The notes under the pieces: generated by a model | Told to the model about the DNA's origin: nothing | Database searches by the model: none | The model's input: the letters and a program-made list of their open reading frames with translations, nothing else | Translations under genes and position numbers: made by a program | In this document: positions 1 through 64,000 of the stretch, one piece after another | Layout: each line of letters begins with the position of its first letter | Numbering within the stretch: the stretch's first letter is position 1 | Assembly: GCA_025602915.1 (NCBI GenBank) | Contig: JAHLJZ010000001.1 | Coordinates: 890,335 to 954,334, forward strand | Origin: Paraphysoderma sedebokerense | Taxonomy: Eukaryota; Blastocladiomycota; Physodermatomycetes; Physodermatales; Physodermataceae | Length of the DNA stretch: 64,000 nt | Direction: 5' to 3'

Positions 1-823
1 ATGCAATCATCGGCCACACAAAATTAAGCCCACAAGTCATCCCCGTTCTCCCACCTCTAGAAACCCCACAAAATGAAAAAGGAACAAGATTATTTAAATG
101 TATAAACCACGCAATCATCAAATCCATCAATCAAAAAGAACGACACCGAATCCAATTAAATCTGTCACCTCGAACAACCTCAAACCTTTTCTTTAATTCC
201 GCTACGTTATTTACCTAAAATTGTTCATCACCGGGGGGTAACCAAACAAATGTAGATAAAGAAGTAAAAGAATTATAAACAAAAATAAGAGGAACAGTAT
301 GTACAGGGAAAATGAGAATTAAAAGAATACATGAAAGAAAAAGGTAAGATTGAATCGAAAGTTCAGAGTATAAGAGGAAACGGTATATCTGCTTAGTCAA
401 CCTGCTTCTACCATATTTAAACCTTAATTAATCTGTTGACATTCCAATTTTCATCACATCAGTCCCAGCCATCTTTCAGTGAAAAGAAAAATCTAACGCC
501 CTCGCCAATCATAATCATTAATCTAACATTTCGTCGTTACAGCTTTCGCGAGCCACGGTTCAAACTATTCAATGCCGGATATATAATAATACAAGAACAG
601 AAAGGATAATAGTAGAAACAAAGTAAAATGTACGATTTGCGAAGACAAGGAAAAAGAAAAAAGGTAGTATCGACCTGCCATCGATCTGAATTGAGCAAAA
701 ATAGAAGTGTAAAGTCATAAACAATTGGTTCATTAAAATAAAGTTCTATATGAAGTATAAAGTTTTTGCTAATTCCGATGACCACTCGCAAGTTCCACGA
801 GGCTGTATTTGCAGTTCCGAATT
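1..823. other. Intergenic / 3' flank of the GATA gene
   Basis: AT-rich sequence downstream of the minus-strand GATA gene. The open frames here are short, low-complexity and hydrophobic and match no family I know. It probably holds the 3' UTR of the GATA gene. I see no tRNA, repeat or conserved coding exon. Confidence 0.5.
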
Positions 824-3399
824 TTACAAATTTCCATTCCTATTAACGTTACCATCGTTCAAATTATCTTGAGGAGTCGGGACGAACCACACGTAGCTTC
901 CGTTGACAGAAACCAAAGAGCCGAGGGAAAGATCTAGGGGTAGTGCAAGTTGAGGGGTCATTGCAGATCCGGGGGTGCTACTTGGATTATAGGAAGGTAA
1001 ATTGATGACGCTATTGGGTGTGGTAGCCGCAGACGAGAAGTTATTCATCACAGGATTCGGTAAGGTGAATTGGGATGTTAAAAGTGATGTGTTCGAAGCT
1101 TGAGATTGTGGAAGTGTAAGAGAGAAAGATTGGGTCGGGATTGACGACTGCGATTGTTGAGTGGGCGATATATGGTCTCCCGAAGATTGACCGGACATAG
1201 CACTATTCATGGGTTGACTAAAATACGGATTAGTTTGAGTCTGTGGAATGGCAATAGATGTCGAATAAGGTGACTGAACTATCGATTGCTGGGGCAGGGT
1301 TTGACCGACGTACGATGCCGTGTTAATGGTGAGTGAAGTCGACGGCTGAGATGAATTTGCACGAGGGAGAGCAGCATTCCGAGGATCAACTTTCATCTTC
1401 TTCGAGTTCTCTGTTGTTTCTCTTTCAGTTTCTTTTCGCTTCTTTGCCTTTTCCCGAACAACTTGTTGAACTGATTCCGCTTTGTCTTCGACAGAAGTGC
1501 TCCTGCGAGATTCATACTTGGGTCGCACCGTTGAATCATCAGTAAATGTCTCCATCTTAACAGCATCCAATTTCGCTTGAGCAGACTTTCGAGCACGCCT
1601 GGAGGACTCACTATGCTTATTTAGTTGAGACGGAGCCTGCGCAGAACTAGCCGCTTGACGTTCCCTGGTTCTCTTTTTAATGACGTCCGTTTTCATATGC
1701 AGAGGCCTGGCTTTACTGTGGAGTTTGTAGCTAATAGATGCAGTGTTATTTCAAGTCGCTTTCGCGGAAGAAGGAGCTGTTTGACTTACTATAATCCACA
1801 AGCATTACAAAGAACGTGTCCTTCATCGTTACGACGCCATAATGGTGTGTTTGTCGTGGCACAGTTGTGACATGTTGGCGGTGGTCCAGCTAATTCTGCA
1901 CCGTCTTTGGATTTCAGATTTGGGCGGAGGTTGAGTGGTCGAGGCTGGTGGTGAAGTTTGAGGCTACGAGAATGGAAGAGTAAGTATACACATGTCTATG
2001 TAGTCTTCAGACTAAAGGAAGATTAGGACATACTATAAACCGCACGCATTACACAACAGTTCGTCTTGGTCGGATCTGCGCCAAAGGGGAGTTGAGGTAA
2101 CGCCACAATTTGAGCACATCATCTTCTCATCCCTAGGGGCGGCACTAGGTAGCTTCTTAGGCTTATTGGTGGTTTTTATGATGGAATTACTTTCGGATGT
2201 CACATTATGTTGGTGAGAAACACACTCAGGATCGGAGTGACACTTCTGCGTTGAAGTTGGATCAGACTGTGCGACGGGTTCAAAGCGGGATTCTTGTTCT
2301 GAAAGATGCGATGTTTGTATTGAGGATGAGATATTTTGCTCGAGGCTCGACGGAACAGCCGCATTGGTGCTAAGCATGTTGTTCTTGCTTTGAACAGCAG
2401 CAGGAGAGGTATCAATCGGCGAAGCAAAGTCGTTTCCAAATCCAATCTCCGATAGCATCCAATCCCATGGAATGCTAAAATCCATATTCAAGAAGTCAAA
2501 CGTACTATCCATAGAACCAGACGGAAGGACATCGAGGTTGAGACTATGCAAATTGTGAAGATTAGGGAAAGCCTGTGGTGCGCTTGGCTGTGGATCTATA
2601 GGTGATGTGACAGCTGGCAGAGCGGTAGCATTTTGACTAGATTCGGAGGAAGAGACAATGAAAGACGACCAGTCGTCTTCTGATTTTTGCTGTTGAGTGT
2701 GTTCGGCATTGGGAGTAGTCGCGACTGGGTGAGAAGATACCGGTTGTTGTGGTTCAGCTTGTGCGTTCGATGAAGTGCCGCTATTCGGAATATAAATAGA
2801 CGTCATCTGTGATGTCGGAGAAGAAGAGGATTCTAAGCTAACATCTTCTTCCTTGGCAATTTCCGCATCCGTATCCTTGTCTTTGGGAGGTTCGGAGTCG
2901 TCTTTGGCAAATTTTCGGACTACGCCTTTTCCTACTTTTTGCAAGACATCTTTTCCATCGCCACCCACACTAGTAACTATCATTTGATGCAAGAACCACA
3001 ACCGCCAAGAGAGATTTTCCAGGCGACTAAACCGGATATTTTTTTTTTTTGTTCGATTCACGAATGCCGACGCACAACAGACAGGAGATAAGAATTTTTC
3101 AAAAGAAAACAGCGAATCGTATCAAAACGTCAGTACAATGTTTGATCATGCTCATAGAAAACGATAACCATAATGTCTAGCAGATGGTTACCAGAGAAAA
3201 CACAAACAAAAAATTTTGCGTAATCTACCCCGCAACTCGTGCAAGAAGAAATAACAGCTAGGACAATTTACCTTCCCTCGACGAGAGAGTTTTTGACTTT
3301 TGTGAAGACTCTCCATGTCGTCGGCAATTCCTCGGGTTCTAGTTCGGTGAGTGGAGAGAAAGCGTCGGGACCGTTTGTTCTCAACAACGGGCCAGGCAT
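824..3399 (-). CDS. Twin-zinc-finger GATA transcription factor with AreA-type N-terminal motif
   Basis: Nuclear DNA-binding regulator, spliced from four exons (3399-3272, 3026-2034, 1963-1790, 1730-824), about 733 aa. Near the N terminus (about residues 28-53) lies the short fungal GATA_AreA motif ending in [10 protein letters not shown]; the exon 1/2 join restores it exactly, which supports both the intron and the start at 3399. Two class IV fingers with 17-residue loops follow (C347, C350, C368, C371 and C405, C408, C426, C429), each with TPLWRR and CNACGLY, and a basic tail (KKRTRERQ). The long region before the fingers and the C terminus are rich in Ser, Gln, Pro and Thr, as in activation domains. 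Both fingers are interrupted by an intron at the same base of the Tyr codon after CGL. AreA proteins normally have one finger and SREA/Fep1-type iron regulators two, so the regulated pathway (nitrogen, iron or other) cannot be told from sequence. Confidence 0.88.
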
Positions 3400-5316
3400 T
3401 TGGGTAAGCTGCGGATCTGGATGTACGGGCGGTGGGGGGCTAAGCAGGGAGCGCGGAGAAGAGAGTGTGGGATGGAGGGTGTGGGAGTGTGAGTCTGCGG
3501 GAGGGGGATAGCGACGGAATCAGAGTGTTGATGTGCTGTGATGTGCTGTGATGGAGAGGGAGCAGGAGAGGGAGTCGCTTTCTTTCTCAGAGCAAGTTTC
3601 TGCGCAGAGCAACAAACCACTCTGAAACTGTCCGCGCCCTGCAATTATATCGCATATGCCTCTCTTGGCCTTCTCGCCGACACTCCCCCCGCAACCACAA
3701 TACAGCCAATACTCCCCCGCACAATGTCGCATTCTTCAGAAAAAATTGGCCTCTGATTATCGGAACGTTTTGCCCTGTGCCGCTAGTTTATCTTGACGTC
3801 CCGTGAAACATGAGAACGTTCGTTTTTTATCTTAATTAAATTCACCAAGAATCTGACACATAGCACATTGCAATTTGCCAATGAGTACATTCTTGACTTT
3901 GGGCCTGTCATTTCGAGTTTTGGAGTGCTCCACACACCAAAGGCCGAGGCGCGAATTGCCAAAGGGTGGGGCCGGCCGCTGGAGTTAGGAAAGAGCACAC
4001 ACAGTGAACTAATAATGATGAGTCTGGTATCAAAGTATACACCGGCTCCGTCATTTCGTTCATATGAATGCATACCGAACTCTGAAACTACGATAAAAGC
4101 ATGCGACATCGGTCAGATTTTACCCCTTTCTCAGTGCAATACGATTGATAAAGTGAACTTGATGCCGAAACAGTGGAGTTTAACCTGACAAGGAACCAAC
4201 GATCTCAATAAGATGAGGCACCTGACATTTATATACCACATTGTCAGTACATCAACATAGTTTTCCCAATTACTGACATATCCTTTGGCCACCCTCGGAT
4301 GCTTAGGTCCTGCACTATTACTTTCTCTCTGTTCAATACATTTTCCACTCCCGTTCAAATCTCAATAAGCACGTTGAGCAATGATTGCGCTAGCTTACGG
4401 ACGCAATCAGATAGCATGGCAAAGTGAAGGGACAATGTAATTTCTGCAATGATCGCACCTCAATAAACGATTTCTGCACATCGTGATTCGTCGCAAGGCA
4501 AATTCATTTCTTCATCGTCACACAACTTCCACTGTTATAAACCGCACTATTCGCATCTAAAAGCAACAGCCGGCAAAAATCCACAAGTCCATATCCACGA
4601 TTATTGGTGGCAGTATGGACGTTACGATGGAAACCGCTTATGAGACAATGATTCAACGTAACCATGCTTTAATATCAGAGCACATTTCGCACACAGTGCC
4701 TCCGTTTTTTTTACAATCTTTTGCACTTTTGACAATATTGTTTATCAATTTCTTTGTTGTGATATAGCTAGTAGAGGACCAGAGAAAGATTTGAATTGAA
4801 ATTTGAGGCGGTTAACATCTTACCGACTGTGTACTGTCGTATCCATGGATATTTTGTGAATAATCAGACTTGCTTAGCATTCGACCTTCACATTCCAAAT
4901 TATCCTATCCCGCAAAGTGAGCAGCCCATACATGTGTTGATGCCATTATCAATTTTAATTCCGAAATTAATGTTCAAAATGACACCAGCAAAATGAGCCG
5001 TTGGAAACTTGGAACAGCGCACGGCCGTGTTAGCCTAGCAGCCAACTTCCTCGACATTTACCCCATTCCCAGAAGAACTCGCATCTTATCATTAGAGCAG
5101 TAGCATTTCCAAGGGAACTTCATCACATCCAGAGAGTTGCATCCCATCATTTAGAAGTATTCTGAGAGTATATATTCCCAGACACCCAGACACCTTGAGA
5201 CCGCCGTCTGTCGACTTTCCTTTGACTGCCTCTCTCGTCCGTTTCTCCTCCTCTTCCGTACCCAAATCACCGTAAAGTCGTAACTCTCACCCCGTTAGAC
5301 CTCATTAAAATCAAAT
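3400..5316. promoter_or_regulatory. Long intergenic region between divergent GATA and VPS4 genes
   Basis: About 1.9 kb without a convincing gene, unusually long for this window. It must hold the promoters of both divergent genes. It contains scattered HGATAR-type GATA sites on both strands (for example near 3753, 3825, 4090, 4146, 4410, 4742, 4948 and 5092), which would allow autoregulation of the GATA factor, but the density is not clearly above chance for this base composition. A pyrimidine-rich stretch (about 5190-5300) precedes the VPS4 start. Overlapping open frames on both strands at 3783-4188 resemble nothing I know. Confidence 0.45.
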
Positions 5317-9613
<4,297 letters not shown>

Positions 9614-10211
9614 TGATTTCTTCAGATGAAACATACATGACAACATGGGGAATGGCAGTACGGACCGTCAAACATTCCACTGCTAGAATTTCTCCGCAAC
9701 AGCGTATGTCTGGAAACTGTTCGGGAAGCCGACGGAATATGTTGATTAGAAAACCATTTGTAGCATCAGGTTTCGTTGGATCAACGATTACAACAGACGC
9801 AAAAGAATCTATCCACAACTATTTTTAGATTCACAAATCGCATGAGTGTGTCAGTAAATGATAATGATGGACTTTACCACTCCCCCGAGTTGGTGAAGGC
9901 TCTTTATAGGAAACGATTACTCCTAATACGCAGGCATGCTTCTGTGGCTTCACTTCCGATAGCAATTGATAATGGTCCGGTTGATTCGACATGTTCAAAA
10001 TTTGCCGGCTCATCGTAGTCTCCATACCTTTGATTTGATGCACGATCTAATAATCTTGTGAAATGTGATGTGTTTTGGGCGGCCGCAGAATGCCAACTCG
10101 CTTTCGCGACCACTTTGGCCACTGCAGGATTCCCAACGCTCACAGAATTATCTGTCCACTTCAACGCAGCACATTCATGGTAACTTCTTTGAGCTGTCTA
10201 TCACACACTAA

Positions 10212-10630
10212 ATGTTATCTGTTCAAAGTACAACAAGTAACGGGCAAGACCCTGAGGTCTTGAAGTATCTATCGTTCCCTTTGTGACGTCGCAATTTTCT
10301 GTCCTTGTCCGCTAATTTTTTTAAACAACAGAACCATTAAGTCTATCAATCAACTTCATCAGCAGATTTATGCTTCAATCGAATCAGTTCAAAAGCTTGT
10401 GAGCGAACAGCAAAAATTGCTGGATATTTACAAGTTGGGTGCTCTTATTGATATCGGATGGCGAAGCTCGTGTACTCATTTATTATATATCCATTCCATG
10501 CCACAGAAAACCACAGGACTTCCAATCAAATGAAAATTCGGACACTTCAGACGATGTTCCCCGATCGAAACCTATTCTTAAACGTTTACCTCACAAATTT
10601 GTCGCGACGTACAACGAATTCCTGGAGTAA
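10212..10630 (+). CDS. Small coiled-coil protein of unknown function
   Basis: Three exons (10212-10264, 10332 to about 10430, about 10506-10630) give a protein of about 92 aa. The middle is a predicted amphipathic helix rich in Gln, Lys and Glu (IKSINQLHQQIYASIESVQ and following), and the C terminus ends with RLPHKFVATYNEFLE after an acidic Ser/Asp stretch. Frames join cleanly at both introns, which supports it as a gene. It lies divergently from POT1 with under 200 bp between them. The size and heptad pattern fit a subunit of a small coiled-coil complex (BLOC/BORC, kinetochore or Mediator type), but I cannot assign it. Confidence 0.6.
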
Positions 10631-10664
10631 CTTGAATTTTTAGTGTCCACTAGCGTGAACAAGA

Positions 10665-11318
10665 ATGGTATCTGACTTCGATATACTTAGAACTGCCAGA
10701 TTATTAAAACGGGAAAGTAATAGTGTTGAAATGGAATCGAACAAGTTTTTATCTAAATTGAACCGAATCGGGGTATGACTCTTTTATTCTAAAACAGATT
10801 CCCTCTCAGCCTAATTCATTTTTAAATCTTTAGGACACAAGGGAAAGCAGACTGCCAAGTGTGGTGGAGGAGGCTTTGGGTTTAAGGCTAGGGCAACTAG
10901 AGAGACTCATTAACGAGAATTTAGAGATCAAAGGTCGGATTCATTTTCACTCCAATAGTACCTTCTGATTTCTGCTCACGGCACGTTTTACCTTTTAGGC
11001 TTGACTAAAAATGAAAATAGTAAGGAACATGTACAGAGGATTGAGAGAATTCTACGGAAAATTGAATCCTTCATGAAAGACATCTTGATGTCGCGAAACT
11101 TATACGACAACCCTACCCGTCCCTCATCTTCGGCTATCCCAATAGGCTCTTCAGATCTCCATTCACGAAACGATATACCGGATACTGTTACTGTCGTAGT
11201 GGAGTACACGGATCCTGAGCAGTTACAACGCATTGCTCAATTACGCTGCGAAATTGCAATGGAAGAAGTCATGCACCAAGCACAAATTTTGACAGATAAT
11301 TTATACAAAGGCAATTAA
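10665..11318 (+). CDS. Coiled-coil protein of unknown function
   Basis: Three exons joined by introns near 10774-10834 and 10935-11000. The protein of about 175 aa is mainly helical and charged: an N-terminal MVSDFDILRTARLLKRE segment, a Leu/Glu-rich middle and a C-terminal helix (EQLQRIAQLRCEIAMEEVM). It starts only about 34 bp after the preceding small coiled-coil gene on the same strand, so the two could share a promoter. A short Ser/Pro/Asn linker divides the two helical halves. I do not recognise the family. Confidence 0.6.
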
Positions 11319-11388
11319 TATGGTTATAATTAGGATATTATAGAAACAATAATACTATACAAAACTTTCAACTATATCTAACAATGCT

Positions 11389-12533
11389 CTATACCAACGA
11401 CACAATATACGAATCGGGCCGACTTAATCGGCCGGCGCCCCCGACAGCGACATTACCGAGTTCTGTGCTCCTAGAGTTATTATCCACTTCGCTTGTTTGC
11501 TTTCTTTTTCTGATGGCTGCCAGCGCCGCAATACCAACTACAGCAGCGGAGCCAAGAGCAACCAGAAGCCAGACCCACCAGTTATTGCTTGCAGCACTGT
11601 TCGATGTGTCATCTGGAGTTACATTAGCTGTCGTATCTGGCGATCCCGGGGGGTTCGGGGACGCTTTGTTTGCATCCGGATTGTTAGAGTCAGGTGAGCC
11701 TGAGTCCGGACGGCCAGGTTGTTTTGGATTACCAGTATTTCCAGTGGGGTCGTTAGGATTATTCGGTGTGCCAGGATTGGTGTTGGGACCGCGGTTTGGA
11801 TTGTTTGGATCCCCATTTGGGTTATTTGAAGGCGAGCCAGGGTTGCCGTTCGTATTTGGGTTTTTCCCATTCGAATTGTCATTATTTCCATTATTGCCCC
11901 TGCCTATATTGCCTGAAGGCTGTCCTGTCGGAGATTCAGGATTGCTGCCGGGAGCTTGAGCAGATTAACAGGTCAAAATGAAGTTGAATATTAAAATGGC
12001 TATCAATCATGACCAGACAGAAGGTTATACATACGTAAAATTTTAAATTTTGGACCCTGAAATTCCCTATACAACTCGACCTTGGCCTGCCCGTTTTCCG
12101 CAACTATGAGGAAGTTATCTCTCGAGGTATCGCTGTTTGAAGGGACATTATAAACGTATTCTCCTTTTGAATTTGGTACAGCATTTGCTATCATTTCACA
12201 ACTCGCAGGAAATGGGTCAGAACATATCCAAATGTCCACATATTGAACCACTAGGAATTCAACCCATAGCGTATTCCATTTTATTGTTGTCGGACGACCC
12301 GCGATAAATGTCGGCGGTGTTGTCGAATTGAATGGGTTATTTATGAAGGATAATGGGACTATTAAGCATAAAGTACATCGATATGGGAGTTCATAACGAA
12401 TTTTTGAAGTAACATTAGCGCATTTAGCCCGGAACCGAGATTTGAGTGAGAGGAAAAACTTACAAAATGCATGAGCGCCCGGAATACCAAGTAGTGACAG
12501 AATTAATAGCGCAATCAATAGATTCCTCATCAT
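11389..12533 (-). CDS. Kre9/Knh1-like cell-surface protein with Pro/Asn-rich stalk and transmembrane anchor
   Basis: Three exons. Residues 1-22 form a signal peptide (MMRNLLIALLILSLLGIPG). The intron after the signal peptide (about 12360-12463) joins to a Kre9/Knh1-type Ig-like domain (FNSTTPPTFIAGRPTTIKWN ... GEYVYNVPSNSD ... FLIVAENG), a fungal family linked to beta-1,6-glucan and wall proteins. A long low-complexity stalk of Pro, Asn and Gly follows (about 115 residues), then one membrane helix (WWVWLLVALGSAAVVGIAAL), a basic stop-transfer RKRK and a cytosolic tail of about 40 residues. Most family members end in a GPI signal or have no anchor, so the type I membrane layout with a tail is distinctive and would allow signalling or wall-membrane tethering; that role is inference. 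Confidence 0.75.
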
Positions 12534-13073
12534 TAATACAACGCTAAAATTACAGCGTTATCGTTGTTTACTTTTTGTCCAACTCCTCGAATCTGACAAT
12601 ATTCTGCCCTTGAGCTGAGTGTAATTCTTAGCCATGTTTCAATTGGTGGCTTAATTTTGTTGTCACGCGTACGGATTGTCAGATGCAATGATATTGGGGC
12701 CGCTACAATGGCACAATTCAAGTGGAAGGCTAACAATTAGGAGGATAACGTTCCGAAGATTCACTAATGGCGCAGGGCTTTGAATCTAATTTGAATGGAA
12801 CACCTAGGCGTATTGTAGGGTTTCAGACACTCATAATATTAGGCCACGGCCGGATTACGCAGACTGATCATGTAAGATCATTTCGACAATGGCAAAGTGA
12901 CAATAATTTATTAACATCATACGATTCATCATTGAGTTTACAGAATACAATATTTAATCATATATGTACACATATGTTCGATCTGGCGCAGCGGCGTGAT
13001 TTCTTGCAATACCCGAGGAAGGTTGCAATTATGCTATTTCAACAGGTCTTCATTGAGCTTTACAAATTCTAAA
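12534..13073. other. Intergenic region
   Basis: Upstream of the Kre9-like gene and downstream of the multi-pass membrane gene, both on minus. A plus-strand open frame at 12767-13072 (101 codons) has no recognisable domain and no splice-supported extension; I do not call it a gene. No RNA gene seen. Confidence 0.4.
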
Positions 13074-15275
13074 TTAATCCAAATCCGAAGTGCTTTTCGT
13101 CCGTTCAACACGCTTGACACCTAACGTCGCAAGGGACGAAGGTCTCATGTGGAGCATGATTCTATCATTACGGCGGAAGATGTCCGCAGATGAAGAACGG
13201 GCTCGAGGTGGCGATTGGTGATCATTCTCGGTGAGTAACATATCAGGGAATGACACGGTACGTGTTCGTCCTCTTCTAACGACAGATGACTCCGGTTTCT
13301 TCGACATTTCTACTTCATTATTGGAATCGATTGGACGAGTTTCTGGCAATTGGAGATTTGAGACTTCAGCCGATTGTCTCTGGGGCAAGTCGAAATGTAA
13401 ATGAACCACGTCAGCCTTCGATGTTCCCAGACACCAATTCACAAATGTTTGGACCCATTTCAACAGTCTTGAGATAGCCAGTCCTTCCAAAAATACCTTC
13501 GTCCAGTACAGAACACAAGTGATTGCACCAGGGGCATAATTTATGATGACATTGATCCAAACTAAAATGAGGACAGTAGATTTTCTAGTTTCAGAAAACC
13601 AGAAATTGATGTCTGTAGCATTTCGAACAACATCGTCGAATGCGACATCCACTTGGGGTTCATTTTTAGTCGACGATAGCGTACCGTTTGGTGACAACGT
13701 GATATTGGTCGGTACAGTATAGTTGGCTCCATTTGGAAAAACTATCGTCCCATTTGATGTTGAGTTGCTTGGCGACAAAGTAGGAGTTGAAGTTGGGGAA
13801 CCCAAGCCAGGGAATAAGAGAACTCCCACAGTGGTGAATGAATCCAATTGTAGAAGGTAGCCGACGGTCAGATAAATTGAAATTAGGCTATACAATGTAT
13901 ACGTCCCGAAAATGGCGTTCACAATAGGATGAAATGTTTTCCGTAACGAAGCTTTGAAGACACGAGCAAATGGGATATTTGAGCCAGTTCCGATTGCCAC
14001 TTCTAGAGGGTATGATGGTGTAAGGTTGCTGGATGTGGGAGTTGGTAAGAAAGAGCTACGAAATATAAGAAGCCGATCTTTCAACGATGTTCGGATGAAA
14101 GAATAGTGAAGCGGAAAATTGATAAAAGTGTTTGATACCATGTTCACAAAAGGGGAGACGGCGATGACAGACAAGACCAGTTTATCGACGACTGTAAGTT
14201 GAAATAAATTAAAATTTCGTGTAACTAATGTTTCGTACAGTAAAATACTGCATATGAATATGTCGAAACTGACAAAAATGAATTTGACAAAAATCAAGGA
14301 TGACAAAAAGTAAGACCGGTGATTCGTTACAAGGGTATAGCATATGTGAATAGTGTAGAAAGCAAGGGTGGACATCAATGTAGCATAGAAGACAATCAAT
14401 TGAATCAGATTTTCATCAAAGATCAAGTTCGAATTGTATGATACTTCTAATGATACCAGAGTTTTGATGTTGTGGTTCGTAATGAGTTCGCCCAGACGGA
14501 AGGAGTACAGCTTCAGTATAATGTTTGGCTAAGATACAGTCAATTTTAGTTATTCAGCAATGCGACCGGCCCAAAATCATGAACAACGCACCATCAAAAA
14601 GATCGTGTCTATTATCAAGTCGGGATCAGCAACTAACGCCCATATGCTGACATTTCTTTCCAAGGGTTTTTTGACGTTGCGAACATATTTGTCGAATGAA
14701 TTAGGAAAGGTGCGAACAATCGTTAACACCAAATCTAGCACCAAAAATATTATATTCGCGTACAGGAATTGTTCTGTGTGCAACAATCTATAAAATTCGT
14801 CGTTCAATAGTCTGACACTTTGATAAATTCCGAACGTTGTTGTGACACCGGCGCGAAACAAATTACTCCATCGTGTGAAAGAAGCAATGTTGTCTAGAGT
14901 TTTAGATTTGGATTTGCGAATCGTCGTATTGGACATTTGAGCGCCCACTGACTGCTCTTTCGAGTCGAAAGATTGATTCTCCTGAAGTACGTTTTCAACA
15001 GTAACTGCTTCAACAGTCTTGATTGTCCTTTCGATTGGGCTTTGATACGTTTCCCTGTCGTCTTCATGAATATCATCGCCGTGATTGTCTATCGTACTTT
15101 CCTGTACGACCGATCCTTCTCCATCACCGTCAATAGGCCGGCGATGGCCTGTGGCAAATGATCCCGGAAGCTCCTCCGTACTCTGTTGTTGTATCGTATG
15201 TCGTGTTAGAGGACTCTTGGGTATATTGATAGCGATTGATCGAGGAGGAGATGTCGGACTCTTCTTCGACTGCAT
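13074..15275 (-). CDS. Multi-pass membrane protein of unknown function
   Basis: Two exons (15275-14592 and 14528-13074, phase 0) give about 712 aa. The first about 150 residues are hydrophilic and acidic with Ser/Pro/Thr. About seven or eight hydrophobic helices follow (for example FLYANIIFLVLDLVLTIV, LIVFYATLMSTLAFYTIHI, SLIFVKFIFVSFDIFICS, VLILVWINVIINYAPGAITC). An extracytoplasmic or loop segment rich in Asn/Thr/Ser near the middle (about 13680-13800) has several N-x-S/T sites. The C-terminal tail is basic and Ser/Arg-rich. The intron join restores an open helix, so this is one gene rather than two. I recognise no transporter, receptor or channel signature. Confidence 0.7.
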
Positions 15276-15493
15276 CGTTCAAAAGTACTCATCAAGTAAT
15301 CGATACGGAATGATGGCTTGCACGAAATCGTAATGACCGTGAGAAAACTTCCGGTGACGTGGTCCCTGGTTGTTCGAAACAATAGAACGAGAATCCGGCA
15401 CCTCATCACAAAAACATTTCTTCCGGAGACCATTTCCTTTACTACAATCGATAAAATTACCTCTTTTTGACCAATTTCATTCCTCAATTCCTC

Positions 15494-15980
15494 ATGAATA
15501 CTCCAGGTTCAGTTTTATATGGATGGTACTAAATCTAGTTTCCTTTGCTCTTTTCGTCAGATTTGTTACAATAGACTTTCTCTAACCCAACCACCGAACG
15601 TTCTTATTATATAGGGGTGCTCTTATAGTTGCAGGTTGTTAACAACTCCTTTTTTGCTATTAACCTTGCACACTAAGCAGTGTTCTCATACCGTTCATTC
15701 GATAATGCAGGTGGGGTTGCTTACTACATGGCCAAAAAGGACATTGACGAACGAAGGCGGGAGCAACAAATGAATAAAACCAGAACTTTAGAAAAGTTGA
15801 ACTGTATGTAATTTATCCATTCAGTATGATGTTTATGTACATAGCATCTTGTGGAAACTAAAACTTTTTTTAGGGGAGGATAGGATTAAAACTGAAGTTG
15901 ATAAGCACAGCCCGAACGATCTACAAAATACCATTATAGGGAAGGATCAATCGTCAAAATCGAAAACGGATGTTTCATGA
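15494..15980 (+). CDS. Small single-pass membrane protein, DUF4748-like
   Basis: Four exons (15494-15525, 15615-15634, 15711 to about 15804, about 15874-15980) give a protein of about 80 aa. The spliced N terminus reads MNTPGSVLYGWGALIVAGG, followed by VAYYMAKKDIDERRREQQ: one membrane helix and then a charged tail, the layout of small fungal mitochondrial or ER proteins annotated DUF4748. Exon 2 is only 20 nt and encodes most of the membrane helix; all frames join without a stop. The function of the family is not known to me, and the family name is given from similarity of layout. Confidence 0.6.
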
Positions 15981-16069
15981 ATGTTTTTTATTTCAGTTGG
16001 CATGGTGTACACAACGATTCAAATTTGAAAATTGTATAGTAATAAATATTTGGACATTTTTCACTGTCT

Positions 16070-19000
16070 TCAAATTGCCGAATGACACTATTAGGGAAGG
16101 AATTAGTGATTACTACAAATTTGGACACCTTGCGCAATGATCAAGCATACCATTGGACAACACAACAACATTGCAATTTCACTCTGCACTGCTCGATGTT
16201 TGCAAGTGTAACACGTAAAATGGTGAAATTCGATTATCGGTCTTCCTGTGACAATGCAAACCGGAAAAGCATTCTGACAATAAGGACATGCGGGGGAACT
16301 AGTTCAAGAGTAATACATCATTGAAAGTCAGTATGGAACTCTCCCGCCGGATTGAGTCATTGAATAGGTTCGTACGTTTCGCTGATCAACTGGGAGCAGT
16401 GGGTGCAAACTACTTGGGATTCTGGAGGATCAACTGGACTGACTCTGTTTGAATTAGAGAAAATTAATTACAGGAAGTTCTGAAATCGATAACAATAGAT
16501 AATACTTGGTGAATATATTGAATGCCAGCGTCTCGAATTTTTCTCGCTCAACTTCATCTAAAGTTGGTAAGGCTTCCAATTTCGTAAAAGCTTTTGAACA
16601 AGAGCCGTAGTATTTTCCTCGAAAAGCGATCAACGCTAGCAAAGAATAAATCATCTTTGATTCCATAATATCCTCGTACTCGCAGAGAAGCCGGGCCTAT
16701 ACGTTTTTTTTTCAGTTTTCAAAGGATATAAAGACGTATGAAGACTGCAGGACGTACTGTCTTGACAGCCGACTCGAAGTCCCTATCGTGATATTGGCGC
16801 TGACACAACAGATAAAAGTGGTATGCTTCGGCCGGTCGCCAAGGTGAATCCAAAAATTTCCTATCGCTTCGGTTCTCGGCATTTTCCGACGATATTAATT
16901 CAATGTTTAACGCCGGCTAAAGAAAACGATGATTAGCATCCAACGGATTTCCATAGTGGATTCGCGTTCAGTACGAGCTCACCATGTCGTTCCCATGTTT
17001 GCCGGTAGCTCGTATTTGATGATACCGCTCTACCTCTAAAGCAGCCAGGACAAAAATTTTCTTGACAAGCGTTGGCGGTTTGCCGTTTTTGATAGCGTCC
17101 AGTGCTTCCCTGTACAACAGCTTCGCCGAGTATTGACAGTAGTTTGCTTTTCGATACAAAGAAATCGCTTCGAATTTCTTCTGGTTACTTAGCAGATACG
17201 ATCCGTAATTTGCGAACATCGCTTCAACACCGGTGAGTTTGTATTCTTCGGCCAATTCCACCGCGGTGTTCCACTGATTGAAAAAAATCTTGGGGTCAGA
17301 ACCTGTTGACTTTTAGATGAGAGGAAGCGCTGTACAAACTTGGTTAAGATGAATGCATGTGTCGACTGCAGATTTTATGTTACCAGCTTTTATGAATGCA
17401 GCAACCGATTCTTGACATAACCCAACCGAAGCTAGTTTCAAGGCAATATTCTTTCAAGTCATTTGTCGGTCAACTCTCCATCAATAAGCGCGAGAAACAG
17501 AATGTAGAGGAACCTCTAATACTGGACTCTTCTCAGGGATTGCTGTCACTAACTTCGCTAAATTCTCGTAGTCTTCGATATAATAATAACAATCTATCAG
17601 CTTTTCGTAATTTCGAGCCTGTACGAAGTAAGACACTGCCTGTGCCCTAAAGTAAAGCTGTTATCATGGCGACCAGACGTCACGTACTACTAGTATAAAA
17701 ACTTTCCATTTTTGTCGATCCATATAATATTCTCCTATCGCGTTCCAACTTTTACCGATTATTGTGTCGTCCGCGCCGCCTGTCTTACTCAATTGAACGA
17801 CTCTAAACCAGTCTCCTAGTGACATCCGCAATTTAACAGCCAAATCCTTTCGATCCATCTCGAGATATGTCTTTTCAGCCAACTCAATTTGTTGAAAATA
17901 TGTGTATATTTCCGCTTGTTGCTTTCCCTTATCCTTATAGAATCGATGTTTAGTTAAATTGATCAATTCCAGACGATTAATCTAGTCATATTTACGTCTA
18001 GTTTCATGATATTCTTCGTGATTGTGATTCCTTGATAATCCATACATCGTACAAATGCTTTTAACGCAATTTCAAAATTGAATTCTCCTAGCGCTGTTTC
18101 TGCGATTAACCGCCACAGTCGAGTATGCGGATTGCGTTCAACGAATCGGTAAGCGTCTGATAACCCCGAACTTTTCAACATGGCTACATATCAGTTTCGT
18201 GTTAATATATACCGACAAGTACGGCATTAAAAATTATCGATAAATTACCGCGGGTTTCTTTTAAACTTTTTGTTTCAACTTGGTATACCCATTCCTTTTG
18301 CGGTGTCTCTGGATATTTAACTATTTCTTCCATCATGGCGAAATCGATATGTAATTGAGCGAATCGACTTAGATCTGGAATATAACGAGGAAACGTTTTT
18401 CAGTTCATGAAAATGTTGACCGACGAATGTACCAATACAAACATCCGTTACAAGTTACCGGCTCTTCTGATTCACAATCACGGACAACATGAAGCCTCGC
18501 CTTCTCCATTATCGCAATAAGATTTGGGTCATCCTCGGCCCTGCGCATGAATAATTAGAACACTCTAATACGATATAGTATTCTTTCCATTGAATACCAT
18601 TTCATGTTCCAGACGTCTTTTTTCTCAAACTCGAGCATCCTCCATTTATCCTAGGAGTGGGAAAGACAGGTTAGTTGAAAGTTTACAGATTAGCTTCGGT
18701 ATAGCCTTACTTTGTTCGATGTGACGAGGCCGGCAGAACTAGGGGCGTTGTTAGTATGGCGCTCCAATATTAACATCCTAAAGTTTCCTGCAAAATCGAT
18801 TGTAGCTAGCCTACTAGCATCACAATTGAGTGAAATTAGGTGCGGACGCAATGCCAAGTTGTACTTCATATCCACCTCCAATTGTGTCATCGAAAGTTGA
18901 ATTAACGTGCTAGATGTGCGTCCGATGACTAGCGTCGAGCCGACCGCGTCGATGCAAGTAATGGGATCAGTCGATGATTTTCTGGAACAGGCAATGGTTA

Positions 19001-21041
19001 TTCAAAGTTGTTGGAACTTTAGTTTGATAACTTACATGGCTCTGATGTCCGCCCAAACACTAGGTTCTTCCACGGTTCTGACCCGGCCCAGCTGCTCAAT
19101 ATGCAGAATTCGATCTATATATGCCTTGTCTGTAAGCTTAAAGTAGGTCTCCATTAATTTTATATACACGTCATTTATCACTCTTACCCGAGGTGAATTT
19201 CTGATTCTTCTGTCGGAAAGAATATTGCCAAGTCATAATCAAGTCGCTTCCGGCCACTACAGCGTACTGATCCGTTAAACATGCAAATCTTGGCCCAAAT
19301 TCGATTTGGTTGGTTTCCATTATTGTGCCGCTGGAGTCGCATATGTGAAGTGTGTGTCTATACTCGAAACATTAGGGCTGATACACCACCATGATTAGTT
19401 ATAAATCCACGCACTGGTAGCTGGATCCCTCGATTTTTGTAATCATCAAACAGCTGTTCGTGCAGGATGCAAGGAATAAAAGGTTCGAAATCGGCCTGGG
19501 AACGCTGAACGGTTACGCTTGTGTTTGAACGACGATAAGCCTGCTGGAGCTTACTTGACGTTTCGTTCCCCAGTCTTGAAATTCCAGAAACTGACGACTG
19601 ATTCGTTATTACCCGAGACTGTATTCTCTTTTTCCGCGTTACGCAAATACGTGTACACCAAAGTATCATTTACGCGACACCACCGATAGTCACATCTAAT
19701 GTTGGCAAAGTAGATGTACGAATCGACGGCAAGAGATAACCGCTGACCGTCAAAGTCCCATGAAAGCGACGAAATACTAGTACCGGGAACTTTCAGATAT
19801 CGCAAGTACTAAGAGACATTTCAGTTTTTTAATGCCGATGAACGTATCGACAGAACTTGATACCTGTCCGTAAGGGGTGTAAAATTGCACCAAGCATATT
19901 TTTCTTTCATCTCCATTTGACGCTTTCACCGATTGTACTCCCGCAACAGCTAGCAGATAGCCGTTATGATTCCATTTGATTTTTAATGACCTCATATTAG
20001 AATCGATTAAGATCGGCTCTACCGAATGTGTATAGGAGGCTTAGTGGCGATCCCGAGACCGAGGAAGATTCCCCTTACCGGTATCTTTCTCGCTTCTGCA
20101 TAATTGTAGTTTTCCAGTTTCAAAGGCGAGTGCTAAACAGGGAACATTTGAGTCCATGTATCCATTGGAACCATCGTACCAATCCATAGATATCACAGGA
20201 ACGGACGTCTGCTCGTCCTGCAGTAATGTAGCGACTCTCGTCTGGGGCGCAAGTTAGAATAAGCGATATACGAGCGCTTAGTATGAACGTACAATGAAGT
20301 TGCCGGATGCATCATAAAGCAGCAATTCCCCTTTCTTAGTCCCAAAAAGGAGCGCGTTGCTGTCCGGAGACCAACATACATGCGCCAGAGAGTGTTTTAA
20401 ATCTTTCGCCCATATTCGGCTTCCATCTACGGAACCGACAATTACGGCTCCTATAAAGGTCAGTAACGTCAGCCAAGCATTTACATACGGGTTTGATTGC
20501 GTTGATAGTCCTACCATCGGCATACGCTATGCAGATCTTTTCACCATCGCTGTTCCAACTCATGGAGCTGACGACACTTTTGCCTCTATTGTTCACCATT
20601 TCTTCATACCACAATCCTTTATGTAAAGTCCAAACAATAATTAATCCGTTCGAATCCGTCGAGGTGAGTTTGAGGTACCTCCGATTCCAAGCGCACATTG
20701 TGACGGAACCTAGAAATATGCGAGGGAATGTTACTCTGCGACCCTTGCCTGATACATTTCGAAAACGTCTATGCACCATTATGCCCTTCCAACGTCTGGG
20801 TGACGCCTGTGCTGTTACTATCAGTTTCTTCTTTCACCTGGTTCCCTTCCTTACTCTTCTCTATTGTTGATAGAGTTGATCCCAATTTCAGGACTTTCAA
20901 AAGTGCTTGTTCTCCTCCACTTGCAATCCAACCTTGCTCGTTCTCCCATCCGACAGTACAAAGATTGACACCATTGGGAATCGATACCTGCAAACCCGTA
21001 CGCATAAGTTGTGGCACACGGCAGTTGATGCTTATGAACAT
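16070..21041 (-). CDS. IFT121: Intraflagellar transport protein IFT121 (WDR35)
   Basis: Subunit of the IFT-A complex that moves cargo in cilia and flagella. The start [10 protein letters not shown] leads into two WD40 propellers: [58 protein letters not shown] and other repeats follow WDR35 in order. The C-terminal half is a TPR-like solenoid ([63 protein letters not shown]). The end has the zinc-binding cysteines CPYC, CYTCK and, after a last intron (16088-16150), CCPMCHSAI followed by stop, which matches the WDR35 end. More than ten introns are needed. It appears intact. Its presence is strong evidence that the organism makes a flagellated stage. Confidence 0.93.
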
Positions 21042-21533
21042 TCGAAAAGACGTTTCACCTTTTTGCTGAGATAAGCGAACATGGGGAGCAGCCGGAGCGG
21101 CAATACAGACAAGACAGACAGAGGATCTGGAAGGGATGATTGTGTGGAACGTGGAGGGGGGAATGCCGTCGTCGGTGGTGCTGTCGCAATTCGCAATTAC
21201 TCGCGTCGATTGCAATTCAACTCGGTCCTTAGGAAGGGAACCCAACGAGAGAGATCGACGCTGCAAGCTGAACCGGGCGCTCGGTAACAAAACAAAGCCC
21301 TGCTGCTGAGTCCAAACTCCGAAGCCACCGTCCAATCCTTACATCTAATTGCCATCACTCTTTTTGGCTAGCTAATACTCTTTCGTCTTTTGCCAATTCC
21401 CCTCTCCCTTGACTGCTGTCTACTTTGTCCTACCCGGCCTTGCGTTTTCATCCTTCGGCCGAAGACCCTTTCTGGAGCCCCAGCGGAGGTCCTCCAAATA
21501 CTTGTCTAGTCGTTTGGGGCCGCTTATTCCGGA
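21042..21533. promoter_or_regulatory. Divergent promoter region between IFT121 and the TFIIIC subunit gene
   Basis: About 490 bp between two divergent starts, holding no supported gene. An open frame extends upstream of the IFT121 start to 21335 but its composition is unlike the propeller and no WDR35 homology lies there. The region just before 21534 is pyrimidine-rich. Confidence 0.5.
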
Positions 21534-24500
21534 ATGGATGAATTATTCAGTTATGTTATTGATGAAGTCGCCTTTGAGGGCCCTGATGGTATCGCATTTT
21601 TCTGAAGTCTCCGAAAATTTTAATTCAACCTTTTTCGAGTTCAACGAGTCCTCTGTTCGATGCTAACCATGGTCCCATCGTCCTTTTTTACTCGCTTCTA
21701 TTTGTCCCTTTCGACCTTGCCATTCATTACTAAGGATGTAATTTGGAGAAATTATGGTCCTTTGTTTCACAATATTATTCAGAGAAAATCGAAAATTATC
21801 CTGTCCCTTCCACATCTCGAATAGATGAGCCCATGAAGGAGTATATATGGAAGTTCCTGCAAGATGTACCTGAATTAGATGTTGCAATCCTTTCTTCAGA
21901 AGAGTTCGCGGCTCTAGAGAAGCCTAAAGCATCACCAAAGAACCAAAAAACGAGAAAAAGCACAGAGCGAAAGGGGGAAGGCATATCTTCCGTTGGCCGT
22001 GCTAATAGTGTTGCCGATGATAATGTATGCATTCAATTATATTTAGTGATAGAATCTTCAATTTAATCAAACATTGTCTATTTATGTAGGAATATAAATC
22101 AAGCAAATCAGTGAAATTGAAGAATAGTACTGCGGCAGAGTTGAATGTAAAATACGGTGAAAAGCTCAGAGTGATTGCAAGACCAGATGTTCGACGACTG
22201 CTTGTCCTGGGACGAGACATGGTAAAGCGACATTTGGTAAATGTGGAACAATCGCACTCTGCTTAAATTATGCTACTTCCCAATTTGTAGGCGATATCGA
22301 CTCAACTTTACGAAGTCTGCGAAGCCATATGTGGATTCCGCGCGAAAGGAATAACCCAGGCCGACTTGGCGAAAAAATTAGGAATCGATCCTCGCTCTAT
22401 ATTTCACTTTATTAAATTGCTCTGCCAGAAAAACCTCATGTATGAAACCGTTCCTTCTATAAGTGATATTCAATTGCTAATGACTCCCTTAGTGTAAAAC
22501 TCCCTGTGGTTACAAAAGGCGCTTACACCCATCTTTGCCTTTCAACTCGATTTGCCCACTTGAACCCAGCTTACGTCTCTTCAGTTGCTTCGAAAGATCA
22601 TGGATCTAATATTTCTAAAGGTCTCGAAGAGCTATGTACGTCTCAGAATGATGTGATTTATAGAGCTTCAGATCCCGATGACGACGAAGACGATAACGTG
22701 AAGTTTCCAAGTCTGCATACGGATATCGTCAAGCAGAAAATTACGGAGCTATTGGACCACGCACTTAACAAAGTCATGGTTTGCGAAGACGTTTTGATTG
22801 CTCTGGTATATCTTATCTCTTTTGTCTGATTAATACGTCCGCTAACGGTAATCGATACTCAGGCTATCGGCGTAAAAAAAAGTCAACGAAAATACTTCAA
22901 TCGAACACTGGCATCTATGGTGAAAGACGGTTATATAGAGCGGATAAATGTCCCGAAAGAGCGTGGGTTCGATAGATGTATCAGATTGCTTCGTTCCTAC
23001 CAAGCGTCCATTCAATCTTCTTCGTCATTTGCCCCATTTGCTGAAACCTCTATGGATGCGACAACAGCGGATGGAAACAATGAAGGTATCTAATACTTCG
23101 AATGCCACAATAATTGTTTCAAGCACTGACACCTTCTGCAATATTAGCGGAGAAAAATGCCGAACACACATCGGCCGAATCCTTTGTTGGCGAAGGGGGT
23201 ATTTTGACCGATTTGCCATTGGAAATGCAGATATATAGACTTGTTACAGCCAAAGGTGCAGAAGGTGCCACAGCGAGTGTGAGTTTCAATTCTTGCATTG
23301 ATCGATCAAACTAAAACCTGACAAAAAGTGGATATTAGGAGCTCCGACAATCTCTTCATAACCTGCATCACCGGCCATTTAACAAATTCATGTCTCGCCT
23401 TTTAAAAACCAAGAAAACTCCAGCGAACGCTGTCACGATAACACGAGTGGCCGAATTCGTTGGCCGAGAACGTCGCTACCGATATTATTCAGAAGAAGGT
23501 TACGAACATCTTGAGAAGCGAGAGGATGGCAACGATTTGGAGGTTCTTAATCAAGTCAACAATGACCTTCTGTCTAAATCGGCAAGGGAACGTTCGAAAC
23601 AAATTGATGGAGAAACGACGTTTCACGTACCTATCGGAGATGAATCAATAGCTTTGGCTAACGAAGCCGCTCCGACAGATGATGTTGTCAGTAATTGCAT
23701 AAAAGGCCGTAAAAGAGTCCCACCCAGTTCGAACTCTGAGGTTACCTCTAAACGAGCAAGGGTTTCCAGTGTTTCTTTCTCGGGTTGGTTTTCCTTTTTC
23801 CTTGATGGTTCAACACTGTTTTCTTATTGTCATATCGTTTAGGGAATCGCCCCGATAATGTTCTAGAACTACCGATAACGAAGCGTCATGCACAAAGCAT
23901 CCTAGAATTTTTTCAAAAGTTCATACCTCAGTCAGCAGCTCAATCTCGTTCAAACCGATCAACCCGTCAGAACCACGTACTGTCACAGCTGATAGAGGTT
24001 CGAGATAGGTTTCAGGCAGACAAGTACCACACATTTAATGATATTGATAATGAAATCCGACAAGTCTGGCAGAGTGATGGCGCGGCAGGCAATCAGTCAA
24101 CTAAGATTCTTGCTAAGGATATTGAACAATCGTGGCAAGCACTCATGTCGAATTTGCACATTTGGCTCCGATCTGAAGAGGCAAGCCAAAGTATAGCTGG
24201 TTCAGCGTTGGTGCAACTACCTTGGAATGGTAAGGGTGACTGCATGACTATATCTCGAGATGATTATTGACCAATTACTGATACTACTAATAGCCGATCT
24301 CAACCCTGTTCCTGTCGAGTCGAGTCCTTCATCACCGATTTCTAAAGTCGATACCGTGACTGTGAATGATCGATTAACAATCACATCACTCAGGCGACGA
24401 AAAATTTTACTGCAAATCGTCGAGGAACACAAAGTAATTGAAGTCAATCATGTGTTTTCAAGGATATTCCAAAAAAAGTTCGAAGCTGAAGCTCCCCAAG

Positions 24501-27500
24501 AAAATAAATATGAAATCGACAAAAAGACCATTCTTCGGGCTTGTAAGAACTTGGCTGCTGACGGATTGTTATCAATCCACATTGTCAAAGTTCCATTGTT
24601 GAACGGCGGTTTTACAACAAAAACGGTTCTACTGCATCCCTCCTTAAAAGCGACCGATCCGGAGGTAAAGGAATATATATGTGATATGCATGACAAATCG
24701 TTGTATGGCGGGGGACAGAGACTCGGGAAAGTCCCCGAAGAGAACATAGAGGTGCAGCGGTTGAAGGACATGAATTTACCTATCAGCTCACTACAATCAA
24801 ATGTTGAAAATGAAGAATCCATCAATCGTGATACGAATAGTTGGAGAATTATAGCTCAGGATTACGGCTGGATCGATGCGAAAATGCTTCGTGCTAAACT
24901 GCTTCATCAATTTATCTATTCTTGTCTGGGACGGGTTTCTGAGCCGATGGTGTCTTTAACTTCGCACGATCCTGAAATCATGGCCTATTTTCAAACTACA
25001 ATGCTTTTTCGAGAAATGACTGTTCAACTTTACTTAAACCTTGTGGGTCATACAACCGTCAGCGAATCATTGACAAAATATCTCAGTCAAGACCCAGATT
25101 TGACAATTAAACTTACCGACTTGCCACCGAATATTCGCAGCATCTTACTGGAAAGCTCTCGACGCCAAGGTCGTTTCCGCCGCTATATTGCAGTGTTGAT
25201 CAATATATTAGTCGCTTTGGATGTTCTTCGCCCCGTGACACGAGTCGTGGACCCTGTGACGCATAGATATGTTGAACATGTTGAAGTGAATGCGAAAGAT
25301 GAGGTGGCCGAAATGGACTCTCTTAGACCCGGTTATCAGGTCCGAAGGATCACCCAATTGATGGATTATTCACTTCCACGAGGCCAACGCACAGCTATCA
25401 AATCGTGCTCTTTAGATACGATGGCTGATGTGACTATGTTTTGGACGGAGTTAGAATTTCAGTCGCAGAGAGTTGTCGCGGAGCAAGCTGCTCTACAAAC
25501 CGACGAGAATGGCGATCCTGATGAAGCGGCGGATGAGGAAATGGAAGAAGATGACGAAGAGAAAAGAGAACTGAAAGTGAAAGGCAAGCAGAAAAAGAAA
25601 TTAGGGTCCACAAATCACGATCCCTTAAAAACTATAACTCATTTTCGAACATGGAGGTCCAGCTACGTTTACACTGCGCGACATCGATTTATCTTGGATT
25701 CGTATGTCGATAGGAAACAAGGCGAAACACCATTCGACGACGACAGCAAATGCAATGATATCGCCAGACGGTTGGGTTTGCGCGTTCATAGAGTTAAGGC
25801 ATATTTCAAAAGGTTCGAAACCGATTTTGAGCGGAAGAAAGAGGCAAAAGAAAAGAAGAAAGCTCAGAAAGAAAAGGAAAAATTGCAAAGTGAATCGCTC
25901 ACATTCGACGGAAAGGAAACAACAAATTCAGGAACTCTACAATCCTCACATGTCCGATCTCGACTACATATTTTCGCGGATAAACCTTTTGAAAAGCAAA
26001 ACCGCTATCAGGCAGCCATGTCTCGCCTTGCATCTTCTTCACGCCATTCAACGGCCAAATTGAAAGCTGCCACCCCAAAGAAGCGTTCCCGCTCCCAAGC
26101 ATCCAATAATCAAGGGCCGGCAGATGAAGCACACGGATCTCGAAAAAAGCAGAAAAGTCACCGCACTAGGCAGCAGAAGAACGACCGAATTTTTGCTCAT
26201 GGTACCTCGACCGAAGGCGAGAATGTCCCTATTTTTGAAAGCGAAGGTATATTCTTCTCGGAACATCTGCAACTCACGTCGCGGAATTCTGACAGTTCTA
26301 GATACATAGATCGCGTCAAGAAAGAGCTAGAGAAGACCCGCCGAATCCGTTTGCAATGGAAGGAGGAGGAAGATGAATTGATTCTTTACAGTTATGTTAT
26401 CTTACGCCACAGATCTCGACTCCATAATACCAGATTGTCATGGGTGCCGGTTGTTGAGCTGTTCCCCTTGCGCAAGCCATCCCAGAATCTCAAGGAAAGC
26501 ACTGAGACTTTTCGGAGGCGCTTCAATACTTTGGTGAAGAACCCGTTTATTGCGGCCCGTTTGAATGAATTAAGTTTATTGTGGGATCAGCTGTTCGACG
26601 AGAAAGTTCACAGCGGCATACTTTCTCGTGATGAAGATGATGAATCTTTTCATCTGAAAGACAGGTGTCAAATGCTGAAGGAAGCTTTAAATTCCACCGA
26701 GACGTATGTTATTTCTCCTACTGTTTCAATGATTATACTACGGGATCTCATTCGGTTTTGCAGGGCTCGCATTGTCGAAAAAACGTTCGAACTTCCTCAA
26801 ACGGTCGACTTGCTCCACAAAACATTCAAAGTGGAAGAGGGAATCGTGTCGAGAGTGATGGAATCTGCCAAGACCAGTTTTACGCTGTCGATGCAGCTTG
26901 AAAATCTCATAACTGCCAAGTCCAAACTAACCCTGTTATATGAGAATGCTCTTTGTACTGAAACTGGTAAAGATTGTGTGCTAGACTTTTCAGTGGACAA
27001 CTCAGAAAGTTCGAATATTATTGGCACTCTTAGAGCGTTGTTGAAGGTTCGTTGGCGTGTCTATTCCTATTATTGCTCGTTTTTGCTAATACATGACTGG
27101 AACTTTCTGAACAGATGATTTTACTGACACCGGACGCCTCATATGACGCAACGCATGCTTTTTCGCTCCTTACTTTGTATCCTGCACCGCTATTATCTGA
27201 AGCCGTGGAAATTGAAAAGTCAATGGGTTCCATCAACAAAGTTCGTTCGGCAGCCGATAGAAAGATTCCGGGCCGTGGGTTTCACTTATCTGAAAAGTTG
27301 GTTTCAATTCGATGCTTGGAGATTGCCTTAGTTGATATTTGTACTGATTTTCATTATCATCCTAGGTTCCTCCAACTGATCACTGGACTCTTTCCGGAAC
27401 GGATGGTCCCTGAAGCCGTCACATATTTCAACGACATACTTCGATATAGGAATCGACCGCTCGTATTGCATGAATTGATAAATGGCGGTTCTATGGCTTG

Positions 27501-28749
27501 CCTTTTAGATCTCGTGGCATCAAAGAAGGTTCGATTCGAGCCATTCCAATATATGATGGCGGTCTTGCCTGCTAACAACTTCTGGCATGCAGGTGATTCT
27601 CGATCCCATTTTACCACATCTTACAATATTACAGCAAAATATTGTTCCGAAACATGCCAGGAAGGGTAAGTTTAGTAGCTTATGGTTTCATTTGCGCGTG
27701 CGTACTTGTCTGACTTCGTCTCTAAAGATACCACACACGAAGCATCGGTGAAAATTACGGTCGGTGATTTGACTCCTCCAGCGTCTACACCACTTTCGGA
27801 AGATGTTACCCCGATTGCTACGGATGATTCCGCGAGACCGCCTTTCGATGTTATGGTTCAATCGCTATCACTGACGGTAGATACAATTCAGCAGTATCAA
27901 ACTTGTTATCAACGAATCAAAGAGGCCGTGGATTCTGGTGTTAATATATTTGAGCTCAAAGTAAGATCCCTCTCTTTCTGTTAGATTGATTTGGGCTCTT
28001 ACGAGTTTTGCAGGCCCACATGATCTCCCACTATCATGATATCAAAGATGCAGAACTGTTAGATATGCTGAAAAACATGATGACGTCGTTTGTTCCTTCA
28101 AAGCATCCTCTCGTTTATAAAGTCGGTTTCGAAAATGTCAAATACATTTCCTTTGAATACATCGAATTTTGGACAGTCAACGCAACGAAAGGTGAAACCC
28201 GTCCTGTCGTCAATGCGGACAGTGGGGATAACTTTGAAATCAGTAACCCAGCTAAATATACACCTGCTCGTCTATGGTATGACATTGATGGAAATAAAAG
28301 TACCACTGTACTGAGGACATGTATGACGTCTGTACTGTCTCATATCGTTACGAAACCCGGGATTTACGAGGTATGCTCAAAGTTTAATTCTAGTATATGG
28401 ACAATACATTGATCTATGTACCCTTGCATTTATTTCACCTGAACAGTCCGCATTATATCATCGTTTTTCGACTGTGATGAGTCCATGTGAATTGAGAGAA
28501 GTTCTTGATGAATTGGTCTCGCGAAACGCTGCTAAGAGAAAGTGCATTATCGTGAGCACGACGATTGACTTATTTGGCCCTGTATCGACAGTTGAAGAAT
28601 GTGGTGAGTTTTGTACTGGTGTAACTGATATTTTGCCGCCCTCAGATTCTAACTGTAATCGCGTAGATGAAAACACTATACATCCAAACAAAGTATCATG
28701 CTATTTCGCATGTTCGGGGTATTATCTGAAAACCAATCAAGCGTCGTAG
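21534..28749 (+). CDS. TFC3: TFIIIC largest subunit, B-block binding (GTF3C1/Tfc3-like)
   Basis: Binds the B block of tRNA gene promoters to recruit TFIIIB and RNA polymerase III. After splicing (intron 21589-21734) the N terminus reads MDELFSYVIDEVAFEGPDGC, the conserved opening of the family. The B-block TFIIIC domain follows (about 22290-22440: ISTQLYEVCEAICGFRAKGI, LAKKLGIDPRSIFHFIKLL). An extended winged-helix region lies at about 24390-24660. A long Lys/Glu-rich segment with a basic region (about 25500-26170) and a helical C-terminal half complete a protein of nearly 2,000 aa. About ten introns, including a final one with gtgagt donor near 28600. Whether the final open frame is the natural C terminus is less sure. 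It is divergent from IFT121. Confidence 0.88.
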
Positions 28750-28993
28750 CGATGTTGTGCTACGCAGTTACGGCAATGTATGCCATAGAGACGCACTATT
28801 GTAAAATACGAATGTTGTTGTTTTGGCCAACAAAGCAGTTTTGTTTAGTCGTGTATCACACATAATTTTTGATCATTTAAAGAACTGAATGATTTAATAT
28901 TGGTACAGCGAGAATCGAGTAACGCTGGCAGGCAATTACTCGTAATTCTTAATAATAAGTCATGATATAGACCCTTCTCGTTAATAAACACCT

Positions 28994-30617
28994 CTATTTC
29001 GATTTTTGGTTTCTTAATCCCACCGCAATCAACAATGCAACGCTATATTTAAACAACTCTTCCTTTGCCGAAAACAAAAACGCGGCAGTCAGAACGGATT
29101 GGAGCAATTTTGATCCGAGGCCCTTGTATAGCCCTTTGGCGCCTTCCTTTTTAATTATTTTTTGGAAGCCGTCGATGACGGAATTGTAGCGTGCAGATTC
29201 GTCAGATTTACTTTGACGGAGTTGCATTCGCGCTATTGAAAAGATGAGAATAAGTTATCACGTCTGCACTACTTGTGTGAAGAACATTATACCAACATTT
29301 GACGACAATATCTACATTCAATCGATCAAGATGAAAATTTAATCGGTTAATACCACGAATCCTGCAGATGTAGAGGAAGTAATCTTATGTTTGACTTACA
29401 TGGATAAGTAATACCAGTCGCTGTCAATTTACTCAAAGCGCCGAGCACAAAGAAATCAAGGGATCCAAGTTTGGCTCCGCTTTGCGCTCTCCATTTTTCA
29501 ACCCGTCGCTTCATTTGTTCAAAAGCAGTATCTGATAAAGAACGGCAATGTAAGCGAAGAGCAGAACTTCAATAGTGGCAGGGAACGATTTTACATTGAA
29601 TGATAGGATTGATAACTAAGATCAAGGCGGGGATGAGTCCTTGCCAAAGGGAAGCAGGACCATCTTCCTTTATGATAGATAAAAACGTGGATACCGCCGT
29701 TGCTTTCTGGGGCTTTCTTGCCGGCGTCCCTGAAGAGGAAGCTGATTCTTCCAAAGAATCTTTTTTTGTTGTCATACGAGTCTGTTAAAAACAGTTGAAC
29801 AGCCGTCAGTTTTGATTGTATCGTCCCATTCAACCTCAAAAGGATAGACTGAATTCGAAACTTGAAAATATCGTGGCCAAATCAAGTCCGTGAGCCAGAG
29901 GAAAACACATTGCTCTCATTTTGGAAGAAGACCACGAATAGATTAGTGCGGCAAAGGTACGTACATTAACGACCCAAATTGGATTGGTAATGAGGACCGT
30001 GGCGGCTCCAGCGACTGCTCCTGCAGCCATCGATTCTGCCGTTGTCATTCCTCTTTTCTTTGAGGCCGCAAGGAAAGCAGCTTTCACAGCTTCGTACCAG
30101 TAATAATAGACCCCTATAATTAATTTCACAAGTTGGAAAGGTCAATTGCTTTCTTGTGAACTATTTAGGTTATTGCGATAGATACCGTTCGTCACGGCGA
30201 TCCCGAACAGAGCAGAATTCATTCCGCTATATTTGGCGTTAATAACAAATATTAAATTCATAAAGCGAGAGTATCATAAGCCAGTTAGGCCAGTCTTTCA
30301 TCAGGAATTAAAATTGGCCTGAATAAAGGACATACGAGAATAATCCGACTACGCCCTCTGACTGAATAATTTTCTTAATTGCATCTAGGGCTCCTTTGTA
30401 CGAATCCTTTCCTTTGTCTTCCTTCTGAACTTGAAGTCTAGACGATACGGTGATTAGGGGGTAAGTGATCATGGTGGAAACAACTCCACCGCCGGCACCT
30501 GCATTTCATGTATTGAAGTTTTGTTAGAGAGAAATGCCGTATTGGGGCCGCGAAAGAAAGGGCGGTGTGAAAAGAGCGATTATTACCGGCAAGGGCATGG
30601 GCAACATTGTCACTCAT
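28994..30617 (-). CDS. Peroxisomal adenine nucleotide carrier, PMP47/ANT1 type
   Basis: Mitochondrial carrier family (SLC25) protein of the peroxisomal branch, which exchanges ATP for AMP or carries cofactors for fatty-acid activation. The N terminus MSDNVAHALAGAGGGVVSTM with YPLITVSSRLQVQ is characteristic of PMP47. Further repeats show PxD/E-x-x-K/R-derived signatures: AAGAVAGAATVLITNPIWVV in the second, a third near 29200 (LQMQLRQSKSDES, YKGLGSKLLQSVLTAAFLF). Five or more introns break the gene. No peroxisomal targeting motif is expected, since these carriers use Pex19. The gene ends with a Lys-rich tail. Confidence 0.88.
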
Positions 30618-30889
30618 TTTTGATGATATACGGCGAATTGAGGAAAACTAAAATGTGCGGAGACTGTGGGAATGAAGGACAGCCTTTGGTGCAAATGAGT
30701 TTTCAGCGTTTTCATGAGCGGCGCGCGAACAATGGGCCAGGTCGTTTTGTGCCGACATTCATGAATCAACACACGGATGGACCCGAATATTATCATTCCA
30801 AAAGCAGATCTATATTATATACCATACATATGGTCCATTATCAATTTTCAATACAAAGGGGACGGCTTATCACTTAAATACCAGTAACA

Positions 30890-32209
30890 TTATACAGTGA
30901 CTTTCAAGCTCTTCCACGCTCCAGCCAAAACGTCAAAATGTTCGGGCTTTCTTACAGCAATGCGAACATATGTAGGCCTGTCGTAGCCATGTACACCTGC
31001 TCGAACAGGAACACCGGCTTTTTTGGCGGCGTCAACGGCAGCATTAGCGACAGCAACAGATTTCATATCAATCCAAACCCACGACAGGAAAGAGTGACCA
31101 TGAAATACCCAACGGGGAATGCCAAGTTGAGCAGACAGATCATCAGAGATTTTGACCAATTTTTCAACAGTTTGCTTTCTCCAAACCGACGTATGCTTCC
31201 ATGTATCTTGAAGATATTTTTCGTCGTTTACAACAGCGGAAAGGAAATGAAGAGCAAGAATGTTGACGCTCCAGGGCACTTGATGTTTTTTCAGGGCAAT
31301 GGTGTGTTCTGGTGTAGGGCAAACAATGGATCCAAGTCGGATACCAGTACATGACCATAACTTAGTCCACGAATGGATTACATAGATCGAGATGTTACGG
31401 GTCTTGTACATGTCTAAGATGAACTCATCTTGAGAAGTAAGGGAATCGTCACGGAATTTCGAAGAATTCCACGGTTGCATCGATTCGTCTGATAGAATAA
31501 AAGAGTTGAATAATGTGAGTAGAAAACTTCAACATTAGACATGTACACCGTCACTCGTACCGACTACCACGACACCATTGTCTTCCACGTTTTCACTTAT
31601 CCATTTCTTGATCTCTTCAATGTTCATATATTCTCCAGTCGGATTATTTGGATTCACAACACATGTCAACGTGGTGCGTTGAGAGGCTTTCGGAGCGAGA
31701 ATTTGATGATTCCCCGCGGATTTAGTAGAGCGTTCGTATTCTTTGTACTAAACGCCAGAAACACTTTAATGAGAACGAATGTTTATGCTACGAATTTGAA
31801 TTGTTGCTTACCTGAACATCCCATGGACCAGGTTTCCAAGTTCCACTGGGTGCTTTCCTAATGACCAAGTCAATCAATTCACTGGCACCATTGCCTAGCA
31901 CCAATCTTTTTTCATTTCTGCGGAACTGCTCCTCTACTGGCCACAAAAATCGAGCGAGGTCAGAACGTGCGGGCTCTTGGTCGGATGGAGGATAATGACA
32001 AATATGTCTAACCTGTCGATTATAAGAATGTTGTCGTTAGATTAACAGCATATTCATACAAAAATTTGATAACTTACAGCCCCCATTACAGCGTCCAAAC
32101 CAGACTTCGGGGTCCCAAAGCAGTTTGTTGTCACGCTGAAATCTTCAACAAAATTTTCGAGAGAGCTCCATTCCTGGCCACCATGGTATTCAGATACTGG
32201 TGCACCCAT
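30890..32209 (-). CDS. PLP-dependent class I/II aminotransferase (HisC/CobD-like)
   Basis: Fold-type I PLP enzyme of about 400 aa from four exons. The expected active-site elements are in order: NPNNPTGEY (Asn that contacts PLP), VVVVDES (Asp bonded to the pyridine nitrogen), SWTKLWSCTGIRLG (Schiff-base Lys after SWT) and YVRIAVRKP (substrate carboxylate Arg). The closest layout is histidinol-phosphate aminotransferase or threonine-phosphate decarboxylase-like proteins, but substrate cannot be read from sequence. The start at 32209 (MGAPVSEYHGG) is preferred; it lies divergent to the Spartan gene with about 195 bp between them. Confidence 0.85.
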
Positions 32210-32403
32210 GATATTATGTACTATTAAATGAAATAAGGTCTGGTAGAAAAGTGGGAAGGGAATGGGAAATGTTTGTTTACTGATTCCTTTGTTGACGCCA
32301 AAATCGCAAACAATCAGTCGTTCATGAATTCGGAGTTGCCATCTTGATTTGTGGTCGTGTTCAATCGGCCCGGCGCTCATCGACAAATGACAAATGATAT
32401 GTT

Positions 32404-33901
32404 ATGACCCCGTCTGGGCATTCACCTTCGCATCCATTAAGTTATAGCTTTCCAAGCGACAAGAACAATGTCTTATGCGAAGCTTCTGCAGAAAAAGCAA
32501 AAGGAATGTCGCAAGGTTTAAGGTATCGTCCTGAATGGAAGGAGAATGAAGAAGAAGATCCATATAGCCTTGATCTCGATTTGGCTAAAAAGCTTCAGGA
32601 AGAAGAGAATGCTATAGCAAGTCGGAGCCAGTTGGATGATGCTATGAGGAGGGAAGATGAAGAGTTGGCTCGAAGGTTGGCAACAGAGGAAGAGATGCAG
32701 TTTTGTATCATGTCAGCATCTTCGTCTTCAACAACCGATTACGCCGAGTTCGATTTACATTCCTTATTCCTTCATTACAACGATTTATACTTTGGAGGGA
32801 AATTATCCGGATGCGGTGCGTCTCTGTCTGTATTCTATCTTCATGTACGAAAATTGCTGATCGTCGCTGTCTTAATCACCCGGCAGAGGTTCGTTGGTCT
32901 TCTAAGATGACTTTGTGTGCTGGACAGTGCCACTATCACCGGGCTTCGGGTTACTGTTCTATTCGTCTCTCAGAGCCTCTCCTGAAGTTTCGACCAACAT
33001 CCGACAGTGTAAATACATTATTGCATGAAATGGTAATGTGGGTTGCCAAACGAAAATGTGACGAAAATGTCTGACTTCGTTCTCATCAATTTCAGATACA
33101 TGCTTTCCTTTTTGTAACCGACGGAAATGACGATCACGATGGTCACGGTCCAAACTTTCAGATGCATATGGCACGAATCAATCAAAAAGCAGGAACAACA
33201 ATTACAATCTATCACAATTTCCACGACGAAGTTGATCATTATCGCACACATATTTGGAAGTGCGACGGCCCATGTTCGAACCGACCGCCCTACTTTGGAA
33301 TTGTTAAAAGATCGATGAATCGGCCCCCTCAGCCTGCGGATTCTTGGTATCAGCGACATGTTGAAACTTGGTAAAAATAGTTAAAAAAATCAATACGGAA
33401 AATGTCCTCAGTGGTTAATTGTGTTTTTATTGTAGTGGCGGTACTTTCACGAAAATAAGTGAACCCAACATGAGTGAAAAAGCGAATATCAAAAAGTCGC
33501 GGAAAAGGAAGTCAGATGAGTTAGATGCCCGCGAGAGTTCAAAACCAAGGCAAAAACCTGAGAAACAGGAAGCGTTCAAGAGTGTAGATATCCGTAAATG
33601 GTTTGGATCGAATAACACTAGAGAATCACGACCGCATGATAAGGGAAAGGAGACAACTCAATGCGAGGAACGCCAAGTCTCTGCTTCTGGTTCCATTGAA
33701 ACGAATGCCGCTGATGCAATGCCGAATCCAAAATTGGAATTAGGAAGGACTGAGGTGGTAATTCTATCTGACTCCGATGAGGAAGATATTGGGAATACAC
33801 CGGGTCTACTATCAAAGGATGACAAGTTTGTGCAATGTCCGGTTTGCTCAGTCCATGTCTTAAGCGAAGAAATAAATTCGCATCTGGACAGATGCCTTTA
33901 A
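32404..33901 (+). CDS. SPRTN: Spartan-type DNA-protein crosslink metalloprotease (SprT family)
   Basis: Four exons (32404-32815, 32887-33032, 33096-33370, 33436-33901) give 432 aa; a start at 32506 is an alternative. The SprT domain opens with FDLHSLFLHYNDLYFGGKL; the catalytic motif HEMIHAF (H184, E185, H188, with H203 in DGHGPNF) is completed by the splice at 33032/33096. A zinc-ribbon follows (WKCDGPCSNRPPYFG ... HVETCGGTFTKI). The C terminus is charged and disordered, with a SUMO-interacting-like stretch (VVILSDSDEED), and ends in a UBZ4 ubiquitin-binding finger (CPVCSVHVLSEEINSHLDRC). This domain order is that of animal SPRTN rather than yeast Wss1. It would degrade proteins crosslinked to DNA during replication. 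Confidence 0.93.
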
Positions 33902-33962
33902 GATAATGTAATATAAAATATACATATATATTGCCATTATTGTTACATAACAATTAAATGGT

Positions 33963-36027
33963 CTAATTAACGCCGAATAATCTAACTAAGACTTTCCTAT
34001 AACCATCCGTTATTGAGTCTTGCTCCGTTTCATACAACGCCATCAATACCCCTGTAGCTAGGCAAAAGTACAGAGGTTCGCCAAACCTCTTCTGCGTCAA
34101 AACAGTACTAATTAGTCGCATCGGTAGACTCTGTGTTTTAGACGGTGAAGGAATATATCTGTATTGAACCAGACATTTATATGCACTTTCGAGTGCACGC
34201 GGCATAACGTACAGTCCTAGTTCAAGTCGACGACCCGGTGGCTCGATTAGAACACACAGGCCAGAAAGCATGCCGTTGATGAAATATCTAAGAAGCATAT
34301 AAATTAGTCAGATTTTTGTCGCCGTAGACGAATTTACAGATGGACTTACATCGGCAACTTGTCTCTACCTAATAAGCGTCTTTGATAACATGTTGATACC
34401 CAGGCAATGGTGACATACAGACTCAAGAACAAAGATGACCTTATAGTGGATTTGATAAACCTCAACAGATATGTGTGCGGCCTAATGAGAGATTGTGAGT
34501 TTGACGGTACTGTGATCCTTCTTTAAAAAAGAGATTGATTACGAACTGTTTGAGCATCTTTTTCCAACTGTACACTAAAATCATAATTGCATTCAATGGG
34601 GCATACAGACCAGCACTTCTTCTCATTGCTTTCCACCAACACTGGAGAACGAATATAACAGGTCAATGACAAAGAATATGACAAAATTAGGCCTGTAAAC
34701 CATACCAGAAGTCCATAACCAGTACAGGACGGAGTTTCCGGGTGTATGAGTGTACAAAGGGCGAATTTGTACTGCTGTGAGCAAAACTTTTGTATCACAT
34801 TTTCATCAATAAGTTTGTCGATGGAAGATTGAGAGCTAGGACGCCGACTCCACAATTCTAATCCTTCTTTGACGAGAACAGCTTGCGGCGTTGAAAGATC
34901 TTCCAGGGGCATCTTCACAGGTACAGGATGCTTCGAGGCCAGCTGTAGAAGTTGACCGGTTCTTTCCATGAAGGGCCGAGTAAATTTTCCCAAATCATCC
35001 CTTCGGCCGGAATGGGTCAGGAGGAATGAATAATATTGAGGGTTCAACGATTCCGGCTCAGCAATGAAAGAATACAGAATTTGAGACGAAGACAACATCA
35101 TGATGATTGTGCCGGCAGATTTGCATAGAAAATTATCCAATTTGTCGCTAAATGAATAATCTTTGAGCCTTTGGAGTGAGGGAAGTGCTCCAAGGTCCTG
35201 CCGTTTTGTCAAAGCATTAGAATCAGTCCCGAAGCCACTGTCTGATCTCAATAATCGCTCTTGTTCTTCTTCCTCTTCCTTATCCTTTTCTTGCAGCCGA
35301 TATTCTCGCCATTTTTTCATCAATGATCTCGTCAGAAATTGACTACAACGGGTGAATGCATATAGAGCTATGGCAGTTCTACGTGAGCTATTCTTATCCA
35401 GTAAAATTGACAGCCCTGCTAAACTGCCAGCGGCGAAAGTGACCAATCGGGTTTTTGGTGTGGAGAGTTTTCGACGGAGGAAACACAAGAGAGCTTTATA
35501 TGAGCTCGTAAAAGTTGCTAAAAATAATGCAAAACTGATAGTGTCTCGGCCTAAGTGTTTTCTTAGAATCGATGGTCTTTTATATCAAGAAAGGTTAATG
35601 CTGCGCAATGAATTAAATAGGCAAGAATGTGGCAATCCATACTTTTTAAGCATTCTCAATGTAAGTACTGCTGGAGCAATCGCAACCAAATATTTTATCC
35701 CATACGAAACTGCAAAGGTTTTGAAGAATCCTCGCAGACAATTCTGGGAGCAATTGCCTCTATGCTTGCAAAAGGCTTTTGGAAACGCCTGATCCCGGCC
35801 TAATTTTTGGAGATTCTGACTGTAATTGGAATGAGAATTAGAGAATCTGAAGTGCCAATGGGTAAACAGAAAGCATACCTTGACAATTTCCTCAAGTTTT
35901 CATGAAGAGAACGGAGGCTCTTGATAACTCTTTCCGTTTCCTCATCTGTTAACACAACAGATATCAGGCCAGTAACGAACCCGATAGCGTCCGACGTAAA
36001 AGACTGAATGAGCTTCGGGTCAGTCAT
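33963..36027 (-). CDS. TMEM135-like membrane protein
   Basis: Multi-exon gene. Landmarks follow TMEM135: a cysteine-rich segment CKHRGNCSQNCLRGFFKTFA, then a hydrophobic region VAIAPAVLTL, FTSSYKALLCFLRR, FAAGSLAGLSILLDKNSS and TAIALYAFTRCSQFLTR, which are repeated-module hallmarks of this family. Further cysteine/hydrophobic modules lie in the C-terminal part (CTLIHPETPSCTGYG; ALESAYKCLVQYRYIP ... EPLYFCLATGVLMALYE). TMEM135 proteins act in peroxisomal and mitochondrial dynamics and lipid metabolism in animals. A basic/acidic linker (KDKEEEEEQERLL) splits the halves. It is divergent from the USP gene. Confidence 0.82.
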
Positions 36028-36510
36028 AGTACGGATATGATGGGAAGTGAAGGGGTGTTGATGAGTAGTAGGATTTTGTTTCTTCAGGAAGGCAGCGTAT
36101 CATTTTGATCTATCGCCCGACCCATCCCGGACGGCACGCCTCCGCTCGTGTAACTGGCTTTGAATGAAGAATTCACACTGCTTTTGCTACGTAAAGCCAC
36201 ATCAGCGTGATGATGCCGAACATATCAATTTTCAAACACATACTGCCTTTTGGATACAGTGGAAGAAGCGACACAGGAGTTGAATTCTTTTATTATCTGT
36301 GCCATCAAGTCTAAATGAAGCATGACTCGCAGGATTCGCATCGGCAACAAACTGGAAAAAGGCCGGACCGAATCCAGTTTAAGTTGATGTTACAACGTGC
36401 ACGTGACTTTATCTAAACAACAAATTTACTCCGTCGCGACGCAAACTCATAGCTGGGGCTGTAGGTTTGTGCACTTTACCCCTCGGCATTTGCAAGTTCC
36501 TCCTTCCATC
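36028..36510. promoter_or_regulatory. Divergent promoter region between TMEM135-like and USP genes
   Basis: About 480 bp without a supported gene. An open frame runs in phase with the USP start from 36397, but the first good start is 36511 (MAPTITLANVF). No RNA gene or repeat seen. Confidence 0.4.
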
Positions 36511-39178
36511 ATGGCACCCACAATTACACTGGCTAATGTATTCAACACAACTTTGGAGACTGCTGCCCTAGGAAGGGGACCTTCCGTCCAGGATTTTCGC
36601 ATCAAATTTATAAAGTCTCATAAATACTCAACCAAATTTCAAAATAAACCGACTGCGAGCGATGACTCAAGTAAAAAACCGCTGGCTAAGGACGGGGAAA
36701 CTAATTGCTTTGAGATATATCCAAGAAAGAAAGTTCAATTAAAGTGGAGACAGATAAATTCAGTTGGACCGGGATTGCAGAATAGTGGCCAGACTTGCTA
36801 CCTGAATAGTGTTCTACAGAATCTTATATATTGCGCTCCGCTTGCTAATTATAGTCAGACAGACCATCACACCTCGATGTGTAAGCCGTGATTAGTTTTA
36901 TTACGGTGTCTTTACAGTACCGCTAACTATTCATCTAGGTCGAATACCTGACTGTCTTCTGTGTCAATTTCAGAAATTCTCTCAGCAATGCTTGAAGAGC
37001 AAGCAACGAGTCACTTATCCGACATTTCTCATTAAAAGACTAAAAGGTTGCACTCAACAATTCTAGTCGCACGAATTATGTTTCCAAATCTAACTTTGTT
37101 TCTGGTCACGCTTCAGAAATTGGTAATTTCAGTCGAAATCGACAAGAAGATGCACATGAATTCAAAACACGACTTCTTCATAAATTGCATGATTGCTGTT
37201 TAAAGCTGGTCGATCGGTATGATTTGGATTTTGAGTCATCGAGTTTGCATACATTCTTACCGGGAACGATAGAGCCACAGCCAAGGATTACGAGTACACG
37301 ACGCCAATATATCAGATTTTTGGTGGTGTCGAAGAAAGCATTATTAAATGCAGTCAATGTGGACACGTTTCGGCTTCAGAATTCCCTTTCATGGATGTTT
37401 GTGTGGACATTGTATCTGGTGTCGACAGTCTCCAAACTGGTTTAAAGAATTATACGAAAACAGGAATATTGCGAGGCAGCAGCAGCTATCGATGTGAAAA
37501 GTGCGTGTTCAATTAGTTCTGCTTTGCCTAACTCTTATATTGATATGGCGCCTTCTAGATGTAAGAAACTCGTCACAGCAGAACGGTCTGTGGGCTTCAA
37601 AGAGGGTCCAGCTGTCCTTACTGTGGTATTCAAGCGCTTCGAATTTTTTGGCCGAGGGAAAAAGATCTCAAAGAAGATAAATTTCCCTCCCAGTTTTGAT
37701 CTTGGATCTGTCAATGCAAAGACACAGGTGGGAAGCGTGATGTTAAAAACCATTCCGAAATTCACATTTCTGACAATTTCTTTTAGCCGTATCGGCCGAT
37801 GAAATATTCTCTCACTGGGGTCGTAGTTCATGATGGACGCTCATGTTTCTCGGGGCACTATCGAGCATTCATAAAAAATTCGAATGGAACCTGGTATTCT
37901 ATGAACGATACGATGATTCAACAAGTGTCATTAAGTACTGTGCTGAAGCAAGAAGCCTACATGCTTTTCTATACCCGCGACGAGGACATACCGTTTACTG
38001 TAAGTATCTTCTTCTACTACACCCAGGACTTGTTTCCAGCTGTCAGTCCTAATTTATTCTGGCTGATAATTTTGTCTTCGCGGAATAGGCTGCTGTGCTC
38101 CCTACCCCTGATGTGTCACCACGAAGTTCTCCAGTTATTCAACCTCAACAGACACCCTTCGTGAAACCATTGCTTCCCAATCCGTCATCGATAATACCAT
38201 ATACATACGCTGAGCAGTCTAAAATTAATGTTATGAAATCGTCAGCGAATAGCAAGCAAGCTCAAGCTGAGGATGTCGGTGTCACCTTAAATCGCGACCT
38301 AGTGAAGATTGAGAAGAAAAAAGACAAGAAGAAATCAAAAAAGAAGAAAATGAACTCAGAGAAAAGAAAAGAACTGCTTACGACGACTGAGAAAATTTTG
38401 AGTGGCAAGATGACAATTGGTGCCGCAAATTCAAACTCTTTTGATACATCTTCCAATAAGGGTGAATCTGATGGGCCGAAACATGTCGATAACCGGAAAC
38501 CACCGAAATTATCAAACGATAATGCTTCGTCAAGTCATCAACCACTGCCACAAATTTCTGCTCCCAAAGAATTACCCAATTCTCGTAATCAGAGTGCGGT
38601 CAACAGCAGCCAATCTACTCCCTCCTCTTCCTTCAATCAACCAATCTCACAGAATACAACTGTCACTGACGAATTAACTACGAAGAAATCGAAAAAGAAT
38701 AAACGTAAACGCAAGAGTCTTTCTTGGACTGTAAAAGATGCAGAATCGAACGGTACTGCTACCCAAGTTGAAGAAACGGAAATGGTTGAGCGATCTCAAC
38801 CTGTAAAGCGCACCAAATTAGGAGAATCGCTGTCACAGAAAGCGATCGTAGTGCATATGAATGATTCTTTTGATCGAAAGAAAGAAAAGTTTAATCAATT
38901 AGTCCAGTTGGAACAAGAAATTATACCATTGCGGGAAACTCAGCCGACGCCAGAATATCCATTCAATGGTCCTTCACGTAAGTTGATTGCGTCCTTTATC
39001 CAGAATCATCCATTGATATCTAATTTGTCATCTCTTTGTAGTGCACCAGAAGCGACCGAGGAAAGATGATTTGGAATATGATCGTGGTAAATCAAAGAAG
39101 GTAAAAGTCGGTGGTCGCGGATCGTTGAATTTGCGCCAAAAACTTGACATGGTGTATAAAACGCAGAGGAGATCTTGA
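36511..39178 (+). CDS. Ubiquitin-specific protease, USP36/Ubp10 type
   Basis: Cysteine protease that removes ubiquitin. The Cys box is GLQNSGQTCYLNSVLQNL; QEDAHEF follows in the next exon after splicing; the finger has CSQCGHVS and YRCEKC pairs; TVVFKRFEFFG, YSLTGVVVHDGRSC and SGHYRAFIKN (catalytic His) and WYSMND complete the fold. After the domain comes a Ser/Lys-rich disordered tail (about 38100-39178) with several nuclear or nucleolar localisation stretches (KKKDKKKSKKKK) and a conserved-looking end GGRGSLNLRQKLDMVYK. This tail is typical of nucleolar USP36/Ubp10. An apparent frame change near 37270 is resolved by an intron with donor GTATGA. About six introns. Confidence 0.9.
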
Positions 39179-39360
39179 GCAACATCTGGTTGATTGTATA
39201 GAATTTTTGAAAACTTGTAAATTCCTGAAAGTGTTTTGTGCATACTCATGCCTACGTTAATCTTTACTTCCTATGTGTGGATATATCATATTGAGATGTA
39301 TTGTGACAGCTAAAATATATATAACAATAGTCTTATTTACTGTGCAAAATTACACACATC

Positions 39361-41578
39361 TTATATTCCGTGAGTTATTTCTTGCTCCCTTGCCCTCGGA
39401 AAGTGAGCTAAGTAAGATGAGTCTAACCTATCACCGTACATGCGGTGATGGTGAGACGTGTTTCTACCCATAATTTCCGACCGATCGGCGTAATCCGTGG
39501 AACTGTCCCACGTCTCGCTGTTCTTAGGGTACGGCTTGTTCCAGCGCATAGGTGGGGGTTCTATCTGCGGAGTGGGCTGTGAAGAAACAGAGTCGACACC
39601 TAGACGGGGAACATTCGAAATCGTGGATATAGGGGGTAGAGAATGACCTTGTCCTGAGGTTGCAGTATAGTTCCTCGGTCCGACTGGAGGCAGTTTATAA
39701 TGATTGCCTCCGATGGATAGAGTTTGCAATTTGGAATAGTTGAAACGAGTCTGCTGATTGTCTGGGGAGGGGCCAAATGTCGGAAGAATTTCTAATATTC
39801 TTTTCAATCGTGATATCAAGTTAAAAATCTCCGTTGAACGGGACCACTCGAGTTTGGTGATAGAGTGTAAGGAAGACACAGTCATTTGAATCCAATGCAC
39901 TGGGGAGAATGGGATCAAGCGAAGTTTCTCTGTTTGTGATTCGTATAAGGTTATCAATTCATTCACCGACCATAGCAAAGCTTCAATGTACTTCTGCTCC
40001 GCTGAATGAGGAACAGAATGAGTAGGAATAATTGCTGTTTGAAACAAGACGATGGCTGCGTGGTGATACGTGGTGAGGAGAAATAGATGAAATTGGTCGG
40101 TTGTTGTTGACGAGCGAACGTAATTTTGCAGCCATTTGGAAAGTACTGACTGCAAATCTGGCAACTGCTGATAAATTTCTACTCTTCGTCTGGGAGAATT
40201 TGCGATGTGTATTATTCGCCCATAAATCGCGAATAAGTCGTAAAAATGCAGCATCTTCTGCCTGTCTGCGTTATAAATGTTCGCTTGATGAAAATCAAGA
40301 TCATAATCAGAGTCATGAGTGGCTGCCAATCTTCCATAACAACCGGCAATAAATCGATCAAAATTCTGACATCCCATCCAAGTCAGACCACCATTGCGAA
40401 TATTGATGTCTTGCGGCAAATCAAGAGCTAGTAAAACCGGAAGAAGATGAACATTTTGAATATAAAAACGCGTATGGCGGAATTCAATCGGCATTTACTT
40501 ACCTCGCGCCATCCTTAACGCTATACCTGACGTCATCCATGACGACGGTAAGTTTTCTGAATTAAAAACCGAAATCAAAAGGGAGGCTTGAACCATTTCC
40601 AAACTGGTTGGCCATTGTTCACAAAGGGATGAGAAGAGACACTTTGCCTGATTATGGAACAATTCTGTCGTGTACGTACAAATGCGGGAGAAAGATCGTG
40701 AGTACAATCGATCAATGGCTCGGCCAGGGGAAAAAATAAATATATACCTGTCGAATGCTTGGAGCTTTTTCCAACCCTTTCAGCTATTAAGGAAGACAGC
40801 GCCAACAATGAGTACAACAGTAGGAGAACTTTTTTGGGTGGTTGTGCCGTCCGTCGAAATCTTTTCATGGGAGGTAAGCAAAAAGTAACAATATTCAACC
40901 ATGATAGATAAGACGATATACTTACTCCTCTAGTGTGATTTGATCGATTATAGGCAAAAATTCCCATAGATTCTCAAAGAAAAATGAGAACAGGGGTTGA
41001 GTTGTTTCCTGCCGAGGCATCTCTCTAATGGCTTCCCAATAAACAGCGTCCGGCATTGACTCAGACAAGCGTGTAGATGCAATGTCATGATCAAGACCAA
41101 AATTAGACTTAAACGTAACACTATACATCGATGAATTGCCGCTAGAACTTAGGTGTCGCACGTAGTTCACGTTTTTTGGAGCTGTTTTTGGTCCGCGTTT
41201 TTGCGGTTGTTCGTATATGCATTCAGCTCCGATTTGTGAACAGGTCCTACAGGGCATTGAATTGTCACATTTGGTCTTTCTCTTCCTGTTAGGAGAATGT
41301 GAGTGAGTGAGTAACAGCCAGAAAGACGGTTGGCTGGGGGATGGAGCAAGAGGAAGACAGTTTACTTACCGACAAGTGATACAGGCCCGAGACACTCTTA
41401 ATACCTTCGGCCTCTCGTCAGATACCGTGATATCATCAACTTTGGAATACTGTACTTCATATGGAGAAGTTCTCTGCATTTTCTGTTTTGTCTCTCCAAA
41501 TATTTGGGTTCTCACGTCAGCAGTGTTTTGCTTTCCACCTTTTACTGCCTGCGAGAGACCAGATACCGCACTAGACAT
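39361..41578 (-). CDS. Zn2Cys6 fungal transcription factor
   Basis: Fungus-specific regulator. The binuclear cluster is split by an intron: RACITCR at the end of exon 1 and KRKTKCDNSMPCRTC with SQIGAEC in exon 2, giving six Cys in the usual spacing, followed by a linker (QPQKRGPKTAPKN). The remaining about 600 residues are helical with a fungal_trans-like middle domain (FFFENLWEFLPIIDQITLEE; FYIQNVHLLPVLLALD) and a Pro/Ser-rich C terminus. The start at 41578 gives a Gln/Lys-rich N-terminal extension of about 65 residues. The regulon cannot be inferred. Confidence 0.87.
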
Positions 41579-42468
41579 GTCCGCGGTGGTTATACTTGTA
41601 GCTCCGTTAGCGAAATTGAGTTTTGCGTATAAATTAAGGCTTAGTGATATAGTTTGAACAGTTCGAACCTCGGAGAATATGAAGGCAGACCGAGACTCGG
41701 ATAATTTTTTGATGGGAGAAAGCTCGTGAGTTTTTATAATCGATCAATGTCATAGGCATCATAATTCGCGCGGTCAGGAAATCCTCGGGACGACGGGAAG
41801 GGGTTTTGAGGACCCGCACTGACAAAGGTGGCCAAGCCGCCAACTCAGGGAATGAGGGAAACGTCATGATTCATGAGACATGAAGGATTGCTCAATGCTC
41901 CCACAAGAGACGAAATGCAAACAAGTAACATCGCAGTGCGGAGTGCAGACTGCACTCAGCAGTCAGCACTGTGCAGCAACGCTGAGGGTACAAAATACAA
42001 ATAATGCAAGTCGTCCGTGAAGTATATAATCCATTTCCTTTTGAATTTTGTCCGAAAAACTAATTTGCTGGGGGGATGACAAAACGAATCTTATCTTTAA
42101 TTCCTTTGACTGAATATCGCTTGACCCTCCATTCCAGAACGGTCCACCAAAGCTTAAAATAAAATTACTCCTTCACCACTCCTTCATCTTGACGGCTCAA
42201 GACCGGCTCAAGAAGAGCGATCGAGAAGTGATCGAGGAAGACTACCTAAAAATAACGAATGGGCGCAGGCCGCAGGTAGCTTTATATTTGAATTCAATCC
42301 CGTGTCCTCCAGACACTTGGTGCCAGTCCTTTATACCTTTACACACAGACGTGTCGACACAACTTTTCGTTGTGAATTAGGGGAGATTATTACATGAAAG
42401 TGGTGTTCACTTGCCAAGAACAAATTATATTTATACATCCACGCAAAGTACAAGTAACGCTTTGAAAT
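41579..42468. other. Intergenic region with short palindrome
   Basis: About 890 bp upstream of the Zn2Cys6 gene and downstream of iPGM. At 41942-41956 is a perfect 7-bp inverted repeat with one central base (AGTGCAG A CTGCACT) in a run of GCAC/CAGT words. It could be a protein-binding site for the divergent regulator. No coding exon or RNA gene supported. Confidence 0.4.
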
Positions 42469-44162
42469 CTACTTTTTCAACAAACTTTTACCAGTCATCT
42501 CATCAGGAATTGGTAGTCCCATTAATTCTAAGATTGTTGGCGCAACATCACACAAAGCACCTACTGTATCATTGCTTCCAACAGAAAACTGAGCGTTCTT
42601 AGAGGTCATTACAAACGGCACTCGAGCAGTAGTATGAGCAGTGTGGGGTTCACCAGTTTCACTAATCATTTTCTCAGCGTTTCCGTGATCAGCTGTAACA
42701 AACAACGTGTAGCCATTTTTCTTACAGCTTTCATAAATAATACCGATAGCTTCGTCCGTTGCCTCAACACCTTTAATAGCAGCGTCATATACGCCAGTAT
42801 GCCCAACCATGTCTGGCGGTGCAAAATTACACATAACAAATGGATATTTCTTTGTAGCAACAGATTCGGCGACAGCTTTGCCAACCTCAATGGCACTCAT
42901 TTCAGGTTTGAGATCGTATGTGGCAACTTTCGGAGAGGGTATCATCGATCTATCCTCCAAGTCAAATTGGGCTTCAGTTCCGCCATTGAAGAAGAACGTA
43001 ACATGGGCATATTTCTCAGTTTCGGCCAAGTGATGTTGAGGGACCTTGAGCTTGCCGAGCCATTCCGCCATAACGTTATCCATGACTTGAGGAGGGAAAG
43101 CGGTTTCGAAAGGGTAATCAGCTTTGTATCGTGTCATTGTGGAAATAGAGATGTTGTCTGGAATGGGCGAAGTGTAAGGAGTGGGTTTGACACCGAGTGC
43201 GGCAGTGATTTGACGCATTCGGTCCGAACGGAAGTTTATGAAAAATAGGGTATCGCCATCTCGAATCACAGAATTAGGGTTTACGATGATAGGTTTCAGA
43301 AATTCATCTGTCTCTCCCTGAGCGTATCTGTTTTCAACCGTTTGAATCACATTTTCAACGGACGTGGGTTCTCCTTTGCCGTGAAGAAGACCATCAAGTG
43401 CCAAAGATATGCGCTCCCATCTCTTATCTCTGTCCATAGCATAGTAACGACCGGTAATTGTCCCGAGTGTACCGTAATCTCCATTATCTTTTTTAATAAA
43501 ATCAGTCAAGCGCTGCAAATAAGTCGTAGCGGACTTTGGTGCGGTGTCGCGACCGTCACCGAAGAAATGAATAAACGTTTCTGGGACACCATGTCGACGA
43601 GCGGTTCGAAGCAAAGCATGAAGATGGTCTTGATGGGAATGTACACCGCCGTCAGACACCTATGCCCGATTGAGTTAGAAGCCGTTTAGTAGAGAAATGC
43701 TACTAATATACACCTACCAGACCCAACAAGTGGAATCGACCGTTTCCGTTTTTTGCTCTGTCCATGGCCTTCTTAATAGTTGGAAGCTCGCCAAATTTGT
43801 CATTTTTCATAGTCAAGTCAATCCTGACAATATCTTGATACACAACTCTTCCGGCCCCGATATTCAAGTGGCCAACCTCCGAGTTACCCATCAAACCTTC
43901 AGGAAGGCCAACAGCCAAACCATGAGCTTCAAGAGTTGTATAAGGGTAGGATTTCTCTAAATTTGTCATGACGGGAGTTTTTGCATTTCTGATGGCATCA
44001 CCGGTTGAATCGGGATTAGGGGAAACACCCCAGCCGTCGATAACTGCGGACGAGCAAGATCAATTATAAAACGGTCAGTTCTGTAGCTCAAACGACACCG
44101 AAACGAAGAGACGGATAGCAAAACGCACCAACGAGACAAACGTTCTGTTTTGAAGAGGCCAT
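42469..44162 (-). CDS. gpmI: Cofactor-independent phosphoglycerate mutase
   Basis: Glycolytic enzyme that interconverts 3- and 2-phosphoglycerate, using two Mn2+ ions and a phosphoserine. Three or more exons, about 520 aa. Start MASSKQNVCLV joins to VIDGWGVSPNPDSTGDA; the nucleophile lies in LMGNSEVGHLNIGAGR (Ser). SDGGVHSHQDHLHAL, FFGDGRDT, TGRYYAMDRDKRWERI, INFRSDRMRQI, VMCNFAPPDMVGHTG and FVTADHGNAE are the metal and substrate sites. All catalytic landmarks are present, so it is probably functional. Divergent from the CCDC97-like gene by about 200 bp. Confidence 0.96.
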
Positions 44163-44360
44163 TGTATCCACGCAACTATATTTATTTGTATTCAGAAGCG
44201 AAGGAAATAAAGGAATGTAATATTTGAGCGAAGAGGTGATTTTTTCAAGGTGATTTATCGATGACCAGGGCCATGCGTTCATAACCAGAAGGGTCTCGAA
44301 AATCTTTACAGTAGGGCTCGCTCCTTCGACCGACGGTAACGACATCACTCTCTCAGGATA

Positions 44361-45379
44361 ATGGACGAAGAGGGCAAAACCGCCGTTGTGAATTCGATAC
44401 TATCAGTGGAAAGCAGCAATGTCCGTCCACCTCAGCGGCCCGACGCATCCGCAGATGAAAAACGGACTTATCTCTTCGACTTGCTGAATCGAGACCCTTC
44501 TCTGGTGTTGGAAAAATTCGGCCAAAATTTGTCTTCAAAGGAATTATCTCGGTTTGATGTGTACAGAGACTCCAAATATTCCTTTTCCTACGAAGTGAGA
44601 TATTATCTGGAAGAATTGTTGCCGTCGCCCTCCCGTATTAGTGCAAATCATGATCGTCAGAAGATAACTCGCAATCGAAGACTGACATTTTTGAATAAGG
44701 AATTATTAAACACTGATTACTTCAGCGAAACTGCAATGCAAGAGCGAGATCCCATATTATATGAAGATATGTTTCATAAGCTACCGAAACCTCAAAACAT
44801 GACGGAAGAATTGAAAAGTTATACTACAAATCCGATTGTCCGACATATGTTCGATTGCTTAGATATTATGCATAGCGAAGAGTTGTTAAAATCTGCAAAA
44901 GAGACGGAGGAGGAAGAAGAAGATAGCGAAATTGAAGAAGAAATGTCGTTTGACTTCGCAAACAGTAATACACCGGAGCAGCTCCGGGAACTCGATATTC
45001 AGCAGAATTTACCAGAGGATGAGGCAGTTGTGAAAGACGTTCTGACGGATGGACAAGATATTACAGTTGAATGCACAACTATCCCGCCTCCGCAGGATCC
45101 AGTTACGGAAGCTCTTCTCGAAGAATTTAAAGCGATCATGATCGAGAGATGGTTGTATGGGAACGATGTACGTATTTTTTTGTTCCAAAGGTATAATTTA
45201 ACGGCGTCGACGAACTATAACTAATTCATTTTTCCCAGACGACATTCGATTACTCTCAAGTCGACGATGACCCGACCCTCGATGATCTTGAACAGATTGG
45301 AAGGGATGTACAAGACAGTTACTTTGACGAGCAAGAGCCCTCGAATATGGCCACTGGAACTGGAATTCAAGATTTTTAA
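44361..45379 (+). CDS. CCDC97-like protein
   Basis: Two exons (44361-45167 and 45239-45379), 315 aa. It carries the CCDC97 C-terminal domain landmarks: NRDPSLVLEKFGQNLSS, YYLEELLPSPS, RNRRLTFLNKELLNTDYFSE, MQERDPILYEDMFH, an acidic run (EEEEEDSEIEEEMSFDF) and a final FDYSQVDDD ... SYFDEQEP. CCDC97 associates with the SF3B splicing factor and has been reported in the U2 snRNP-related interactome; the exact role is not settled. The start 44361 follows a short divergent promoter. Confidence 0.85.
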
Positions 45380-45486
45380 TCGATGCCTACAGGTGTAAAT
45401 TTTTTGTATATATATAGCGAAATTACTGTAAACACGCAACGTTTGTCAATCTTTTGGCGGGCGCCATTTTATAATACCTGTTAGCT

Positions 45487-46382
45487 ATGGCAATCGGGGT
45501 CAAGATAAGAATTGCTCATATAACTAGAAAGTTATTCTTTACTCGTAACATATTAAATTCTAAGCTATTTTGCTTTTCCCCCGGTTATACCAATACAACA
45601 TTACCCTTCATCCGCCGATCCTTGTCATCTGCTCCTGAACAACCAAAATTAAAAGGATGGAGAAAATATGCAGAACAGGTAGGATTGCAGATAAATATAT
45701 AACCAACTGTGTCTTACATCAATATTGAAGCTGAAAATATATATCTATCTCATTTGTGGCTTCGAATTTCGTTGAATCCTTAGTTTAAAGATAAACCGGG
45801 GTCTCATCTGTGAGTCGGATTTCTTGAGATCATTTTCTTTATCTGGATTACAATAGCTAACCGGATCCATTCTTTATTCGTTTAGTGCAGGTATGAAACA
45901 GTTTTAGAATACTTTGAATGGAAATGCCTGAACTAATCCGATGATTTTGATCGACTCGACGGATCCAGCGTTCGCTATATTGCACGAGATAACGGCGATA
46001 GTACCTCTACCACTAATATATTTTTTCCTCGATGCAACAAATATTTCTGTTCCGATACCCGAGAGTGCTATAGCAGGTAATTTGATATTTCACTCCATAT
46101 CTTTCTGGTAAAATGAAGACGAATAATTCACGAAACTACCCGTTCATATTTGTAGAGGGAAATAAGTACATTAATAGAGTATTGACGTATTTTAAATTCG
46201 AACCGCTGGAGGAAGGATCTAAAGCACTGTTAAACGCAACGACATCGTATGCAATTGTCAAAGCTTTGATGCCAGTTAGAATTGCATTGTGTGTGTTCTT
46301 AACACCATGGTGGGCAAGAGTGGTGATAGAACCAATAACGAATGGAGCAAAATGGCTAGCTACTGCAGTTAAGAAGAAATAG
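45487..46382 (+). CDS. Mitochondrial membrane protein, HEITAIVPLPL family (MRX11/FMP10/FAM210-like)
   Basis: Five exons (45487-45678, 45784-45809, 45886-45890, 45969-46076, 46156-46382) give 185 aa. The N-terminal about 55 residues are Arg/Lys/Ser-rich with few acids, as in a mitochondrial presequence. The spliced core KDKPGSHLAAFAILHEITAI and VPLPLIYFFLD is the typical motif of small fungal mitochondrial inner-membrane proteins; NATTSYAIVKALMPVRIALC and LTPWWARVVIEP form the second hydrophobic part. The central exon is only five bases (TGCAG) and is needed to keep the frame between the 26-nt exon 2 and exon 4. The exact family name is uncertain; function not established to my knowledge. Confidence 0.78.
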
Positions 46383-46648
46383 CTCCTTATGTTGCATGAA
46401 TAGTTTCCAATAGAGTCAACTTTTTCTCAGAGATCAAGCCTTTACTACTCAATTGGCCAGGAACATGGCAGAGATATTATTCAAACATATTAACACTTTG
46501 CTCGATTTGTCAGCTATTACTATACATTATTGTTTTTCGATACAGGTCGGTACCAGAAACTTGTTTCCCTCTGACAGACTTAGACGCCATGTGGTTTCTC
46601 TTTTGCACGGTTAATATCTCACTTAAATTCAATGGATTCGAAATCAGT

Positions 46649-49600
46649 TCAAAAGATATCTTCAATATCTGACCATTCCTTTTTCTGGCGGTGTTCCCAA
46701 TATTCACCATTGAATTTCCAGTATTCTTCGTTCGTATCTGGATCCAATTCTCTGGTAAACCATCGTGGTCTCCAATGACTACCTTGACTCTCTCGCTCTT
46801 TCCGTTTAGCCCGTTGCTTTTCTTCTACACGGACCTTTTCTTTGGAGGCGAGGTCGTACTCTCCTTCTTCCATAGCTCGTTGATCTAAATTCAAAAGTTA
46901 ATTCATGCAACCAGGATAATTGATTAAAGAAGCAAAACAAACCTGGTCGCAATCTACAATCTGTGGGGCACAGTACTTCCTTCAAGTACGGAGTCATCTG
47001 GTTAAGAGTCATTGCGAAGGGTGTTAAATTAAAATTCGATATACTCAATACTGGTACCGGATATCTTCTCCATAGCGTGGTACAAGTATTTGTAGTTGCG
47101 TTTGCTTTATCCCCAAGTAAATCGGGTTGACTTGAGTGGTTCACGAGAGATCCTGCCAACAACTTTTCGGAACCTGCAAGACTGAAAGAATTTTTTGGTG
47201 GGTCGCCAGTGTCGCTATACGGTCTGCACACTAGCTTTTCATCCCATCGCCCAAAAACTTCCCATTTTTGTTTACCATTAGCGTCAATCAGTTTACCACT
47301 AATTTCACATCGATCTTTGTTTCGCCATCCCGTAGCTTTAAAAGTTAAAATACACTTTTCTTTCGTCCGATGATTGGTTACTACCATATCACCATAGTGA
47401 TCGATCCAAAGTTTGCCAACAATCACTGTCATATTAATTTTTTGTTAGAAAATGCTTAAAATGTAGAGGAATAAACAAAACATACAGTTATTGACAGCTG
47501 TCGTTACTTTTTTCCAACTATAATGCTCGGTCGGAATGCCAAAATGAGATAGCTTTAGGATTACGTGACTAACTCCTTGCGGTAGAACTTCCAACGACTT
47601 CCCCCAAAATTTAGATTTTACGTTTACTTCGGAATAAAAGTCATACCGATCAGATTCACAATGACAAGCTGAAATCGGCTAAAATACGAAGGCATGAGTA
47701 TTACAAAACATTATGATAAAATATGAAATTACTTACTGGATGATGAGACACTTGTTCCGAAATGTAACGGAAACCCCGATCCTTCCTTACATATTCATAA
47801 GTTTCGCCCTAACGATCGTGAATGAATTGTTAATAAGCTCTCAATAGACTGCAAGAGAGTCACATACCAGCAATGGGTTGAAGGGTTTTCCTGTTCGATC
47901 AACTGTGCTCGCGTAATTCGACATGGCGAACGCAGCAACCAACAATAGTCTCTCATCACTTTTTTCCCTACTCCAAGCCAAATCAAGCAATTGAGAATAT
48001 TCAATATCTTCACACAATCTCTGTAACATTCCAATCGGCTCATTAAAGTAGACAGGAAGAGTAATTTTACTGAGATCCTTTCCAATAGCGTTTTTGAGAA
48101 CATTCCACAGGGATACTTCATTTCGCAGAAGAGCATGATCAACGGGTAACGAAGACCGAAGAGACTTGTGGAAAGAGTAATCCGGATGTTCATAACCTAA
48201 CAGAGACGGCAGAATGACAGATTGGCTTTGTTCGCTTGAAAGGTTCGAGTCCGTTGCACTGACAGCTCCCTCAACCGCATCATAAAATTCGTCATCGTCG
48301 TCTTCCTCGTAGTCGGGTTCAAGTGTGGTGGAAGTACTCGGCGACATTGTCATGGTTAAAGGAGTAATGGATGTTGAGGCTGGTATTGAACGGGATGTTT
48401 CGAAAGATCTTTTTCCTTGAGCCAAACTTCTTGCTTCTCTTTCCATACTTTCATAATCTTCAGCTAATCTACGGAGATTTTCTTCCCACATATTTTTTCG
48501 TTCCCTTTCGTATTCATACTTTCGTTTCCAGTATAATTCCCTCTCTTCGCACATCTTCATAGCGTCGTTGAATGCTGCTTTTACCGTATCCACAGATACT
48601 TTAAAAACGTTTAACGCCTCGTCAACTTTGGGTTTCAAATCAGGCCTGTCAGCGACTATGGTATCAAAAAGAGCCTTGGAACTGTTTATTAAGTTGCCTT
48701 GAATGTCAATTTGGGTTCGTGTCGTATTGATGGAGACCTAATTGGAATAGTACTTTAGTAAGATCGAGCGCATCTTGTTTTGTATAATAATATTCATACC
48801 TGTAGGGTTTCAACGTGTGGGACTTTCAATAATTCGATGTCTTCGTCCGGCATTTCAGAAACTACTGACTCAGTACGTTTATGACCATGCGATTGTCCAT
48901 CATCCCCGATATCACTAGCTGCATCTTCCGTTAATGCGGTTTTGCCCTTTGTCTCGGAGCCTTTCGCACTCTGATCATCACCTGGGACTGATAGTTTCCC
49001 TGTCTTCGAGCCCTTTTCCTTCTTTTCTCTGTCTTCCAGCCAAACTTTCGACTGAGTCAAAGCTAAAATCCATCTTTGGGCTTCCGTAACATGCTCTGCC
49101 CGTAAGTGATACCGAATCGAATTTTTACCAATGACGTCAAATCGGTGTCGATCAGTAGTGTCGACTTTTATTTTGGCAATCTTAAGGTTGACACTGTGAA
49201 TTTGTGAGAATATTAGTCAACACAATCAAGGAATTCATATCATTTTGAACTTACGCTCCGCGACATGAATTTGGGACGTCGTCCTGGTGTCGATAGTATG
49301 ACAAAATTCCATTTTCAAGGACAAACCATCTGCCTTTGTAACCACTGGCGTAATTTGTCCATTTGTGAAGAATACCTACAAATGAATTGGCAAATTATGT
49401 GAGTTTTTTTATTCTAAGCGCCACAAGTCAGTCAAGTTACCTGTCAATCGGGGCGGCTTATCGGGGGTAGTCGTTGCAAGTGTCATATTTGGGGTCACTA
49501 TATTGAATAGTCAGACTCAACTCCCAAGATTACAGTCCGCGAAGGAAGCCAGACCCAGACCTTCTTTGAACACTGCCTTAATCTTGTCGTCCTTTGTCAC

Positions 49601-50378
49601 CTCATAAAAGAATTTCCCTTTTCTGTCTCTTATAAATGGATCTGCACCTCTTTCCTTTATGCACCATCTTACTAAATCTGCATCTCCCCTTTTTGCAGCC
49701 TGATGCAGTACGGTTTCACCGGTTGAAGAATCCTGATGGTTGATGTCGACAAGAGCTGCAACTCGTGGATCTGAAAAGAATTTATACAAATTTTCAGATT
49801 CGGTTGGTTCAGACGCATACTTGTGCATTGTAGCTGTCTTTTGAGCGGCAAAAGAAGCTTGGTGTACTAAATACCGATTGAAATAGTGAGACATCAATAC
49901 TCGGGTTAAATATTTCGCTAGGTGCACATGAATGCAATTAATCAAAACTCATACGTTGTATCTTTTTCCGAATGTCTTCATTCTTTGCGACATCAATCGC
50001 TGATTTTCCTTCAGAATTTCTAATTGTGGTCACTATTACGGAACACTTTAATAGCATTTCCACTAAATCCGCCCGTCCATTTCGTGCAGCCAAATGTAAG
50101 GCTGTTTCACCCCTCTCGTCGACGACATTTACATCAACATTTTTTTGAATAAGCCATTCTACGACATTCCTCGGGGATATGTTGACAGCGAGATGAAGTA
50201 ACGACACAAATTGAGGAGATTTGTAACTTAAATCAGGCTGCGACGAATTTGGCGGCGTGAGGACAGTTGCAATTTGGGACACATCTCCAGAGCGAAAGGA
50301 CTCAACGATTCTGAAGGAGCGCAGAGTGTCGTCCAAACTCGGCGAAGGGGAGTGTCGAGTGGTAGCGGGGGAAGCCAT
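46649..50378 (-). CDS. Oxysterol-binding protein homologue with ankyrin repeats and PH domain (Osh1/2 type)
   Basis: Lipid-transfer protein acting at ER contact sites. From the N terminus: ankyrin repeats ([59 protein letters not shown]), a PH domain ([23 protein letters not shown] ending [19 protein letters not shown]), a charged linker with a possible FFAT-like acidic tract ([13 protein letters not shown], about 48260-48310), and the ORD lipid-binding domain ([42 protein letters not shown], which is the OSBP signature, and [14 protein letters not shown] at the end). About twelve exons. The domain order matches yeast Osh1/Osh2. The sterol or PI4P ligand cannot be told from sequence alone. 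Confidence 0.92.
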
Positions 50379-50582
50379 ATCGACAGAGAAGATGATATGG
50401 GTGTCAAAGAGGATGGAATCATGGAATCCAATTCAAACGATCACTCTGTCGTAAGCCACCATCATCCGCCGTCAATGACGTGTATCTTCACTTGTCAGCT
50501 GTCTCGGACGCACACAAAGACTGAAATTTCTCTACTCTTTCAACTATGGATACATCTGCAGATATCACACTCTCGCATGTCC

Positions 50583-51956
50583 TTACGCCCAGCAATATCG
50601 CTCGTTGCCTACCCACTCTACTGGGATGCCTTCCGACAAGTCCCCGCTGTTCCGGATAGCAAGACTACTCAAGCTCTCCTCCCGATTGACAAGCTTCCAC
50701 CTCCCATCTGCTAAATATCCCCCCATCTGTTCTGTCGGTCCATAATATTCGACCGATTGCGCTTTCAAATCCTTGGCCGCCTTCAAGACACCACTAAATA
50801 GTCTAGCTGTAATGTCACTCCGCCCTGGAACGTCACCTCCCTCCATCACGAAAATTTTTAATATGTACATTTTTTTCTCGAGCGGCAGATCCATCCACAA
50901 TGCATACCCTAAAATTTTTGGAGTATCTGAATTCTTCAAAGTCACGGCTGAACCCCATATGTTTGGGGACGGATTGGCCATAATTTTATGCTGGAACCGG
51001 CTTCGAGCGATGTGCCAATCCAACAATTCTTTAGTTGGCGCCATTAAAAATCTAGCTTCGGTAAATTTCAATTTTGCCATGTTTCGAACCGTTGAGACCA
51101 GGTCCAAGCACAAAATGTGTCCAATCTCGTTATCAGATATATCTTTTGCCAAGAGATTGTCTGAAACTGAGAGCCGCAAAGACGGATCGTCAGTGGCTTC
51201 GGAGCATCTCAGAGATAGTGACGGGAACACTTCCCAGCCCAGACGAGAATAAAATTTTGGACCGATATCACTATATAGAGACGAAGAGACTATATCTCCG
51301 TTGTTGGGAATAAATTGCACTGTATCTGAGCATTCCCTGAAAGCCACTTTCGTCTCATTAAACTTTGCTTGAAAGAAATCGCTCTGGACGTGCAATTTCG
51401 ATTCTATCGGTAACCGATCTCGGAGCATCTTCATCATCTGAGAAGCATATCCGTTGCCTCGATGGTGCACAGCAGTGAACACACTCGCTGTAAATATTTT
51501 TTAAGATAAGTAAACCAGAAGAAGGACTTAGTGGGAAGGGACTGGTGGCTGCTTACCAACTGTCAGCGTAGAAATCATCTCAACCTTTAATTTCTCCTGC
51601 GCTTTACGAGGATGAATCAGTAAGGATACTCTAGAGTATGTTTCGCACGAAGACAAAATGTCATCTTTGGTAGCGTCCTTAGGATCGACAGTGGCCTTAA
51701 GAAGAACCCAGCCGTGAAGAGCTTGCATCGAGTGTTGTGTGGATGCCAATGCCGCCTCTCTTTCGAGATATTGCTGAAGTGACATATTTTTTCCCCACCT
51801 ATTCATGAGTGATTGTTACATGTATGTTCATACTTGGTGATAAGAGGAATGTGATGATACGAACTCTGCAAAGTTGAGTTCCTGACACAGAACATGTAGG
51901 CGGGACAGCGGACTTAGCTTATGAAGGACATATCGGTTTTCAGCCGGGATAGACAT
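50583..51956 (-). CDS. LYC1-like GNAT acetyltransferase
   Basis: Three exons, about 400 aa. Residues at the 5' end read MSIPAENRYVLHKLSPLSRL. The acetyl-CoA loop HHRGNGYASQMM lies after the splice at about 51490 (TASVFTAVHHRG). A second half without this loop (GWEVFPSLSLR, EARFLMAPTKELLDWHIARS, ILGYALWMDLP, KRSLPWVEYYGP-type end) matches the C-terminal GNAT-like domain of fungal lysine N-acetyltransferase LYC1, which starts lysine degradation in yeasts. Substrate specificity is inferred only from family layout. Confidence 0.72.
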
Positions 51957-52171
51957 TTTAAATAAGATATGAGTCTAGTAATTGTTTCTTATCAGCGGTC
52001 CAAGGTATTCCAACTTGAGTCAATTTTGTGTCTGCAATCGATGCCCTGGCGGCTGGGTTGGACGGATCCATTAAATTTAACGTGTCCACTTTTGTTGTCG
52101 CTCTCACCACAGCATCCACATTCCACACTCCACATTCCAACCGTAACTCTCATCAGCAGGAGTATCAGAAG

Positions 52172-53310
52172 ATGCAGCAACGCCCTCCGCAACAGCCGCC
52201 ACAGCAACCCAATCCCATCATCCAATGGTTCAACTCTCTACCCATCATCACAAGGACTCTCTTCGGCGCTACTGTAGGATGCACACTGCTCGGATCATTC
52301 CTCATTTCTCCCTACACTATGATTCTGTATTGGCCCAAAATCTTTAAGGAACTACAGGTTTGTGTCACAACTTACAATCTCCTTCCTATCACACAAAGTT
52401 ATACTGACACTAACCTATACTCCTTCTGGTGTTCGCATGTGCTCAATCCCTTGTGTTATTCCTGCAAATTCTGAACCAATTTACTAGATATGGCGACTTG
52501 CTAGCTGTTTCTTTGTCAGCAAATTAGGTCTCAATTGGGCAATAAACCTGTATTTCCTGTACAGACATTCCCTTGATTTAGAACGAGACACCTTCGCAGG
52601 TCGAACGGCGGATTACTCTTATTTTGTATTACTAGTTATGTCATTCTGTTTGGTATGTACACTTTACTTTTAGAAGAAAAAGCAAACGCTTGATGTGTTG
52701 AAATTATAACCTAAACTAATCAAAATTATTGATTGTTTTAGGCTGGCGGATATGTCATGAAATTCGCTGTTCTGGGGGAATCGTTAACCCTTGCGATAGT
52801 ATACTTATGGGCCCAATATCATCCCGAAATGGTTGTAAATTTTATGTTTGGCATGCGTTTCAAGGTAAAATCAATGATGTACTCAAATATAGTGTAACTC
52901 AATGTTAACTTGAAATCGTTGATACCGTTAGGCTTTGTATCTACCTTGGGTCCTTGTTGGGTGGGATCTGCTTATGACCGGTGGGTTACCTTTATCTAAA
53001 ATTATGGGAATTATTGCGGGACATGGGTATGCTATGACTTTCCTCTCTATCATAATACTGGATGAGTTGTGCGACTTTGACTGATTGGGTAATGCGCATC
53101 AGTTATTACTATCTCGACACGATCTATCCTGCCGCGTCTGGCCGCCGTTTGATCAATACCCCTAGTTTCTTGCGACGATACTTCTATAACGATGGACCAC
53201 GGCAAGGTGGGTTCAGTGGTAGTGGAGCTTACACTGCAGGAGGAGCCAGACCATCTGAAGGTGCCCAAGGAAGGACAAGTTGGGGCAGTGGAAGAAGATT
53301 AGGTGATTAA
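52172..53310 (+). CDS. DER1: Derlin (ER-associated degradation rhomboid pseudoprotease)
   Basis: Five exons (52172-52357, 52488-52652, 52742-52864, 52932-53026, 53103-53310), 258 aa. A Gln/Pro-rich start leads to WFNSLPIITRTLFGATVGCT; YWPKIFKELQIWRLASCFFV, LNWAINLYFLYRHSLDLE, LVMSFCLAGGYVMKFAVLGE, FGMRFKALYLPWVLVGWDLL and GIIAGHGYYYLDTIYP are the derlin core with about six membrane helices. The C terminus ends TSWGSGRRLGD, an SHP box that binds Cdc48/p97, as in human derlin-1. It helps extract misfolded proteins from the ER. Confidence 0.95.
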
Positions 53311-53524
53311 TCCTTTAAGAAAAAGAAAGCTATTTTGGTTTCATCGATTGTACATTATTGCGTGCGTGAACCAGAGAAGACGTAGTAACCAGATAGTCTG
53401 GCCAAACCAATTTTTATAATTAATGGATCGTTCCATCGTTTTAACTGTTCTACATGTGAATTATGATACAACAATGTCCAACCGGCATGCCCATTTACAA
53501 ACTACTCGTCCCAACATATGAAAT

Positions 53525-55425
53525 TTATGAAAAGTTAATCTTGAGAGTCAAACTTAACGGCAAATTGCTATCTGTGATTGTACATTCAAATTCATGACCA
53601 GAAGCAACGAACTCGATTAGTTTTTTGTCTAAATTTGGACGAGTGGCTTCTTCCAAGGGAGGTGGTGCTGGCATGTAAATAGATTTTCCTGCTGTCCGGA
53701 TTGACGGTTTTTTCAGTTGACTATCAACAATACGAGCGTAACACATTGAGTTAATATTAGTCAGTTGTGTTCACCAATAACTGAAAGAACTAAATAAAGG
53801 CGGAGGAGACGAAGAGGTATAGATGATTAAAAATAATTGATAATTACAGTTTGGGAATTTCCCGCAGCATTTCAATAAAATCTCTAACAATAGTATCAGA
53901 TTTCACATCCAGTTTCATTTTTTCAGATCCACAAACTGGGCAGTCATCTTCTTTCGCCAATGAAAAGGTGTACGTGTACACCCCTTTAGTTCCGTTGTAA
54001 GACATGTAATTATCAAGTGTGGGCTGACATTGAGTAGCGAGTTTTAGAGCTTCATTCGTGCACGCAGCTACAGAAGGGACCATATATAAGTACTGAGTGT
54101 GATCATAGAATAATTGAGAAACGCAAGAGCGACAAACCTGCGATGACTGCATTGGTAGAAGCGATGGCGGGAATGATATTTTTTACAACGCCTTGGGTGA
54201 GTGAATAGGTGATACCGGTAATGTTAAATTCGTTGGCTCGTTTCAAAGCAGTGTTATACAACCATGTTATGTGTTCCGGATTATCGCCATCGAGTTTGGT
54301 ATCTTTCAGTATTTGTGATTAGAAGAAAGTAATGAGTGTAAAGCGGATTGTGAGTTTTGCAAAACCGAAAGTACCTGGAAAGGCTTTAGGCCATTGCAGC
54401 ACGCTGGCCCATTCGATACAATGTTCTGGCAATCGTGGAGTGTTTGCAATAGTACATATCGGATAAGTAGTTTGTTCGGTAAACATGTTGAGAGAACATT
54501 CAAAACATGGTCCTTGATGGGGAATGATTACACGGGCTTGGCCTTTAAAACCTATTGTTTCATTCATTTCACACGTTATTTACCAAAGTATCAAATGAAT
54601 AGGTTCTCGATTTTAGGAACTTGCCTTCAGTACCGCCATCGATGATTGGTTTCAAAGTACTAGGATCATCCTCATCATACATATTCACGATCGTAGCGTT
54701 CATCCATCTTCGTGCTTCTATCGAATCTAAACCGGTTATGATGATGGAAAACTGTTTATAGAATTCATCATCTTTGTCTTGAATTTTACAGAAATGACTA
54801 AACATAAAAGTCAAGGAATCAAGTTCGAGATGGCAATGAAAATATGGTGATAATGAAAAGGATACGGCGTAACAGTGACACCTTTCACCCTTTGCATAAC
54901 AAATTCAGAGGCAACGATTGCTTTCGGCCGTCCAATATCCTTCTGCCTGAATTGACAGAAAGTAGATATTAAATAGACTGTAACACTGGCTCCATTCAAC
55001 AAGATCGGCAGTAATAGAGTAAATCCAAAGCCCATGATAACTGAGTAATACAAACCTGAATAGAAATTGACGATTGAGATTACTTAAATCGATTGTGTCC
55101 ATATCAATAACATGTATGTCGTTGAACCCACTTAATGCTAAATTCTTGAGCAATTCGCAACCTAAACCTCCGGCTCCGACAACCAGGATTTTGCAGTCAT
55201 TATGAACAAAATCTTTAATCTAAATATGCAAAATATTAGACTCAACTCTCTTATTGTTTGTAGTTGACACCGAATAGTGGATGTCCAACAACGGAAGATA
55301 CAAACATTTTGGCCAGGTTCAAAGAGTTCGACATTCGTGAAAGGGCCAGCTTTATCAAGGAAACGATACATTGGGTTCCAACGACCGTCAGATAGATCTG
55401 TTTGCATAGGTTCACCAGCTGACAT
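53525..55425 (-). CDS. UBA3: NEDD8-activating enzyme E1 catalytic subunit UBA3
   Basis: Activates NEDD8 with a ULA1/NAE1 partner for cullin modification. Landmarks: [42 protein letters not shown] (ATP-binding GxGxxG, seen on the 5' side), [78 protein letters not shown] (catalytic Cys in ICTI), and the C-terminal ubiquitin-like domain [19 protein letters not shown]-type. CPVCGSEKM is one zinc pair. The start at 55425 is chosen because MSAGEPMQ precedes conserved sequence; 55503 is in the same frame. About eight introns. Confidence 0.93.
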
Positions 55426-55762
55426 GTTGTAGTATTGAAGAGCAGTGAAATTATGTTGAATATAAGATATACCAATGAAGTGATTATATGAAACGCGAAC
55501 CATGTTTGTTTTGACCTTTTAAGAGTTCACTAAAAATATGAAAGGCTTGACCACTTGCACAGATGAGCTTGAAAGTTGATAACAGCCGATATGAAGGCAT
55601 TAAGTAAGCCTTTGTGACCACAATATATTCTATTTAGCACTGTGCGTTGATTACAGTCATGATCGAACAGGAGAATGTAACATTAACCTACTAATAGAAA
55701 CGGATATAATATTACATGAAAAGCTAATAATGTACAAATTTGAATAGCAATTAATACGATAA
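55426..55762. other. Intergenic, UBA3 upstream and SANT-WD40 3' end
   Basis: About 340 bp of AT-rich sequence without a supported gene between two minus-strand genes. It should hold the UBA3 promoter. Confidence 0.4.
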
Positions 55763-58700
55763 TTAAAAGGGATCGTCCTCTGGTGTCTCATTTGAACGCA
55801 CACCAGTGGGCAATGACTCGAATCGAAACCGGTCGCGGCGCGAAGCAGTGTAGACAGTCAAAGCCTTCTGTCCCGTGCCAATAGCGAGGACGGTTTTGTC
55901 TGAGTCAAGCAAACTATGTTAGACATATATGATGTGACGTTACGTTACTATGCTGAAATCATACCGTTGTTAAATTTCATTGTGCTGATATCCCCGGCGC
56001 CACTTTGTAACATCCCTACATGCGCTTCTAAATCGTTCGGATCAACCTTCTCCAGTGAAGGCGGCTGACTACTGTACCTGACATCCCAAAATCGAACAAA
56101 GCCTGTCGATAGTATTGAGTAATAAATGTTACCGATGAGGAACCAATAATGGGAGGGCTAAAATGTGAGGAGACAAGCGATTTTACCGTCTTCAGCACCA
56201 GTCGCGAGTTCATCATTTGATAACCACGTTATTCCTCTGACACCATCTCCATCACTGGTACTCGATGTTATATGAGAAAATGTGTGCAAAATGGTTTTAG
56301 GAAAACGTAAATCGATAACGACTGTGGTGTTATCAGTTGCTGACGACGTGATATACCGACCATCGGGGCTACAGTGTCGAAAAATCAGGTTTGAGTTCAT
56401 TATCATGTGCTAACAATCACCAATTCAACAAATCGTTACCTGTAAGTCACATAATTCACGTCATCATGGCCAGTATAATAAGCTGTCACGGTAGTCGGAT
56501 CGTTTACGTGGCAATGGTGAATGTGGCGGGAGCCATTCGGTGTCCCGAAGGTTCCGTATATAATATTGCGACCATCCGGGGATACGGTCATCGTATCAAT
56601 GCTATATTCAGAACGGAGGGATGCTATCGTCTTGCTTGTACCTATGTTGATGAAATGGATCTACGAAGAAAGCGAAATTAGAGACGTCTACCATTACAGA
56701 CATATTTTGAAGCAGAGATCTTACGGCTGCACCATGTCTGTCTGAAGTGAATGTTGGCGCAAACACGTAATCATCGCTATAGTTCATTCCAAAATTCACA
56801 TCGGTCACCGGTAGAAGGGGTGTTCTGGATGGATACTGTATTTTCTTGCGGGAGATGGTAGATTGGCCTCCATTTTCTAGATTCCTCACAGCGTCTGGAA
56901 TGTTCAATATCGTGACGAAGCTGCACTTGAAACAGATAAATGAGCCAGTCGTTTCAAAGAAACAGAATGAATTACGTACCCATCTTCACCGCCGGTTGCG
57001 AATAGTGATTTCCTCCGGGTGTGCTGTGCTAATCTCTGAAGTGGTCCAGCGTGACACTCTTGAGTTTGGGTCAAAACGATGGCAAGACAAAGGTAATTCT
57101 TCAACTATAATGTACGAACCGATCGATTCGACACAATGTGCCCTCTCAACATCCCATACCTAAAAATGAGTGAATAAAGACATTACCAATAATAAAGCGT
57201 TCACGGCTTCACTTACTTTAACGAATCCATCGAATCCTCCAGATATTGCCAGTTTACCAAGCAATTTGACATTTGGTATGGTCAAGAATTCCCCTGCACG
57301 GCAAAGGTCAGACAATTTACAGAGTTTTTGCAAACCGGTGCGCAATACCTGTATTGATATCCTTATGTCCATTCGAATCAAATGCGACAGGGCAAGAAAC
57401 TGGTTGCTTAAATACATTTTGTTCCCAAATTACTCGAGAAGTGTTAATATAGAAAAGATTATGTGCCATATAATTATCTGAACCGATACAAGAGAAAGCA
57501 ATGTCGTTACTGTAAAAGTTACGAATCAGTTATCGTCACGAAAGTAGGGAAAGCAATCGAAAGATATTGCATACTCTTCATTGAAAGAGATTTCTTCAAT
57601 TTCGCCGCTGGCATTTGCCCCATCCAAGAGATAGCAAGGATGTGCACAAGACTTTGAATTGTATAGTGTGTGGTATCCCTAATGCACGCTGAATGAATGG
57701 ACGACGATTGCAAGAGGATCACTGGAGGAGAAGACACACCATTGGCTTTGGTAATAAGGACTTTACTTGTCTGTGCTGAACATATCGAAACCACTGTAGG
57801 CGTGAATTCTTGAACCGATCCATTACAGGAAAGCCACCGGTGGTGTATATCCAACTCATCAGCCGACTGTCGATACCATTTTGAGATTTTAGGAGTTCCC
57901 CATAAGCACGCTGCAAATCATTGGCGGTTCTCCCTACGAATTGGGAACTGGTATACGTTAGAATAATTGATGTGGAATGAGAGGAGTATTGACAGCCACT
58001 CCACTCACCTCAAACGATCCCAATCCGTCAGATGGAAGTCCGTAACGAGGGATGACAAAAGGGCTTCCTCTGTTCGCGTTAGCGGAACGTGAAGCAATGT
58101 GTACGGTGGTAAAGGTTTTGTTTTCATACGATTCCACAAATTGGCTGTTAGATAGGGCCGGCAGACCGATTTGTTAGCAATTAAGAGAGATCGCCGATCA
58201 GGCAACTGATGAGTGCAATCTTTATTTTCGAAACCGTCGAAGATGGAGCAAATGATATCAGTTGATTTGGATTTTGCTCGACATAAGTTTAAAACAAGTT
58301 TGCAAGATCGAGACCTGTCTCTGAACAGTGGCTGCGGAAACGATAATTATTAGATGGAATGAGGTCGTTCCTGCAACATCTGAGGGAGGGGAGCCGTACA
58401 TTTTCTGGTGTATTAATACCAAATGATTTCTGCGTATATTTTCGCTAACAAGCATACATCATTAGTGCACAACAAAAACACATTAAAATTTCAGCAATGC
58501 AATACTTTTTTGTCTATTCCCCGTGAGCGAAGTGATTCACGCTTCCTTTTGAAATCAATATTATCAGACTGCTTCAAGAATCCAAGATGGTCTTCCAATG
58601 ATTGGACTAAAGATGTCGGATTTCCACATGTCCATTTGGGGACTTGAATCCTCTTTGTTTTTCGAGGGGGGCCGGATGGTGCGGGGTCTAACGATTTTGG

Positions 58701-59012
58701 AGCAAAGTCATTGGCAGGAATGACTGGGCCGACTGGACTCGGATTAGTATCCTCTGAATCAGAACCGATATCGATAACTTCCCTCTCAATAGCAGTTTTG
58801 CGTTTGGTTCGTGCTTGGTTTGCACTCCCATTGTCTGCATTATGATCACAGGATGAACTGGCATCGTCGGGGCAAGGAGGGTTCTGAGCTGCAAGTGGGC
58901 CCGCTAAATGATCACGATTAGAGTGAGACGGCATACCACTGATGGAATGATGAAAAGGATGTTGAGGCCTACATCTCTTTGCCAGACGGTAGTTTGAGGG
59001 GAGGGCAGACAT
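55763..59012 (-). CDS. SANT/Myb-like plus WD40 repeat protein with SUMO-interacting-like motif
   Basis: One spliced gene of about twelve exons, roughly 750-850 aa. N-terminal about 170 residues are disordered with a SIM-like EVIDIGSDSED. A charged segment and then TRTEEALLSSLVTDFHLTDW with SSQFVGRTANDLQRAYGELL look like a Myb/SANT helix triple (conserved W and helix 3 RTANDLQRAY). Further exons form a WD40 propeller: IAFSCIGSDNYMA, LAISGGFDGFVKVWDVER, KSLFATGGEDG, NIIYGTFGTPNGSRH, CSPDGRYITSSATDN, ITWLSNDELATGAEDG and KTVLAIGTGQKALTVYTA near the end. Stop TAA at 55763. Each junction keeps one frame, including the exon ending QHRQ (donor gtaaag) joined to GYHTLYNSK. I do not recognise the full-length architecture; a chromatin or transcription role is inference. 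Divergent from POLA1 by about 207 bp. Confidence 0.68.
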
Positions 59013-59219
59013 GAGTCTGGGTAGGAATACGAACGGTTGCTTTATATCATTGCATTCTAAAAGCAGCTTTTTGTTTGGAGCGCGTCGCTTGTCGTGTTTG
59101 ATTCCTCTTTTCCCACTCCCTCTTTCCACCCTTCCCTCATCCCCGTTCTCCCCGCACTACATCCGCATCCCGTATTCCGTCTATCCTCGCTCAATTAGGA
59201 GGGCCTTTCTGCGATCATC

Positions 59220-59724
59220 ATGTCAGATTCCCCTCCCTCCCCGTCCTCATCTCGCAAGAGACGGCTCGCCGACAGAAAGAAATCGGCCAAGGCTTCTCTA
59301 GCTGCATTGAAGGAAGCGAGAAACTCCGGTTTGTCAAGGCTAGAGCAATACCAGGTCTGTTCGGGTCGTTTCATTATTCCCGATTGGCAGGCCACAATCT
59401 TCATGGGTTCTAATGCATCAATTCACACGGCCTACAGGTCGCCGAGGACAATCCCTTATACGATGAAGTCAATGAAGATGACTACAAACGAATCGTAAAG
59501 CAGAGACTAAAGGAGGACGACTTTGTGGTTGACGATGATGGTAGTGGATACGCCGACTTGGGATTTGACGATTGGAACACAAAACAGTACTACTCGGACG
59601 ACGACGAGGACACGAAAAAGGGCCGAAAGAGTATGCGTCCTTATACACTCTTGGTTCGAATTGCATTCATTCATATCATCTTTCTTTAGATCCCGAAAAG
59701 AAAAATCACTCAGATTATATCAAT
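59220..59724 (+). CDS. POLA1: DNA polymerase alpha catalytic subunit, N-terminal exons only (broken or chimeric)
   Basis: Three exons (59220-59354, 59438-59630, 59690-59724), 121 codons. The N-terminal domain matches polymerase alpha: SSRKRRLADRKKSAKASLAA, NPLYDEVNEDDYKRIVKQRL, DDFVVDDDGSGYADLG and an acidic DDDEDTKKGRK tract. The exon 3 end is phase 0 (ATC AAT followed by gtatgt). Instead of the rest of the polymerase, the sequence continues into the intron and exon 2 of VPS4. A 1,400-residue polymerase is essential, so an intact gene must lie elsewhere, or this join is an assembly error. Confidence 0.85.
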
Positions 59725-59876
59725 GTATGTCACTTGATTCTTCAGCATTCAAATCCGGATGCGTAAAGCCAAACAGTATTTTGGTCAATGAGTTAACTTT
59801 TAATGTATACTCGTGCGGCCCGACTATTCTTAATTTAACCGACGTTCATTTATGCTAATCTTTTCTACCATTACAG
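59725..59876 (+). repeat. POLA1 intron 3, introner-like copy of VPS4 intron 1
   Basis: 152 nt, gtatgtcac to ccattacag, six substitutions from VPS4 intron 1, all in the first 100 bases. The last 52 bases are identical to the VPS4 intron, which is where the sequence turns into the VPS4 copy. Confidence 0.8.
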
Positions 59877-61766
<1,890 letters not shown>

Positions 61767-61950
61767 AAAGTGTTGCGAGAATTTTCTTGTAACATGAATG
61801 ACGTTAATAATTAGGATAAATCGACCTTCTTGTCGTTGTCATGAGCCCTGTAAATCAACAATTCAAATACAATCGTATCTACAGCATACTATAAGTTAAA
61901 TCAACTTTATCATCTTTAATTTTCAATCATATTAATCATGCAGATAAAAA

Positions 61951-64000
61951 TTAATTTACAATACTGGTTCCAAATAATTTATACCGTACAACCCAATCTC
62001 TTTCATCTTCCCCTTCTCTCGTTCCACCTTCTTTACCTGGAACTCTATAACTCACCACACAAACATCAAACCATCGATTCGCTCCCGAAAATGACACCGC
62101 CTCATCGTCATGTATATTATCCGTCTCATCGTTGTTATTACCTGATTGACCCAATTCATGATCCACGCTTTGTAATAGGTGCGCGTTTATGTTATTATCT
62201 GTGAAACTTGAGGTCGATGAAGTAAATGACGAAGCGGACGATTCCGGAGTGGTATTCGTAGACTGGTTAAACAATTTAGATAAATATCGGCCAAGTTTTT
62301 GCAGTCCCCGGGAGTCGTTGTATAAACTGTAACAAAATGAATATTAAATGAATGCATAGCATGAATAAAACGATCAAAGTACTTACTTGGTCGGTTTTAA
62401 TCCTCTCAAAAATTGAGTCTATTGAAAGGTTAGTCAATTCGACAATGGTGATTCTTTTTGAAAATAAGGGCAAAGAAAATCTATATGTACCGCTTCATCC
62501 CCGTGTATTATGATGGGTAGATATTCTCCAGAATCATCAGTTACGAGGATAGAAAACATAAAGATATAGGCTTGATCATTTAATAGCTGTTTACATGTGG
62601 GACAGGATTCCGGTGGATTTGGTGACGGTGGAAAACTATCAACAGTTTTACGTATGAGTGACGCTTGATGGATATAAGTATGGGATAATCAATAGCAATT
62701 GAATGTACCTTTGTTGGCAAGGTTTGCAGAACGGCCGAGTTAATTCTTGAAGATTAGTTGGTTGGAAAGCCATCAACTTCACTTTGAGTCGATATTTATT
62801 GGGAACCTGTGAATAGTGGTTAAGACCGTTATTCTAAATGCAAGTTAATAGACTATTTTACCGTTTCAGACTCTAAAACCGACTTGATGGATGTGACAAT
62901 CTGGGAAGGATGGGCGATATCTGAATGTCAAAGTGAGTTCAAGTCTTGATCCAACTCTAGGAAATCCGGTTCTTCATTACCTGTAACAGCTCGGCGGATA
63001 TCTTCCGCACGAGACGGCAACTGTTTGCGTAACAATTCGGCCCTTCGCCTGAAGCAGTCTAATAAGCACCAAAAATGCAGAATTGGGGAAGCGTAATCAC
63101 TTACCTATTCAAATCCTTGATTAGGGGGTGAGTAGCATCTAAAACTTCAACCGTCATATCTTTTCGGCCGGGGCCTCTGTTACCATGCAACACAGCTTCA
63201 ACCATTCCCCCATTTTTGGAATACTTCGCTTTCACCCCAGACAACTTTATATACTGACCCTCCCGAAACGATCGACTAATTTCGGCGTTGTCGTCCCAAA
63301 ATACTACTTGTAAGACCTGACTAGATTCTAGCTCAATGGGACCTAGCTGATACGTTTCAATCGACCTGTAGAGCGAGATAGCAAAGACTAAGTCGAGGAT
63401 TGATCATGCTACTCTATACCAATGTAAAGACTTCCTCGAGAAGCGAGTTTGACGTAAAATCCGTCACTCGGATAAAATTCATATTCGGTTTCGCAAAATC
63501 TATATTGACAATCTGAACAATCTATGTGCCATCAAATGAGATAAGTCAAACCACTGATAAAGAATCAAACTAGAACTACTTACATGACACACAAGTTCAA
63601 AAGTCACACCAACTTGAATTTCCGAAATCTTCAACAAAGGCCTCGAAGATTTTTTCAGATTTTGTGCACCATCTTTCGGATTGGCATTTTCTTTTGATAC
63701 AATATTCTCAGAGTCAGACGTGAATAAAGTAATCTTTGAAGGCTCCTCTGCTTCAATCGAAGATTTGGAAAGCGGATTCGCCGGTTCGCTTGACCACCAT
63801 TCTCTCAGTTCTCTGACTAAACATTCATGTCGATTCGATACGATGGGATAGCATTTTCCTCTAGTGTCACATGCTCGAGGTTTGAAGCTACTTCCAACTT
63901 CTCCTGAAAAGACCATGAAACTAGTTCGCCAATTCGAGAGTCCTTGAAGTTTGTCCCCGTGTGTCTGAATCTATGGCATCCCAAAGAAACAAAATCAGCA
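61951..64000 (-). CDS. POT1: POT1 copy B, cut off by the window end
   Basis: C-terminal and central part of POT1, identical to copy A (7564-9613). Includes the zinc-ribbon and C-terminal FGTS end and part of the second OB region. The N-terminal exon encoding GVIVSYKEP would lie beyond 64000. Confidence 0.85.

Follow-up and report, generated by a model that had tools for sequence, protein, structure and literature searches.

The POLA1–VPS4 feature found at the right end of contig C1 of the Paraphysoderma sedebokerense assembly (27.3 Mb, 195 contigs) is very probably not real and represents an ordinary assembly artefact. We place at about 0.91 the probability that a false join was made at this contig end and that the VPS4–POT1 tail following POLA1 is a false 4.3 kb extension. 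The DNA investigated, referred to here as the window, is the 64,000-nucleotide stretch comprising bases 890335–954334 of C1. The gene names POLA1, VPS4 and POT1 are based on Pfam and PDB matches, and those proposed in the initial annotation from the letters alone agree with the Pfam domains detected: DNA_pol_alpha_N (PF12254, E 2.9e-24) in POLA1, MIT (E 3.1e-25) in the VPS4 fragment and POT1PC (E 1.5e-11) in the minus-strand POT1 fragment. The features on which the analysis depends are the following, in window coordinates.

5317–5337, plus strand: VPS4 exon 1, genuine copy (MSTDFLN).
5333–9613, plus strand: genuine original of the duplicated DNA; it starts at the end of VPS4 exon 1, carries the VPS4 sequence beyond it and includes a minus-strand part of POT1.
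59220–59354, plus strand: POLA1 exon 1 (MSDSPPSPSSS...), beginning with an in-frame ATG; Pfam PF12254 covers residues 27–91 (exons 1–2).
59438–59630, plus strand: POLA1 exon 2, recognised by Pfam PF12254 and by alignment to solved polymerase alpha chains; found at no other place in the genome.
59631–59689, plus strand: POLA1 intron 2, overlapping the end of contig C5 from 59639 on.
59639–59705, plus strand: overlap with the terminal bases of C5 (66/67 bp; C5 729145 down to 729080, minus strand).
59690–59705, plus strand: opening 16 nt of POLA1 exon 3, with which the sequence shared with POLA1 on C5 ends.
59706–59719, plus strand: 14-nt junction filler, not above chance in its likeness to VPS4 or POLA1 DNA.
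59720–64000, plus strand: second copy of the VPS4 region (without most of exon 1) and of part of POT1, probably false, reaching the last base of C1.
59725–59876, plus strand: second copy of VPS4 intron 1, with 6 substitutions in its first 100 bases and 0 in its last 52.

When the window was compared with itself (blastn, E up to 1e-5), a single repeat pair was detected, 5333–9613 and 59720–64000, aligned over 4281 bp at 99.86% identity with 6 substitutions and 0 indels. VPS4 enters the duplicated stretch with the final 5 nt of its exon 1, and a minus-strand portion of POT1 is also included. The two copies lie ~54 kb apart, both on C1; the earlier observation that VPS4 exon 2 and POT1 are repeated from 54 kb upstream is thus borne out. 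All six substitutions (59745, 59755, 59756, 59775, 59780 and 59824; four transitions and two transversions) are located in the first 105 of the 4281 positions, a distribution with a chance probability of ~2e-10. These first 105 bp differ from the source by 5.7%, and the 4176 bp past the last difference are identical in the two copies. Within the 152 bp of VPS4 intron 1 (59725–59876 and 5338–5489), alignment reproduced the previously noted 94% identity over the first 100 bases and 100% over the last 52. C1 is exactly 954334 bases long and the right edge of the window is its last base; the second copy has no right flank, the contig ending inside it.

Searching the genome with 59400–60400 returned five matches. 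Besides the query and its source copy, these were two diverged segments of C170 and the terminal bases of C5, which match 59639–59705 on the minus strand, C5 ending at 729145. Read from its end inward on this strand, C5 completes POLA1 intron 2, enters exon 3 and from there departs from the C1 sequence; C1 has one extra C relative to C5 in the run 59692–59694. The remaining POLA1 exons, which the initial annotation had proposed seeking in the assembly, are therefore present at the end of C5. When exons 1–2 of C1 are joined to exons 3–5 of C5, an open frame of 380 codons results; exon 3 as it stands on C5 continues the reading frame of exon 2 without stops, which appear if it is shifted by one base. 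Alignments of the joined product to chains 8b9a_J (query 26–380, chain 10–371, E 1.6e-12) and 8d96_C (query 8–187, chain 16–190, E 3.6e-11) both span the join, the alignment to the polymerase alpha chains being loose around the join itself. Both chains are named DNA polymerase alpha catalytic subunit; they are the yeast and human proteins. In genome searches, exon 2 is found on C1 only (the query starts at 59400 and so covers POLA1 downstream of exon 1) and C5:723100–729099 is single copy, on C5 only. Combined, the rest of POLA1 at the end of C5, the 66/67 bp overlap, the open joined frame and the alignment to polymerase alpha suggest that C1 most likely continues into C5, and that POLA1 is most likely present once in the assembly, interrupted at the break between these contigs.

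The junction does not have the structure first attributed to it. Rather than the first three POLA1 exons breaking exactly at an intron shared with VPS4, two whole exons and only 16 nt of the third (59690–59705) are present. Identity with the C5 continuation stops at 59705, inside exon 3 and 19 nt upstream of the VPS4 intron; after the 14-nt filler, VPS4 identity sets in at 59720, which leaves five nt of match ahead of the intron. Ungapped identity of the filler is 5/14 to VPS4 and 4/14 to POLA1 on C5, neither above chance, and a 29-mer spanning it occurs once in the genome when up to 3 mismatches are allowed. No shared repeat was found at the junction. The chimeric POLA1 frame remains open into VPS4 exon 2, as would be the case for approximately one join in three. 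The chimeric residues preceding the intron, HSDYIN, are similar by eye to STDFLN of VPS4, a likeness that supports a diverged VPS4 template a little. A reading of the filler itself as diverged VPS4 exon 1 is not supported by the DNA, its 5/14 ungapped identity being reached by 27% of random 14-mers.

A second, intact VPS4 that could have donated the diverged 105 bp was sought at both the DNA and the protein level. The DNA search, in which the best candidates were scored, detected none among its four matches, on C1 and C170; of the 19 protein matches, again with the best candidates scored, those covering MIT lie on C1 and C170, the latter being too diverged (73–82%) to have served as donor. Degenerate partial copies of the 5' part of VPS4 are arranged in tandem on C170 between 2695 and 3505, as follows.

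C170, 2695–2905: exon 3 piece (~75%).
C170, 2923–3153: end of exon 1, intron 1 and exon 2.
C170, 3396–3505: second exon 3 piece.

The right end of C170 (15.8 kb) matches stretches of the starts of C9, C11, C16 and C18, which in turn share sequence with the telomere-like start of C5. Bases 1–48 of C5 consist of telomere-like repeats, mostly of the 5-bp unit CCTAA/TTAGG, short blocks of which recur within the next 300 bp of C5 and at the starts of C16 and C18. The VPS4 pieces on C170 are probably a subtelomeric VPS4 pseudogene.

A false join could have arisen as follows. In the genuine chromosome, C1 would be followed by C5 in reverse complement. A single read or graph path may have linked POLA1 exon 3 to the VPS4 locus through the 14-nt filler and extended C1, adding 4281 bp of already assembled VPS4–POT1 sequence and blocking the true join to C5. 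As no repeat is shared at the junction, the join would be better explained by a chimeric molecule or read than by the assembler having crossed a repeat. The six substitutions, like the extra C and the filler, fall within 59692–59824, a segment which, having no genuine spanning reads, may have been left uncorrected by consensus polishing. Against this last step, the six differences are all substitutions, which looks more like a diverged template; raw long-read errors are expected to include indels. A short piece of diverged VPS4 template, absent from the assembly, would explain the six substitutions too.

This last consideration also bears on the least improbable of the alternatives, a real rearrangement carried by one haplotype, nucleus or subpopulation, in which VPS4–POT1 was copied into POLA1 exon 3 or became joined to it. 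The other haplotype, with POLA1 intact, would run from C1 to C5, and the assembler would have followed the rearranged branch. A heterozygous breakpoint would be expected to give a fork such as that observed at 59705, one branch being the C1 tail and the other C5, and the short filler is also in keeping with it, short filler being common at end-joining junctions; divergence by substitution only near the join and the VPS4-like HSDYIN likewise suit a second template. However, the 4176 identical bp demand a very recent event, yet the first 105 bp differ by 5.7%; the tail ends with the contig and has no flank of its own, and duplication at contig ends is common in this assembly. We therefore regard such a rearrangement as unlikely. 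Slightly less likely again is its stronger form, a recent in-frame POLA1–VPS4 fusion in one haplotype or subpopulation, combining the POLA1 N terminus with the MIT and AAA parts of VPS4 and existing beside an intact POLA1.

It is very unlikely that a duplication, tandem or dispersed, has become fixed and disrupts POLA1 in the organism. In its favour, one contig carries two near-identical copies separated by 54 kb, and the degenerate VPS4 exon copies on C170 indicate earlier copying of VPS4 pieces in this genome. Conversely, C5 carries the exon 3 continuation together with 66 bp reaching back into intron 2, which indicates that an unbroken exon 3 was present in the sequenced DNA; the genome searches returned exon 2 and the C5 end once each, and POLA1 is essential. 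Ectopic recombination, or an assembler switch, between intron copies common to POLA1 and VPS4 would account for divergence confined to the 5' part of the intron but is scarcely credible, as the intron was found at only two places in the genome, both VPS4 copies of the window, the terminal 10,046 bp of C5, where POLA1 lies, match it over no more than 14 bp, and POLA1 identity ends 19 nt upstream of it, in exon 3. Thus, of the two origins initially proposed, recombination or an assembly chimera, the inclination towards artefact is strongly supported by the C5 continuation, the contig end, the open joined frame and its alignment to polymerase alpha, whereas the intron-switch mechanism is opposed by the absence of the intron from the C5 end.

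Perfect duplication is not confined to the right end of C1. The starts of C1–C20 (n = 20) were fetched and five of these, C1, C3, C7, C8 and C13, were searched against the genome; the right ends examined among C1–C20 were those of C1 and C5. Three of the five starts are wholly duplicated, being identical over 6000/6000 bp to C85 (C1), C9 (C7) and C151 (C13). For C1 and C85, identity reaches the end of C85, giving an unmerged end-to-end overlap of 6052 bp. Probes shared by C13 and C151 are identical (127/127, and 60/60 at the end of C151); the C13 start has many further matches at 69–77% and hence lies in a repeated region. The C7 start matches the interior of C9 on the minus strand, with probes at 8, 12, 30 and 50 kb identical (101/101) and those at 100, 200 and 400 kb not, an identity that reflects a large duplication, either false or real and recent. 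The C3 start is a patchwork of pieces at 83–99% and the C8 start shows repeats at 75 and 90% only. The one interior stretch searched, 30000–35999 of the window, is single copy (0/1 duplicated). Perfect duplication at contig ends is therefore frequent in this assembly and not universal, the C5 end, C8 and C3 being exceptions.

Other repeats were observed in passing. C1:884061–884671 and C1:884748–885358 are identical over 611 bp within a repeat array whose members are mostly ~80% alike. The C14 start contains dense direct repeats at 73–89% identity between 2300 and 5630, and its first 6 kb has a G+C content of 38%, below that of the other contig starts fetched.

If the join at the end of C1 is false, this assembly would give wrong gene models, copy-number calls and fusion claims for POLA1, VPS4 and POT1, and joining C1 to C5 would probably be the correct repair. 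As several contig ends carry long perfect duplicates, duplications or fusions at contig ends of the assembly should be distrusted until confirmed by reads.

At first sight, one intron in two unrelated genes resembles the action of introners, near-identical introns spread among genes. The likeness does not extend further: the POLA1 end on C5 is without the intron, the search found no further copies, and the intron was not found at intact loci of unrelated genes, its two places both being VPS4. The unmerged contig-end overlaps of this assembly are likewise identical: C1/C85 over 6052 bp, C13/C151 over 6000 bp and at probes as far as the end of C151, and C7/C9 over 6000 bp and at probes to 50 kb. 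The VPS4 tail differs from them in that, beyond a false junction, it overlaps an internal part of the contig to which it belongs; among the three overlaps, a contig interior is also involved in C7/C9 only. A further parallel is with false duplications in which one gene acquires exons of a different gene, a class of assembly error described in PMC9516828. The cases outlined there are from vertebrates and were classed by read depth and k-mers, whereas the present one is judged from assembly sequence alone. The resemblance to the false chimeric gene gain outlined in that account lies in three features: an apparent fusion of exons of one gene to another, here with POLA1 exons 1–2 and 16 nt of exon 3 joined to VPS4; the position of the duplicate at a contig end, extending to the last base of C1; and the presence in another part of the assembly, the end of C5, of what is probably the genuine arrangement, where the overlap, the open frame and the alignment reveal an unbroken continuation of POLA1.
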